From a virus, in IMG/VR virus record IMGVR_UViG_3300038701_002607, positions 1 to 44,332 of that record: a DNA stretch of 44,332 bases. One strand, written 5' to 3'. Positions 1-44,332 of this stretch are shown here, piece after piece. Positions within the stretch are counted from its first letter, which is position 1. The number at the start of each line of letters is the position of its first letter. The notes below the pieces were generated by a model that ran no database searches, was not told the DNA's origin, and saw nothing but the letters and a program-made list of their open reading frames with translations. The translations under genes were made by a program, and so were the position numbers.

Positions 1-128
1 TTAAATCATTCCATGGCATTGACCAGTTTTGGCCATGGCCTTGGCTGACGAAGGTTACGCGTTGGGGAGTGATGACCAAGACTCCTTCACCTTCCATGTG
101 GTCATACTTGACCTTGTGTTCGATGACC
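1..128. repeat. Terminal direct repeat (left copy), circular overlap
   Basis: Bases 1-126 are identical to 44205-44330. Base 127 differs (c here, t at 44331) and base 128 matches. A repeat of this size lying inside a continuous reading frame is best explained as assembly overlap of a circular or circularly permuted genome. Confidence 0.93.
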
Positions 129-658
129 TTCTCTACGTTGGCGTATCCAAGGCTCTTGAAGGGCAGTCGCGCAAACTTGACCGCGCCGACTCTGACAGTT
201 GCGTTGACGCGCTCGCGTTGCTCCGTCATGCCGCAAGCCCCCATCCAAAGCACTGGTTCGTTTGCCTTGGGTCGATACAGGCCATGCCAGTGGCTGAAGT
301 CTTGTTGAGCGATGTAATCGCCATTTGTTTCGTGGACCATTTGCATAATGCGGTCCAACTCTTCCCAGTAACCCTTTTGCCACACCTCGTGCGCGTGTAT
401 TTCCTTGAGCTTTTTTTGGCGCATGAAAATTGCAATACCCACGCCGAGGGCAATGCAACCGATCAGCGTCAGGACAAAGACGATGCCGGGTGCCAAGCTG
501 ACCTCTCCGTCCGGAGGGGTGGCAATCATCATCCCCACCATGGCGCTAGATATGCAGCCAGCCATGAGGCCAAAAAATAAACCGACGATGCCGCCCTTGA
601 TAGCACCTCCAATCTGTCCCGGTACGGGCATGTTTTCGTAAGCTGATAGCTTCCTCAT
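1..658 (-). CDS. Two-TM membrane protein with PH-like C-terminus (N-terminal part; crosses the circular join)
   Basis: Reading leftward from ATG at 658-656 the frame is open to base 1. Because bases 1-126 recur at 44205-44330, it continues from 44204 to the stop at 44059, giving 267 residues when the circle is closed. Two hydrophobic segments (about residues 18-46 and 57-79) are followed by a charged helix and a soluble domain. Its end (about 140-255) has the pattern of bacterial PH-like/GRAM domains: an EGEGVLVITPQRVTFV strand run, then a Trp-containing strand. GGAG eight bases before the ATG supports the start. The lipoprotein gene at 42930-44048 follows within about 10 bases, so the two form an operon. 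Function is unknown. A membrane protein plus a lipoprotein, both apart from the structural genes, fits lysogenic conversion or superinfection exclusion (inference). Confidence 0.8.
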   Translation of the reverse strand, partial: MRKLSAYENMPVPGQIGGAIKGGIVGLFFGLMAGCISSAMVGMMIATPPDGEVSLAPGIVFVLTLIGCIALGVGIAIFMRQKKLKEIHAHEVWQKGYWEELDRIMQMVHETNGDYIAQQDFSHWHGLYRPKANEPVLWMGACGMTEQRERVNATVRVGAVKFARLPFKSLGYANVEKVIEHKVKYDHMEGEGVLVITPQRVTFVSQGHGQNWSMPWNDL

Positions 659-975
659 CTAAAAGACTCCATTGATACAGTGAACACAAAACGCACTTAC
701 CCTGAACCAATATAAATATGGCTCAAGTTTCAACCCCTTCTCAGGTTAGTGCTGACGTTGTGCGTCGGTAAAATTTGTCAAACTGTATCATTCAATTTTG
801 GGGATATCTACGTCTTTTGACTCAGTGGACACTCAGTGGACAAAATAGTGAAACGAGCGCAGCACCACTGGAACACATGAAACAATATGAACGATGCTTA
901 AAGTGTTGCACTTACGAGTGAAATTAAGAAAAGCCGCATGAGCACTGGGTTTGATAAACGCGTGGGGCGTGACCC

Positions 976-1027
976 TAAGGATCTAGTGGGTATTGCACCT
1001 GTGGGGGTTCGAGTCCCCCCTTCCGCA
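976..1027 (+). pseudogene. tRNA-Leu(TAA) 3' fragment (attachment core)
   Basis: A T-arm is plain: GGGGG (1003-1007), loop TTCGAGT, CCCCC (1015-1019), then acceptor 3' strand CTTCCGC (1020-1026) and discriminator A1027. Upstream is a long variable arm (GGT...ACC), typical of type II tRNAs, and anticodon-stem 3' half ATCTA after TAAGG. The matching acceptor 5' strand (GCGGAAG), D-arm and 5' anticodon stem are absent, so this is only the half downstream of the anticodon. It would restore the host tRNA after integration. The 3' end is followed by TCG, not CCA. Confidence 0.75.
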
Positions 1028-1030
1028 TCG

Positions 1031-1067
1031 AGGCCCCAGGCTGATTTACTCAGTTTGGGGCCTTTTT
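1031..1067 (+). terminator. Rho-independent terminator after the tRNA fragment
   Basis: Stem AGGCCCCA (1031-1038) pairs with TGGGGCCT (1056-1063), with an inner CTGA/TCAG helix, followed by TTTTT (1063-1067). On the plus strand it would end the reconstituted host tRNA-Leu transcript before it reads into the integrase gene from behind. Confidence 0.8.
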
Positions 1068-1072
1068 GCGTT

Positions 1073-2152
1073 TCAGGCCAAATTTTGGTCAGTGGACAAA
1101 TGGTGGACAATCTTGTCCAGCGCAGCAACTGCGTCGCTGTGGTTTTTTGGAGCAAGGTGTGCGTAGATGAGCGTCGTTTTGAGATCGGCGTGTCCGAGCA
1201 ACTCTGATACGACCTGGAGGGATACACCGTTTTGCACCAACCACGATGCAAAGGTGTGACGAAGTGTCTTCATCCCACAGTGCTCCACGCCAGCACGTTT
1301 GAGCGCACGCTCCCATGGATCGCGAAGATGATCGCGGGTGAGCTGCGCGCCCTCATCCCGACAGAACACAAGCCCACCACGCATGTAGCTCTGTGCACGT
1401 TGTGCCATGAGCGCTGACCACGCCGTATCGTTGAGTGTCAGTGTCCGAGGCTTGCCGCCCTTGGTTGGTCCTGTCACGCCATCCGAGTATGAGCGGCGCA
1501 CGACAACTTCCTTCGAGCGCATCCTGATGTCATCCCAACGAAGGGCCACCAGCTCGCCCGTGCGCATGCCCGTGTTGAGGGCAAACTCGACGAGGTTCTT
1601 CAACCATCTTTCATTTTTGGACTGCTCGACGATGGCCGTCGCTTCCCCAACCGTAAACCAACGTTCATAGCTGGCCTCGACCTTGGGTTTGCGGATCTTC
1701 GGCACACGCTCGATGAGATCCCAATCCAGGGCTTGGTTGAGGATTGTGGACAAAATGGCCAAATCACCTCGCACCGTCACAGGCGCAACGTCCTCCAGGC
1801 GAAGGCTGGTGTACCCATCAATGACCAGCGCTGTGATCTCGTCAAGCCGATGTCCCTTGAAGTGTCGAAGAAGGTGTCCGCGAAGACGTGTTGTGCGTCC
1901 TTTGTGGGTGGAGTGTCGCAAGAACGCCTTGCTCCGTTCGATGTACATCTCAATGTAATCCTCAAACAATGGGGCAGGCGGGCGAGCTGGCGGACTTGTC
2001 ACGCGCTCCATTTGCTCTTTACCCCATTGCAGGGCTTTGCGCTTGGTGGCGTGTGGGGCGTTCTTACGAAATCGTTTTCGTTTGCCGGTCGTGGGGCAGA
2101 CGTATCGAAAATACACCTGCCACTTACCGTTACGTTTGTCTGCTGTTATCAT
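1073..2152 (-). CDS. int: Tyrosine site-specific integrase
   Basis: Phage integrase of the tyrosine recombinase family, catalysing recombination between attP and a host tRNA-Leu gene. The N-terminal arm-binding domain is rich in Lys/Arg; a SAM-like core-binding domain precedes the catalytic domain. Catalytic residues are visible: Arg in NTGMRTGEL, Lys in TKGGKPR, His-x-x-Arg in LRHTFASWL, His in LGHADLKTT and Tyr in IYAHL near the C-terminus. Start chosen at ATG 2152 (359 residues) because CAAGGAG lies seven bases upstream; an in-frame ATG at 2179 has no such site. The 3' end overlaps the right-arm binding sites of attP. A 26-codon frame ending in TGA overlapping this ATG (ATGA) may be a leader but has no other support. 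Confidence 0.95.
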   Translation of the reverse strand: MITADKRNGKWQVYFRYVCPTTGKRKRFRKNAPHATKRKALQWGKEQMERVTSPPARPPAPLFEDYIEMYIERSKAFLRHSTHKGRTTRLRGHLLRHFKGHRLDEITALVIDGYTSLRLEDVAPVTVRGDLAILSTILNQALDWDLIERVPKIRKPKVEASYERWFTVGEATAIVEQSKNERWLKNLVEFALNTGMRTGELVALRWDDIRMRSKEVVVRRSYSDGVTGPTKGGKPRTLTLNDTAWSALMAQRAQSYMRGGLVFCRDEGAQLTRDHLRDPWERALKRAGVEHCGMKTLRHTFASWLVQNGVSLQVVSELLGHADLKTTLIYAHLAPKNHSDAVAALDKIVHHLSTDQNLA

Positions 2153-2232
2153 GGGAACTCCTTGAAAGAGGGTGCCCATGCGACTGTTCTTATTGTGCTG
2201 TCAAAGACCACGCGCTGGAACGGTCGCATGGG

Positions 2233-2469
2233 TTAGCCCGCCTTGTCCACGGCGATCGACTCCATCCAGTCACACACTGCATCTCGGCACCAGAACGATA
2301 TCTTGCCTATTTTATGCTCGCCGGGGATGACCCCGTCCTCTCTCCATCGATAGATGGTGGTGCGGCTTGCTGGGATGATTTGATGCAAATGCTTGAGTGC
2401 CAGGCGGGCAGGCCCCTTCTCCCGAATCTCGTCGATGGTCCATGTGGTTAAGTTGACATCGTTGGTCAT
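2233..2469 (-). CDS. xis: Excisionase-like small HTH protein
   Basis: 78 residues with a MerR/AlpA-type winged-helix pattern: IIPASRTTIYRWREDGVIP followed by KIGKISFWCRDAVCDWM, the usual helix-turn-helix plus wing of phage excisionases and AlpA regulators. It sits directly upstream of the integrase in the same leftward transcript, the normal place for a directionality factor. Start at ATG 2469 overlaps the upstream stop as ATGA, so translation is probably coupled. The family role in bending attP DNA and steering excision is known; that this one does so is inferred. Confidence 0.75.
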   Translation of the reverse strand: MTNDVNLTTWTIDEIREKGPARLALKHLHQIIPASRTTIYRWREDGVIPGEHKIGKISFWCRDAVCDWMESIAVDKAG

Positions 2470-2729
2470 GGTATTTCGTGTCCTTCCCCATCGCACCATG
2501 TGCAGTGGGGGTGGTTTTTATTGCCGTGATAGATGGTGCCGCATTCGTCACACAGGTAGTCGCTGTATAGGTACTCGTCGTGGCAGTGTTGGCAAAACCG
2601 GCTCATGGTCATAAGGCCCGGCGTCAAGCTCTCGTGAAGCAGGGCGACCGATACAGCGTCCGCATCCAATCCCATGCTGCATCCGGTGCACTGGTCGTAG
2701 CCCTGTTCGTTTGTGGGCTGCTCAGGCAT
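2466..2729 (-). CDS. Cys-rich zinc-ribbon-like protein
   Basis: 87 residues with three pairs of cysteines: CTGC near residue 13, then FCQHC, CDEC and HCTWC, plus nearby histidines. The spacing suggests two zinc-binding knuckles. No catalytic domain is visible. The ATG at 2729 lies inside the end of the upstream gene (overlap of eight bases), and its own stop overlaps the excisionase start, so it is one link in a coupled chain of small early genes. Function unknown; small zinc proteins of this kind in phage early operons often bind host proteins or nucleic acid, but nothing here decides that. Confidence 0.75.
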   Translation of the reverse strand: MPEQPTNEQGYDQCTGCSMGLDADAVSVALLHESLTPGLMTMSRFCQHCHDEYLYSDYLCDECGTIYHGNKNHPHCTWCDGEGHEIP

Positions 2730-2877
2730 CCTCTTTACCGCCATCCTGCAAATCCTCAACACAGGGCATACACGTGAGCACGAGCCGCTCGCCATCCATC
2801 GAACCGATGGCGGGAGTGGTTTGCGTGATGACTTTGTTGCATATGCTGCATTGATGTTTGGGTGTGTCTTCGGTCAT
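2722..2877 (-). CDS. Small CxxC protein
   Basis: 51 residues with two CxxC pairs (CSIC near residue 10 and CMPC near residue 38), consistent with a single zinc ribbon. The ATG at 2877 overlaps the upstream stop as ATGA. Not recognised beyond the zinc-knuckle pattern. Confidence 0.7.
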   Translation of the reverse strand: MTEDTPKHQCSICNKVITQTTPAIGSMDGERLVLTCMPCVEDLQDGGKEDA

Positions 2878-3083
2878 CGGTCTATCTCTCGACACCACAT
2901 CCATCGCTGACGCACTGAGCACCAACACGGCCCTCGGTAGTTATCAGCGGGATGTGTGTGGGTTATGGGTTGTTGAGGCTGTTCGGTTGGTGGATTGATC
3001 GTGATGTACAGCGACACACAGGCCAGCGCGACGAGCGTGAAGCTGAAGACGACCAGGGCGATCACGAGGAAGTGTGTTTTCAT
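2874..3083 (-). CDS. Small single-pass membrane protein
   Basis: 69 residues. Residues about 4-28 form a strong hydrophobic helix (HFLVIALVVFSFTLVALACV), followed by a Pro/Gln/His stretch and a C-terminal tail with CWC and WC pairs. ATG 3083 overlaps the stop of the 32-residue gene upstream (ATGA). It lies in a run of tightly coupled small genes between the methyltransferase and the zinc-ribbon genes. Function unknown. Confidence 0.65.
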   Translation of the reverse strand: MKTHFLVIALVVFSFTLVALACVSLYITINPPTEQPQQPITHTHPADNYRGPCWCSVRQRWMWCREIDR

Positions 3084-3178
3084 TTTGCCCACCATCGTTT
3101 GGCTCGCTGAACAAGGGCCGCTGCGATCAGAATCGGTAGTGCCTTGCCCATGAACCATATCCATAGTAGCCAGTGCAT
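3080..3178 (-). CDS. Tiny 32-residue hydrophobic peptide, coupled at both ends
   Basis: A frame of 33 codons begins at ATG 3178, overlapping the methyltransferase stop as TGATG, and ends in TGA overlapping the next start as ATGA. The peptide starts MHWLLWIWFMG, continues as a hydrophobic segment (LPILIAAALV) and ends in a basic tail (QRAKRWWAK). It therefore looks like a single-span membrane peptide with positive C-terminus. Being stitched to its neighbours on both sides argues that it is translated. It is too short for usual gene callers. Confidence 0.6.
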   Translation of the reverse strand: MHWLLWIWFMGKALPILIAAALVQRAKRWWAK

Positions 3179-4980
3179 CACTCACCCCCCAACAGACGTT
3201 CAGCGCGCTCGAAGTGATGGTCCATGGAAGCGTCGTTGCCATCGCTCTCTTCCTGGTCAGCAAAGCCATCCGGATCGAAGGTGATGCCGTGTTGGTCGAG
3301 GTGCACCATCAGGCACTTGATTACGCGCCACAGTGAAATATCCGTTTCAGGGTCAACGCCCAGAGCTTCGCGAGCCATCACGAGCTCGCGAATAGCCCAC
3401 GCTGAATCACCGTCCTGTCCGTAATCAATGCGCTGCTTGATGCTCCACCCTTTGTTGAGCAGCTCCCCAATGACGCTGGTGTCTCCATCGCCAAAGAAGA
3501 ACACGGTCTGCTTGTGGCGGTTGTAGTCCTCGCTCGTGGTGTCGCGATGCCAGAAGTTGATGCGCCGGTTGGGGTGGGCCTCAAACCGCGCTGTTTTGGC
3601 CAACGCGTGATAAGCGTTGGTGTCTGTGGTTGAGTTGATGATGGCTACGGCCATGGGCACATCGCCTTCAGTGTGGTGCTTGGCGAGTTTCTCGCAGAAC
3701 TTTGTGACCTTGGGCTGGCTGTAGGGAGGGTTCATAAACCCCTTGCCGTGCCAGTCGCGTTCCAGGCCGTCGTGCTCCTCGAAGTATGCGACGTTGGCGC
3801 CGATCTTCTCCTGGGCGTGCGGATTGGAGCATGGGTCGAGTTCGATCGTGCCCCAAAGCCATGGCCGCACAACCTCTTCGATGAACCACACAGGGGTACA
3901 CCACGCATCGCGGTCCAGTTCCCCGCCTGTCTCCTCGGGAACATCCTCAAGATCCTTGGGTCGATCAGGGGCGGGCAGGCTCTTCTCCTGCTCTTCGCTG
4001 TATCCTGATTCGATGGCGCTCTTCTTTGGTTTGGTTTCTTCTTCGTCCATCAACTCCAACAAATGGTCATGCCACTGTTGCGCCGTCCATTCGCGAGGAG
4101 CGCTTGTGGCGACTTCCTCACGCCGAATGTGACCAGCAACCCACTGGATGCCCAGCGTGTTGGGCGTATTGTAAATCATCAGCGCGATGGTCCAAACCAA
4201 CGCCTTCATGCCTTTTGGGATCCCGCCAAGAGCTTCACCGAGAGAGGGCACACATCCCATAAGCCAGCGCACCTGTTCGGTGACATTCTCGGGTGGATCG
4301 TCGAGACCGCTGACGACCTGTGCCATGCTCAGCACCTTTTGCCACTGGCTGGCCTGCTCCACTGAATCCATATGGAGATTGACCTTGGCGGTATAATACT
4401 CGACCAGATCAACATCTTCGGGGGCCACATCACGAATGAAGACCTCGACGACCATCTTCATAGTCGCCGCATCCGGTTCGTCGACGAACTGCAACATGAT
4501 CGCCCAGGCTACTGCCCTGTATTCGCGCTTGAGGCGCTGCACTTCATAGATGGCAGGGTCACCAGAGAGCACGTCCGCGACAATGGTTTTGACCAGCGAA
4601 GCAGGCGGTTGCTCACGTTGGCTGATGTTCTGGCACCATTCCCACGCAAGCGCACGTTGCTCCTCGGGCAGTGGCGATAGCTCGCGTGCGGTGCTGTCGA
4701 ACACAGGCGGCACAAGACCTTCTTGTGCAATCGTTTGCACATTTCGGGCACCTTCGACAAGTTGGTATGCACGGCGCCGTGAGATGCCCAGCACATCAGA
4801 GCAATAGCCCTCAAAGGTTGTGTGTGTTTCGCGATACAACTTGCCCTGCATGATCTCCATAAGGGCGTCTGCAACCTCCATGAAGGCCCGCTTGCCCCTA
4901 TCGATGATGGCCTCAAGCTCCGCCAGGCGCGAACGTTCGATGTCTGTGAGATAGTCGATGATATCGATCTGTGCTGTCAT
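3178..4980 (-). CDS. Dam-type N6-adenine DNA methyltransferase with DNA-binding-like N-terminal region
   Basis: 600 residues. The C-terminal third (about 355-530) matches phage N6-adenine methyltransferases: WCTP, then IELDPCSN as the AdoMet-binding motif, and GFMNPPYS (about residue 417) as the catalytic NPPY motif. Phage family members usually have only about 170-200 residues, so this is a fusion. The N-terminal 80 residues contain a helix-turn-helix-like segment (LGISRRRAYQLVEGA) after a long helix, resembling DNA-binding parts of plasmid and phage replication regulators. The middle is helical and unrecognised. GGAG six bases upstream of ATG 4980 and an ATGA overlap with the preceding gene support the start. 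Probable role: modifying phage DNA to evade restriction, or sequence-specific regulation. Confidence 0.85.
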   Translation of the reverse strand: MTAQIDIIDYLTDIERSRLAELEAIIDRGKRAFMEVADALMEIMQGKLYRETHTTFEGYCSDVLGISRRRAYQLVEGARNVQTIAQEGLVPPVFDSTARELSPLPEEQRALAWEWCQNISQREQPPASLVKTIVADVLSGDPAIYEVQRLKREYRAVAWAIMLQFVDEPDAATMKMVVEVFIRDVAPEDVDLVEYYTAKVNLHMDSVEQASQWQKVLSMAQVVSGLDDPPENVTEQVRWLMGCVPSLGEALGGIPKGMKALVWTIALMIYNTPNTLGIQWVAGHIRREEVATSAPREWTAQQWHDHLLELMDEEETKPKKSAIESGYSEEQEKSLPAPDRPKDLEDVPEETGGELDRDAWCTPVWFIEEVVRPWLWGTIELDPCSNPHAQEKIGANVAYFEEHDGLERDWHGKGFMNPPYSQPKVTKFCEKLAKHHTEGDVPMAVAIINSTTDTNAYHALAKTARFEAHPNRRINFWHRDTTSEDYNRHKQTVFFFGDGDTSVIGELLNKGWSIKQRIDYGQDGDSAWAIRELVMAREALGVDPETDISLWRVIKCLMVHLDQHGITFDPDGFADQEESDGNDASMDHHFERAERLLGGE

Positions 4981-5405
4981 GTGGTCTCCGTGTTTTTGAA
5001 AGCGCGGTACAGATGCGCGCCGCCTCCGTTGAGTTGTGTGCATTCCAGGCCCAACGCATCACCTTCGGGCGTGTCGATCCACCAGAGCAGATCGTACTCA
5101 TCCACACCGAGCGCTTGCGCCAACCGTTCAAGTGGCATCCATATGCTGTATTCGTTGGATATTTCAGGCGCGAGGACTTCGACAGGTTCAGTGGGTTCGG
5201 CCTGCCTGCCTTCTGACTGTGATATTTGCTCAGGCATGGCTTCGGCGCGTTTCCGCTCGCGCTCTTCCATGCCGTACTCGACGATCGCCTTGACCGCTTC
5301 GACCTCCAGGCCGTAGCGCTCGGCGATGGCTTCGACAGAGCTGCCTGTGGTGTAGTCCCCGACAATCCAACTGGTTTGAGGGTGGATGCGCCTAATCTGA
5401 TTCAT
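4977..5405 (-). CDS. Hypothetical early protein with two helical HTH-like regions
   Basis: 142 residues. The first half reads as a small homeodomain-like region (WIVGDYTTGSSVEAIAERYG, then a following helix), which resembles the helix-turn-helix used by terminase small subunits and transposase-like regulators. The second half has a second helical unit (LERLAQALGVDEYDLLWWID). Start ATG 5405 has GGAG six bases upstream. Stop overlaps the methyltransferase start (ATGA). Possibly a DNA-binding partner of the methyltransferase; not recognised as a family. Confidence 0.7.
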   Translation of the reverse strand: MNQIRRIHPQTSWIVGDYTTGSSVEAIAERYGLEVEAVKAIVEYGMEERERKRAEAMPEQISQSEGRQAEPTEPVEVLAPEISNEYSIWMPLERLAQALGVDEYDLLWWIDTPEGDALGLECTQLNGGGAHLYRAFKNTETT

Positions 5406-5514
5406 GGCCATCTCCATGCCATATGAGCATCGCGACCACGTACAGCACGCACAGGCCGATGATGACGCACAATGCGATGCGACTTGTTGGGCCATCGTGA
5501 GGCCAGCCGAGCAT
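5392..5514 (-). CDS. Tiny 40-residue membrane protein
   Basis: A 41-codon frame from ATG 5514 to TAG 5392. Residues about 12-31 are a clear transmembrane stretch (RIALCVIIGLCVLYVVAMLI), with an acidic/His tail (WHGDGHESD). It begins two bases after the stop of the zinc-ribbon gene and ends inside the start of the next gene, so it fits the tightly packed leftward operon. It is below normal gene-calling length. Function unknown. Confidence 0.6.
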   Translation of the reverse strand: MLGWPHDGPTSRIALCVIIGLCVLYVVAMLIWHGDGHESD

Positions 5515-5516
5515 GA

Positions 5517-5729
5517 TCAACATGGTGATGGCCCCTTCATGTACTTGTGTACCTTGTGCATACACTCAGGACACAGGGGCACGCAGATGCGCGTGGTGTG
5601 GCTGGCCTGCACTCTAATCTCGCGGACTTCAGTGAGGTGTGCCGAGGGCTGACCACAACCGTCACAGACTGACCATTCGTCAGTGTCCTGAAATGGTGCG
5701 GTCATCGCCACTGTTTGCTGCTTGCTCAT
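5517..5729 (-). CDS. Cys-rich zinc-ribbon-like protein
   Basis: 70 residues with CDGCG near residue 25 and CPEC near residue 57, the spacing of a classical zinc ribbon. ATG 5729 is preceded by a weak purine-rich site (ACGAGAG). The upstream 180 bases on the minus strand form the structured element at 5813-5884, so this gene lies just downstream of it in the leftward transcript. Function unknown. Confidence 0.7.
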   Translation of the reverse strand: MSKQQTVAMTAPFQDTDEWSVCDGCGQPSAHLTEVREIRVQASHTTRICVPLCPECMHKVHKYMKGPSPC

Positions 5730-5812
5730 GATGCTCTCGTAAGTGAAGACACACACCACAGGTGATATTGGAAAACCGCAGTTGTGATGTGGTTTGGCGT
5801 GGTGTGTGTCAG

Positions 5813-5884
5813 TCGTTCGCTCGGGATTGAACCGATGGTGCCGACCTGTACGGCTCGAACGATGGGACGCTAATCAATGTCCCA
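5813..5884 (-). ncRNA. tRNA-like three-way-junction RNA element (candidate)
   Basis: Read on the minus strand, a perfect 7-bp closing helix, TCGTTCG (5862-5856) with CGAACGA (5819-5813), encloses two hairpins. The first is GCCG-7nt-CGGC. The second is TCGG-TTCAATC-CCGA, whose 7-base loop is a canonical tRNA T-loop. A further 6-bp hairpin, TGGGAC with GTCCCA (5863-5868 and 5879-5884), stacks beside it, where a D-arm would be. It is not a normal tRNA: there is no regular anticodon arm with U33. It lies in a 180-base gap inside the leftward early operon, between two zinc-ribbon genes. It could be a decayed tRNA, a tRNA mimic or a processing/attenuation element. Confidence 0.4.
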
Positions 5885-5910
5885 TGGGATGATGAATCGA
5901 CCTGTGTTGC

Positions 5911-6150
5911 TCAGCCTTGCTCTTCGAGCTTGATCTTTGGCACATCAGGCGGATCGAACGTGTGGCCACATGACTCACAGTCGAAAGGGCTTGTGCGTAT
6001 AACCGTTGGCGCATCCGTCGAGTGCGTGTCACCACCCTCTTGCTCGCCGTTGAGGTAAAAGGTGCCTGTCTCCATGTAATCGTGGATGCTACGCACGGTG
6101 ACGCTCAGCTCGGTTGAGTTGCATTTGAGGCACTGGAGTAAATCGGACAT
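5911..6150 (-). CDS. Zinc-ribbon-like protein
   Basis: 79 residues. CLKC near residue 7 and CESC near residue 60 flank a beta-rich middle (ELSVTVRSIHDYMETGTFYL), a layout common in small phage zinc-ribbon proteins. AGGAAG six bases upstream of ATG 6150 supports this start over an in-frame ATG at 6201. Fourth Cys-pair protein in this operon. Function unknown. Confidence 0.7.
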   Translation of the reverse strand: MSDLLQCLKCNSTELSVTVRSIHDYMETGTFYLNGEQEGGDTHSTDAPTVIRTSPFDCESCGHTFDPPDVPKIKLEEQG

Positions 6151-6194
6151 GTTGGCTTCCTGGCGTAGGTGGCGAATGAGCTGCTTGTAATTGC

Positions 6195-6398
6195 TCAGCA
6201 CGCGTTGACTTCCTTCTCTCGCCAGAAGAACTCGGCCTGCATTTGTTGGATCTTCAGCTCCATGGCCATGCGAACCCTGGGCTCAACCGTTTTGACGCGT
6301 TCCATGTAGACGCGCATGGCTTGCTCCAGGCGCTTGGAGTCCCAATCGTGATAGGGGCGTTTTGATCGTTCCCATGAATCAGGTGTTGGTATCGTCAC
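6195..6398 (-). CDS. Small helical hypothetical protein (GTG start)
   Basis: 67 residues, mostly one long charged helix (RLEQAMRVYMERVKTVEPR, then KIQQMQAEFFWREKEV). The start codon is GTG at 6398, preceded by an excellent AGGAGG five bases away and overlapping the upstream stop as GTGA. No family recognised. Confidence 0.7.
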   Translation of the reverse strand: MTIPTPDSWERSKRPYHDWDSKRLEQAMRVYMERVKTVEPRVRMAMELKIQQMQAEFFWREKEVNAC

Positions 6399-7015
6399 GC
6401 GATCCTCCTGTGCGCTGTGTTGATAAGCTCTTCATCAAGGCGCTGTTGTACTTTGTAGAAATAGCTGGCGGGCAGGCCATGCAGCTCGTGCAGCTCGCAC
6501 CCCCGGGCCTTGGCACACGCCATCAGGATGATGATGCCAGCGCCCTCACGGACCATTTCGGCGGACTCGTAGAGCGCGAGGATGCACTCGGCTTTGCGCA
6601 GCTCATTGAGGCGTTGTTGGTTGGTGGTCTGGCGAACTGAGCGCACGCGATACTTGGGGCGCATCGACTCGTGCCATGCTTCGTCGTCGATCCCCATCGA
6701 TCTGACGGTTTGCTTCATGCGTCCGTAGTGGCCCCAGAAGTCCTTGCCCTTGGGGTCAATCTCATCGTCGTCGTTGGCGGGTTGCACATCCGCGAAGATG
6801 GCCTCATACCTGCGGTGGTACATGTCCATGGTGTTTTGCAGACACACGATGGTGCGCTCACATGCGTCGTACATGCCGCGAAGGTGGTTGATGTCATCAC
6901 CACCCATCATCAACGCACTCAGAGCGTCATAGGTGCGCTCGATAGCAGCATCGATTTGTTTGGCCTGGGCGTCGATGAGGACGTTGATTTTGGTGAGGTC
7001 GTTCGCTGTGTACAT
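6395..7015 (-). CDS. Hypothetical first gene of the leftward early operon
   Basis: 206 residues, largely alpha-helical, with a central acidic linker (PANDDDEIDPKGKDFWGH) and a Cys-containing C-terminal segment (ILMACAKARGCELHELHG). It is the promoter-proximal gene of the leftward transcript and starts 27 bases from the operator region at 7042-7150. I recognise no family. Position suggests an early regulatory or host-takeover role. Confidence 0.7.
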   Translation of the reverse strand: MYTANDLTKINVLIDAQAKQIDAAIERTYDALSALMMGGDDINHLRGMYDACERTIVCLQNTMDMYHRRYEAIFADVQPANDDDEIDPKGKDFWGHYGRMKQTVRSMGIDDEAWHESMRPKYRVRSVRQTTNQQRLNELRKAECILALYESAEMVREGAGIIILMACAKARGCELHELHGLPASYFYKVQQRLDEELINTAHRRIA

Positions 7016-7041
7016 GATTTTCGCCGTGCTCAGAACTGAAA

Positions 7042-7150
7042 TGACAATTTATCACCTTGTTGACTTGAAGATCACCACTAAGCGGTGATATTGTCATTAT
7101 GGCGACGATATTGTTCATGTCAATCCCCTTTGGCGGAAATATTGTTCAAA
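7042..7150. promoter_or_regulatory. Switch region with repeated operators between divergent genes
   Basis: Two copies of a direct repeat GGCGAnnATATTGTTCA lie at 7101-7119 and 7132-7150 (second copy GGCGGAAATATTGTTCA). An imperfect inverted pair, TGACAATTTATCACC (7042-7056) and GGTGATATTGTCA (7084-7096), lies to the left. A third direct copy sits on the promoter at 7599. The region separates the leftward operon from the XRE regulator, so these are probably its operators. Confidence 0.65.
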
Positions 7151-7193
7151 CGGCGAGTTTTTCGATCTAGAATCCCTTCAATGGAGCGCGAGA

Positions 7194-7529
7194 ATGCAGG
7201 CACTTTCACCAATAAACACTCTGACCAATCAAACCAACCAGAGTGGGGATATACGCATCGTGAGCAATGAAGAGCTACTTCAAGAGACCTTGGAATCAAT
7301 TGGCCTTCAACTGAAGATCGAAAGATCTTTTAAGAAGCTAAGCCAAAAGGAAGCGGCTGATATAGCCGGATTGCACCGAAGAACGATCTCAGATCTGGAG
7401 AACGGTAAAAACGGTAACATCAAAACAATGATTCAGTATGCTCTGGCGCTTGATGTAAGCTTTGCTCTTCTTATTGCAAGGGCTGAGCACGAAATGGAGA
7501 TGCGCAGAAACGGCATAGTCATTAAATAA
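7194..7529 (+). CDS. XRE-family transcriptional regulator (probable switch repressor)
   Basis: 111 residues. The helix-turn-helix of the XRE/HipB type is clear: LKIERSFKKLSQKEAADIAG, then LHRRTISDLENGKNGNIKTM, followed by the usual ALALDVSF helix. There is no cleavable C-terminal LexA-like domain, so if it is the lysogeny repressor it is a short Cro/HipB-like one. GGAG seven bases before ATG 7194 supports this start; GTG 7260 is an alternative that would remove a disordered N-terminus. It faces the leftward operon across the operators at 7042-7150 and is followed by a strong terminator. Confidence 0.85.
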   Translation: MQALSPINTLTNQTNQSGDIRIVSNEELLQETLESIGLQLKIERSFKKLSQKEAADIAGLHRRTISDLENGKNGNIKTMIQYALALDVSFALLIARAEHEMEMRRNGIVIK

Positions 7530-7552
7530 CGTCACCAGATCGCGCTTCGATC

Positions 7553-7578
7553 AACGCACCATCGGTGCGCTTTTTTTT
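7553..7578 (+). terminator. Terminator of the XRE regulator
   Basis: Stem CGCACC-ATC-GGTGCG (7555-7569) followed by eight T (7571-7578). It isolates the regulator from the replication promoter that begins six bases later. Confidence 0.88.
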
Positions 7579-7583
7579 ATCTG

Positions 7584-7617
7584 TTGACTTAGGGTTGTGG
7601 CGATAATATTGTTCAAG
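7584..7617 (+). promoter_or_regulatory. Repressible rightward promoter with overlapping operator
   Basis: -35 TTGACT (7584-7589), 17-base spacer, -10 TATTGT (7607-7612). The third operator copy, GGCGATAATATTGTTCA (7599-7615), covers the -10, so binding would block transcription. The predicted start of transcription is only about ten bases before ATG 7627, which would explain the missing Shine-Dalgarno site there. Confidence 0.6.
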
Positions 7618-7626
7618 TGATGCAGA

Positions 7627-7981
7627 ATGTCACTTAATGGTTTGTCTTATGAAAACACTCGCCCTATGGCTTACGAAGGTCCCCAAACATGGGGGTGGTG
7701 GAACTGGAGATTGGCTTACCGCAATACTGTGGTTGCCAATTCAGCAGTGTTGCACCTGCTTGGTTGGTCTCGATGAAGCTCAACAGATATTCGACACCTC
7801 AGGCCTCAGCTTGCCTGAAGGCCTCGACCTGTTGTCTCAAGCCGAACAAGGCGGGTGGATTTCTTCACTTGAAGTGCACCATGACAAAGTGTCGTTTCGG
7901 CTTTCAATCCCCCAAAAAAAGAACGCTCGCAGCAATGATGCTGCGAGCGTTCAATCAACCATGCCCGAAGGCCTAGTCTAA
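7627..7981 (+). pseudogene. Small pre-replication gene read in two frames (+1 frameshift at about 7771)
   Basis: From ATG 7627 the frame encodes 49 residues with a protein-like aromatic run (WGWWNWRLAYRN) and AVLHLLGWS, then stops at TGA 7774-7776. The +1 frame, open from 7637 to 7981, becomes protein-like exactly there (DEAQQIFDTSGLSLPEGLDL, then GGWISSLEVHHDKVSFRLS), while its own N-terminal part does not. The two good halves join at TCT C GAT GAA. This is either a programmed +1 shift, a real broken gene or a sequencing error. An ATGA at the stop opens a third, poor frame. It is the first gene after the operator-controlled rightward promoter. Function unknown; the C-terminal half resembles a small winged-helix unit. 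Confidence 0.5.
7914..7952 (-). terminator. Strong leftward terminator inside the end of the 7627-7981 gene
   Basis: A perfect 14-bp stem, GAACGCTCGCAGCA (7921-7934) and its complement (7939-7952), has a 4-base loop. On the minus strand it is followed by seven T (7920-7914). It would stop antisense transcripts coming from the replication region before they reach the switch. On the plus strand it lacks a T run. Confidence 0.7.
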
Positions 7982-8040
7982 GTCTGTGGTGGACACAGGT
8001 TAGCCCTCCGGCACACGCGCGTCAAGCGCATGGAGGCATT

Positions 8041-9198
8041 ATGTACAGTAACACGATCGATTACCTGAGAAGAGTAAGCCAAGGCGATCTGGGCAAAGCT
8101 CAGAAGGCCATCCTCATGGCGTTGGCCCTTAGACCCGAAGCTGAAAGCGGAGAAATGTGTTGGATCACCGACACCGAACTGGCAAACCTCTCCTCGTGCA
8201 CCCGCCGAACCATTATCAGCCACCGCCAAGCACTCGAAGATGCCGGGTGGTTTGTGCTCATTCGAGACGAGCAAAACCAAGTTGGTTATCAGTTGGCTAC
8301 TGAACGCAGATCAAGTGAAATTCCTGCACACCCCTGTGAAATTGCTTCACATACTGAACGCAGATCAAGTAAAATATTTTCACAGGCACATGATGGATGT
8401 GAAGCAATTTCACGCGATTATGTTCAGTGGTGTGAAATCCCTTCTCACCCTTGTGAAAATACTGCACACCACATTGAAAACCCTCATCCGTTTGAATACA
8501 TTGAGGAATTTGACTATTTGGCGGAGCAGTCCCTCTATTGGCACAAACAGTGCTACACGAGCGCGCGCCCGGCCTGCCTTTATATAGACGATTTATCTGA
8601 GCAGCCAGCCCGCCCGCCAGAGTCTCTTTCAGCTGATCAAGGACAAGGAAAACCCAAACAAGCTGATCAAGAAAAGGGCAGGCAGGCTACCACCCCGATC
8701 TCAGAAGACACCGCGCACGAGGAAACACCCGAGACGCTTGAAGACATCTTCGAGGCCGATTGTACGTTCTTCGCGGACCAGCTCAAAGAGCATCAGGTCG
8801 AACATCTCTCAAGCACCATTCCCGCGAATGTGCGCGCATCACAAAAGGCGTTTGCCGACAGCGACACCTGGCGCACCTTCATCGAAGATAAGCTCTGTGA
8901 TTTGCGACCACGCATCAGTTCCGACAACCACATCCTGAGTGCGTTGCGCACAGACGGCAAGGAATGGCTCGTCAAGCGCGCACGCAACACGCCTCCACAC
9001 ATCCCCGCAAACATCATCAGCCTTAACGATCGCAAGAAGCCGGTCAAGTACCCCAAGGCGCGAATCCCGGTCGAAGAAGGGTTTGGTTTGGGTGGCAAAG
9101 CGCATCGGTTCGAGAAACCCGATCCAGATGAACCCAAGCGCGAGCTGACAGCGGTAGAACAACATCTCGTGCAGTTGATGCAGTTGGGGGGGAAATGA
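8041..9198 (+). CDS. Replication initiator, lambda O-like, with internal origin
   Basis: 385 residues. The N-terminus is a winged helix-turn-helix typical of phage replication initiators (WITDTELANLSSCTRRTIIS, then HRQALEDAGWFVLIRDEQ). The middle is low-complexity and corresponds at DNA level to the repeats at 8298-8460. The C-terminal part is charged and helical, as expected for a segment that recruits the helicase loader. GGAGG lies five bases before ATG 8041. The next genes are a DnaC-type loader and DnaB, so this is a complete initiator-loader-helicase set. Stop overlaps the next ATG. Confidence 0.8.
   Translation: MYSNTIDYLRRVSQGDLGKAQKAILMALALRPEAESGEMCWITDTELANLSSCTRRTIISHRQALEDAGWFVLIRDEQNQVGYQLATERRSSEIPAHPCEIASHTERRSSKIFSQAHDGCEAISRDYVQWCEIPSHPCENTAHHIENPHPFEYIEEFDYLAEQSLYWHKQCYTSARPACLYIDDLSEQPARPPESLSADQGQGKPKQADQEKGRQATTPISEDTAHEETPETLEDIFEADCTFFADQLKEHQVEHLSSTIPANVRASQKAFADSDTWRTFIEDKLCDLRPRISSDNHILSALRTDGKEWLVKRARNTPPHIPANIISLNDRKKPVKYPKARIPVEEGFGLGGKAHRFEKPDPDEPKRELTAVEQHLVQLMQLGGK
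8298..8460. repeat. Iteron-like repeats: probable replication origin within the initiator gene
   Basis: A perfect 19-bp direct repeat, TACTGAACGCAGATCAAGT, occurs at 8298-8316 and 8352-8370. Around it TGTGAAA-type motifs recur in both orientations: 8315, 8335, 8377 (inverted), 8398, 8405-8412 (inverted), 8431 and 8452. The stretch is AT-richer than its surroundings. Origins built of iterons inside the initiator gene are known from lambdoid phages (lambda O). Confidence 0.65.
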
Positions 9199-9872
9199 TG
9201 GAAACGACAACATGTCAAGAGTGCGGATGCACCATGCAGGTGCTTGGTTTTGCAAGTTATTCATTCCCTCGTCCATACTGCGACTCATGCAGCAAAGCCA
9301 AGGAGCGGGAGTACCAGGCCAAAAAGTCGAGCGAGCGCATCAGGAAGGCGTTGTGTGGCGTGATCACTCGCCGCGAACTCGCCGTCCTGCTCAAGCTCCA
9401 GGTCACGCTTCCTGAGCCATTGCAGGACATCATCAACGGCCATCACGACGCCAGTGCGTACAAGTGGGCGCTGCTCCACGGTGACACTGGTGTGGGTAAG
9501 ACGACGTTGTTGCACAAGTTCGCCCTCAACTTCGCCACGCACCATCACGAGCACTTGCCGTCAATGATGTACGTGACCGAACCCGAGATCATGGCAGACC
9601 TCAAACGGTTCGAGCGCACATACAAACACTATGCAGATGTGGGGTTGCTCCTGGTCGACGAGCTGGGCCTGTCCGCTGGCACGGAGTACGAGTTTCGGCA
9701 GTGGTCGAGCATCATCAACGACCGATACCGTCACGGTCGCATCACAGTCATGGCATCGAACGTCTCCCCTGAAGCCCTCAAAGAACACCCCATGTTTGGC
9801 GCTCGCACGATGCGACGCATCAATGAGATGGCGGGCGAGGAAGGTGTCATCCACATGCAGGGGGCGCCATGA
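9195..9872 (+). CDS. dnaC: DnaC-like helicase loader ATPase
   Basis: 225 residues. An N-terminal zinc-finger-like part has CQECGC and YCDSCSK. It is followed by an AAA+ ATPase core with Walker A GDTGVGKTT (about residue 97), Walker B LLLVDELG and sensor-like VMASN. Order and motifs match phage DnaC/DnaI-type loaders that deliver DnaB to the origin. The ATG at 9195 overlaps the initiator stop; a second ATG three bases later is equally placed behind the GGGGGG site. Stop overlaps the dnaB start. Confidence 0.88.
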   Translation: MMETTTCQECGCTMQVLGFASYSFPRPYCDSCSKAKEREYQAKKSSERIRKALCGVITRRELAVLLKLQVTLPEPLQDIINGHHDASAYKWALLHGDTGVGKTTLLHKFALNFATHHHEHLPSMMYVTEPEIMADLKRFERTYKHYADVGLLLVDELGLSAGTEYEFRQWSSIINDRYRHGRITVMASNVSPEALKEHPMFGARTMRRINEMAGEEGVIHMQGAP

Positions 9873-11188
9873 GTCAGGTATACAATGCTGGCGTGTCTGC
9901 GTATCACAATGACGAGGCGGAGAACTCCGTGCTCGGTGCTGTGTTCATCGACAATACGGCCATGGATGAGATCAACACGATGATCACCCGTGAGTCGTTT
10001 TATCGCGAGTCCACACGCTACATCTACGACGCGATGCTGCATCTGCACGAGCGCGCTGAGGCCATTGACGTGGTCACTGTGACGGACCGGCTCGTCGAGA
10101 TGAATGTGTATGAGGCCGTGGGTGGTGCTCATTTTTTGACCCAATTGTCCAATGAGGTGCCCTCTGCGGCCAATGTCTTACACTATGCCAACATCATGCG
10201 CCGCAAGCACGTCACGCGGCAACTGGTGACCCATGGCGATGAGATGCGCCAGATGGTCGAGAGCGCGACCTACGAAGAACTCATCGCATACGCCGAAGAC
10301 GAACCCACCCGCATCCTCTCGCAGATCCAACAGACACGCACCCACCGTCTCTCAGACCTCATGTACGAGGCGATGGATAGGTGGGAGGCCATCACCCGAG
10401 GAGAGCAACGCGCCACGGGGCTGTTAAGCGGTATCCGGTCGTTGGATGAGATCCTCGGTGGAGCATACCCCGACCAGTTGATTACGGTGGCGGGCAGGCC
10501 AGCCATGGGCAAAAGCTCGCTCGCAAACAACTGGGCAGTTAACATCGCCAAAGGGGGTGATGCGGTCGGGTTTATCTCATTGGAGATGGAGGCTCGAAAG
10601 ATCGTCGAGCGCGCGTTGTGTGCCGAAGCTGAGGTCAACTCGCGCAGGCTCAAGGAGGGCACGCTCGACTCCAAGGGGTGGCAGCGCCTCGGTGATCAAA
10701 TCGGTAAATTTGGGGAGTACGGCTTCCACGTCGATGACACGCCCAGGATGACGCTGGCGCAGTTTAACACGCTGGCCCGTCGGTGGGTGCTGCGTGACAA
10801 GGTGCGCGCCATCTTCGTGGACTACCTGCAACTGATGCAGGCACCAGGTGCGCGCTCTCGTGAGCAAGAGATCAGTGAGATATCTCGTACGCTCAAGGGC
10901 ACGGCGCGCGAGCTGCACATCCCCGTCATTGCGCTGGCTCAATTGTCTCGCAAGTTAGAGGAACGCGCAGATAAAAGACCCCTGCTCTCGGATATCCGTG
11001 AGTCAGGGGCCATTGAGCAAGACAGCGACGTAGTGATCTTCACGTACCGAGATCATGTCTACAATCCCGGTACACCCGCGTCTGAGGCTGAACTCAACGT
11101 CGCCAAACACCGCGAGGGGCCAACCGGCATCGCTCACGCAGGGTGGGATGGCGCACACACACGCTTCGTCAATGCAAGGTTGTTTTGA
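9869..11188 (+). CDS. dnaB: Replicative DNA helicase DnaB
   Basis: 439 residues with both DnaB domains. The N-terminal helical domain starts with DEAENSVLGAVFID. The RecA-like domain carries Walker A GRPAMGKSS (about residue 212), FISLEME, Walker B FVDYLQLM, IALAQLSRKLEERADK with DIRESGAIEQD, and the C-terminal NVAKHREGPTG motif with the arginine finger. It unwinds DNA ahead of the fork as a ring hexamer. ATG 9869 overlaps the loader stop (ATGA). Length is slightly under the usual 450-470. No primase gene is visible nearby, so host primase is probably used. Confidence 0.95.
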   Translation: MSQVYNAGVSAYHNDEAENSVLGAVFIDNTAMDEINTMITRESFYRESTRYIYDAMLHLHERAEAIDVVTVTDRLVEMNVYEAVGGAHFLTQLSNEVPSAANVLHYANIMRRKHVTRQLVTHGDEMRQMVESATYEELIAYAEDEPTRILSQIQQTRTHRLSDLMYEAMDRWEAITRGEQRATGLLSGIRSLDEILGGAYPDQLITVAGRPAMGKSSLANNWAVNIAKGGDAVGFISLEMEARKIVERALCAEAEVNSRRLKEGTLDSKGWQRLGDQIGKFGEYGFHVDDTPRMTLAQFNTLARRWVLRDKVRAIFVDYLQLMQAPGARSREQEISEISRTLKGTARELHIPVIALAQLSRKLEERADKRPLLSDIRESGAIEQDSDVVIFTYRDHVYNPGTPASEAELNVAKHREGPTGIAHAGWDGAHTRFVNARLF

Positions 11189-11192
11189 TGTG

Positions 11193-11531
11193 TCACTTCA
11201 CTACCAGTCCGGCCCGTCGTCTGGCCTCAAAGGCAAGCTCGTTATCCTCATTGGATGGCATGGCAGACTGCGCGAAGCGTCGAAGCCCCTCGAAGTCTCT
11301 GTACACCAGAACGAGCAGCGCCATGATGTCCTGCTCGATCTGGTCGAGGGTCGTCTCGGGATGGATGGTGATGGATGTACGTGCCCATGTGCGGCTGGTC
11401 ATGTATGCACGTGGTCCGTCCTCGGTGTCGATGATGGCCGTGGGGTGTGTGTCAATCCACCCACTGTTGTTGCAAACACCCGCTGAGCAACGGTTTTTGT
11501 GGTCGACGTCGAAGGTGATGTACTTGCTCAT
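11193..11531 (-). CDS. Hypothetical protein, convergent to dnaB
   Basis: 112 residues, the only leftward gene in this neighbourhood. It begins MSKYITFDVDHKNRC with CSAGVC and NSGWIDTH, has a central strand-rich part and ends in a helix rich in Arg/Glu. AAAGGA lies seven bases before ATG 11531. Stop is only five bases from the dnaB stop on the other strand. Its probable leader is the multi-hairpin region 11583-11763. Family not recognised. Confidence 0.6.
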   Translation of the reverse strand: MSKYITFDVDHKNRCSAGVCNNSGWIDTHPTAIIDTEDGPRAYMTSRTWARTSITIHPETTLDQIEQDIMALLVLVYRDFEGLRRFAQSAMPSNEDNELAFEARRRAGLVVK

Positions 11532-11582
11532 GGAAGTGTCCTTTTGTTTGATGGTTTTACGACCAAAGCAAGAGGTTCCCGA

Positions 11583-11763
11583 GGTTGCATTTCTGTCAGA
11601 ATTGACAGATGATGCAACCCATTCGTGTGGCAGCTCTTGCAGCGATCGCACAACAGCGAGGTCAGGTTCTTTCCGGGAGCTGACCTCGCGTCATTTCTTG
11701 GTCCTTTTAAGGGTAAACAAGGGCCAAAAGTGCACAAAGGAAAAAATACTAAATCTTTGTGCA
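11583..11763. ncRNA. Four consecutive inverted repeats: structured intergenic region
   Basis: H1 pairs GGTTGCAT/ATGCAACC and CTGTCA/TGACAG (11583-11619). H2 is a perfect 10-bp GCGAGGTCAG/CTGACCTCGC (11656-11689). H3 pairs TTGGTCCTT with AAGGGCCAA, one GU (11698-11727). H4 is a perfect TGCACAAAG/CTTTGTGCA (11731-11763). No T runs follow, so these are not ordinary terminators. The region lies between the divergent genes 11193-11531 and 11977-12297 and could be a leader RNA, a small RNA or a DNA structure used in replication. The rest of the gap (11764-11976) is AT-rich and has a palindrome, CAGATC-GAA-GATCTG, at 11899-11913. Confidence 0.5.
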
Positions 11764-11976
11764 GTAGCGTTTTCTTCGAGCAAACACCGTTCACGTTTTT
11801 CTCAAACGTCGTTTATTTGGCTCAATTGGTCGCAAATCGATCAAAATGTTGAGTTCGATCAGGCGATCAAATCACAACAAAAACAAGGGGATGTTACGCA
11901 GATCGAAGATCTGTGCATTGGGACCGCTGTGCCTGCCCCGATTAGTAACTGTGTAAAACATTGCACAAGGAGTCGT

Positions 11977-12297
11977 ATGGACTGGTTACAAAGAGCCGAT
12001 GCTGCACCGAATATCGCTGAGCAGTGGTATCTGTTTGAAACGATGCTCACCGCCAATGGATGGCGCACTGCCGCGTTGCCTTGCATGGTCTACGGACCAC
12101 ACTACCACTGTGGCTTGCGCATGGAAGAGCATGTGCCTGTACTGGTCACATCCAACGGCGAGTACACCGATGAGGTGGAGCTGCCCGCTGGCCAATGGAA
12201 CATCGCGGGCATGGTGGCCTGGACACAGGGTGTCTATGAGCGACATGCCTCATCGGTGGAGCCAGAAGCGGGCGAAAGGGGTGTGGCATGTCCGTAA
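11977..12297 (+). CDS. Hypothetical protein
   Basis: 106 residues starting MDWLQRADAA, with a helical first half (AEQWYLFETMLTANGW) and a His/Cys-containing middle (YGPHYHCGL). AAGGAG six bases before ATG 11977 makes this a confident start. A much longer frame runs upstream to 11143 but crosses the structured region and the opposite-strand gene and reads poorly. Stop overlaps the next start by ten bases. Function not recognised. Confidence 0.7.
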   Translation: MDWLQRADAAPNIAEQWYLFETMLTANGWRTAALPCMVYGPHYHCGLRMEEHVPVLVTSNGEYTDEVELPAGQWNIAGMVAWTQGVYERHASSVEPEAGERGVACP

Positions 12298-12872
12298 CGG
12301 ATATGTTTATCCCCATGGGGCTGTCGCCTCGATCGGTGAGGAACCGCCGTCACGTGCGCTCGTATCGTATGTTGGTGGCGGGGTTGAGTTGCTCATCCGT
12401 GGTGTGTCGCGCTGTCGGTACGGGCAAGCGGCGCGGGTACGATGTGCTCCTTTGCAGCATCAGTGGTGAGCATTGCCTGATCGTGGAGGTGGGTAACATG
12501 TTTGCGCTGTTGAGATTGCGCGATGATTGGACTGCCCAACAGGTGCGTCCATGGCTCAATCAAACGGTCGAGACGCTTGAGGGGGTACTTCAAGTGAAGG
12601 TCACGCATCGACGCATCGCAGTGGGTGACACCGTGCGTCTGGGCGATGTGTCGTTTTGCGTGGCAGGCATCGACGAGGGTGAGGAACGCGCCCAGGCGTA
12701 CATCATGTATCAAAACCAACGGCGCACACTGTGGAAGAAGGACTCCGAGCGCATCAATGGCGTGCATGTATATGCCGCAGTCGAGGAGCCTCATAAGTCC
12801 AAACGTGGGCGCATTATCATGACCTTCGTGCATCCTCCCGGTTTGCACGTACATGTGGAGCAAGGGCAGTGA
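12288..12872 (+). CDS. Hypothetical protein
   Basis: 194 residues. The first 45 are Arg/Ser-rich; from about residue 50 a beta-rich domain is likely (YDVLLCSISGEHCLIVEVGN, RIAVGDTVRLGDVSFCVAGI). No motif that I recognise. The start at ATG 12288 overlaps the upstream gene and the stop overlaps the next GTG start, so it is part of a coupled group of four small genes (11977-13215). Confidence 0.65.
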   Translation: MSVTDMFIPMGLSPRSVRNRRHVRSYRMLVAGLSCSSVVCRAVGTGKRRGYDVLLCSISGEHCLIVEVGNMFALLRLRDDWTAQQVRPWLNQTVETLEGVLQVKVTHRRIAVGDTVRLGDVSFCVAGIDEGEERAQAYIMYQNQRRTLWKKDSERINGVHVYAAVEEPHKSKRGRIIMTFVHPPGLHVHVEQGQ

Positions 12873-13003
12873 GCAAACGAAGTTGGCGTGAATTGATGGT
12901 CATTGTGGCATTGAGTGTGCTCATCGGCACTTTGCAGACATTGCAGAACTGGGCAAACGCCAAGCTCAACGAATATCTGTACCCACCAAAGAGGCCGTCA
13001 TGA
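12869..13003 (+). CDS. Tiny 44-residue membrane protein (GTG start)
   Basis: A 45-codon frame starts at GTG 12869, overlapping the previous stop as GTGA, and ends with TGA 13001-13003 overlapping the next ATG. A basic N-terminus (MSKRSWREL) precedes one hydrophobic helix (MVIVALSVLIGTLQTLQNW) and a basic, Pro-containing tail. Below the usual length cut-off, but coupled on both sides. Function unknown. Confidence 0.6.
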   Translation: MSKRSWRELMVIVALSVLIGTLQTLQNWANAKLNEYLYPPKRPS

Positions 13004-13215
13004 AGGGGTATCGACCATACAAGCATAGGTCTGATCGTCATGTTTACAGTTCTTTGGACTCTTACCGAAGACGAACGCGAAACAGGCCGACATCCACAAC
13101 GATCGATATTTTCAGAAGCATTAAGTTGGAAGTGGAGCATCGAGAGAAGCTCAAGCGTGTCCACAAACAACGTTGGGATGAGGCGGGCAGGCCAACACCC
13201 TATCCCATCATCTGA
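13000..13215 (+). CDS. Small basic hypothetical protein
   Basis: 71 residues, very basic (YRPYKHRSDRHV, then YRRRTRNRP) followed by a charged helix (KLEVEHREKLKRVHKQRW). The ATG overlaps the preceding stop. Such basic composition suggests nucleic-acid binding, but no family is recognisable. Last gene before the late region. Confidence 0.55.
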   Translation: MKGYRPYKHRSDRHVYSSLDSYRRRTRNRPTSTTIDIFRSIKLEVEHREKLKRVHKQRWDEAGRPTPYPII

Positions 13216-13279
13216 CACACCACAGGTGACGACCTGCCGGGATCTGCTACCCACAGGCCAACACCCATAAAATACAAGA

Positions 13280-13302
13280 TGCCCCGATCAATGATCGGGG
13301 CA
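13280..13302. other. Near-perfect palindrome before the late region
   Basis: TGCCCCGATCA (13280-13290) and TGATCGGGGCA (13292-13302) are exact complements around one base. There is no T run after it. It could be an operator or a hairpin ending the 13000-13215 transcript weakly. It lies three bases before the larger RNA fold. Confidence 0.5.
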
Positions 13303-13305
13303 CTA

Positions 13306-13411
13306 TGCTGTACCGAGATGGCCCATGCCCCATGCGGGGGAAACGCAACTGGCAAGTTGACGGGGCATGACGGACGCCCTGGCCGGTGTCCCCGGTTGTT
13401 TCGGTACAGCA
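13306..13411 (+). ncRNA. Candidate structured RNA upstream of the terminase genes
   Basis: A perfect 11-bp closing helix, TGCTGTACCGA (13306-13316) with TCGGTACAGCA (13401-13411), surrounds three further helices: ATGCCCC/GGGGCAT (13325-13331 with 13362-13368), an inner CAACT-GGCA-AGTTG tetraloop hairpin (13346-13359), and GGACGCC/GGTGTCC with one GU pair (13372-13378 with 13385-13391). This multibranched plan over 106 bases is far more ordered than chance and does not look like a terminator. It ends 76 bases before the small terminase gene, so it may be a leader or riboregulator of late genes, a small RNA, or a packaging element. I do not recognise it as a known RNA family. Confidence 0.5.
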
Positions 13412-13487
13412 CCATTTACAACCAAAATGCGCATATTCTCAAGGGATACGCATATTTTGCCCATATGTTGAGATAGGAAGAGGCGTT

Positions 13488-13961
13488 ATGGAAATTGCCG
13501 CAAAAGACGATACGGAGCAGCGTCCTCAAGATTGGAGCACGGTCGTGCGCGCTGCGGGGTACATCTATCTTGGGTTCACTCAAAGACAGGCGGCAAAAGC
13601 GGCAGGGTGCTCTGAGCGCTCCATTCGTTTGTGGAAGAAGTGCTCCTGGTGGAGAGATGCCGTCGATGAGTTTCGTGACAATGAACTGTACAAAGAGCTT
13701 GAGCAGGTTGCCGTCAAGCGACTGATGATGGCCATCGGTCGAGAAGGTGACACGTCCACAGCGTTGAAGGTGCTTGAGCGCCTTGTGCCCAGCATGGCAC
13801 CACCAGCTCACCGCGCTGAACTGAGCACCGACCAAAACATCAAAGTGGAAGGCACCATCCCCATGGGTCACATCCCCGACAATGTGTTGCTTGGCCTCGT
13901 GGGTGTGGATGTCACGCAACTGAGGGCGACCCCACAGGATGGCGATGACTCAGACGACTGA
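13488..13961 (+). CDS. terS: Terminase small subunit
   Basis: 157 residues. An N-terminal helix-turn-helix (YLGFTQRQAAKAAGCSERSI, then RLWKKCSWWRDAVDEF) recognises the packaging site in this family; a helical oligomerisation part follows (ELYKELEQVAVKRLMMAIG). AGGAAGAGG before ATG 13488 supports the start. It directly precedes and overlaps the large subunit. Two copies of CGCATATT (about 13430 and 13452) and a CATATG precede it, possible regulatory sites. Confidence 0.85.
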   Translation: MEIAAKDDTEQRPQDWSTVVRAAGYIYLGFTQRQAAKAAGCSERSIRLWKKCSWWRDAVDEFRDNELYKELEQVAVKRLMMAIGREGDTSTALKVLERLVPSMAPPAHRAELSTDQNIKVEGTIPMGHIPDNVLLGLVGVDVTQLRATPQDGDDSDD

Positions 13962-15525
13962 CGAGGCGTTTGACTGGGGGGATCTGCGTTCGATCGTTCA
14001 CGGTCCCACGCCCATGGCTGCGTTTGGGCTGTGGGGGTGCCTAAACGACGAGCAGCAACGTTATGTGCTCGACGCACTGCCTGACCGTAACGCGTCCTTG
14101 GCGGAGTTGGGGCGTCGGTTCTTCCGTATCTTCGTCGCGCTGATGAAGCCTCAATATGATCTTGAGTGGTTCCATGAAGTCATCTGCGAAGAGATCCAAA
14201 AGTGGGCGGATGCCAAAGACCCGTATACGCTCCTGTTCTCCATGCCACCAGGGCACGGAAAATCAGAGTACGCGAAGTTGGCCTCGGCATGGTTGATTGC
14301 GCGAGACCTTGATAACCGTATTGCATACGCCTCATACGCACAGCAATTTGCCGATGATCAGGGCGCGGATGTACAGGCCATCGTGGACTCGCAAGAGTTT
14401 CGTCATCTGTTTGGTCATCTGATCAACAGCAGGCGGGCCGTCACCGATGAGACACGCGGTGCAAAGCGTACAGCCGGATATTTCGAGGTCATCGGCGGTG
14501 ACGGGTCATTTAAGACGGTTGGTCGTGGCGGTGGTCTCACAGGCAAACGGCTTGATATCGGGATTGTCGATGACATCCTCAAGGATGACCAGGAGGCATA
14601 CTCTCAGACCATTCGAGACCAGTCCTATCGTTGGTACAACCGCGTGCTCGGCACACGCAAGCGCCCAAAGCGTCCATACCGGCGCCTGATCCTCGCGACG
14701 CGTTGGCACCTCGATGACCTGTCAGGCCGCATCAAGAGCTCAGGCGTGCCCTATGTGGAACTGCGCTTCGAGGCACTTCGTGAGGACATGTCCGACCCTC
14801 GTGACCCGCGCGCATACGGTGAGGCGTTGTGGTCAGATGTGGAGACACAAGAGTCGCTGGAGCGCATTCGAGAGCAAGATCCCGAAGGCTTCGCCGCGCT
14901 GTACCAGCAGAATCCTGTCATTGCGGGCGGCAACATCATCCGCGATGACTGGATACAGACGTACATGCACCTGCCTGACTGCCCCGGTACATGGTATCAG
15001 TCCTGCGACCCCAAACATGGCAGCCGTGACCCTGCATCGAGTGACTTCGTCAACCAACTCTGGTTTCAGCCCGATGACTGGCCAGGGCGCTTGTATCTGG
15101 TCAATGAGGTGCGAGGCGTGCTCGGCACCACCGAGTCACTTGACGCATGGGACCAGTGCCAGGTCATGGAGGTGTGGAACCGGACCTCGGTGCGATTCAT
15201 TGAAGAAAAGGGCGACGGCGTCACCATCATCGACATGCGCCGTGATCAGGTGCCCGGTATCATCGGCGTGCAACCATCAGGTACGAAAGAGCTTCGTCTG
15301 CGCCGTGTGGCGGCATATTATCGTGCTGGCAATATCTATTATCCTGACGAGTCCATCGCGCCATGGATACGTGCACACAGGGCGCAGGTGCTCAACTTCC
15401 CCATGGATGCCAAAGACGATATGGTGGACGCTGAGACACAAATCATTGAACAGGTATTGTTCCCCGTCGACCGTGATGATACATTGACCGCAGAGCAGAT
15501 ATTGGAATTGCAGTCGCAATATTAG
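13939..15525 (+). CDS. terL: Terminase large subunit
   Basis: 528 residues. ATPase motor: Walker A-type MPPGHGKSEY (about residue 105) and Walker B DIGIVDDIL (about 210), followed by LILATRWH as coupling motif. The C-terminal RNase H-like nuclease has DPKHGS, then EEKGDG, and DAKDDMVDA near residue 495. It cuts concatemers and pumps DNA into the procapsid. The start overlaps TerS by 23 bases; ATG 13945 is an alternative with a better spaced GGATGG. Confidence 0.95.
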   Translation: MAMTQTTDEAFDWGDLRSIVHGPTPMAAFGLWGCLNDEQQRYVLDALPDRNASLAELGRRFFRIFVALMKPQYDLEWFHEVICEEIQKWADAKDPYTLLFSMPPGHGKSEYAKLASAWLIARDLDNRIAYASYAQQFADDQGADVQAIVDSQEFRHLFGHLINSRRAVTDETRGAKRTAGYFEVIGGDGSFKTVGRGGGLTGKRLDIGIVDDILKDDQEAYSQTIRDQSYRWYNRVLGTRKRPKRPYRRLILATRWHLDDLSGRIKSSGVPYVELRFEALREDMSDPRDPRAYGEALWSDVETQESLERIREQDPEGFAALYQQNPVIAGGNIIRDDWIQTYMHLPDCPGTWYQSCDPKHGSRDPASSDFVNQLWFQPDDWPGRLYLVNEVRGVLGTTESLDAWDQCQVMEVWNRTSVRFIEEKGDGVTIIDMRRDQVPGIIGVQPSGTKELRLRRVAAYYRAGNIYYPDESIAPWIRAHRAQVLNFPMDAKDDMVDAETQIIEQVLFPVDRDDTLTAEQILELQSQY

Positions 15526-15532
15526 CGAGTAG

Positions 15533-16951
15533 ATGACAGAAAACGGCGTTGATGCCAGCCAGGAGAAGCCCTCGATCTGGGGTGCTGTGCTGGGTTCTCT
15601 GCGTCTCGACTCATTCCAGAACATCCTCACAAACATCGGGATGGCAGATGTAGACCCCACGGTCATGGCGACCGTTGCGCCGGTCCACGCTCTTGATGAA
15701 TACCAAGCATCAGAACTCTACAGGGGCAACCTCTACGCACAAAAGAGTGTCGACGAACTCGTCGAGGCTGTCTTAAGTGATGGTTGGACTGTTACGCATG
15801 AGTCCCACGCGGACCTCAATGACAACCGCAAGGCGCTCGAAAAACGTGTAAAGTTTGCACAAAAGCTCGACATGGCCATCAAGCTCGCACGCCCCGAGGG
15901 CAACGCGTGGTTGTGGATCGTCACCGATGATACACACGCCGACGACGTTGACTTGAGCGACCCCCTGGATCTGGATGGCGAGTTTAACATCCTCCAGGTG
16001 CAAGTGTTGGAGCGTGCCGAGCTGATACCGGATACATGGCAAGGCAACCCCGAGGTGGATGATTTCGGTGAGCCGTTGACGTACTCGCAGACCGTCCAGG
16101 TCAACGGCAGCGTCGTGGCAGGCCACAGTATCCACCGCTCACGTCTCATCGAACTGTATGGCAAGAAGCTCTCACGCGTAAAGCGCATCGAAAACATGGG
16201 GTACGACGACAGCACCTTCCAGGCTGGTTATGACCAGTTGCGAAACGGCACCGTGATCGAGCAGGTCATGGCGCGGTTGGTCAACGAGGCCAAGATATCC
16301 ATCGTCAAGCTCAACCACTCCGCTGCACAAAAAGGCGTCGAGGGGTTCTTCTCGTTCATTACATCTAAGATCGGCATCATCAACCGCCACAAGAGCGCTC
16401 ATAATCTGGTGGTGCTCGATAAGGATGAGGACTTCGAGCAGTCGCAGATCCAGTGGACAGGGTTGGATAAGATCAAAGAGAAGGCCAACGAAGGTCTCTC
16501 CGCGTTTGCCTCCATACCTCTCGTGCAGCTCTTTGGCATGGCACCGGCGGGCATGTCCACCGATGACAAGGCGTCAGCTCGTAACTGGAATGGGCGATGT
16601 GATCGTCTGTTTACATCCGATGTCACGGATTGGTTGGAGCGTTGGTACACCGTGTGCACCGCTGCCAAGAACGGCCCCACCAATGGTCAGATGTTGGAGG
16701 ACGTGGTCGTCAAGTCGGGCAACTTCGACAAGCCGTTGGCTGTCGAACAGGCTGAGTTTCAGACAATGATCGCCGAACTGGACCAACTGCTCATTGCGGC
16801 AGGCGTGCCTAAAGATGTGCTGCTCAAGCACCGATATGGCGGGGGTGAGTACAACCCTCAGATGCCCACACTCACAGAAGAACAACTCAACCGGGCCATT
16901 GAACTGCTCGGCACGACAGCAAACGAGGGGGCCACCGATGGCGATCATTGA
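15533..16951 (+). CDS. Portal protein (DUF1073 type)
   Basis: 472 residues. The region FASIPLVQLFGMAPAGMST with DDKASARNW is characteristic of DUF1073 phage portal proteins, which form the dodecameric channel for DNA entry and exit. Position after TerL and before the DUF2213-like gene fits. The C-terminus has an acidic/Thr tail. Start is eight bases after the TerL stop. Confidence 0.88.
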   Translation: MTENGVDASQEKPSIWGAVLGSLRLDSFQNILTNIGMADVDPTVMATVAPVHALDEYQASELYRGNLYAQKSVDELVEAVLSDGWTVTHESHADLNDNRKALEKRVKFAQKLDMAIKLARPEGNAWLWIVTDDTHADDVDLSDPLDLDGEFNILQVQVLERAELIPDTWQGNPEVDDFGEPLTYSQTVQVNGSVVAGHSIHRSRLIELYGKKLSRVKRIENMGYDDSTFQAGYDQLRNGTVIEQVMARLVNEAKISIVKLNHSAAQKGVEGFFSFITSKIGIINRHKSAHNLVVLDKDEDFEQSQIQWTGLDKIKEKANEGLSAFASIPLVQLFGMAPAGMSTDDKASARNWNGRCDRLFTSDVTDWLERWYTVCTAAKNGPTNGQMLEDVVVKSGNFDKPLAVEQAEFQTMIAELDQLLIAAGVPKDVLLKHRYGGGEYNPQMPTLTEEQLNRAIELLGTTANEGATDGDH

Positions 16952-18026
16952 AACCGTTCGGTTTGATAAGACCGAAGAAGTTGTGTTCGACAAGATGGAT
17001 GTGTGGGGTTTCATACGCGCTCGTGTGTCTTTGGCCAAGCCCGGCATCATGATTTACAGGACCAAAGATGGTCGTGAGATTCGTGAGCTGGTGCCGCGTG
17101 AAGTGCTCCAAGACAAGGCGGTCATCCATTCAATCGCCGGCACGCCTGTGACCATCGACCACCCCAAGGAGCGTATCGTCACGCCGAAGACCGCCAAAGA
17201 GTACATGGTCGGCAGCGCCATGCACGGCGAATACGACGAGAGCAAGGACCACCAGGTCGCAGACATTTGCCTGACGCATGAAAGCGCAAGTGCTGCCATT
17301 GAGGCAGGCAAAAACATGTTCAGCCCCTGTTACCCAGTCAAGATCGACGATACGGGTGGCACCGATCCTGAATTTGGGCAGTACGACACCAAGCAGGTGC
17401 AGCGCGGCCCCTACAACCACAACGCATTGACTGACAACCCCAGAGGAGGGGTCGATATGACGATTCACAACGATGACGCTGGCGTGCAGACCGGCATCTT
17501 TATTCGCACTGATGAGGGTGACAACGATCCCCCCGCGAGCACTCAAAACGACATGGGGCCGAAGCTCGACGCCATCATGACCAAGCTCGATTCGTTCGAC
17601 AACAGGCTCAAGGCGCTCGAAGGCAAAGGCAACGGTGGTGGCACAAGCGAACCTCCCAAGCCACCCATCAAGGCCGACTCCAAAACGTTCACCGAGCAGT
17701 ACAACGAGCGCCAATCGTTGCTCGGCGCGTTCAAGAAGCTCGGCCTCAAAGCCGAGGAAAACCACACCAACGAACAGCTCAAGCGTACGCTCGTGACCTC
17801 TCAGTTCAAGAGCATCAAGGCCGACAGCGCTGACGAGGTGGTCGATGCCATGTGGCAAGAGCTGAGTGAGCGCATCGCCCAGGCCGAGACACCCGAGCAG
17901 CCACCCGCCGATCCCAAGAAAAGCTCAAACGCTCAGTTTGGCGTGAATCTGCTCAACACCGATTCAAGCGTCGCCACCGAGCGAAAGTCTACACGCATCA
18001 GCGCGAGCGAACTCAAGAGCAAGTAA
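16938..18026 (+). CDS. Head maturation protease/scaffold (DUF2213-like)
   Basis: 362 residues. The first half (about 1-180) has the DUF2213 pattern: TRDGREIRE-like, VPREVLQDKAVIHS, AGTPVTIDHPKE, VGSAMHGEYDE and MFSPCYPVKID. The His in TIDHP and the Ser in GSAMH are candidate active-site residues of this protease family. The second half is acidic, Pro-rich and helical (KLDAIMTKLDSFDNRLKAL), as in scaffold domains fused to phage proteases. ATG 16938 overlaps the portal gene end by 14 bases; the frame is open further upstream but inside the portal gene. Confidence 0.8.
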   Translation: MAIIETVRFDKTEEVVFDKMDVWGFIRARVSLAKPGIMIYRTKDGREIRELVPREVLQDKAVIHSIAGTPVTIDHPKERIVTPKTAKEYMVGSAMHGEYDESKDHQVADICLTHESASAAIEAGKNMFSPCYPVKIDDTGGTDPEFGQYDTKQVQRGPYNHNALTDNPRGGVDMTIHNDDAGVQTGIFIRTDEGDNDPPASTQNDMGPKLDAIMTKLDSFDNRLKALEGKGNGGGTSEPPKPPIKADSKTFTEQYNERQSLLGAFKKLGLKAEENHTNEQLKRTLVTSQFKSIKADSADEVVDAMWQELSERIAQAETPEQPPADPKKSSNAQFGVNLLNTDSSVATERKSTRISASELKSK

Positions 18027-18089
18027 GCGGGCAGGCGTCCACACCAGGCCAATACACTACTTCGATCATTCATTACGAGAGCACGACTC

Positions 18090-19121
18090 ATGGCAAACAC
18101 AGTTGTCCAACAACGTATCGACCAAGGCCCCAAGAAGGCGGTCGTTGGTTATCCCGCATTTCCCGCTCGTTCGAGCAACGTCAATTCACGTGAAAACGGC
18201 AACGGTGGCCAGGTGGCCATCAAGACGTTGACCCTCACATTCGCCGATGACTTCAAGTACGAGTACAGCGTCGATGGTGAGCAGTTGGCATTCACCGAAA
18301 GTGCCGAGGGCGATGCTGCAACGGTGGCAGCGGCGATTGCCACACGCGACAAGTTCAACCCTCAAATCGCCAAACTCGCCGCGCTCACCGTGGCGACGAA
18401 TGTGTTGACGTTCACCGGCAAGCACGAAGGCAATGACTTCGACCTGGTTGCCGAGAGTGACAACCTCGCCGTCGCTACCACGCAGGCCGCGTCTGAGGCT
18501 GCCGTGATGCCATTTGGTCGTGTGGTGATGGATGGCGGGCCAGCCAAGAAGAACGCAAGTCAGCGTGCCGCCAAACTCCTCGACAACACCGGGCTGACCG
18601 CACGCAAGATCGTCATCACACCAGGCGCAGGCGCTGCCACGGTGCAGGTGCACTACGAGGGTGAGACTTACGTTGCATCGGGCACAGGCGCAGGCGCAAT
18701 CAAGACAGCCATTGACGGCGTGTTGCCTGCCAGTTCTGTCACCACGACCGTCAACGGTGGTGACTTGGAGTTTGAGGTTGCGACCGCTGGCGCCACGTTC
18801 GACCTCGGCATCAACGGCGACGCTGTGCTCAAGAGCATCGCAGGCGACGACATCCTCAAAAAGATTGAAGGCATCACCTGCTACACCGCGCGCGCAACCA
18901 AAGACGGCTATGAACCCGAGGCGTTCATGGATGTCATCACCCAAGACGGTGCATGGGTCGCATCAAAAGCTGGCGATCCCGCATACGATGGCAACATCTG
19001 GGTGGGCGTCGAAGGCGCCGATAGGGGCGAGCTGTTCGCTGAACGTGGCGCGGGTCGTGTTTGGTGGAATGGCGCGTCTATCGGTCAAGTCGACGGCAAA
19101 ATCTTTCAGGCGCTGTTCTAA
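18090..19121 (+). CDS. Capsid cement/decoration protein with two inserted repeat modules
   Basis: 343 residues. The ends match the small phage cement proteins that precede the capsid gene (GYPAFPARSS at the start, MPFGRVVMDG in the middle, and AFMDVITQDGAWV with GRVWWNG at the end). Two similar beta-alpha modules are inserted, about residues 45-120 and 170-245, each with a strand pair, a helix around AATVAAAIA or GAIKTAIDG, and a closing FDL strand. This makes it roughly twice as long as simple cement proteins. The modules may be exposed on the capsid surface. Start ATG 18090 follows GAGAG. Confidence 0.75.
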   Translation: MANTVVQQRIDQGPKKAVVGYPAFPARSSNVNSRENGNGGQVAIKTLTLTFADDFKYEYSVDGEQLAFTESAEGDAATVAAAIATRDKFNPQIAKLAALTVATNVLTFTGKHEGNDFDLVAESDNLAVATTQAASEAAVMPFGRVVMDGGPAKKNASQRAAKLLDNTGLTARKIVITPGAGAATVQVHYEGETYVASGTGAGAIKTAIDGVLPASSVTTTVNGGDLEFEVATAGATFDLGINGDAVLKSIAGDDILKKIEGITCYTARATKDGYEPEAFMDVITQDGAWVASKAGDPAYDGNIWVGVEGADRGELFAERGAGRVWWNGASIGQVDGKIFQALF

Positions 19122-19191
19122 GCGTCAATCCTTTCAACCTGTAGTTATTGAAATCAACGGCGGCCTCGTCGCCATCATGTGAGTGAATATC

Positions 19192-20238
19192 ATGAGCAAA
19201 CATAAAATCATCGTCGACCAGGAGTTGGCGTCACAGATGGGCGACCTGTTCGCACTTGTCGATCCTGACGAATACCGCCTTGATTGCGCAACGGAACTTT
19301 TGCTTCAGGGTCTCCCCGAAGCGGCTGTTGAAATGATCATGCGTACTGACGCCGCGACATCGTCGAGCACACCATACACTCGCGACGAGTTGGTGCATGT
19401 GCTGACGACCATCTACGAAGAGCAGTACATGCGAAACACCGTCCAGGAGGCGTTTGGTTTCGATGACTCGATTCGACCTGGTGCCCTGACGTGGCGTGCG
19501 CATCGTCTGGATGTCACGGGTGAGCCTGAGATCATCGGTGACGGTGGACGCTCCAACGATGCGCCTGAGATCACGTTGTCGAACGACTTCGAGGATTTCC
19601 CCATCGACTACTACCGCATCGATGTCTCTCAGACCTATCTGGAGCAGCTCGCCGAATCCACGGCAGCACGCACGATCAACACGCGCGCAAGAAAGATGAA
19701 AGCCGCACGTGCTGCTGTGGACCGCTTCGTCGACAAGCGCGCGTGGCTCAGGGCATTCGACAACCCCTATGTGCCGTTGTTCACGACCACGCAAAAAATC
19801 GGCGAAGACCAGAACGCCAGCGATATGCACAAGGTCATGCGCCGGTTCATCAACTACATCATCAACGCCGTCCAGGGGCACAACAGTGAATTGCCCACTG
19901 TGCTGTGGACGTCTCCTCGCATGCACGCCGTCCTCAACGGCAAGTCGTTGGACAACAACCGCGAGAAGACGTTGATCGACGAGCTGATCAAGCGCACGTC
20001 AATCAACGAGGTCAAGACCTCTCCTCGGCTGACCAACATTGGCGGCACGGGCGTTGACGGCATGGTGCTCTTGCCATCGAACTCGGGCATGAAGGTTATG
20101 CGTGCGCTCAAATTCACCACCATGCCAGGTCAGCGCATTGGATTGGTGACGAAGTTCATCAACGTTGCTGGCGATGGCGGCTTGAACTTCGTCGACAGTG
20201 TTGGTTCCTCGGTGGGCTACTTCGAGTGGGAAGCGTGA
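19192..20238 (+). CDS. Major capsid protein
   Basis: 348 residues from ATG 19192 (GTG 19183 would add three). Acidic helical N-terminal part, then the coat body with PGALTWRAHRLDVTGEPEII, a region of Arg/Ala helices (RKMKAARAAVDRFVDK), and a beta-rich C-terminus (VDGMVLLPSNSGMKVMRAL, then FVDSVGSSVGYFEWE). Position between cement protein and connector genes is that of the coat gene in DUF1073/DUF3383 myophages. HK97 fold is presumed from family knowledge. Confidence 0.85.
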   Translation: MSKHKIIVDQELASQMGDLFALVDPDEYRLDCATELLLQGLPEAAVEMIMRTDAATSSSTPYTRDELVHVLTTIYEEQYMRNTVQEAFGFDDSIRPGALTWRAHRLDVTGEPEIIGDGGRSNDAPEITLSNDFEDFPIDYYRIDVSQTYLEQLAESTAARTINTRARKMKAARAAVDRFVDKRAWLRAFDNPYVPLFTTTQKIGEDQNASDMHKVMRRFINYIINAVQGHNSELPTVLWTSPRMHAVLNGKSLDNNREKTLIDELIKRTSINEVKTSPRLTNIGGTGVDGMVLLPSNSGMKVMRALKFTTMPGQRIGLVTKFINVAGDGGLNFVDSVGSSVGYFEWEA

Positions 20239-20325
20239 ACGTGAGGGCGATGTAGAGGCGCCCGACCGCTTCCTCTACAAACCGAGCAGATCGACACCCC
20301 CAACCCTTTGTCAGGAGATGACAAC

Positions 20326-20601
20326 GTGACAACGAAGAAAGCCCCCCCGAAGCAAGAGCCGCCAACACCGGCTCCTGCGCCCAAGTCGAACAAAGCGACC
20401 AAGGTGACCATCGAAAACGTGTCCAAACGTCCTATCTGCATGCCAGATGAGACGATTTTGGGCACGGCGCTTGATGCTCACCTCATCGAAAGTGGCAAAG
20501 CGCACCCTGTCAAAGCCGAGTTCGACAAGTCGGATGTCGACAAATGGGTAACGCATCCCGTCGTCGGCAAGCTCTTTGATAACGAGCTGAGAGTCCGATG
20601 A
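20326..20601 (+). CDS. Small head protein with Pro-rich N-terminus (GTG start)
   Basis: 91 residues. Residues 1-25 are Lys/Pro/Ala-rich (KKAPPKQEPPTPAPAPKS); the rest is a compact strand-helix domain (KVTIENVSKRPICMPDETIL). AGGAG eight bases before GTG 20326 decides the start. It overlaps the next gene. Likely a head completion or coat-associated factor from position only. Confidence 0.65.
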   Translation: MTTKKAPPKQEPPTPAPAPKSNKATKVTIENVSKRPICMPDETILGTALDAHLIESGKAHPVKAEFDKSDVDKWVTHPVVGKLFDNELRVR

Positions 20602-20987
20602 GCACGTATGCGCTGTGGCAAGCATATGTCCCCGCCAAAGCAAACCTTGATGAGAGTGTGGTCAACCCATACCTCGCCAGGGCATTGCCACGTGTGGATA
20701 AGACAACGGCAGGAGCGTTCTATGACGAAGCTGTCGTCCTTGTCGCAGCGCATTTGCACGAACTGGCCAACAGGCCCGTCGAGATGAAGCAGTTCGCAGG
20801 AGCGGCAGGCGTCGGTGGTGCCATTAAAAGCCTCAAGGCCCGCGATGTCTCCGTGACGTTTGGTGACACCGCGCAGCTCGCCGACTCCATGGCAGACGCT
20901 GTGCTCGCACAAACCGTCTACGGCCAACAGTATCTGGAACTTGCAGCGTTGTTCACCGCCGCCAAAACACCCGGGATCATATTTTGA
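20598..20987 (+). CDS. Head-tail adaptor (DUF4054-like)
   Basis: 129 residues. YDEAVVLVAAHLHELAN and SVTFGDTAQLADSM with a final TVYGQQYLELAALF match DUF4054 head-tail connector proteins, which bind below the portal ring. ATG overlaps the previous stop (ATGA). Confidence 0.78.
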   Translation: MSTYALWQAYVPAKANLDESVVNPYLARALPRVDKTTAGAFYDEAVVLVAAHLHELANRPVEMKQFAGAAGVGGAIKSLKARDVSVTFGDTAQLADSMADAVLAQTVYGQQYLELAALFTAAKTPGIIF

Positions 20988-21373
20988 CCATCACTGACAC
21001 AGACAGGGGCTACCAACAAATCAAGGACAGCATCATGCGCTTGAAGGATGCCTCTGTGCGTGTGGGTGTTTTCGAGGGTCAGTACCCGGGTGGTCAGTCT
21101 GTGGCTGAGGTCGCGCTCTATTTGGAGTTTGGTACACAGTCGTCTCGCGAGTACGCGTTTATGCGTCAGGCATTCGAGCAAAACCGCGCCAAATACGACC
21201 GCATGATGGCCGATGGGTACGAGCGCATCACGCGCAATGAGCTGACTCAAATGCAACTGTTGCATCGTATCGGCGATGAGGCTGTCAAAGACATCCAAAA
21301 CGAAATCAAGTCGCAGGGCTTGATGGATACGGGGCGCCTGCACGATGCAGTGCGTTATGAGGTGGTCAAATGA
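20984..21373 (+). CDS. Head-tail joining/tail completion protein (HK97 gp10-like, TTG start)
   Basis: 129 residues from TTG 20984, whose TTGA overlaps the previous stop. RVGVFEGQYPGGQSVAEVA, LEFGTQSSREYAFMRQAF and GLMDTGRLHDAVRYEV follow the gp10-like neck protein pattern (EFGT, P-less FMRPA-like segment, DTG.L..S). It seals or terminates the tail tube at the head. Confidence 0.78.
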   Translation: MTITDTDRGYQQIKDSIMRLKDASVRVGVFEGQYPGGQSVAEVALYLEFGTQSSREYAFMRQAFEQNRAKYDRMMADGYERITRNELTQMQLLHRIGDEAVKDIQNEIKSQGLMDTGRLHDAVRYEVVK

Positions 21374-21735
21374 TCATCGGACAACTGCCAATGGATCGTC
21401 ATCGGTTTGCCGCTGACATCGACAACGAAGACGGCACGACCACTCGTGGTGCCGGGGCGACGTTGGAGTTTACGGGAGCGTTCCAACCTGCCAACGGCAA
21501 CGATCTCAAGGTGCTCAAGGAAGGCGACCGCACCGGGTCGTTTTTCGTGATCCTGACGTACACCCCGTTGCGCAGCGCCAACCAAAAGACCAACGAGCCC
21601 TCTGACGAGGTGACGGTCCACGACGAGATCGCAGGCACCAGTGAGCGTTACAAGGTCATGGCCACCAAGCCTCAGTCCGCCATCATCCGCCACACATGGG
21701 CGCTCGTGGCCAAGCTCGACGAGGCGGCACCATGA
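21370..21735 (+). CDS. Head-tail connector protein
   Basis: 121 residues, beta-rich: TRGAGATLEFTGAFQPANGN, DRTGSFFVILTYTPLR and VMATKPQSAIIRHTWALVA. The order of genes in this phage type places a head-closure or connector protein here. The start ATG 21370 and the stop are both coupled to neighbours by overlap. Confidence 0.65.
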   Translation: MIIGQLPMDRHRFAADIDNEDGTTTRGAGATLEFTGAFQPANGNDLKVLKEGDRTGSFFVILTYTPLRSANQKTNEPSDEVTVHDEIAGTSERYKVMATKPQSAIIRHTWALVAKLDEAAP

Positions 21736-22232
21736 AGAAGGCAATACAAGATGGCATCGTCGAGTTTCTGCGCGCGAGCTGCTCACTCGACGCCTCGCAA
21801 GTCAAGGTCGAGCGACATGACGGCACGAAGAAGGCGCACGCGCACTTGCTCGTGTCTATGCCCATCGGTCCCCAAATGCTCGGCACGGACACGGTGGTGC
21901 TCGGCATCGATGAGGACACCGACACCCCGCAGATGCAAACAGCCGGTGATCGTCGCGTTGTCGTGAGCATTCATGGCTACCACGAGGAGTCATTCGACTG
22001 GCTCACCACCGCCACCGAGCACCTGACGTGGGGTTATCCCGGCGCGAAGGTGTTGCGCAAGCACGGCTTGAGCGTCGAACCCATTGGCCCCGTCCGCGAT
22101 GTCAGCTCCCGCCTGGAGACTGACATCGAGCCGCATTACATCCAGGAATTTGAGGTCAAGTGTGGCGTGCTCGGTACTGCCGTGGCGTTGACTGAGGCCA
22201 AAACCATCACCGTTGATTTCAACACCGATTAA
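21732..22232 (+). CDS. Tail terminator/neck protein
   Basis: 166 residues. A GYHEESFDWLTTATEHLTW segment and a C-terminal VRDVSSRLETDIEPHYIQEF match neck/tail terminator proteins that precede the sheath gene in DUF3383 myophages. ATG 21732 overlaps the upstream stop (ATGA); an in-frame upstream ATG at 21696 lies within the preceding gene. Confidence 0.7.
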   Translation: MKKAIQDGIVEFLRASCSLDASQVKVERHDGTKKAHAHLLVSMPIGPQMLGTDTVVLGIDEDTDTPQMQTAGDRRVVVSIHGYHEESFDWLTTATEHLTWGYPGAKVLRKHGLSVEPIGPVRDVSSRLETDIEPHYIQEFEVKCGVLGTAVALTEAKTITVDFNTD

Positions 22233-22243
22233 GCGAGAACATC

Positions 22244-23302
22244 ATGGCAACGCAGACGCAAACACATGCGCGCAACATCACCATCAACATCGTGCTCTCT
22301 GCCCTGGCGGCTGCTCAGAAGGGTTTCGGCGGCACGTTGGCGATCGTCCCGGCCTCGAACACCATGAGCGGCGAACCCATCACCACGCTCAACACAGTTG
22401 ACGATGGCCAGGCGCTCGTGACAGCCGGGGAGATGACAGCCAATACATTTTTGGGCGTGCAGGCGTTCTACAACCAGGTGCCATCTGGCACGGAGTTGAA
22501 GATCGCCCCGTTGCTCGTCGGCGACTCAGGCAACTACGCCACTGCATTGGCGAGGGTACGGGCTGTCGATGATGACTTCTACGGCGTGGCCATTGAGCCT
22601 CGATCGTCCACCGAGATCATGACCGTCTCGGCTGCTGTGGAGTCGATGCGCAAGCTGTTTGTGTTCCAAAGCGGCGATGCTGACTGGTTGACATCTGGCA
22701 AGCCCGCCGCGTTTGCAGACACTGCCAACCGTGAGCGCTCCATCGGCATCTACCACGACACCGCGACGCAGTTTGCAGATCTTGCGTACCTGTCCAACCG
22801 CCTCGCCGCTGACCCCAATGTGAACAGCGCGCCATGGGATGCGCCGCTGGGCGGCGTGGCGTCCTATGCCAGCGTGTTGACCTCCACGCAGGTCGGGTTT
22901 TTGGCAGACAACAACATCAACTTCGGCCTGCCTTACGCGGGTGAGCCGTTCTTCGTCGACCCTGGCCACAACACCAAGGGCCGCGCCATCCATGAGATCC
23001 TCACTGGAGATTGGTTTGAGGCCCGCCTGCTCGAAGAGGTCGCGACGACGAAGGTCGAGTTGTCCAAGATCTTCGAGAAGTGGGTTTTGGACGAGGGTGG
23101 CCAAAACCTGTTGCTCAACCTCGCAGCTGGCGTTGCCGGACAGGCCGAGCAAGCAGGCCACATCTTGCCAGGATCGGCTGAGTTTGACCGCCCACCCATC
23201 TCCGATGCAGACATTGCGGCTGAGACGCTCACGCTTACAGGCAGCGCTCGGTACGCAGGAAACGCGCGCAAGTTCAACATCACGATCAACCTCTCCAGAT
23301 AA
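22244..23302 (+). CDS. Tail sheath protein (DUF3383-like)
   Basis: 352 residues. The N-terminus NITINIVLSALAAAQKGFGG and a C-terminus with LTGSARYAGNARKFNITINLS fit DUF3383 sheath proteins. The middle alternates strands and helices, including SVGIYHDTATQ-like ERSIGIYHDTATQFADLAYL. The sheath contracts around the tube to drive it through the envelope, so its presence makes this a myovirus. It is slightly shorter than many family members. Confidence 0.85.
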   Translation: MATQTQTHARNITINIVLSALAAAQKGFGGTLAIVPASNTMSGEPITTLNTVDDGQALVTAGEMTANTFLGVQAFYNQVPSGTELKIAPLLVGDSGNYATALARVRAVDDDFYGVAIEPRSSTEIMTVSAAVESMRKLFVFQSGDADWLTSGKPAAFADTANRERSIGIYHDTATQFADLAYLSNRLAADPNVNSAPWDAPLGGVASYASVLTSTQVGFLADNNINFGLPYAGEPFFVDPGHNTKGRAIHEILTGDWFEARLLEEVATTKVELSKIFEKWVLDEGGQNLLLNLAAGVAGQAEQAGHILPGSAEFDRPPISDADIAAETLTLTGSARYAGNARKFNITINLSR

Positions 23303-23342
23303 GATATCACTGGCCATCTGGCTATTTGCATAAGGAAATTCA

Positions 23343-23798
23343 ATGCTTACACCAAACAAACAGGCCATGCAGGCGACACTCCGTGCGGTGATGTTGACCA
23401 TGGGCATCCACAAGATCGGCGGTGGTGCGACCAATGGTTTCGTTGAGCTTGAGGAGCACAGCGCCGACGCCGAGTACATCGTCGGTAGGCTTGGTCACGT
23501 CATCATCAACGAGAACGTCAACGACGTGCTGTTGATGAAGATTCACGTCCTTGGCAGCACCAAGGAGTATCGCATCCTCGCAGAGTTGATGCAGAAGCAG
23601 TTCGACAGCTTCCGTACGGTTGATTGGCCGTTGATGCTCAAAGACCTCAATAACGGCGACGTACTGTCCGATCCGCACGCCGCGTTCCTCAAGCGTCCAT
23701 CGATGAGCAAAGACGGCCAAAACCATGACAAGACGTTTGAACTCATCCTGCCAAACGGCAAGCGCAACCAGAAGTTTGGGTTGTTCAACCTGTTCTGA
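23343..23798 (+). CDS. Tail tube protein (DUF3277-like)
   Basis: 151 residues, beta-rich, with VIINENVNDVLLMKIHVLGS, DWPLMLKDLNNGDVL and FELILPNGKRNQKFGLFN. Size, order after the sheath gene and the terminal strand motif match tube proteins of DUF3383/DUF3277 phages. A 61-base gap to the chaperone gene follows with no gene. Confidence 0.8.
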   Translation: MLTPNKQAMQATLRAVMLTMGIHKIGGGATNGFVELEEHSADAEYIVGRLGHVIINENVNDVLLMKIHVLGSTKEYRILAELMQKQFDSFRTVDWPLMLKDLNNGDVLSDPHAAFLKRPSMSKDGQNHDKTFELILPNGKRNQKFGLFNLF

Positions 23799-23859
23799 GT
23801 CCTGTTTCCGTTGTTCGCCAGCCCACCCGCTACCTGTACATCACTGAATCGAGAGCGTC

Positions 23860-24453
23860 ATGCAGCACAAAACCGAAACATTCACAGTCAAAGACCGATG
23901 GGGGCAGCCTCACGAGTATAAAGTCGACCCCTCAGATCCCGATGACTTCATTGAGCTTGCAGCCTTGATCAATTCGTTCGCTGTCGAACCTGTTGCCGAG
24001 GGCATCCAGGCATTGACGCGTTCAAAAGAGCAGATCGTTGGGTTGGTCAACGCATACATGAGCGGCGAACTCAAAGGCAAGAGCAACGACGAGTTGTTCA
24101 GTTACGCCTTAAACAGCGGTGTTATTGAGGCGGTGCTTGGTCACGTCAACATCAGCCAAATCACCGGTGCGGTTCGCGCTGGCATTATGGTGCCAGGGAT
24201 GCTCTCGCGCATCCGTCCGCTGTTCAAGATGGCGTTTCGTGATGGCAAGTCATTGAGTCAGGTGACGAACTACAACGAAGCGTTCATGCGCAACTACAAA
24301 GAGCTGTTCGAGGCGGCCTGGCGCATCATGTCATATGAAGGGCTATTCGTTTTTTTAGATATAGCCTCGGACAACGAGGCCGAAACCACCAATTCAAGCA
24401 CGCCGAATCAGCTCGACTCGCCAGAGAGTACAGACTCGACTGGTGGCGACTGA
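23860..24453 (+). CDS. Tail assembly chaperone, short (zero-frame) product
   Basis: 197 residues, helical, between tube and tape measure, the position of gpG/gpGT-type chaperones. After LFVFLDIASDNE the zero-frame tail is low-complexity (Thr/Ser/Asn/Asp) and ends at 24453. At 24351-24357 the heptamer T TTT TTA sits in the correct phase for -1 slippage, so this is probably one of two products made from the gene. The chaperone coats the tape measure protein during tail assembly in known phages. Confidence 0.85.
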   Translation: MQHKTETFTVKDRWGQPHEYKVDPSDPDDFIELAALINSFAVEPVAEGIQALTRSKEQIVGLVNAYMSGELKGKSNDELFSYALNSGVIEAVLGHVNISQITGAVRAGIMVPGMLSRIRPLFKMAFRDGKSLSQVTNYNEAFMRNYKELFEAAWRIMSYEGLFVFLDIASDNEAETTNSSTPNQLDSPESTDSTGGD

Positions 24454-24584
24454 GACCATGGCTTGAGGGGCTTGGTGAGTTGGATGCGATTCATCAATGG
24501 CGCCTGCCCCGCATCGTTCAAGCGCACGTGGCGCTGGATATTCGAGATTATGAGCGTGAAGCCAATCAGCCCACGGAGACGTGA
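24357..24584 (+). CDS. Tail assembly chaperone, -1 frameshift extension
   Basis: The -1 frame from AGA 24357 is open for 75 codons to TGA 24582-24584 and fills the otherwise empty gap to the tape measure start, which overlaps it as TGATG. The extension reads as real protein: SARLAREYRLDWWRLRPWL, then IVQAHVALDIRDYERE. Joined to residues 1-166 of the gene at 23860 it gives a product of about 241 residues, analogous to lambda gpGT. The slippery heptamer T TTT TTA is at 24351-24357. Confidence 0.8.
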   Translation, partial: RYSLGQRGRNHQFKHAESARLAREYRLDWWRLRPWLEGLGELDAIHQWRLPRIVQAHVALDIRDYEREANQPTET

Positions 24585-26380
24585 TGTCAAACGAGACAGT
24601 ACGCGAGGTTATGACAAAGTTCGGGGTAGAGGCTGATGCAACCAACCTCAAGAGATACGAAAAGGCCATCAATGGCACCAAGAAGGTGCTCGGTGGCCTG
24701 TTGAAGTTGACCGCAGCTGTAGGCGTTGGCCTGGCGGCTGTGGGCAAGAAGCACCTCGACAACGCCAAGAAGACGGCAGCCGAGACCGAGGCCATCAAAC
24801 AGCAGGCCGATGCGCTCGGCATCACCACTGACAGGTATCAGAAGTACTTGCACGCGGTGAAACGATTTGGTCTCGACCAGAACGACCTCTCCGACATCCT
24901 CAACACCATCGCGGACAAGGCCGAAGACGCCAAGGGCGGCGCGAAGTCGATGATCGATGACTTCAAGCTCGCCGGTGTGACGGTCCAGGACCTCAAGGGC
25001 AAGAAGCCGTGGGAGGTTTGGGAACTGTACTCTGACCGCATCTCGAAGATGACAGATGTATCAAAGCGTAACAGCTCGGTGGTGCGCATCCTCGGTGATG
25101 ATGTGGGGCGCAAGGTGCTCCCGCTGATGATCCAGGGGTCCAAGGGCATCAAGCAATACGGGGATGAGGCTGAGCGCCTGGGCGTGATTCTGGACAAAGG
25201 CGCGATCGAGAAATCGCGCCAGTACTCCATTGAGTTGTTTCGACTCGACGCCATGGTTACAGGGTTTCGACGCCGGTTGACCATGCGCATGATCCCGACG
25301 TTGACCAGGTGGACGCGCAAGATTGTCGACCTTGGCATCAAACACCGCAAGATGATCGAGACGAAGGTGGTCTCGTTCTTCGAGAAGGTCGAGAAGAAGG
25401 CCAAAGGCGCGTACAACTGGCTCAAGAAGTATGGGGATGGCAGCGCGATCAACGGTCTCAAAAAGATCGCGACGTGGGTTGCATCGGTGGTCGGTGCGCT
25501 CGGCGGTCTGTTTGTGCTCAACAAGCTCATCGCCGTCTTTACGTTCTTTGGCGGCATTCTCAAGGCCATTGCTGCGGTTGGCGTCGTGCCGTTTCTAAAG
25601 ATAGGGGCAGCCATTGCCTTTGTTGTGGGCTGGATCACGGTGGTGACGTTGCTCATCGAAGACTTTATCGTGTGGATGCGTGGCGGTGATTCCATCACCG
25701 GACGTGTGCTCAAGAACTGGAAGAAGGCAGGCGGCAACCTGGGGCGTTTGGCGACGTTTTTTAACGCGGTCAAGCGCGCAGCGCTGGCGTTCTTTCGGGT
25801 GCTCAAGCGCATCGGCGGCGCCATTTGGGACCAACTCAAGGCCAACGCGCGGGTATTCTTTGAGTATGCCTCAAAGGTCTGGGGATGGATTTGGAAGAGG
25901 GTCAAACCCTTCCTCTCAAACGTGCTTGATGGCGCCACGCTGATGTTCAATGCACTGGCGGATTTCCTCGAGGACCTCGACAAGAATTGGGACAAGTATC
26001 TCACGAAAATAGACGATCGCATCAGGCCATGGCTGACCAAGATTCAGGGCTATTGGGAGACGTTCTTTGGTTATATCAAAGCGGGCTTTGAGTACATCAG
26101 CAAGTTCCTGGGTGATGCGCAACAGGGCGCTGATCGCATCCTCGCCAAACTGAGCAACCTGCCGGGCCTTGGCGGGTTTTACGCCAGCATGAGGCCATTT
26201 GTGGGCGGGCAGGCCGGGGCAGTGAGTTCTATCAACAATCAGACCTCCAACAACAGCTCGATCAATAACTCGTCGAACGACACCTACAACATCAATGTCG
26301 GCGGTGGCGGTGATGGTATGCGGCAGGGTCGAGATGTGCGTCGTGGCATCAACCGACAAGCCAGCCTGAAGGGGGCGTAA
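24584..26380 (+). CDS. Tape measure protein
   Basis: 598 residues. Helical, Lys/Ala-rich, with a hydrophobic central stretch (KIATWVASVVGALGGLFVLN and GAAIAFVVGWITVVTLLIE), aromatic repeats (WGWIWKRVKPF) and a low-complexity Asn/Ser tail near the end. It sets tail length and later leaves with the DNA. At about 1.5 Angstrom per residue it predicts a tail of about 90 nm. GGAG precedes ATG 24584; an in-frame GTG at 24581 is possible. Relatively short for a myovirus. Confidence 0.9.
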   Translation: MSNETVREVMTKFGVEADATNLKRYEKAINGTKKVLGGLLKLTAAVGVGLAAVGKKHLDNAKKTAAETEAIKQQADALGITTDRYQKYLHAVKRFGLDQNDLSDILNTIADKAEDAKGGAKSMIDDFKLAGVTVQDLKGKKPWEVWELYSDRISKMTDVSKRNSSVVRILGDDVGRKVLPLMIQGSKGIKQYGDEAERLGVILDKGAIEKSRQYSIELFRLDAMVTGFRRRLTMRMIPTLTRWTRKIVDLGIKHRKMIETKVVSFFEKVEKKAKGAYNWLKKYGDGSAINGLKKIATWVASVVGALGGLFVLNKLIAVFTFFGGILKAIAAVGVVPFLKIGAAIAFVVGWITVVTLLIEDFIVWMRGGDSITGRVLKNWKKAGGNLGRLATFFNAVKRAALAFFRVLKRIGGAIWDQLKANARVFFEYASKVWGWIWKRVKPFLSNVLDGATLMFNALADFLEDLDKNWDKYLTKIDDRIRPWLTKIQGYWETFFGYIKAGFEYISKFLGDAQQGADRILAKLSNLPGLGGFYASMRPFVGGQAGAVSSINNQTSNNSSINNSSNDTYNINVGGGGDGMRQGRDVRRGINRQASLKGA

Positions 26381-26971
26381 ATGGGCACTGTGATCCTGCA
26401 AAATGGTGGCGACATCGTGGAGTTTGACGTTGAGACCAACATCGATCTCGACCCCTCGTGGCGCATCAGCAACCGTCCCATTGCCGAGGGCAACCCTGTC
26501 TCAGACCATGCGCAGCGTCTGAACACGCCGATCACGTTTATGGCAGTCCAGGGCAAGAAGGGGCGTGATGGTGACACTGACCGCCAGCGTCGCCTCATTG
26601 AAGGGCTTGAGCGCCTCGGTGGCAAACCGTTGGTCATGATCATTGAGGGCTATGCCACGTACTACCCGGTGATGTTGGAGCGCTATCCGCACTCACTCAC
26701 TGGCCAGAGCGCGATCATGTTCGAAGTAACGGTGCGTCCGGTGAAGATCGCCAAGCAATCATTCGTTGACCTGCCTCCTGAGCGCATCAAGAAGCGCGCA
26801 AAGGCCAGCGCGTCCAAAACCCAAAAAATAGGCAAGCCAGGCAAGCAAGTCATCCCAAAGGGCTCGCCGAAAGAGAATGAGCTCAAGGCGAAGTTGGCAG
26901 TGCTGAACGATACCAAGACCGGCCAAAAGGTTGTTAAGGCGCTCGGTGTCGATAAATTCACGGCGAAGTAA
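26381..26971 (+). CDS. Baseplate/tail protein after the tape measure
   Basis: 196 residues. The beta-rich first part (GRDGDTDRQRRLIEGLERLG, MIIEGYATYYPVMLERYPH) resembles the Dit-like or LysM-linked tail proteins found directly after tape measures. The C-terminal 60 residues are Lys-rich and look flexible. Start immediately follows the tape measure stop (TAA then ATG). Confidence 0.7.
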   Translation: MGTVILQNGGDIVEFDVETNIDLDPSWRISNRPIAEGNPVSDHAQRLNTPITFMAVQGKKGRDGDTDRQRRLIEGLERLGGKPLVMIIEGYATYYPVMLERYPHSLTGQSAIMFEVTVRPVKIAKQSFVDLPPERIKKRAKASASKTQKIGKPGKQVIPKGSPKENELKAKLAVLNDTKTGQKVVKALGVDKFTAK

Positions 26972-27330
26972 TGCAAATCATTCAATTCGATAGCAGCATC
27001 CCCTCACAGGATATTGAGCTGACCATTGGCGACGTGCTGTTCTTTGGTCGGCTGTATTATCGTGAGCGTCTCAACGGATGGTACATCGACCTGTATTGGC
27101 CGGACGAAGAGCCGTTTGTGTTAGGGCGTCGCCTGACGCCTGGATACGGGCCGTTCCTTGGTTTGTCATTGCCAGGCAATTTGCCCGCCACGCTCTTTGT
27201 GTTGGGTCGCGTCGACTATGAGCAAGAGGACTTGGGGACAGGTTTGTTGGAGGCTGTCGAGGTCTTCGCTGATGAGCTGGATGTTGTGGATCTTACATCA
27301 CCCTTCGCGCTTACCGTGGAGTTGGACTGA
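26971..27330 (+). CDS. Baseplate plug protein (DUF6983-like)
   Basis: 119 residues. SQDIELTIGDVLFFGRLYYR, ERLNGWYIDLYW and VLGRRLTPGYGPFLGL follow the pattern of small phage baseplate plug proteins that sit at the hub. Its ATG overlaps the previous TAA. Confidence 0.78.
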   Translation: MQIIQFDSSIPSQDIELTIGDVLFFGRLYYRERLNGWYIDLYWPDEEPFVLGRRLTPGYGPFLGLSLPGNLPATLFVLGRVDYEQEDLGTGLLEAVEVFADELDVVDLTSPFALTVELD

Positions 27331-28136
27331 TGGATAAGTTCGGACGCCAAACCATCTTCGAGATAGGCAAACCGGGGCAGCGCGGTCGGCAATGGTCTGA
27401 TCTGCACATGCGCTTTCGTGTCCACCACAAACCAGGCGGACGCCTCAACACTGGCTCATTCGAGATCTACAACCTGCCCAAAGATGTGGTCTCTCTGGCG
27501 CGCGAGAAGGACACGTTGGTGCGGTTTCGAGCGGGCTATGCCATCCCTACTTTGTTGTTCCAAGGCAACCCCGTCATCAAGGCCACCAAGGAAGAAAAGG
27601 AAGGCGTTGATCGCCTCCTGGTCATCGAGGCGCTCGACGGCAAGCGCAAGTTCGAGGAGACCATCCTCGACATCTGCTTTGAAGATCAAGTCACCGCCAT
27701 TGAGGTGTTCGAGCACATTGAGCAACAGTTGGGCTTGCCTCGCGGTGTCATCCAAATCTCATCCGAGATCGTGTTCTCGCAGGGACTGACGTTGACCGGC
27801 CCAGCTGATCGCGCGCTTGATCGCCTCGCCCGCATGTCCGATGCGCAGTGGTCAGTCACCGACAACGTGCTCGAAGTGCTGGAGAAGGGCAAAACCTACA
27901 ACACCAACACCGTGCCAGAGTACTCGACCGAATCAGGCACGCTGCTCTCCGTGGCGTACAAGAAAAAAGGTGTCGAGGCCAAGGTGTTGCTCGACGGTAC
28001 CATGCGACCAGGACGTCGGTTCACGACACACCAACCACCAAACTATCGCGCGTACAAGGCCCGCGATGTGGTGCATGAGGGTGACAGCGGATTCGACGAT
28101 GAGTTCACCACCACCATCATCGGGAGGGCATTGTGA
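27330..28136 (+). CDS. Baseplate hub protein
   Basis: 268 residues. FRVHHKPGGRLNTGSFEIYN with ARLARMSDAQWSVTDNVLEV corresponds to gp27/gpD-type hub folds, in which beta domains build the ring from which the spike hangs. The order plug-hub-spike is typical. Coupled at both ends by overlaps. Confidence 0.78.
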   Translation: MDKFGRQTIFEIGKPGQRGRQWSDLHMRFRVHHKPGGRLNTGSFEIYNLPKDVVSLAREKDTLVRFRAGYAIPTLLFQGNPVIKATKEEKEGVDRLLVIEALDGKRKFEETILDICFEDQVTAIEVFEHIEQQLGLPRGVIQISSEIVFSQGLTLTGPADRALDRLARMSDAQWSVTDNVLEVLEKGKTYNTNTVPEYSTESGTLLSVAYKKKGVEAKVLLDGTMRPGRRFTTHQPPNYRAYKARDVVHEGDSGFDDEFTTTIIGRAL

Positions 28137-28867
28137 GCAAAGCCCCCGTAAATATCTCCGAGTGGTTGGATGAGAGCGACCTCATCGACCTCTCGATCGC
28201 GTATGAGCTCGGATTCATCCGCACCATCACGCCGGGCATCGTGCAGTCCTATGACGCGAAGACGCAGACAGCGCGTGTGCAACCTGTCATCCGTGACAAT
28301 GACATCGTCGACGAAGAGGTTATCCACAAGAGGTTGCCGCCCGTGGCCAATGCGCCGGTGATGTTCCCCTCTGGTGGAGGGTTCGCGATTGCGTGGCCAC
28401 TCAAGAAGGGCGACCGGGTGTTGCTGCTTGTCTGTGATCGCTCCATTGATGAGTGGAGCGGGGGAGACGGTGAGGACATCACGCCGCGTGACCCGCGAGA
28501 GCACGATCTGACGGACGCCGTGGTGTATCCAGGCACGAGGCCAAAGGCTCGCCCGCTGTCATTTGTGGCGACTGACAACGCGTTGGTGTTGGGCCACGAC
28601 TCTGCCACAGGCGCAAAGCTCAAACTTACCTCGACCACCGTAGCCATCGGCACGCCTGCCGTGGAGCTGGTTGACCAGGTTGAATCACTGGCCACGCAAG
28701 TTGTCGCGATGGAGGCGGCGTTGACTGTGTTTACCGGTAGCTTAAACACCGCAACTGACCCAGGCGTAAAAGGTGCGGCTGGTGTGCTCAAGCTGGCGCT
28801 GGAGCCAATAAGGACCAGTTTGCTTTCGACCAAAACCAAACTCAACAGCATCAAAGGGAGCCTGTGA
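28133..28867 (+). CDS. Baseplate central spike (Gp138 N-terminal domain)
   Basis: 244 residues from GTG 28133. About residues 28-130 have the Gp138-type OB domain pattern: GIVQSYDAKTQTARVQPVIR, LPPVANAPVMFPSGGGFAIA and WPLKKGDRVLLLVCDRSID. The following stretch (ALVLGHDSATGAKLKLTSTT) is a strand repeat suited to a trimeric beta-helix needle, and the C-terminus is a helix. It pierces the outer membrane on contraction. Confidence 0.85.
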   Translation: MSKAPVNISEWLDESDLIDLSIAYELGFIRTITPGIVQSYDAKTQTARVQPVIRDNDIVDEEVIHKRLPPVANAPVMFPSGGGFAIAWPLKKGDRVLLLVCDRSIDEWSGGDGEDITPRDPREHDLTDAVVYPGTRPKARPLSFVATDNALVLGHDSATGAKLKLTSTTVAIGTPAVELVDQVESLATQVVAMEAALTVFTGSLNTATDPGVKGAAGVLKLALEPIRTSLLSTKTKLNSIKGSL

Positions 28868-29271
28868 TGAGCTATGATATCGGCCTTGACGAAAACGATG
28901 ACCTGCCATTGCACCCTGTCCACATCACAGGGGATGACCTGACCATCCAGCGCATCAGGGCGCGGGTGAGTACGTTTTTGGGTGAGTGGGTTTTGGATGA
29001 CACCGTGGGGCTGAATTATCTCGGGTGGCGTGCTGTCAAACCGCCACCATTGACGCAGATGCGCGGCACTGTGCGTCGAGAGGTGGAGGGCACCGATGGC
29101 GTTGACCGAGTGCTCACGGATGAAATCACTCTGTTATCGGAGAACACCGTCCGCTATACTGCCTCCGTACAACTCGCCAGTGAAACCGTAGTCGGCCTGA
29201 CATTTGATTCGGGCCGATCTTCCGGCAATGCCCAACCAGGCATTGTTATCACTCGTGCGAGCGTATCATGA
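28867..29271 (+). CDS. Baseplate wedge protein (gp25/DUF2634-like)
   Basis: 134 residues. HITGDDLTIQRIRARVSTFL, GEWVLDDTVGLNYLG and RREVEGTDGVDRVLTDEIT match gp25-type wedge proteins, lysozyme-like in name only. ATG 28867 overlaps the spike stop as TGATG. The stop overlaps the baseplate J start. Confidence 0.85.
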   Translation: MSYDIGLDENDDLPLHPVHITGDDLTIQRIRARVSTFLGEWVLDDTVGLNYLGWRAVKPPPLTQMRGTVRREVEGTDGVDRVLTDEITLLSENTVRYTASVQLASETVVGLTFDSGRSSGNAQPGIVITRASVS

Positions 29272-30431
29272 GCTTGACCCCACAGGGCTACGTTGCAAAA
29301 CGTGCCGATGACTACATCACCGACATTCAGGGCGAATATGAGCGACTCACCGGACTCACCTTCGACTGGGCGCGTGAAGACGTCTTGCGAAACCTCACCG
29401 TCATCTTTGGGCGACGATTGGGCGCAATTGATGAAGTCGTGCAGGCGGTGTACGACAGCCGTGACCGCAATAACGCGAAAGGCATTCAGCTCGATACGCT
29501 CCTACAGCTCCAGGGCGGACAACGCCAGGTCGCCACAAACTCACGAGTGCCCGGTACCATCACAGGTGACCCCGGCACAAACATCCCAGCAAATCGACAA
29601 ATCAGGGGCGGCGGGCAGGCAGGCAACGCGATCTGGCGCCTGCTGGAAGACGTTACCATACCCGCAGCCGGTTCCATCGTTTCTACGTTTGAGGCAGTCG
29701 AGACAGGTGCCATCACGGCCCTTGCTGGTGAAGTCTCGACCATTGTAACGCCTGTCACCGGATGGACGTCTGTGACCAATGCAGTCGCTGCCACCCCAGG
29801 GTTTGATCGCGAGGATGACGGTGAAGTACTCGACAAGATCCTCGCCGAAGATGCCCGCGTAGGTGAGCTGTCACCGCCCGCCACGCGAGAGGCCATCAAA
29901 GAAGCCGTGCCTGCGGTCAAGGGTGTGGTGGTCTTGAACAACATCACCCTGGCACCAGTGACGATCGCAGCGCGCACCATCCCCGCGCGGTCGATGAATG
30001 TGGTCGTCCACCCCAATACCCTCACAGACGACGAGAAGAAAGATGTGCTCCAGGCCATCTATATCTCATCTCCACCGATCCAGCGCATCGGCACGGATGT
30101 CACAGGCACCGTCAACGCTGAGGATGGCACATCTGTACCCATCGCATTTGATTGGGCCGATGAGCTGTCTGTCGATGTCATCGTACTGGTGACGCTCAAG
30201 CCAGGCTTTGCGTTGGCTGATGTGATGACGCTCATCTCCGATGCGATTGAGGCGCACGTGGCGACCCTCAACGTGGCGGAGTCGCTGACCCTGCTCAACA
30301 TCAATTGTCTGATCGCCAACGTCGAGGGCGTCAAGGCCGCGGTCGTGACGCTCAATGGCACCGCCGCAGATGTCGACCCCTCCATCATCGAAATCGTGAC
30401 ACTCAGTGACGTGTCTGTGGGGGTGGCATGA
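29268..30431 (+). CDS. Baseplate J-like wedge protein
   Basis: 387 residues. Family signature parts are visible: FDWAREDVLRNLTVIFGRR near the start, GIQLDTLLQLQGGQR, EDDGEVLDKILAEDARVGEL and a C-terminus with NVAESLTLLNINCLIANVEG. J proteins form the periphery of the baseplate and attach fibres. Normal length. Confidence 0.9.
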   Translation: MSLTPQGYVAKRADDYITDIQGEYERLTGLTFDWAREDVLRNLTVIFGRRLGAIDEVVQAVYDSRDRNNAKGIQLDTLLQLQGGQRQVATNSRVPGTITGDPGTNIPANRQIRGGGQAGNAIWRLLEDVTIPAAGSIVSTFEAVETGAITALAGEVSTIVTPVTGWTSVTNAVAATPGFDREDDGEVLDKILAEDARVGELSPPATREAIKEAVPAVKGVVVLNNITLAPVTIAARTIPARSMNVVVHPNTLTDDEKKDVLQAIYISSPPIQRIGTDVTGTVNAEDGTSVPIAFDWADELSVDVIVLVTLKPGFALADVMTLISDAIEAHVATLNVAESLTLLNINCLIANVEGVKAAVVTLNGTAADVDPSIIEIVTLSDVSVGVA

Positions 30432-30979
30432 TAGAGCACATCCCCAATCACACAGCCTTGGCCAAAGAAGACCTGCTTACATACCGGCACAAGCCGCGCA
30501 TGTTGGCGTTTTTGGCCGCGTGCATGTCTGAAGCGCAGTACCTCGAAAACAAGGTCTTTGGCCTCTACATCTCGCAGACACTCAACCATGCGCGTGAGGA
30601 TGTCTTGCGCCAGCTCGGTGAGGCCGTCGGCGAGGAGCAGGGCGCGCTGTCCGAAGACGAGTACCGCCAGGTCATCTCTGCGCGCATTCTCGCAAGACGC
30701 AGACCTCGTGGGCTCGCACCTCGTGACCACATGATCCGCGTGTTTGGCCTGCTCACCGCGCCGTCCACGGTGCAGTTTTGGTACAGGCACCCCATGGGCA
30801 TTCGCATGGCCGCACGACGTGGGCGCGGCATGAGCGAGGCGATGCACCGACGCATTCGTCGACTTATGGATGATGTCTATGGCAGCGGATACGCGCTTGA
30901 CCTGGTGGAGGTCGTCGAAGGTCAATTCACACTCAACACCGAAGATGGATTCGGCACACCAATGGCGAGGGCGTTTTGA
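30428..30979 (+). CDS. Baseplate/tail protein (DUF2612 or tail-protein-I position)
   Basis: 183 residues. ENKVFGLYISQTLNHAREDV with LRQLGEAVGEEQGALSEDEY and RQVISARILARRR is the conserved core of the protein that follows J in this phage type and links the wedge to the fibres. The C-terminal third is Arg-rich, then a hydrophobic strand. Confidence 0.75.
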   Translation: MIEHIPNHTALAKEDLLTYRHKPRMLAFLAACMSEAQYLENKVFGLYISQTLNHAREDVLRQLGEAVGEEQGALSEDEYRQVISARILARRRPRGLAPRDHMIRVFGLLTAPSTVQFWYRHPMGIRMAARRGRGMSEAMHRRIRRLMDDVYGSGYALDLVEVVEGQFTLNTEDGFGTPMARAF

Positions 30980-32259
30980 GCGAACCAGAATATGATTTCA
31001 CCTGGGCGCAGTTTGCCGATCCCGCTGACGTGGTCTTCCCCGCAGGGTCACAGGGCGCAGGGTATCCCAAGAACTCGCCGTGGACCGCTGAAGAGGCCAA
31101 CGCGCATATGCAAGGCATCGGCGAATGGTTGGACTATCTGCGCAACCTCTCGCGCGGATTTACCACCGTGCAGGCTGCCATCAATGGTACCACCGCCGGT
31201 CGCGGCGCGGTGTCCGTTGCGCCGGATGTCTCCACCGAATATGTGGGCAAGACCACGGGTGCGCTCGCAGGTGATCGCGTCGTGGCGCTGGATACGGATG
31301 GGTTGCATCTGTTCCTCGCGCGCCGTAGCGCCGGTGATGTGTTCACCATCGAGCAGCGTTTGATCTCAGATGAATCCCTTGTGCAAACTTTTACACTCAG
31401 CGGCACCCCCGACGCCGCCGAGCCAGTGGTTGACCTGCACAGTGATGGCAAGCACCTGGGCGTGGTTTGGGGGAGCACGCTGGACGTGTTCTTGCTCAGT
31501 GATGGTTCGCGTGTCGTGGACCATCTCAACTCAGGTACGCCGCCTACCGCCGTTTATTGTGATGGCACCTACGCGTTCATCTATTGCAAGGATGGTGGTG
31601 CATCGACGTCTCGCGTGCGTCGATTTGACATCGCCAGCTATGTGGGCGCCGTGGACGCCGAACAGACCACAACCACCAACGTCACAAACGGCACACTCAC
31701 CACTGATGGGCAGTACGTCTACGCCGCGTACAATGACGGGGGCGCAGGCCGCATTGACATCATGCCCCACAACCTGGCGTCCATCCTGAGCGCAGAGACA
31801 TGGGCAGGCGACCCACCACGCTCCATCTCGTGTGATGGCACCTATGTGGTCGTGGGCACGCCAGATACCACCAACACCGCGAAGGTGTTCGCGCTCCAAC
31901 ACACCGACGGTGATGTCGCGCTCATGGATGTGGGTGTCATCGATCACAGCACCATTGGTCACGACGTGTGTCTGATGCCTCACAACCGCATGGTCATCTC
32001 CACGAGCGAGGGGGGCAACGCGCATCTGTATGTGCACCAGCTTCCCGGCCTTGAGCTGATCATGGAGGTGGAGGTCGAGCCACAGGCCAATGCTGGCGAG
32101 AACAGCATCGCGACTGATGGCGTCAGCGTGTTTTACCCAACCAGCGAAGCAGCTCGCCTTGTCGCGCACACACTCCTTGGTCCAGGTGGCCAGTTTGTGC
32201 GTTGCGATGGGACCGAGCGCTACCGCCGCCCATTCCACAACCTGTTGCAACCGATTTGA
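30976..32259 (+). CDS. Tail fibre-like protein with repeated beta-propeller-type strands (TTG start)
   Basis: 427 residues from TTG 30976 (TTGA overlap). The first 70 residues, with PKNSPWTAEEANAHMQGIGE, look like a baseplate-attachment part. Then come about six repeats of a blade-like unit: DTDGLHLFLAR, HSDGKHLGVVW, YCDGTYAFIYC, TTDGQYVYAAY, SCDGTYVVVGT and ATDGVSVFYPT. Repeats of the type xxDGxxhhhh spaced 40-60 residues suggest a beta-propeller. Likely a receptor-binding or spike-scaffold protein. Confidence 0.75.
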   Translation: MSEPEYDFTWAQFADPADVVFPAGSQGAGYPKNSPWTAEEANAHMQGIGEWLDYLRNLSRGFTTVQAAINGTTAGRGAVSVAPDVSTEYVGKTTGALAGDRVVALDTDGLHLFLARRSAGDVFTIEQRLISDESLVQTFTLSGTPDAAEPVVDLHSDGKHLGVVWGSTLDVFLLSDGSRVVDHLNSGTPPTAVYCDGTYAFIYCKDGGASTSRVRRFDIASYVGAVDAEQTTTTNVTNGTLTTDGQYVYAAYNDGGAGRIDIMPHNLASILSAETWAGDPPRSISCDGTYVVVGTPDTTNTAKVFALQHTDGDVALMDVGVIDHSTIGHDVCLMPHNRMVISTSEGGNAHLYVHQLPGLELIMEVEVEPQANAGENSIATDGVSVFYPTSEAARLVAHTLLGPGGQFVRCDGTERYRRPFHNLLQPI

Positions 32260-32265
32260 GGCCAC

Positions 32266-32988
32266 ATGACTGATATATTCGCACTGGCCAATGAGGCCGT
32301 TTTGCGCACCGCTGGCGCCGTCTCCGAATGGGAAGAGCAGGTCGATCACACAGGTCGACCTGCTTCGACCATCGCGGGTGTGCCGCTTAATGGGTCCATC
32401 GCGACCACCATCGTGGTGGATCTGCGTCATGAGATCCACCGTCGCCGTTGTGTCATCACGGTCGAAACGAGCGGTCTCACAGACACGTGGGGGCTGAGCA
32501 TTGATGGCAACGCGGTCAGCTACGACGCTGACGTTGAAGGTGCTGTCAATGATGGTGATGTCCTGCTCGGTCTGAAGGCTGACATTGAAGCCACGCCCGC
32601 CGCGGCTGTTTTGGTGAGTGCTGAAGTTCTCGACCTGGATGATGATGGTGTCGTGGACACCTTGATTCTCTACGGCAAGGGCGAGGATGATTACTCGATC
32701 GACTGGTCTTCGGACGCCGCCGGTGTGCTTGGTGTAGAGGCTGACGCCATCAGCTGCGACTACATCGTGCGGACCATGGCCGATGGGGCCAAAGCACCAA
32801 CACCATGGCGGCGGGCAGGCAATGGCAAGTTCGATGGCCTGGACACCGATGGTGACGATCGACGCCTCAACACCGCCTCACGTGCGCGCGTGCATGTGCA
32901 GACGCTCAACGTGGCAGGCCACGCCAGTGATGGCGCCAGCGTCATGCCTGTCGTACGTGTGTGGGTAGGCAGGGGGATCGTCGGATGA
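32266..32988 (+). CDS. Tail-associated protein with phage surface module
   Basis: 240 residues. Residues about 60-150 (GLSIDGNAVSYDADVEGAV, then DIEATPAAAVLVSAEVLD and DYSIDWSSDAAGVL) have the same strand-helix-strand plan as the two modules inserted in the capsid cement protein at 18090-19121. The rest is unrecognised. Position within the fibre cluster suggests host-surface binding. Confidence 0.65.
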   Translation: MTDIFALANEAVLRTAGAVSEWEEQVDHTGRPASTIAGVPLNGSIATTIVVDLRHEIHRRRCVITVETSGLTDTWGLSIDGNAVSYDADVEGAVNDGDVLLGLKADIEATPAAAVLVSAEVLDLDDDGVVDTLILYGKGEDDYSIDWSSDAAGVLGVEADAISCDYIVRTMADGAKAPTPWRRAGNGKFDGLDTDGDDRRLNTASRARVHVQTLNVAGHASDGASVMPVVRVWVGRGIVG

Positions 32989-33746
32989 GTTTTGATATCA
33001 TCGTCAATCCACAGCCACCGGCCTTGCCTGCTTCTGAGGCGGGGATGAAGCAGATTGCCTTCGATGGTGACTTCACAACGTTTGACGCGTTGTTCCCCGG
33101 TGCGGAGCTTGGTCCATCGACAGGTATCACTCTGGATCAGGCCAAAGCGGGACTCGTCGAGGATGGCGGCGAGCTGCGCGTCGATACGCAACTAATGGTC
33201 GACGCTGGCGCCGCCGATGATTTCGATCCTGTGGTGCTCTATCTTACTGAACCCGCCATTGCATCTGTCAATCTATCGTTTGTGATGAGCACCGATCTTT
33301 CGTTGCCACGCGCTGCTGTGATGTTGGGTGTCATCCATCTCGACGGTGACCCACTGACTGCCCAGGCTCCTCCGGATGTGACCAACTATGGGTCATCTGG
33401 TGGTTTGGCAGGGGTAGGAATTGGTTTTGAGTCTGGTGGATTTCGCTTCTATCAAAACCGATTCCAGGCGACTCCGACTTCGGGGAGTCTTGGACTCCAA
33501 TGGTTTGCCGGTGACGTGGCAGTTGGACCACACGGCATATCGACTGCGTTGGGATATCGACTTGGTACGTCGCTGGCCAGCCTGGACTCCAACACAACGT
33601 GGTCATCACAGTCTCAGATGGGCAACCGATCCAAGCTGAGCGCCACTTACGTGTTGCGACCTGCGCTTGTGATTCAACGCAACGCGTCCAATCAGGGGCA
33701 TCTCAAAATCGCTCGATTCAACCTCTTCTACAACGTCAGGAGCTGA
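32985..33746 (+). CDS. Tail fibre cluster protein
   Basis: 253 residues from ATG 32985 (ATGA overlap). Beta-rich throughout, with an N-terminal proline-rich linker (IIVNPQPPALPASEAGMK), and a C-terminal strand pattern (SATYVLRPALVIQRNASN, LKIARFNLFYNVRS) similar to lectin-like folds. No family recognised. Confidence 0.6.
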   Translation: MSFDIIVNPQPPALPASEAGMKQIAFDGDFTTFDALFPGAELGPSTGITLDQAKAGLVEDGGELRVDTQLMVDAGAADDFDPVVLYLTEPAIASVNLSFVMSTDLSLPRAAVMLGVIHLDGDPLTAQAPPDVTNYGSSGGLAGVGIGFESGGFRFYQNRFQATPTSGSLGLQWFAGDVAVGPHGISTALGYRLGTSLASLDSNTTWSSQSQMGNRSKLSATYVLRPALVIQRNASNQGHLKIARFNLFYNVRS

Positions 33747-33750
33747 CGCA

Positions 33751-34050
33751 ATGGCCATTGGAAACATCTCACGACACAGCGTCGACGTCTCAACCACTCC
33801 TGTCCTGATCCCGTGGAAGGATGATTTTGCCGAAGCGATCACGTACTCATTTGAGCCCAATCGAGCCGAGGACATCTGGCTCGTGCATGACGCAGATGAC
33901 ACCGGCAAGACTCGCGGTTTGATGGTGCCTGCTGCCGCTGGTGGCGATGAATGCGTCCAGCGCGGCACATACGAGGCCAACTCAGGCCCGCGCTACCTGG
34001 TCTCCGACAACCCCGTCACCATCCTCGTCACTGTGATACGCATCCGATGA
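33751..34050 (+). CDS. Small tail-cluster protein
   Basis: 99 residues, nearly all beta: SRHSVDVSTTPVLIPWKDDF and YEANSGPRYLVSDNPVTILV. Acidic middle. A fibre accessory or trimerisation protein by position; not recognised. Overlaps the next start. Confidence 0.6.
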   Translation: MAIGNISRHSVDVSTTPVLIPWKDDFAEAITYSFEPNRAEDIWLVHDADDTGKTRGLMVPAAAGGDECVQRGTYEANSGPRYLVSDNPVTILVTVIRIR

Positions 34051-35792
34051 ACCTCGACCAAGACACATTCGGGGTGGGTGGGTTCAGCGTGAGTGAGCTG
34101 TTCTTTGGCGCTCAGGGTGGCGCCGTATCGAAGAAGATATCGGACTTTACCGACTTCCTCTTTGATGCCCAAAGCGCGTCGATGTTCAAGGACGCAGGCA
34201 AGACTCAACCCGTGACCGTGCAGGGTGATGCAATTGCGCGAGCTGTCGGTCAAACCTATGAGTATGAGGCATCAGGCAGCCCCACATACAACGGGATTGG
34301 TGCGCTCGACAGCACGTCAGGGTGCATTCAAACCGTCAACACTGTACCTGTGGCGGTCAACGACCGGACGTGGTTTGCCATTGTGCGTGTAGATAGCGCC
34401 CACACTGGCTACATCATGTCGAGTGATTCGGGGTCCAACGGGATCTCAATGCGCACCGATGGCAACGGCATCATTGAGGTTTTCCACGAGGGAGGTACGG
34501 ACAAGCCTATCGCGGTCAACATCCCGGCGGGCTACGTGCTGGGGACGCCATTTGTGCTCACATGGCGCCAGACGACCTCTGGCGGGGGTGTGTTTGTCGA
34601 TGATGTCTCTGTGCGTGAGTTGGCTCAAGGGGGCGATGCTTTGGGCACGAGCCTGAAGGTCGGCATCGGCGGTCGACCTGGTGGCGCGTCGTTGTTTAAT
34701 GGTTTGGTCTATATGGCAGGCCAGGCCACAGACATTGACGACGAGCAGTTCGCCACGTTGCAGTCGTTGTTGATGAAGCGTCTTGCCGAGATCAAGGCGA
34801 TCCGGTTGGAGTTGACCACCCCTGATAAGACAGTCTTCCAGACGGACTCCAACAATGCAGACCGCGCCACCATTCGAGCGCGAGGCATCTGGACCGGAAG
34901 CGGCGCTCCAGAAGTGCAGTATGCGGGCGGCGGGTGGCAAACTACTACCGTCTCAGGTGGCACGTTCTCCTACGACTTCACCGACGTGGAGCGAGGTGAG
35001 GGGACGCTTGAGGTGCGGGCCCTTGGCGGTGCGTTGACTGACTCCAATACAGTGGGCGCTGGTGACAATATCGGCGTGTATAGCCAATCCAATGGCCTGG
35101 GCAGTGCAGATAATGTGCAGTCATATGTGGGCGCGATCCTCGGTGCATTTCGCAATCCCTCCGATGCAGTGCCAGTCGATCCGCTGGGCACCTCCGACAA
35201 ATCGTGGCACCCCAACTTCCTTACTCACTACACCGACGCAACAGGGCGCCGTGTCAACCTCCACATTGAGGGGCGTGGCTCGACGCCGGGCTTTGCCTTT
35301 GAAGAAGGCGCCGCGCCATATGCGGGCGCTGAGACGTCGTTGTGGGATCGGTTCTATCGACTGATCGTCTCCTCACAGATGCTCGATCCCGACACCTATG
35401 ACCCTGCTGTCGATGGGCCTGTGTGTCTGTGCGTCTTCTACTGGCAGGGTGAGACCGATACCAACATCGGCACATCCACCGTGAGCTATGAGGCAACGCT
35501 GCGCTCGATCGCGTCGAGCACTGACACCAAGCTCGATGCGCCATTGCTCGTGCCAGTGCTTCAGATTCTGGACCCGAGCTATGCGACAACACAGCGTCAG
35601 GCCGACATCAGGACCGCGCAACGCAACGTGCGAGGCGACAACGCGCCAGGTGTGGCGGGACATCTCAATGTCTTACCTGGACCGGATTGGTCGGGCACGT
35701 CGTTCGACACGAGCAACGGCGTACACATCGCAAACGATGCCAACCAGGCCGCACGAGCTGCCGAGATATCAGTCTCAGTGCAGGCGGTTTAA
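34047..35792 (+). CDS. Tailspike with lectin-like part and SASA/SGNH-type esterase domain
   Basis: 581 residues from ATG 34047. Residues about 50-250 resemble a concanavalin-like jelly roll (RTWFAIVRVDSAHTGYIMSS, then LKVGIGGRPGGASLFNGLVY). From about residue 335 a carbohydrate-esterase domain of the SASA (sialate O-acetylesterase-like) family appears: nucleophile motif YSQSNGLG (about 345), FYWQGETD (about 467) and SNGVHI (about 559). In the last motif the usual Asp of D-x-x-H is Asn, which is odd for the catalytic triad. Probable role: removing acetyl groups from host O-antigen or capsule during adsorption. The esterase carries the last gene position of the fibre cluster. Confidence 0.82.
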   Translation: MNLDQDTFGVGGFSVSELFFGAQGGAVSKKISDFTDFLFDAQSASMFKDAGKTQPVTVQGDAIARAVGQTYEYEASGSPTYNGIGALDSTSGCIQTVNTVPVAVNDRTWFAIVRVDSAHTGYIMSSDSGSNGISMRTDGNGIIEVFHEGGTDKPIAVNIPAGYVLGTPFVLTWRQTTSGGGVFVDDVSVRELAQGGDALGTSLKVGIGGRPGGASLFNGLVYMAGQATDIDDEQFATLQSLLMKRLAEIKAIRLELTTPDKTVFQTDSNNADRATIRARGIWTGSGAPEVQYAGGGWQTTTVSGGTFSYDFTDVERGEGTLEVRALGGALTDSNTVGAGDNIGVYSQSNGLGSADNVQSYVGAILGAFRNPSDAVPVDPLGTSDKSWHPNFLTHYTDATGRRVNLHIEGRGSTPGFAFEEGAAPYAGAETSLWDRFYRLIVSSQMLDPDTYDPAVDGPVCLCVFYWQGETDTNIGTSTVSYEATLRSIASSTDTKLDAPLLVPVLQILDPSYATTQRQADIRTAQRNVRGDNAPGVAGHLNVLPGPDWSGTSFDTSNGVHIANDANQAARAAEISVSVQAV

Positions 35793-35806
35793 CCACAGGA
35801 ATTTCT

Positions 35807-36505
35807 ATGTGCGACACAACAGACATCCCATGGCGCCAGTACAACAACGGTAAGCGTTGGCGTCGCCTGCCCACCGGCCAAATTGAGGTCGAGGGTGAAG
35901 GTGTCATTCGCACGAGCGGCGATCCCATCAGCGCGTTCACAGCCTGGACGGACTTCAAGCACGATTGGCTGGCAGCCTATGAGCGGTTTGGCATCCATCC
36001 GTTGACCATCATCGCCATGGCACTCATTGAGGCGACTCGACTGCCCGGCGAATGGTCGCATATGGACCCGGCATGTGACCGTAAAGAGCCTGGTTATGTT
36101 TCGGACAAGACCACACCGAATCGTCGCTCGCGCGGCCTGATGCAGACACTGTTGAGCACTGCCCAGCAGATGAACAACGAAAACCGCGTCTTCGTGGGAT
36201 GGGATGGAAAAACAGAGCGACTGTCTATTGATGACCTGTCGATCCCGCACAAGAGCATCATGTTGGGCACCGCATACCTACGCGATCGGGCTGACAAATA
36301 TGAGGGGCAGTATCCCGATGACGATCCTGTGATGTTGACCGGACCATACAACGCGGGCTCGCTCCGGCCGGGCAAGGGCAATCCTTTTGGGATGCGCACC
36401 TATGGTGAGGATCGAACCTACAAATTTATCAGGTATTACAACGACGCGTGGGTTGTGCTCACGCAGCTCGGGATCATCGACGCGCAGACTGGTGAGGTCA
36501 TCTGA
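35807..36505 (+). CDS. Endolysin: soluble lytic transglycosylase-type
   Basis: 232 residues. The goose-lysozyme/SLT fold is indicated by IIAMALIEATRLPGEW (catalytic Glu about residue 75), SRGLMQTLLSTAQQ as the GLMQ motif, and GPYNAGS as the YNAG motif. It cleaves peptidoglycan between MurNAc and GlcNAc. No signal peptide or SAR helix, so it needs a holin. The first 40 residues are a separate strand-rich part (WRQYNNGKRWRRLPTGQIEV). AGGA seven bases before ATG 35807. Confidence 0.85.
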   Translation: MCDTTDIPWRQYNNGKRWRRLPTGQIEVEGEGVIRTSGDPISAFTAWTDFKHDWLAAYERFGIHPLTIIAMALIEATRLPGEWSHMDPACDRKEPGYVSDKTTPNRRSRGLMQTLLSTAQQMNNENRVFVGWDGKTERLSIDDLSIPHKSIMLGTAYLRDRADKYEGQYPDDDPVMLTGPYNAGSLRPGKGNPFGMRTYGEDRTYKFIRYYNDAWVVLTQLGIIDAQTGEVI

Positions 36506-36996
36506 TGGCTACGATTCCACACCAATGTATGGATCCACAGCAGGCAGCAGAACAGGAGGGTGCCGACCCGCAGGAGATTGTGCGCCATCGTCCGATCCGA
36601 GAGCATTTCTATGTTTCGTTTTTTCTGTTCTGGAGCGGCACGGTTGGACTGGGGATGTGGCCGCCATCGGGGTGGGATGCCTACGAGGGTGTCATCGACA
36701 TCACAGGCATCTCGTCGACGCTTGGTGGTTGGCTGAGGTTGCTCAGTGGTTTGGTCGGTTTGATCGGGTTCTTTTTGTGCTGGCGCTTCAACATCAATTG
36801 GCGCTGGCGCCTGTTCTCTATTGTCCCCTCGTTTACCAGCGCGGGTATCCTGACGATTGGGTTCGCCAAATCTGGTCAGGGTTTTGCTGTCGCGTGCTGG
36901 TCATGCGTGATGATGATGTCCATTGGTATTGCAATTTACGAGGGATGGCGTGCCACCAAAAACACCACCGGCTCTACCGCCGACGGCGACGCCTGA
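36505..36996 (+). CDS. Multi-spanning membrane protein, holin candidate
   Basis: 163 residues with four hydrophobic segments: YVSFFLFWSGTVGLGMW, LLSGLVGLIGFFLCW, IVPSFTSAGILTIGFA and CWSCVMMMSIGIAIY. ATG overlaps the endolysin stop (TGATG). Directly behind the endolysin, a membrane protein is the natural holin, but with four helices and a charged N-terminus it matches no holin family I can name. Confidence 0.65.
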   Translation: MATIPHQCMDPQQAAEQEGADPQEIVRHRPIREHFYVSFFLFWSGTVGLGMWPPSGWDAYEGVIDITGISSTLGGWLRLLSGLVGLIGFFLCWRFNINWRWRLFSIVPSFTSAGILTIGFAKSGQGFAVACWSCVMMMSIGIAIYEGWRATKNTTGSTADGDA

Positions 36997-37399
36997 ACTT
37001 GGCGAACTGATACAACAATGGGGCGGGCCCGCAGGTGGTCTATTTTTGATCCTGTGGTTGGCGACGAAAGTGCCGGCCATCACGCAGAAGTGGATACCCG
37101 GCCTGGCAGCGTGGTTTGCGTTGAGGTTTAAATCCAAGGATCAAGAGCTCGCGGAGCTGCGCGCGGAACTCAAGGCCCAGCAAGGCAAGAACACCGAAAT
37201 TCTTGAGGCTCAACTGATTGAGGCCAAAGAAGAGATCGAGTTCTGGCGAGACAAAGCATTGCGCGCGCTCAACGATGATGCACCCGCTGTGCGCCGAGAG
37301 ATCAGAGAACGTGTCGACCGAGGCTCATTGCCCGGTGTCGACATGGATGAAATCAGTGAACCTGTGGAGGATGACGATGAGACTGTTGCAACTGAGTGA
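36950..37399 (+). CDS. Single-TM coiled-coil protein (spanin-like or second holin; GTG start)
   Basis: 149 residues from GTG 36950 behind AGGGA. A Pro-rich N-terminus is followed by one hydrophobic segment (GGLFLILWLATKVPAI), a short aromatic amphipathic piece, and a long coiled coil (KDQELAELRAELKAQQ continuing to about residue 100), then an acidic tail. One TM plus a coiled coil in a lysis cluster recalls inner-membrane spanins. There is no outer-membrane partner with a lipobox visible next to it, so this remains a guess. It overlaps both neighbours out of frame. Confidence 0.6.
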   Translation: MPPKTPPALPPTATPELGELIQQWGGPAGGLFLILWLATKVPAITQKWIPGLAAWFALRFKSKDQELAELRAELKAQQGKNTEILEAQLIEAKEEIEFWRDKALRALNDDAPAVRREIRERVDRGSLPGVDMDEISEPVEDDDETVATE

Positions 37400-38144
37400 T
37401 ACACATGTGGGCGCTGGGCAGAACTACGCGTTTTTGCGATGGATTGTGACGTGGATCATCACCCATCTCAACAGCGCCGAATGGGTAATTGGCATCACCG
37501 GTGACCTGGTGGACTCCCCATCGATACCTGCATACAGGGCCATCTCAAACCTCATCGAGAAGTTGCGCGACGCAGGGTTTGATGTGCTCCCCGTGCCCGG
37601 CAATCATGATCTTCACTACGTGGGCCTCGACGCTGGCTTCGGCCAGGAGGTCGGGCGTGAGATGTGGCGTGAGTGGATCGATCCGGTGTCCTCCTGGCGC
37701 AGCAATGACCAGTGGCCTCGCACCTATGACGCGGATGGCGTGACCATCATTGGCATCGACACCAATGCGGGCACATCTGGCAACTGGATGGTGGATATTG
37801 CCAAGGGCATGGTCGGGCGTGACCAGCTCCTTGAGCTTGTCTTACTTGTGCAAGATTTGCACAACGTCGTCTTGGGGCATCACCGGCTGATGTGGGATGA
37901 CGCGTTCCACAGGTTGATTGACGCCGACGAGCTGCTACAGGTGCTCATCGATCAGTCGATGGGGTATGTGTGTGGTCATCAGCACAAACAAGACACATGG
38001 GAAGAAGGCGGGCTGGCAGGCCGTGCATCCCGTCGCACCACGCAACCCGAGGGCGAGGTGTTGCAACTGACCGGGTTGGAGCTGGTGCCCGGATTGCCGT
38101 TTGAAATCATGGATGTGGGGATGCCCGTGCACAAGGCGGCGTAG
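37377..38144 (+). CDS. Calcineurin-like metallophosphoesterase
   Basis: 255 residues with all five family motifs: SDTH (residues 7-10), GDLVD, GNHDLH, GHHR and CGHQHK. These bind a dinuclear metal centre and hydrolyse phosphate esters; substrates range from nucleotides to DNA and proteins. It overlaps the coiled-coil gene by 23 bases and ends the rightward late transcript before the terminator at 38310. It has no obvious role in lysis and may act on nucleotides, tRNA ends or second messengers. Confidence 0.88.
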   Translation: MRLLQLSDTHVGAGQNYAFLRWIVTWIITHLNSAEWVIGITGDLVDSPSIPAYRAISNLIEKLRDAGFDVLPVPGNHDLHYVGLDAGFGQEVGREMWREWIDPVSSWRSNDQWPRTYDADGVTIIGIDTNAGTSGNWMVDIAKGMVGRDQLLELVLLVQDLHNVVLGHHRLMWDDAFHRLIDADELLQVLIDQSMGYVCGHQHKQDTWEEGGLAGRASRRTTQPEGEVLQLTGLELVPGLPFEIMDVGMPVHKAA

Positions 38145-38309
38145 GCGGTGCAATAAAGGGTGATTCTTTGCAACGTGCGTTGACCCATCGCAAAATATGG
38201 TCAAGAATTGCACTTACGATATTCGCAAGGGCGAGCTGCACTTCGGTGTGGTGCGAATGTGCTTTTAAGCACGTGCCCGTGACCAGTTGCATGAGATGAG
38301 CGCTGGTAC

Positions 38310-38344
38310 AAAGAAGGCCTGGTCGCTATGACCAGGCCTTCTTT
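38310..38344. terminator. Bidirectional terminator between late genes and cargo cassette
   Basis: A perfect 15-bp stem, AAAGAAGGCCTGGTC (38310-38324) and GACCAGGCCTTCTTT (38330-38344), with 5-base loop. T-rich on the plus side and, by symmetry, on the minus side. It separates convergent transcripts. The remaining gap 38145-38309 has a small GTGCT-TTTA-AGCAC hairpin and no gene. Confidence 0.88.
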
Positions 38345-38380
38345 GGTTTGTTGGCATCAATAAATATGGGTGGCCAAGTA

Positions 38381-39592
38381 TTATGGGTGAAGTTCCGCCC
38401 ATTTTCGCTTCAACATCACCCCTCTTGTTGAGTCTAGTATGGCAATGGCAGAGCGTATTGCATCAAATGTTTCAAAAAAACTACGGCCCATAATGACACC
38501 ATTTTGATTCATTTTATCAAGTATTTTTGATGCGTCATCAAGGAGTTCAAGGTATCCGTCTTTGGTTAGTTGATACGTTGCTTTCCTCACTCTATGCGTT
38601 TGACTTCGAAGTGCTTGGAAGTAGTGTCCGAAAGAGTCAGGACTGCTTTTAAAGTCAACCGAGTTGGGTTTTGGACCAAGAAACAGACGTTCAGAATATG
38701 TACAGTTAAATGAATCTGGTGGTTTGAGATCTGAAAGAATTGCACGTTCTTGTGCAGTGTCCATAAAGCGCAGGTTACATTCAGACAGACAAGATGGTGC
38801 GTAGTACCAATTACCCCTTCTTCGGTGGGTGTCTTCTTCATTTTTCATGAAGTTGTCGACAGAGAATTTTCTTACGTTGAGCCAATTGCCTGAACAAATT
38901 GCATTTACCGATGCAACACCAAGGCAAAGGCTTTGGTAGTTGGTATATCCAACAACTACCTTTTTTCCCATCAGCTTTAGCCCTGCCACTAGCTCCATGA
39001 GGCCAGAAAACCATTTTTGTTCGCTCACAAGATATTCATTGCTGGGGGTTTCTGGCAACAGATAGATCCCTTCAACATTGCAAGTTTCGAAGAATTCTAG
39101 AATTTTCTGAACGTCCAAATCATTGGAGATGATTTCTGCACCAATTGCTATTGTTGAGTAGAGCGGTAGTTCGTATTGCTGAGCTAAAGCGACTTTGCAG
39201 ATGCTTTCAGTGATTGATAACCAGTCATCTGACCAGCTTGATGCGAACATATTTGGCAAAATAAAAGCCGACGTTTGAAGCTCCCGATTTTTTTCATACA
39301 GTTGATTTAGATATCTGAGTTGAGAATCTTCTGAATAAAATTCGCTGGTCTCATAATCGGATGGCCAAAAAGGGTGGGCGATTATTTTGTGATGATTGCT
39401 TCTTGGTGAGTAAAACTGAGGATCAAGTAATACCTCAGCGCCTTTTGTTTTGGTGATACCTTTTGCCCATTTTGTAAGCTGCTTGGGTGTGGCGTCTCTT
39501 GGGCTGAGCACCACAGTGCCACCTCCCCAAATTTTGGTCATATCCTGACTGAGTTGACCCATTCCGTGTCCGAACTGGATATAAAAATCCAT
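38381..39592 (-). CDS. Cargo cassette protein C: about 400-residue barrel-like enzyme candidate
   Basis: 403 residues from ATG 39592, behind GGAGGG and one base after the kinase stop. It begins MDFYIQFGHGMGQLSQD and continues as regularly alternating strands and helices: GTVVLSPRDATPKQLTKW, AEVLLDPQFYSPR, VEGIYLLPETPSNEYLV, KKVVVGYTNYQSLCLGVASV, NAICSGNWLNVRKFS. That periodicity and the DPQFY, GYTN and SGNW turns suggest a TIM-barrel enzyme, perhaps distantly like tRNA-guanine transglycosylase-type proteins. A Cys-rich piece (YYAPSCLSECNLRF) may bind metal. The C-terminal third is helical. AT-rich codon use unlike the phage body. No family recognised with certainty. Confidence 0.8.
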   Translation of the reverse strand: MDFYIQFGHGMGQLSQDMTKIWGGGTVVLSPRDATPKQLTKWAKGITKTKGAEVLLDPQFYSPRSNHHKIIAHPFWPSDYETSEFYSEDSQLRYLNQLYEKNRELQTSAFILPNMFASSWSDDWLSITESICKVALAQQYELPLYSTIAIGAEIISNDLDVQKILEFFETCNVEGIYLLPETPSNEYLVSEQKWFSGLMELVAGLKLMGKKVVVGYTNYQSLCLGVASVNAICSGNWLNVRKFSVDNFMKNEEDTHRRRGNWYYAPSCLSECNLRFMDTAQERAILSDLKPPDSFNCTYSERLFLGPKPNSVDFKSSPDSFGHYFQALRSQTHRVRKATYQLTKDGYLELLDDASKILDKMNQNGVIMGRSFFETFDAIRSAIAILDSTRGVMLKRKWAELHP

Positions 39593-39593
39593 A

Positions 39594-40445
39594 TCATTTT
39601 CCCTCCAAAGTTTCTTTGATTTCACCGAACCAATCTTGAGCCTCTTGGATGTTCTTTTGGCGTTGGGTCGGATGTTTTTGAATCAATGTTGATATAAAGT
39701 CACTAAATGATGACTCAATGTCCTCTTTTAAGTTGAGTTTTGGTAGTTGTAGCCTTTCTACTCTGTTAATAACTTCAAAGCGATCTTTTGCGTTTTGCAG
39801 GAATGGGTTTTGACCCGTTAATGATTCATACAAAACTACTCCCAAAGAGAATAAGTCTGCTCTGTTGTCGATTTTGTCCTTTTTGTTGCGAACTTGTTCC
39901 GGCGCACTGTACCCGAGCGTAAATACTCCAAATTCTCTTCTTGTCTCGGTGAGAGAATCCATATCCAAGTGTCTGGCTATGCCAAAATCAATCAACCAGA
40001 AGTTATTGTTGATATCAACGATGATATTGTCTGGTTTGATGTCTCTGTGAACAATGCGTTGTTGCTCTGCAAGAGCAAGAGTCTTAAGTATTTGATCGCA
40101 AAGTTTTAGAGCCAAAGCGAACGACAACGTTTTGTGTTTGGCTAATCTTGTTTTTAGGCTTTCCCCATCGATACGTTGTTCAAGTATCCAAATATACTCA
40201 CCCATTGGGGTTTCAACAGTCCCTTTGTTGTGAATGGTTGGCACCCAAATAGCGTCCACCAATTGGGTTGCCTTGATTTCCCTGTCGAGGCGTTCTTCTT
40301 TGTGCTTCTGAATGAGTTTTAAGACAATATTACCGTGTTGCTGATGGTTCCCTGATAAAACAATTTTTTGGCCGCCTTTAGCCAAAAAAGCCAAATCATT
40401 AAGTGACTCAAATTTTTCGGAAACCCAATTAAGGTTGATTGTCAT
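39594..40445 (-). CDS. Cargo cassette protein B: Ser/Thr protein kinase
   Basis: 283 residues, a complete eukaryotic-like (Hanks-type) kinase domain with no membrane segment. Glycine-rich loop LAKGGQKIV is weak; the ATP Lys is in NIVLKLI; catalytic loop HRDIKPDNI (about 131); LIDFGIA (about 154); activation segment ending GYSAPEQ; LFSLGVVLYESLTG of the F-helix. All catalytic residues (K, HRD, DFG) are present, so it should be active. AAGGA precedes ATG 40445; an upstream in-frame start at 40499 lies within the nuclease gene. The gene sits between A and C in one transcript. Kinases in phage cargo can trigger defence (for example Stk-type systems); the trigger here is unknown. Confidence 0.93.
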   Translation of the reverse strand: MTINLNWVSEKFESLNDLAFLAKGGQKIVLSGNHQQHGNIVLKLIQKHKEERLDREIKATQLVDAIWVPTIHNKGTVETPMGEYIWILEQRIDGESLKTRLAKHKTLSFALALKLCDQILKTLALAEQQRIVHRDIKPDNIIVDINNNFWLIDFGIARHLDMDSLTETRREFGVFTLGYSAPEQVRNKKDKIDNRADLFSLGVVLYESLTGQNPFLQNAKDRFEVINRVERLQLPKLNLKEDIESSFSDFISTLIQKHPTQRQKNIQEAQDWFGEIKETLEGK

Positions 40446-40458
40446 ATTCGTATTCCTT

Positions 40459-41238
40459 TTATTCATTGTGTGAATGTTGAATTCTCCAAATCCATTCATT
40501 TAGCAACCAAGAAATGTATGAAGTCTGAGCTGACCGCGCTTTTGGCTTGGACAGTGTTTGGGTGGTGGCGTTTGAATGCGACATCACCCCTATTCCTCGC
40601 TGCCTTGCTTGATTTAACACATCAGATGATTGTGTTTTTGGTATTAGCGCGTGAGATTCAGAACTGAACCAAGTATTTGCGTGGGCTTGGTTTATCAATC
40701 GTTGAGATCCTGTCATTTTTGCTTCAATAGAAAATATATGTTCAATTGCGAAAAATTGATGCGTTGACCTCAACTTACATTTGTTGGTTCGTCTTATGAG
40801 GAGTTGAGCTGCCTCTATTCTGTCTAAGTTAGCGCTGAGGGTTTTAGGGAATAGTTTTTTTAAAAACTCGTACGAAGTCCACCCCATACCAGACAAGACG
40901 TGGAGCAATTTGATATCCAGCGGTTCAAGTTGAGACCTTTCAACCGCCCAATTTTGCATTGCCTTTTTCTTCCAAACGACAGCAACAATATCTGGGTATG
41001 ATCCGCATATTTCAGGTTCAATAAATATGCTCAACCCTGATTTTTTAGGCACGAACCATGTCTGGTTATTGAGGAATTCGCGAACAAATTCTAGCTCAGG
41101 ACCAACAGTTGGCGTCCTTTTTCGAAACCCTAGGCCAATGCCTTTTGATTGCTCATCTGTAACAACTGCACTTGTTCCACAAATTGATTGACAGTTCTTG
41201 TTGGATGTATACATGTCTTGAAGAGTTGTTGGTTTCAT
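40459..41238 (-). CDS. Cargo cassette protein A: PD-(D/E)xK-like nuclease with inserted winged helix
   Basis: 259 residues. The pattern PD (residues 82-83, SYPDIVAVVW) and ExK (172-174, FSIEAKM), followed by NQAHANTW and IPKTQSSDVLNQARQRG, is that of PD-(D/E)xK nucleases, whose QA helix follows the ExK strand. Between the two motifs (about 105-160) is a winged-helix-like unit (LDIKLLHVLSGMGWTSYEFL, then ANLDRIEAAQLLIR). This split is unusual. First gene of the cassette; no Shine-Dalgarno is visible before ATG 41238. AT-rich. It could cut invader or own DNA when the cassette is triggered. Confidence 0.72.
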   Translation of the reverse strand: MKPTTLQDMYTSNKNCQSICGTSAVVTDEQSKGIGLGFRKRTPTVGPELEFVREFLNNQTWFVPKKSGLSIFIEPEICGSYPDIVAVVWKKKAMQNWAVERSQLEPLDIKLLHVLSGMGWTSYEFLKKLFPKTLSANLDRIEAAQLLIRRTNKCKLRSTHQFFAIEHIFSIEAKMTGSQRLINQAHANTWFSSESHALIPKTQSSDVLNQARQRGIGVMSHSNATTQTLSKPKARSAQTSYISWLLNEWIWRIQHSHNE

Positions 41239-41293
41239 GCGGTTTTATTGGATTTAAAGTGTGTTGAATTGGTTCAAAAGTTCGAAATCCTTA

Positions 41294-41354
41294 GCACATA
41301 AGCCCCATTATTTCTCTTCGCAGCACGAGCGAACATGTGAGTTTTTTTATGTGC
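41294..41354. other. Inverted repeat upstream of the cargo cassette
   Basis: GCACATAA (41294-41301) and TTATGTGC (41347-41354) are exact complements and enclose a TTCGC-7nt-GCGAA hairpin. It lies in the 244-base non-coding gap 41239-41482, which must hold the leftward cassette promoter. The gap is AT-rich and ends with a CGTC-A7-GACG hairpin near 41442-41456. It may be an operator or leader structure. Confidence 0.4.
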
Positions 41355-41482
41355 GCCCAATGCTATTGCTTTAAGTCGTTGAAATCAAATGTAAAGTTGA
41401 GTTATGTTTTTTGTGGATATTTCTTGTGTGAATTTAATAGCGTCTTTTTTTGACGTTATTTTGAGGTCTGCACTGATTGCTT

Positions 41483-42424
41483 TCACACCAATCCCTCCAC
41501 AAACCGTTCATACATCCTCTTTGACTCAATGGGATTGTTGGTGTGTTCCTCGATTTTAAACGAACCACGTACAAACATCTCACCATGATGCAACTCACTG
41601 CCCTGGTCAGAGCGCGAATATCGAATGAGGAAGCAACGACGTTGTTGTGGTCCGTCTCCTTCAGTTTTGGTCTCAGTGAGCACCACAGCTCGGTGCCATT
41701 GACCTGAGATGGTACCAGCGACACCACCTGTAAACTTCTCGTCGACTTCGAGCTTTTGGTCGGCCTTAAAGAGCAACTTCCAATCACCGTTGCGACCACA
41801 CCGCACCGTCAAGGTGTCCTTGCGGGGTCCACGGTTTTCCAGCTCAATCGCATCAACATCATCGGGGTTGAGCCTCCAACGCGCGTTGATCTTGATGGCG
41901 GGCAGGCGTTGCCCCTCGATCATCTTGCGTATGGAGACTTCCGCACATCCACAAGCCTCGGCGGCCTGCTTGGTTGTCATGGTATAGGCGCGTGCGAGGT
42001 CGTTGGTTTTGTGGATGGTGTCGTCGGCGAATATCCAAGTACCACCAATCAAACGAGCATCAAGCACCGCTCGGTCGACCAGGCGCCTCAACGTGAGTTC
42101 ATCGATTTTGGTGTGCTCCAATACCTCACTCATGGGGAGGGTGTATTCGTCACCAGTGGGTTTTTGTTGGGCAATCTTTTGGGCCATGACATCCAACATC
42201 CATGAAAATTGAGGTGTGCCCATCAACGCGGACGTGACCCGCAACCCGCCATCACCATCAGATTGAACGTGTTCAAAGGGGCTATCCCCAAATAGATAGG
42301 CGCTCAACTCAACTTCACCAATGGACGGATCGGCGAGCAGCTCCATCGCGCGTGCAGCAAACGCTTCTTGTTCTGGAGTTGTGGGCAGGTTGCCGATCGT
42401 GCCGTCTTGCTTCGTGTATTGCAT
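41483..42424 (-). CDS. DNA-binding protein with MerR/excisionase-type HTH
   Basis: 313 residues. About residues 140-195 contain a helix-turn-helix of the excisionase/MerR sort (YTMTTKQAAEACGCAEVSIR, then LPAIKINARWRLNPDDVDAI). The N-terminal 120 residues are acidic and helical; the C-terminal 110 form strands (WHRAVVLTETKTEGDG, RCFLIRYSRSDQGSELHHGE). GGAG six bases before ATG 42424 supports the start. It follows the 62-residue gene in one transcript under the double operator at 42720-42760. Probably a regulator; what it controls is not evident. Confidence 0.75.
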   Translation of the reverse strand: MQYTKQDGTIGNLPTTPEQEAFAARAMELLADPSIGEVELSAYLFGDSPFEHVQSDGDGGLRVTSALMGTPQFSWMLDVMAQKIAQQKPTGDEYTLPMSEVLEHTKIDELTLRRLVDRAVLDARLIGGTWIFADDTIHKTNDLARAYTMTTKQAAEACGCAEVSIRKMIEGQRLPAIKINARWRLNPDDVDAIELENRGPRKDTLTVRCGRNGDWKLLFKADQKLEVDEKFTGGVAGTISGQWHRAVVLTETKTEGDGPQQRRCFLIRYSRSDQGSELHHGEMFVRGSFKIEEHTNNPIESKRMYERFVEGLV

Positions 42425-42473
42425 TGTGTGCTCCACATAATAAGAAAGGGAGGGGTAACCCTCCCCCTTTGGG

Positions 42474-42662
42474 TTACTTGAGTTGGTAGGCTATCCCGAG
42501 GTCTTTGAGCAATTTCTCAAGCTCGGTGGTATCTTTCATGATGAAGGTCAGTTCGAGTCGCCCTCTGCCGAGGTACTTGAGGTTGGTGAAGTCTCCGTCG
42601 ATTTTCTTTTCGATGGCTTCGACCTCTTGGGCGGTTGGGGCTGTCAGGATGAGTCGTTTCAT
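42474..42662 (-). CDS. Small hypothetical protein
   Basis: 62 residues of ferredoxin-like strand/helix plan (KRLILTAPTAQEVEAIEKKI, then LELTFIMKDTTELEKLLKDL). GGAG precedes ATG 42662 by five bases. First gene behind the 42720-42760 operator. Could be a dimerising regulator or antagonist; not recognised. Confidence 0.7.
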   Translation of the reverse strand: MKRLILTAPTAQEVEAIEKKIDGDFTNLKYLGRGRLELTFIMKDTTELEKLLKDLGIAYQLK

Positions 42663-42719
42663 GTTGTCTCCGTTGAGTTGTGAAGCTGCTGTGTGCCGCC
42701 TCGGTGATTAAGTTGTCTC

Positions 42720-42760
42720 AAATATCGTCGATAATTTCAATTTGAATATCGACGATATTT
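42720..42760. promoter_or_regulatory. Symmetrical double operator
   Basis: A perfect 14-bp inverted repeat, AAATATCGTCGATA (42720-42733) and TATCGACGATATTT (42747-42760), has a 13-base AT-rich spacer. Each arm contains its own 11-bp palindrome, TATCG-W-CGATA. The 10-mer CGACGATATT is shared with the switch operator at 7103-7112. It sits between the terminator at 42764 and the leftward genes, where the promoter must be, so a regulator binding here would repress the 42662 operon. Confidence 0.7.
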
Positions 42761-42763
42761 AAA

Positions 42764-42806
42764 AAAGAAGAAGCCACGAGCAATAAGCGATCGTGGCTTC
42801 TTCTTT
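42764..42806. terminator. Bidirectional terminator after the lipoprotein operon
   Basis: A perfect 16-bp stem, AAAGAAGAAGCCACGA (42764-42779) and TCGTGGCTTCTTCTTT (42791-42806), with 11-base loop. On the minus strand the stem ends in a T run (from AAAAAA at 42761-42766). It ends the transcript from the lipoprotein gene. Stretch 42807-42929 shows no further gene. Confidence 0.85.
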
Positions 42807-42929
42807 GGTTGCGTTTACCCCGCCCTCGAACTTAACTGCCGTATGGCGCGTGGAGCAGGCTGAGGGGCGCTGACATGTGGGTTATCGGCCCGCCTGCCAG
42901 CGTGTTGCGTATTTTGTTGAGAATATCGC

Positions 42930-44048
42930 TTATTGGTTGAACCACATGTCAAACTCGACCTGCTTGGTGCCCAACATGCCCTTCTCGGGAATGATAAGTT
43001 TGAGCTTGCTCCGTTTCTCAACTGAATCCAGGGGCACCTCAAAAGCGATGTATTGTTCTACAGGCAGGCCCGGCTGAAGTTCTTGGACGAGCAGCTCGGC
43101 CTTGTTCGTCATGACCAATGCTCGGGTGGCCTTGCTTGACGCTCTGAACTGCCGACCTTTGGCATCCTTGAGCACCAGGTCGCCTGTGAGCACCGTGCGT
43201 GTTTTGTTGTCCGCGTTTTTGATGCTGTACTTGATGGTGACGAAGGTGCCGCCCTTGGTTGCCTTTTGTTTGATAAATCGGTTTTTGCCGATCTGTTTGG
43301 TCAACTCCGCGCTGATGACCTTGTATTCAAAGTCACCCAGCTTGAAGACCTTTCCGTAGTCGGGTGTCTTCATGTCTTCACGCATTATGGGAAGCAGTAG
43401 GTCGAGAAGCTGCTGCGTTTTGTCTATCATTAAAACAGTTACTTGATCCTGAATATGACCAACCATGATGTGAGAACCCTTGCAATTACCAATGTAACTT
43501 TCAGACTCAAAACTTTCTTGAATTTCTTTTTTGTTCGAAACGATCACCTTCTGTTTAGTGCAGAGCATCAATGGTAATTTTTTAAATGCTTTGTTGTTTC
43601 GCTTAAACTCCTTTGCCTCAATGTAGCTAATTTGTTTATTGAAGGTCATGAGGTGAACTAGGGCGGTGTTGCCAAATATTTTCAGCTTGGGACATAGCCA
43701 GCTGACTCTCTCCAAATGCCCAAATGGTCCACCTTTTTTCTCAATATCTTTAACCACCCACCCTTTTTTACACTTGGGCAAGGTCTCTTTCTTCGTGAGC
43801 GTTTTGCCTGACCACCCAAAGTTGAAGTCACCCAAGGGCTCCTCCGGCAAGAGCTTTGATGGTTGATATTTTGGAGGTTCAGGCGGCTTCTTTTGTGCTG
43901 GTTCAGCCTTTGGCTTGACTGCGACTGGTGGCTTGGTTGTGTCATCGGAATTGTCTGTGATCTTGACTGGCTTCTTGGAGTCGCATCCCAAAATAAACAG
44001 ACAGGCGCTGATGGCGATCAGGTACTTCATTGCATCACTCGGCTTCAT
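42930..44048 (-). CDS. Lipoprotein with DUF4352-like C-terminal domain
   Basis: 372 residues from ATG 44048. A signal peptide ends in a lipobox: MKYLIAISACLFILGC, with acylation expected on the Cys. A Pro/Lys-rich linker (VAVKPKAEPAQKKPPEPPKY) follows, then an AT-richer middle domain with paired cysteines, then a C-terminal immunoglobulin-like domain of DUF4352 type (GGTFVTIKYSIKNADNKTRT, LVLKDAKGRQFRASSKAT, YIAFEVPLDSV). The start could also be ATG 44069 or 44030. It forms an operon with the junction-spanning membrane protein. Lipoproteins made by prophages often block superinfection; that use here is inferred. Its central part differs in base composition from both ends. Confidence 0.82.
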   Translation of the reverse strand: MKPSDAMKYLIAISACLFILGCDSKKPVKITDNSDDTTKPPVAVKPKAEPAQKKPPEPPKYQPSKLLPEEPLGDFNFGWSGKTLTKKETLPKCKKGWVVKDIEKKGGPFGHLERVSWLCPKLKIFGNTALVHLMTFNKQISYIEAKEFKRNNKAFKKLPLMLCTKQKVIVSNKKEIQESFESESYIGNCKGSHIMVGHIQDQVTVLMIDKTQQLLDLLLPIMREDMKTPDYGKVFKLGDFEYKVISAELTKQIGKNRFIKQKATKGGTFVTIKYSIKNADNKTRTVLTGDLVLKDAKGRQFRASSKATRALVMTNKAELLVQELQPGLPVEQYIAFEVPLDSVEKRSKLKLIIPEKGMLGTKQVEFDMWFNQ

Positions 44049-44058
44049 TTTTAAAACT

Positions 44059-44332
44059 TCACTGATCATGGGCGATTTCCATCATTGCGTTGATGATCTG
44101 GGTGTCCTGCATTGGCACATAGCCCGCTTCACGGAACACGAATGCCTTGGGTTGTCCTTGGGATGGCTGCACCAACATGGCGTTGATTGCAGGTTGCCAG
44201 CTCATTAAATCATTCCATGGCATTGACCAGTTTTGGCCATGGCCTTGGCTGACGAAGGTTACGCGTTGGGGAGTGATGACCAAGACTCCTTCACCTTCCA
44301 TGTGGTCATACTTGACCTTGTGTTCGATGATC
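44059..44332 (-). CDS. C-terminal part of the junction-spanning PH-like membrane protein
   Basis: This is the other end of the gene that begins at 658. Bases 44205-44332 duplicate the window start, and 44204-44059 is the unique C-terminal part ending in TGA at 44061-44059. The residues here finish the PH-like domain (EGVLVITPQRVTFV, then a strand with FVFREAG, then an amphipathic C-terminal helix). The only difference between the two copies lies at base 127/44331 (c versus t), changing a Val codon GTC to Ile ATC, which is conservative. Read as a linear sequence it would look like a separate 80-residue gene, but that is an artefact of the cut point. Confidence 0.8.
   Translation of the reverse strand, partial: IIEHKVKYDHMEGEGVLVITPQRVTFVSQGHGQNWSMPWNDLMSWQPAINAMLVQPSQGQPKAFVFREAGYVPMQDTQIINAMMEIAHDQ
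44205..44332. repeat. Terminal direct repeat (right copy), circular overlap
   Basis: Second copy of bases 1-128 with one mismatch at 44331. Joining 44204 to base 1 restores one uninterrupted gene across the junction, which supports circularity over a true packaged terminal repeat. Confidence 0.93.

Follow-up and report, generated by a model that had tools for sequence, protein, structure and literature searches.

What is the 106-nucleotide sequence that separates the replication genes of a temperate phage from its terminase genes, and does it work as RNA, as DNA, or not at all? The earlier note on this locus had taken it for a multibranched RNA candidate; this reading is plausible and partly supported, by the folding statistics, the better fold of the plus strand, the non-coding setting and a local peak in G+C, while searches of Rfam and for homologs came back empty.

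The window, that is, the whole stretch of DNA analysed (44,332 nucleotides), has near-identical ends, positions 1-128 and 44205-44332 agreeing in 127 of 128 bases; since its first 128 bases are thus repeated at its end, it is most simply read as a complete circular or circularly permuted genome. The source would then be a complete, temperate, myovirus-like phage of 44 kb with a sheath gene and an integrase. Integrase and lysogeny-side genes occupy the minus strand; the early genes of the plus strand encode O-like, DnaC-like and DnaB-like replication proteins and are followed by genes of 384 and 194 aa and an ORF of 71 aa. After a gap comes a plus-strand run of late genes of about 25 kb (terS, terL, portal, protease, MCP, sheath, tape measure, baseplate). 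The element had been described as preceding the late operon, and indeed it lies between early genes of the same direction and the terS-terL-portal-protease-MCP-sheath run. The putative terminase small subunit (13488..13961, plus strand), which starts 76 nt past the element, has coding-like codon use, a weak PHROG match (E 0.007) and a match to HTH_23 (E 0.009); the large subunit (13939..15525, plus strand) matches phrog_38 with an E-value of 2.5e-76 and has the acidic residues of the ATPase and, in invariant motif columns, those of an RNase H-like nuclease (D357, E422, D493 and D494).

Elsewhere in the genome, the integrase gene (1073-2179, minus strand) adjoins a 3′ tRNA-Leu-like end at about 970-1028, CTAAGGATCTAGTG...GGGGGTTCGAGTCCCCCCTTCCGCA, which is probably the phage attachment site and to which the 3′ ends of tRNA-Leu genes of the Lujinxingia class are near-identical. 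The closest matches of the phage DnaB (9869-11188), at 43-45%, are DnaB proteins from Lujinxingia and from other genomes of the Myxococcales/Bradymonadia type, a likeness that gives a hint of the host; no related prophage was found in the Lujinxingia/Bradymonadia-type genomes. A serine-threonine kinase-like gene (phrog_2361) is present in the accessory region at 39594-40499. Several strong hairpins lie far from the element: at 7921-7952, a perfect hairpin of 14 bp that on the minus strand is followed by TTTT, likely a terminator; a perfect 16-bp hairpin (38309-38345) between the convergent late and accessory blocks, likely a bidirectional terminator; and two strong adjacent hairpins (42718-42823) in intergenic DNA rich in A+T, downstream of the minus-strand gene 42930-44069, one of which is followed by a T run.

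The element itself (13306..13411, plus strand) is predicted to form a basal helix, P1, which opens into a three-way junction with two further arms, P2 and P3. The coordinates and the perfect 11-bp closing helix reported before are exact (TGCTGTACCGA/TCGGTACAGCA, 13306-13316 with 13401-13411); in the computed fold this helix is extended by seven pairs, four of them G-U (13317-13323 with 13394-13400), to an 18-bp P1 whose strands, recovered as an inverted repeat and in the pair list, are 13306..13323 and 13394..13411. P2 (CATGCCCC/GGGGCATG, 8 bp, 13324-13331 with 13362-13369) spans 13324..13369 and encloses two small helices: P2a, three pairs of GCG with CGC (13334-13336/13344-13346) closed by the loop GGGGAAA, and P2b, of 4-5 bp, which is the hairpin CAACT-GGCA-AGTTG already pointed out in the earlier note. 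P3 (13372..13391) pairs GGACGCC with GGTGTCC over 7 bp with one G-U (13372-13378/13385-13391), and its loop, CUGGCC, holds the self-complementary GGCC. There are hence four internal helices rather than the three first counted, and five G-U pairs in the pair list in place of one. The fold is weakest in P2a and P2b, which have alternative registers 0.1-1 kcal/mol away. A pairing of the upstream palindrome arm 13279-13290 with 13358-13368, seen by eye, was dismissed, as separate hairpins are strongly favoured by the minimum free energy.

The description of the structure as highly ordered is borne out by its statistics. The minimum free energy is −58.9 kcal/mol (z −4.84), no shuffled sequence out of 200 did equally well, and the predicted pairs have a mean pairing probability of 0.95, that is, a single structure dominates. 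When 106-nt windows were sampled at every second base on both strands (22,113 positions per strand), the element was the most stable in the 44-kb genome, the runner-up reaching −54.8. With a larger null, 5 of 50,000 dinucleotide shuffles matched its stability (p about 1e-4), a significance that is not overwhelming given the look over a 44-kb genome. It is unlikely, though worth weighing, that the sequence has no specific function at all, being either a stable fold that arose by chance in G+C-rich DNA between genes or the remains of a decayed element; these five shuffles, together with the fact that the element was picked by a reader from the entire window and that no search found a homolog, speak for that explanation, whereas its rank as the most stable window sampled, its location in non-coding DNA and the combination of an 18-bp closing helix with several coherent inner helices speak against it.

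The element sits within a 272-nt non-coding gap (13216-13487) leading from the early genes to terS-terL, and its G+C content of 0.64 forms a local peak against 0.41 directly downstream. The ORFs that overlap it were rejected as genes for their non-coding-like codon use (log-odds per codon of −0.08, −0.10 and −0.31, compared with +0.19 for terS).

If the sequence acts through a transcript, the strand matters. The minus strand folds worse (−47.4, z −2.35) than the plus strand, an asymmetry of 11.5 kcal/mol, which is as large in 7% of all windows; in addition, all five non-Watson-Crick pairs in the helices are G-U on the plus strand, and A-C oppositions are absent from the helices. The better fold of the plus strand and the nature of these pairs are modest evidence for an RNA that is read toward the late genes. 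They also weigh on a DNA-level role, in which the element would be part of a cos or pac site recognised by TerS, or a protein-binding dyad, its inverted repeats acting as DNA. Packaging sites are commonly located directly upstream of terS, as this element is, and the same gap contains a palindrome of 23 bp as well as direct repeats of 11 bp; yet the G-U-rich extension of the helix and the strand asymmetry favour RNA, and as single-strand DNA the element has a poorly defined fold, which leaves such a site distinctly unlikely.

The palindrome that had been noted ahead of the element is a perfect inverted repeat (13280..13302; TGCCCCGATCA-A-TGATCGGGGCA, 11-bp arms around a 1-nt centre), 3 nt upstream. 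In the terminator scan it has a T-rich tail on the minus strand only, and a second close copy was not found in the genome; it is a putative minus-strand terminator-like hairpin or operator. Between the element and terS, two 11-bp direct repeat units, ATGCGCATATT and ATACGCATATT, lie 19 nt apart (13427..13456, plus strand) and are possible protein-binding sites. The start of the gap (13216-13229) carries a 14-base sequence, CACACCACAGGTGA, which recurs exactly at 5752-5765 in another apparently non-coding stretch and is possibly a shared operator. The element is not considered a mobile inverted-repeat element, as it has neither a flanking duplication nor another copy.

With respect to signals that start or end transcripts, neither the gap region nor the sequence before the element yielded a sigma-70-like promoter, and the terminator scan of the gap revealed no plus-strand intrinsic terminator that has a proper U-tract. 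The earlier statement that the element lacks terminator features is thus essentially right for the plus strand; P3 followed by CCGGTTGTTT is a loose match of a kind that chance would produce 0.8 times in the sequence scanned. The identity of the whole element as an intrinsic terminator was rejected, for the 18-bp P1 runs into CCATTTACAACC and not into a U-tract. These signals bear on a further alternative, namely a stand-alone stable small RNA of the phage, made from its own promoter or by processing, which would act in trans by base pairing, by sequestering a protein or by pairing with itself through the GGCC loop of P3. The closed, self-contained domain with ends paired over 18 bp would suit such a molecule; the lack of a sigma-70-like promoter before it and of a U-tract terminator after it does not, nor does the observation that complementary stretches elsewhere in the genome extend no further than 11-mers, and we regard a trans-acting RNA as doubtful.

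Relatives were sought in several ways. An Rfam search, named in the earlier note as a check, gave 0 matches in the whole window, to a riboswitch or any other family (Rfam 15, gathering threshold); relaxed to E 10 over 13200-13500 it again gave none for the element, and a chance match of a microRNA model (E 0.15) falls outside it. ARAGORN, run for tRNA and tmRNA, returned nothing that explains the element, and blastn against phage and plasmid DNA found no similar sequence. DNA patterns based on four parts of the element (the hairpin P2b, the junction, the loop of P2a, the closing helix) gave nothing or chance matches in IMG/VR, and none of the loci so matched had a covariance-model score above noise. 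A single-sequence covariance model recovered the window itself only among 97 sources, including 80 loci of the nearest terminases, and had no match in 57 genomes of the possible host class. As for the phage itself, scans of IMG/VR proteins with TerL and TerS yielded no confirmed relative, the DnaB search and the TerL profile led to distant phages only, and the nearest TerL proteins are about 30-40% identical. Upstream of TerL in the 80 nearest IMG/VR terminase loci no common structure was seen, those inspected having mostly long hairpins; in the possible host class, the TerL relatives reach only 25-33% identity and no comparable element was seen in the regions around them, and a search of 377 genomes from the possible host phylum did not find the phage MCP. 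By these sequence and covariance searches the element is an orphan, claimed by no known family, although the lack of a homolog in the collections searched is not proof that none exists.

Known phage RNAs offer comparisons of topology and position. The pRNA of phage phi29 binds the portal in the prohead and is needed for packaging, where it works with gp16, an ATPase of a type without a working nuclease domain. With this RNA (Rfam Bacteriophage_pRNA, about 100-120 nt) the element shares size, paired 5′ and 3′ ends, a three-way junction and a phage genome that encodes it, and its link to packaging is one of position only. That it is a packaging RNA, part of a DNA motor as in phi29, is nevertheless very improbable: the resemblance (106 against 120 nt, paired ends, junction, adjoining packaging genes) is offset by the absence of a sequence match and of a covariance-model match, at the gathering threshold as well as at E 10 in 13200-13500, and by an ordinary TerS/TerL pair, the latter a phrog_38 protein with its nuclease residues kept, unlike gp16. 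Moreover, phi29 is a small protein-primed podophage, whereas the source phage is temperate, has a sheathed tail and 44 kb of DNA, and carries TerS, DnaB, DnaC-like and integrase genes; a current review treats pRNA as a feature of phi29-type phages alone (PMC11476376).

A different precedent is a nascent RNA that modifies the polymerase making it. The put RNA of phage HK022 suppresses termination and pausing in cis via the zinc-binding domain of the RNA polymerase beta′ subunit. It is about 70 nt long and consists of two side-by-side stem-loops near the early promoters (PMC9378689). The element resembles put as a phage RNA structure placed to modify elongation into a long operon, and differs in being a closed three-way junction with an 18-bp P1 before the late genes; as identities for the element, both put and phi29-type pRNA fail, on partners or topology. 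RNase III processing sites, as in T7 and lambda, lie between phage mRNA segments, and the element is similar to them as a long intergenic helix between gene blocks of the same direction, but it branches more than the irregular hairpin typical of such sites and is known here as a predicted fold; set against the near-perfect helix of about 20 bp or more that is expected for RNase III, P1 has 18 bp and could stack on P2 or P3. Abundant intergenic non-coding RNAs are also reported from the mycobacteriophages D29, L5 and StarStuff, where they were found by expression (PMC5712189); like these, the element would be an intergenic phage RNA without an assigned role, in its case recognised from sequence alone.

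The best explanation, tentatively held and somewhat short of an even chance, is an orphan, cis-acting structured spacer or leader RNA at the early-late boundary, which would act through RNA processing or through control of read-through into the late genes. In its favour are the position, the strand preference, the stable three-way-junction fold, the non-coding ORFs, the G+C peak and the lack of a plus-strand terminator; against it count the missing homolog, an asymmetry as great in 7% of windows, and 80 terminase loci without a common element. We infer that the gap is transcribed on the plus strand, as the early genes run in this direction and a sigma-70-like promoter was not detected. A transcript would then cross from the early (replication) into the late (terminase, head, tail) genes, RNA polymerase making the hairpin 13280-13302 first and the 106-nt domain next, and this domain would act on the late message. 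Two modes of action seem likeliest: processing of the mRNA, or protection of a 5′ or 3′ end, at the element, where a nuclease of the RNase III type would be well served by the 18-bp P1 if it stacks on P2 or P3; or control, by the nascent domain, of read-through of the polymerase into the 25-kb late operon. If there were a late promoter within 13412-13487, the RNA would be the last part of the early message instead. A bolder proposal is that the element represents a new family of phage three-way-junction RNAs, which in a little-studied host group and without a known protein antiterminator would gate the early-to-late switch or serve in packaging; we rate this as quite improbable.

At present, then, the element is a single orphan whose folding statistics are good, a plausible candidate and not an established regulatory element. 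Should it prove real, a temperate phage with otherwise unrecognised regulators would have an RNA control element at its early-late boundary, and a new RNA family could be built from this seed when sequences of relatives become available.

Follow-up and report, generated by a model that had tools for sequence, protein, structure and literature searches.

In all likelihood, a programmed −1 ribosomal frameshift provides the phage examined here with two forms of its tail assembly chaperone. The window, which is the whole stretch of 44,332 bases analysed, carries an ORF between the tail tube and tape measure genes, and this ORF contains a slippery T run from which the −1 frame stays open to the tape measure start. 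The analysis shows the layout and its phase, an extension homologous to those of relatives, a site of a type conserved among them and a predicted hairpin; slippage itself, its rate and the chaperone role are inferred. The same interpretation, a programmed −1 frameshift making a long tail chaperone, had been offered in an earlier sequence-only reading of this DNA and finds support in the sequences of relatives. The features concerned are the following.

22244–23302, + strand: tail sheath of the DUF3383 type (phrog_205, E 1.5e-29; also a sheath profile, in the building of which the window sequence was included)
23343–23798, + strand: tail tube protein (phrog_280 virion structural protein, E 5.3e-8; located where Pam3 and relatives have their tube gene)
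23860–24453, + strand: zero-frame ORF with a 197-aa product, the shorter version of the putative tail assembly chaperone (flanked by the tail tube and tape measure genes; matches phrog_1613 weakly)
24351–24357, + strand: slippery heptamer T_TTT_TTA (direct sequence and phase; T_TTT_TTN at the homologous place in 19 other loci)
24357–24584, + strand: −1 frame extension, predicted C-terminal domain of the long chaperone form, 75 codons plus TGA (extension profile and hhalign)
24584–26380, + strand: tape measure protein, ATG at 24584 (PHROG tape measure families, best E 1.9e-26)

Read directly, the sequence has seven Ts at 24350–24356 followed by an A at 24357. The zero-frame codons at 24349–24357 are GTT TTT TTA, which confirms the exact slippery phase first proposed: T_TTT_TTA at 24351–24357 stands in −1 tandem-slippage phase relative to ORF 23860–24453. 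The −1 frame is open from 24339 to a TGA at 24582–24584. After a slip it offers 75 sense codons (24357–24581, reading AGA TAT AGC ... ACG TGA), and the TGA shares its A with the tape measure ATG (24584–24586). The length of this frame, the overlap of its stop with the tape measure start and its filling of the 128-base gap between the zero-frame stop and the −1 TGA (24454–24581) all stand as originally described. The main ORFs of the window comprise 12,865 codon positions, and T_TTT_TTN is in phase at 4 of them, this site included. About 0.05 occurrences are expected per ORF of the length of the chaperone ORF; the layout exceeds chance.

The genes run in the order sheath, tube, chaperone ORF, tape measure, and a Dit-like/baseplate gene is a further neighbour of the chaperone ORF. 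The DUF3383-type sheath, tube, tape measure and baseplate neighbours therefore identify this region as a tail module and the phage as one with a contractile tail. An integrase and a DnaB helicase are also encoded in the window. Its right arm (38381–44301), with all genes on the minus strand, has a GC content of 43–49% versus about 56% elsewhere and is possibly accessory or defence cargo. It encodes a Ser/Thr protein kinase resembling PADLOC PD-T4-6 models (E 5e-47, although many models of this kind are hit by kinases in general), together with an HTH_17 protein, a DUF4352 protein and an unknown protein of 414 aa.

The zero-frame ORF weakly matches phrog_1613, 'tail assembly chaperone' (PHROG, E 0.0051), the family matched by the zero-frame genes of 14 of 16 relatives. 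Relatives' zero-frame genes at the homologous place all belong to Phage_TAC_15 (PF21822). The ORF of the window has no Pfam match, and a profile comparison of its zero-frame part with the relatives' profiles gave no match. The N-terminal half is, as far as these searches indicate, too diverged for firm family assignment, and the chaperone identity rests on position and extension because the zero-frame part is barely recognisable. The 197-aa product ends in a tail beyond the slip site that is rich in S, T, N, D and E, for which profile comparison found no match to relatives. The predicted structure of the zero-frame ORF was useless (mean pLDDT 46).

The −1 extension is recognised more clearly. 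The suggestion that its codons are protein-like is borne out by gene-like codon usage and by a match to homologous extensions. Codon usage scores 0.09 bits/codon, where real genes span −0.02 to 0.47 (5–95%) and wrong frames −0.53 to −0.05. A profile of relatives' −1 extensions, built with the window left out, was searched against 1181 six-frame segments of the window, and the −1 extension was the only clear match (E 4.7e-4; runner-up 1.4). None of 2000 shuffles of the extension scored as well, and an earlier, smaller profile likewise placed it first (E 0.17). A direct hhalign comparison with relatives' extensions gave E 1.1e-4, with a probability of only 56%, over 43 residues (26–68), pairing RLDWWRLRPWLEGLGELDAIHQWRLPRIVQAHVALDIRDYERE of the window with NLNMFLWRPILAEPPIYTQRDLREWVTLADVFDAHEALDLRAAIAE of Pam3. 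Against a profile of the fusion, the score rose from 6.0 bits for the N-terminal part to 16.5 with the extension, compared with a mean of 5.7 and a maximum of 9.9 for shuffled extensions. Judged by these comparisons, the extension is homologous to the −1 extensions of relatives. Its predicted structure is modest and helical (mean pLDDT 61).

Extensions of 14 of 15 relatives match phrog_4364, a family of 'unknown function' that, from these matches, appears to be the frameshift-made extension domain; the window's own extension was not among the matches to this family in the PHROG search. Five public phage records assign the 3′ part of the −1 extension to a hypothetical gene of its own, which ends at the same stop codon (L008 5613–5765, L009 5556–5708, L016 5430–5522, L019 5089–5379 and L023 4887–5039).

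Such annotation of the homologous stretch, present in several GenBank records, is what an independently started small gene would predict, here for example from TTG 24480; otherwise the stretch might be non-coding spacer open by chance. We consider either very improbable. The −1 frame contains no ATG or GTG start, and its sole alternative start, the internal TTG at 24480, would lose the LDWWRLRPW part that is homologous to relatives. Moreover, the relatives' small ORFs share the stop of the −1 extension, and the extension is open back to the slippery site.

No close relative of the window emerged when phage records were searched by tblastn with the zero-frame ORF, or when viral and genome contigs were scanned with patterns from the fusion, the tape measure, the sheath, the portal and the terminase. 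Distant relatives were reached through portal and sheath searches, and the stretch between tube and tape measure was examined in isolates and IMG/VR contigs. Rhizobium phage TM3_3_3 and phage M1 were left out, the ORF examined being not clearly a chaperone. T_TTT_TTN lies in phase at the homologous place in 19 of the 24 other loci with a −1 layout: Pam3, Rhizobium phages TM26 and Y55, ctfzr933, Vibrio 1.123.O, S144, Y2, Farigoule (a near twin of Y2), SppYZU05, S1249, ZPAH14, Meifeng, FP_Brigit, RCIP0034 and five IMG/VR contigs. Besides these contigs, the layout spans phages of cyanobacteria, Alpha- and Gammaproteobacteria and Faecalibacterium. The site falls towards the 3′ end of the chaperone gene, in most cases preceded by an Asp codon ('DFF'). 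At 17 of the 19 loci the −1 frame can be followed from it to a stop that coincides with the tape measure start or lies close to it (78 bases short of the annotated start in Vibrio 1.123.O); contigs L068 and L103 are cut off too early to show how far the frame reaches.

The other five −1 loci (MD-2021a, DIBBI, contig L039, VCM and pOW20-A) enter the extension at a different site. Three of these sites, A_AAT_TTT, C_CCT_TTT and C_CCT_TTG, fit XXXYYYZ; those of VCM and pOW20-A are of a GTTTT type that does not strictly fit. C_CCT_TTG belongs to IMG/VR contig L039 (11240–11715 and downstream), where it is apparently used for a −1 shift in a related tail module, with an extension reading ...WSLGDVLDACRVLDALEDAEAE. 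By the terms of the sequence-only reading, relatives with neither the heptamer nor an open −1 frame would have spoken against it. The survey favours it, since even the five loci without T_TTT_TTN have a −1 extension. As to conservation of the heptamer itself, T TTT TTN is kept in relatives and the exact T TTT TTA is not.

Use of the motif is concentrated at this one place. Phe-Phe pairs are spelled T_TTT_TTY in 16 of 16 cases at the slip site versus 2 of 118 elsewhere in the main ORFs of the same phages. The tabulated Fisher P of 7.5e-19 overstates the significance, since the phages are related to one another and the motif itself served to find the sites, but the contrast is still large. T_TTT_TT is retained in sequences of up to 65% GC, where GAC TTC TTC would code for the same residues. 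Recoding takes another direction in the Gram-positive-type phages AP45 (L013 4941–5403) and D6E (L010, 4936 to the tape measure start), in which a short chaperone ORF is accompanied by an extension in the +1 frame that stops close to the tape measure start or directly at it; the direction therefore differs within this sheath-phage group. We lean towards an ancient U-run slip site, mostly T_TTT_TTN, in the chaperones of DUF3383-sheath phages of cyanobacteria, Proteobacteria and Faecalibacterium, from which the window's lineage would have moved to U_UUU_UUA with a compact downstream hairpin.

The isolates also bear on the quality of the sequence. The window is a single environmental contig with a T7 run, and one extra T would join the two frames, such that a homopolymer sequencing or assembly indel could hide a true gene of one continuous 241-codon frame. 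However, the same split occurs at the same place with intact runs in isolates (Pam3, the Rhizobium phages, S144, Y2, Meifeng and others), which makes an indel most unlikely. In addition, the zero frame runs 31 codons beyond the site, as it does in relatives with a low-complexity zero-frame tail.

Slippage by RNA polymerase rather than by the ribosome would lead to a nearly identical protein outcome: addition of a U on the T7 run would let a share of the mRNAs encode the fusion in one frame, and several relatives also have 7 or 8 Ts. Nevertheless, the run is no longer than six Ts at 10 of the relatives' 19 sites, where the surrounding GC content is moderate to high and polymerase slippage would be weaker. 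The exact tandem-slippage phase, which polymerase would not require, is present in all 19, a point that is only partly independent as the motif search demanded the phase. The alternative −1 sites A_AAT_TTT and C_CCT_TTT have short runs. We therefore regard transcriptional slippage as improbable. On the sequence evidence, ribosomal slippage explains both the phase and the occurrence of other XXXYYYZ-type sites at the homologous place.

Two elements flanking the heptamer were considered as stimulators of ribosomal slippage.

24364–24380, + strand: candidate stimulatory RNA hairpin GCCUCG-GACAA-CGAGGC (−11.4 kcal/mol, z −4.0)
24337–24342, + strand: candidate SD-like element GAAGGG, 8 nt upstream of the heptamer (read from the sequence; speculative)

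The hairpin, which the sequence-only reading did not mention, has a 6-bp GC-rich stem that follows the heptamer after a 6-nt spacer. None of 200 shuffles matched its stability, and an equally GC-rich stem at such spacing occurs at 0.16% of window positions by a definition set after the hairpin had been seen. Six nucleotides downstream of the heptamer is a usual place for a frameshift stimulator, and the folding prediction suggests that the hairpin is likely to be stimulatory. Strong stems are predicted at the sites of Pam3 (7 bp, 3-nt spacer) and FP_Brigit (10 bp, 5-nt spacer), but hairpin strength varies and a stimulatory structure conserved across the relatives' sites was not found. The GAAGGG element is not conserved in relatives, and an Rfam search gave no match. 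A terminator formed by T run and hairpin was rejected: the T run precedes the stem, and a terminator scan found none.

We propose that the short form of 197 aa comes from the majority of ribosomes, which pass T_TTT_TTA in the zero frame and terminate at 24453. The hairpin would slow a minority, and so perhaps would the A-site Leu codon TTA, which is uncommon in the window (3.3% of its Leu codons). The Phe and Leu tRNAs would then both move back by one base, and translation of 75 more codons would yield a minor long form of 241 aa. On the model of lambda gpG/gpGT, the N-terminal part common to both forms may coat the tape measure protein while the extension recruits tube subunits, so that the ratio of the two forms would matter for tail assembly. 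Counting against this proposal, U_UUU_UUA is less shifty than A_AAA_AAG in E. coli (PMC5009743). Slippage on U_UUU_UUA yields a mixture of Leu (70–80%) and Phe (20–30%) at the A-site position (PMC5009743), and two junction peptides are therefore predicted. Their tryptic sequences are IMSYEGLFVFLR and IMSYEGLFVFFR, with the junction IMSYEGLFVF(L/F)R; LDWWR and IVQAHVALDIR are predicted from the extension.

The lambda heptamer is G_GGA_AAG and the lambda tail is not contractile, unlike the T_TTT_TTA and the contractile tail of the phage described here. The two systems share a pair of chaperone forms, predicted here, that −1 slippage produces ahead of the tape measure gene. In lambda G/GT, the founding case, the ratio of the two forms is about 30:1 (PMC5009743). 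The lambda-like layout pointed out in the sequence-only reading is indeed shared, although closer parallels are found in P2 E/E′ and in the GTTTTT site of Vandenendeviridae and Andersonviridae.

In phage P2, E/E′ uses a T6G slippery run (Christie et al. 2002, as described in PMC3931495). The window resembles it in the contractile tail, the T-run slip site and a −1 extension that overlaps the tape measure start and has no start of its own. P2 has T_TTT_TTG where the window has T_TTT_TTA, and the likeness is one of layout, with no sequence similarity claimed. A conserved −1 frameshift at GTTTTT in tail assembly chaperones of Vandenendeviridae and Andersonviridae was described in the 2025 paper on phage Adele, the phylogeny of which is rooted on the Rhizobium phage RHEph04 (PMC12846349). 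RHEph04 was also returned by our portal search and is named like the Rhizobium phages sampled. These families share with the window a related tail module, the place of the gene, a T run ending the short-form gene and a −1 frame open to the tape measure. In contrast, the window and most relatives sampled have T_TTT_TTN, and the A-site codon of the window is TTA (Leu) rather than Phe.

The identity with the HIV-1 gag-pol heptamer noted earlier holds: the HIV-1 site is U_UUU_UUA followed by a stem-loop (PMC4373837). The resemblance lies in the signal only, U_UUU_UUA plus a hairpin (here at a 6-nt spacer, z −4.0); gene and organism are unrelated, and the identity of the heptamers is chance convergence. 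No report of T_TTT_TTA at such a chaperone gene was found in the literature searched. We make no claim of a first, because the founding comparative paper, Xu et al. 2004, lay outside that search.

The phage very probably makes a longer chaperone by a −1 slip on its T run, a trick known from many tailed phages. Given the frameshifting known in the chaperones of lambda, P2 and the Vandenendeviridae and Andersonviridae, the window is a new, diverged example. The finding supplies the annotation of a virion-assembly protein that would otherwise be missing from this very diverged phage, and the slip site gives a sharp prediction for mass spectrometry. A T-run slip site marks the chaperone gene in a broad range of contractile phages, and most of their records sampled here either omit the extension or list it as a hypothetical gene of its own (phrog_4364). 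If U_UUU_UUA and the hairpin do cause the shift in the window's lineage, a bacterial virus would possess a signal built like a retroviral one, with a mixture of Leu and Phe at the junction.

Follow-up and report, generated by a model that had tools for sequence, protein, structure and literature searches.

What is a compact, AT-rich cassette of three genes doing in a phage genome? The window analysed here, by which we mean the whole stretch of 44,332 bases, is the virus sequence IMGVR_UViG_3300038701_002607. Its ends carry a direct repeat (1-128 and 44205-44332, 127/128 identical), which suggests that the phage genome is probably complete and was circularly assembled. The phage is temperate, and the cassette, whose genes are designated A, B and C, occupies a slot bounded on one side by the integrase and on the other by the point where the rightward late genes end. 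The features used below are:

1073-2179, tyrosine integrase
13939-15525, terminase
37218-38144, plus strand, Metallophos-domain gene, convergent to C across the terminator
38309-38345, no strand assigned, 17-pair terminator-like hairpin separating C from the late phage operon that converges on it
38381-39592, minus strand, gene C, 403 amino acids, TIM-barrel protein with a modelled tRNA-guanine transglycosylase (TGT) fold
39594-40445, minus strand, gene B, 283 amino acids, Hanks-type Ser/Thr kinase, kinase domain only
40459-41238, minus strand, gene A, 259 amino acids, predicted PD-(D/E)XK-type nuclease with a winged-helix insert
42930-44069, minus strand, DUF4352 lipoprotein-like gene in the lysogenic region

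The first-pass annotation had described three leftward genes in tight succession, AT-richer than the phage body and walled off by a terminator, and this description agrees with the sequence in coordinates, strand and spacing. The gap between A and B is 13 bases (B starts with ATG at 40445) and that between B and C is one base, with GGAGG preceding the start of C; a listed ORF of 414 amino acids for C is an upstream GTG extension of the 403-amino-acid gene. The GC contents of A, B and C are 0.41, 0.40 and 0.42, respectively, versus 0.57 in the late genes, and the region of the 17-pair stem yielded eight terminator-like matches versus 3.1 +/- 1.7 in shuffled sequences. The DUF4352 lipoprotein-like gene is a second possible moron in this genome.

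Protein A is predicted to be a PD-(D/E)XK-type nuclease by its motif set E...D...ExK...Q. The catalytic set is conserved among its homologues (E48 and D83 in 32/33 each; E172, K174 and Q184 in 33/33), and a winged-helix insert, with weak matches to HTH domains, lies between the nuclease motifs at about residues 90-165. Phage, myxococcal and archaeal copies have the insert; those of Burkholderiales lack it, and the nuclease motif is still found in them. No significant match to A was obtained in Pfam, PADLOC, NCBIfam or PHROGs; profile matches to HSDR_N/NucS were weak (E 0.05-0.08), and neither HSDR_N nor a NucS-like protein was matched significantly in a direct hhalign comparison. Protein B matches Pfam Pkinase (2.5e-36), and the catalytic Lys, the HRD Asp and the DxG Asp are invariant in the homologues covered; judged by its sequence, it is a complete Hanks-type Ser/Thr kinase that consists of the kinase domain only. 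Both the layout of A, with its winged helix between the PD and ExK motifs, and the completeness of the kinase had been proposed in the first-pass annotation, and both proposals were borne out. The best PADLOC match of B was PD-T4-6 (E 4.9e-47), and the MAD6 and MkoA models were matched as well. PD-T4-6 is a one-gene Ser/Thr kinase defence system, most of whose PADLOC models are longer than B, which has the kinase domain only. We rejected membership in PD-T4-6 because B is accompanied by C in all loci and by A in all complete loci (see below); the match reflects shared kinase homology.

Protein C belongs to no family in Pfam, NCBIfam, PADLOC or PHROGs. A single-sequence AlphaFold model was discarded (pLDDT 40), and an alignment-based model reached a pLDDT of 88 and a pTM of 0.92. 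It is a beta/alpha TIM barrel, in keeping with the alternating strands and helices noted earlier for this protein. Compared by VIA, the model aligned with TGT over 314 residues (Z 20.5, rmsd 3.8), and all 50 VIA matches listed were tRNA-guanine transglycosylases; C models well as a protein of the TGT fold. Plain Foldseek suggested a pyruvate-kinase fold, but these matches had an rmsd near 16, and we rejected them and preferred the TGT alignments; nothing in a viral structure library matched the model significantly. Neither C nor its homologues matched the TGT family PF01702, and hhalign of C against 14 TGT-type sequences was not significant, so that we argue for homology from the fold and the motif spacing only.

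Conservation in C is concentrated at the ends of strands, most of all in D57-P-Q-x-Y61, which follows strand 3 (D57-P-Q-F-Y61 in the window, i.e., D-x-x-x-Y). In the TGT motif D-S-G-G-F/Y-Q the Asp acts as general acid and the aromatic residue stacks on the base, and D57-x-x-x-Y61 of C resembles this general-acid Asp with an aromatic residue at +4. The nucleophile Asp follows the general acid by 172-192 residues in host TGTs; in C the equivalent distance (176-195) leads to a near-invariant Gly, a site that is placed by spacing. The zinc motif CxCxxC was found in none of the C homologues, versus 13 of 14 host TGT ORFs. The Gly at the nucleophile spacing and the absence of the zinc motif make ordinary base exchange by C improbable, and C probably keeps a base-binding pocket without carrying out this reaction. 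We rejected C as a canonical TGT on the grounds that the zinc motif and, judged by spacing, the nucleophile Asp are absent and that there is no sequence-family match. The C profile also reaches a standalone protein family of Acidobacteriota (probability 98, E 1.8e-13), which has neither A nor B nearby. These standalone relatives (L052-L058) are chromosomal, share conserved DP and FQFEGYMS motifs and match no library family, and some of them have CxCxxC.

Does the trio exist as a unit outside this phage? The first matches to C were on two plasmids, one of Polaromonas and one haloarchaeal, both with an A-like gene, then a kinase gene and, directly after it, C. In further scans C was matched on three viral contigs and at twelve genome loci, and profile searches added more. 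When profiles of A, B and C were run over 34 loci in addition to the window, 32 of them, as well as the window, held all three genes in one locus, and the two that missed A were both cut by contig ends. B was directly 5′ of C in 34/34 loci, and A was variable in position: it precedes B in some loci and lies convergently behind C in others. Since the three genes are together in every complete locus, their co-occurrence is more than chance, and an accidental gene order, which had been considered as a way in which the first-pass proposal could fail, does not account for it. Identity among C homologues falls to 16-20%, implying that the common gene order does not stem from recent copying. The protein distances are correlated (Mantel r 0.90 for B-C, 0.78 for A-C and 0.76 for A-B; for each pair 0/2000 permutations were as high), B and C being the tightest pair by correlated divergence.

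The trio was found in Burkholderiales, Paracoccus, Myxococcota, Armatimonadota, Elusimicrobia, Eremiobacterota, Acidobacteriota, Chitinispirillaceae and haloarchaea, as well as on plasmids and several other phages, and bacterial and archaeal copies on chromosomes and plasmids lie outside recognisable phage context. Its distribution is wide, spanning bacteria and archaea, and patchy, in about 0.3-3% of sampled genomes. By profile search, with the query genome counted in each group, C was detected in 4/399 Burkholderiales genomes, 4/284 genomes of the Nannocystis phylum, 1/398 Pseudomonadota genomes, 7/242 genomes of the haloarchaeal class, 2/151 genomes of the Chitinispirillaceae phylum and 12/247 Acidobacteriota genomes, seven of the last 12 being weaker matches to the standalone relatives. 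One myxococcal copy sits after a tape-measure-like gene, suggesting that tailed phages acquired the trio more than once. Gene A of Nannocystis is seemingly split by the insertion of transposase genes (L006 4610-7066; N-terminal piece 4610-5176).

In five of the seven haloarchaeal copies a metallophosphoesterase gene (YfcE-like by eye) directly follows C:

L010 9207-9893, metallophosphoesterase after C
L066 10635-11360, metallophosphoesterase after C
L067 8485-9168, metallophosphoesterase after C
L068 5615-6298, metallophosphoesterase after C
L069 3928-4611, metallophosphoesterase after C

It is possible that this enzyme is a fourth component, a phosphatase or counter-enzyme. Given these copies, we weighed the same role for the phage metallophosphoesterase (37218-38144), which differs from the haloarchaeal one in strand and family type; its presence beside the cassette may be chance or perhaps linked to the haloarchaeal fourth gene.

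The neighbours of the trio are often restriction genes. HSDR_N proteins occur within 10 kb of 5/30 trio loci versus 0.15 expected (Poisson P 6e-7), the expectation being the density in the same genomes with uniform gene placement assumed and the loci being few. HsdM, HsdS and HsdR surround the trio in two genomes, one from the Chitinispirillaceae phylum and one from Acidobacteriota; an hsd operon adjoins it in Paracoccus, and a further Acidobacteriota genome has HsdR immediately upstream of it. At other loci DpnII, Mrr or Eco57I-type genes or N6/N4 methylases are nearby, two trio loci are cargo of TniB/TniQ transposons, and many, some with short flanks, have no restriction-modification gene in their vicinity.

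The first-pass annotation knew of no named system with this trio, and none was matched in the libraries used, among them PADLOC of 2023. Literature searches, the scope of which left out preprints and most subscription papers, found none either, so that an earlier description is possible; the databases behind our rating of novelty end in 2023-2026. The nearest systems each share part of the trio. PglW of Type 2 BREX and some DndF proteins combine a restriction endonuclease, a winged helix and a kinase in one chain (PMC12839542, PMC10853773). Like the trio, Type 2 BREX PglW and the NERD-kinase DndF bring together a restriction-type nuclease, winged helices and an active Ser/Thr kinase in defence, but they are single large multidomain proteins with a pseudokinase, ATPases, a methyltransferase and PglZ and have no TGT-fold partner, whereas the trio consists of three small separate proteins without an ATPase or methyltransferase of its own. 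As no PglZ, BrxC-type ATPase or PglX was recognised among the neighbours of the kinase in the window, we rejected membership in BREX/PglW. The Dpd (DpdA) and BRC defence loci contain a TGT-fold protein as the trio does (PMC12839542); there, however, a catalytic TGT is found with DpdB/DpdC, or with HerA/PglZ/DUF6079, and no kinase is present, while C lacks the zinc motif and, judged by spacing, the probable nucleophile. The KKP module of Pseudomonas prophages, made up of two kinases and a phosphatase, takes part in antiphage defence (PMC11341870) and is, like the trio, prophage-borne and tripartite with Ser/Thr kinases, but membership was rejected because it has no nuclease and no TGT-fold protein. 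As PglW/DndF, Dpd/BRC, KKP and PD-T4-6 all lack this trio, we rate it, within the scope of these databases and papers, as new as a candidate system.

A trio that recurs as a set, often beside restriction genes, looks like an anti-phage defence system. The suggestion of a new defence or exclusion cassette with a sensor-effector logic, made in the first-pass annotation, has thus gained support from the universal co-occurrence, the absence of a named match and the enrichment of type I restriction-modification genes. We consider the chances about even that the trio is an undescribed tripartite anti-phage defence system carried as lysogenic cargo, with C as sensor, B as kinase and A as nuclease. 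The coupling of B and C, the fact that A can change its place and the classes of enzyme involved point to C as the sensor or signal producer, B as the transducer and A as the effector, which is the most likely order. We infer the defence role, the type of ligand and the order sensor-kinase-nuclease. The TGT-fold barrel of C would bind or process a ligand that contains a nucleobase and belongs either to the invading nucleic acid or to the infected cell itself; B, which is invariably paired with C, would turn its signal into Ser/Thr phosphorylation; and A, the winged-helix PD-(D/E)XK nuclease, would be the effector cutting invader or host DNA, resulting in either cleavage of the invading DNA or cell suicide.

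The restriction-modification genes among the neighbours and the TGT fold of the C model would also fit a restriction-modification-like arrangement in which C is a DpdA-like transglycosylase that marks self DNA, A cuts unmarked DNA and B regulates; TGT homologues mark DNA in Dpd, and the same was proposed for BRC (PMC12839542). The missing zinc site of C and the Gly found where spacing places the nucleophile weaken this reading. In addition, no DpdB/DpdC-like or preQ0/7-deazaguanine synthesis gene was recognised in a reading of the neighbourhoods, made without a dedicated search, and a phage-borne trio would depend on a precursor from the host. We regard this arrangement as unlikely.

We likewise see little likelihood in a toxin-antitoxin or addiction module, with A or B as the toxin and the rest as its control, that would serve to stabilise mobile elements and have no true role against phages. 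The operon is small and compact and is carried by phages, plasmids and transposons, which would suit such a module, but the trio also clusters with chromosomal restriction-modification loci and has three conserved parts, two of them with intact catalytic centres, and the addiction reading itself overlaps with abortive-infection defence. That the cassette would serve the phage only, in lysogeny or late-gene regulation or in counter-defence, with the winged-helix protein A as regulator and the kinase modulating the host, is improbable: it lies between the late genes and the integrase, and KKP provides prophage kinases able to control lysogeny (PMC11341870), but the same trio is found on bacterial and archaeal chromosomes and plasmids outside recognisable phage context, and the A proteins of Burkholderiales have the nuclease motif but no winged helix.

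Returning to the sensor-kinase-nuclease system, we tentatively put forward that the trio represents a new class of immunity common to archaea, bacteria and phages, in which a catalytically altered TGT-fold protein would sense a (modified) nucleobase, nucleotide or tRNA and act through a Ser/Thr kinase on a winged-helix nuclease. If this is true, a fold of queuosine-type base exchange would have been converted into an immune sensor, and a restriction-like nuclease would be under the direct control of protein phosphorylation in a system that bacteria and archaea share. Search tools would then gain a new, compact family of defence systems, two protein families that are absent from the libraries, A and C, would gain a testable role, and phages would wield this defence against their competitors.
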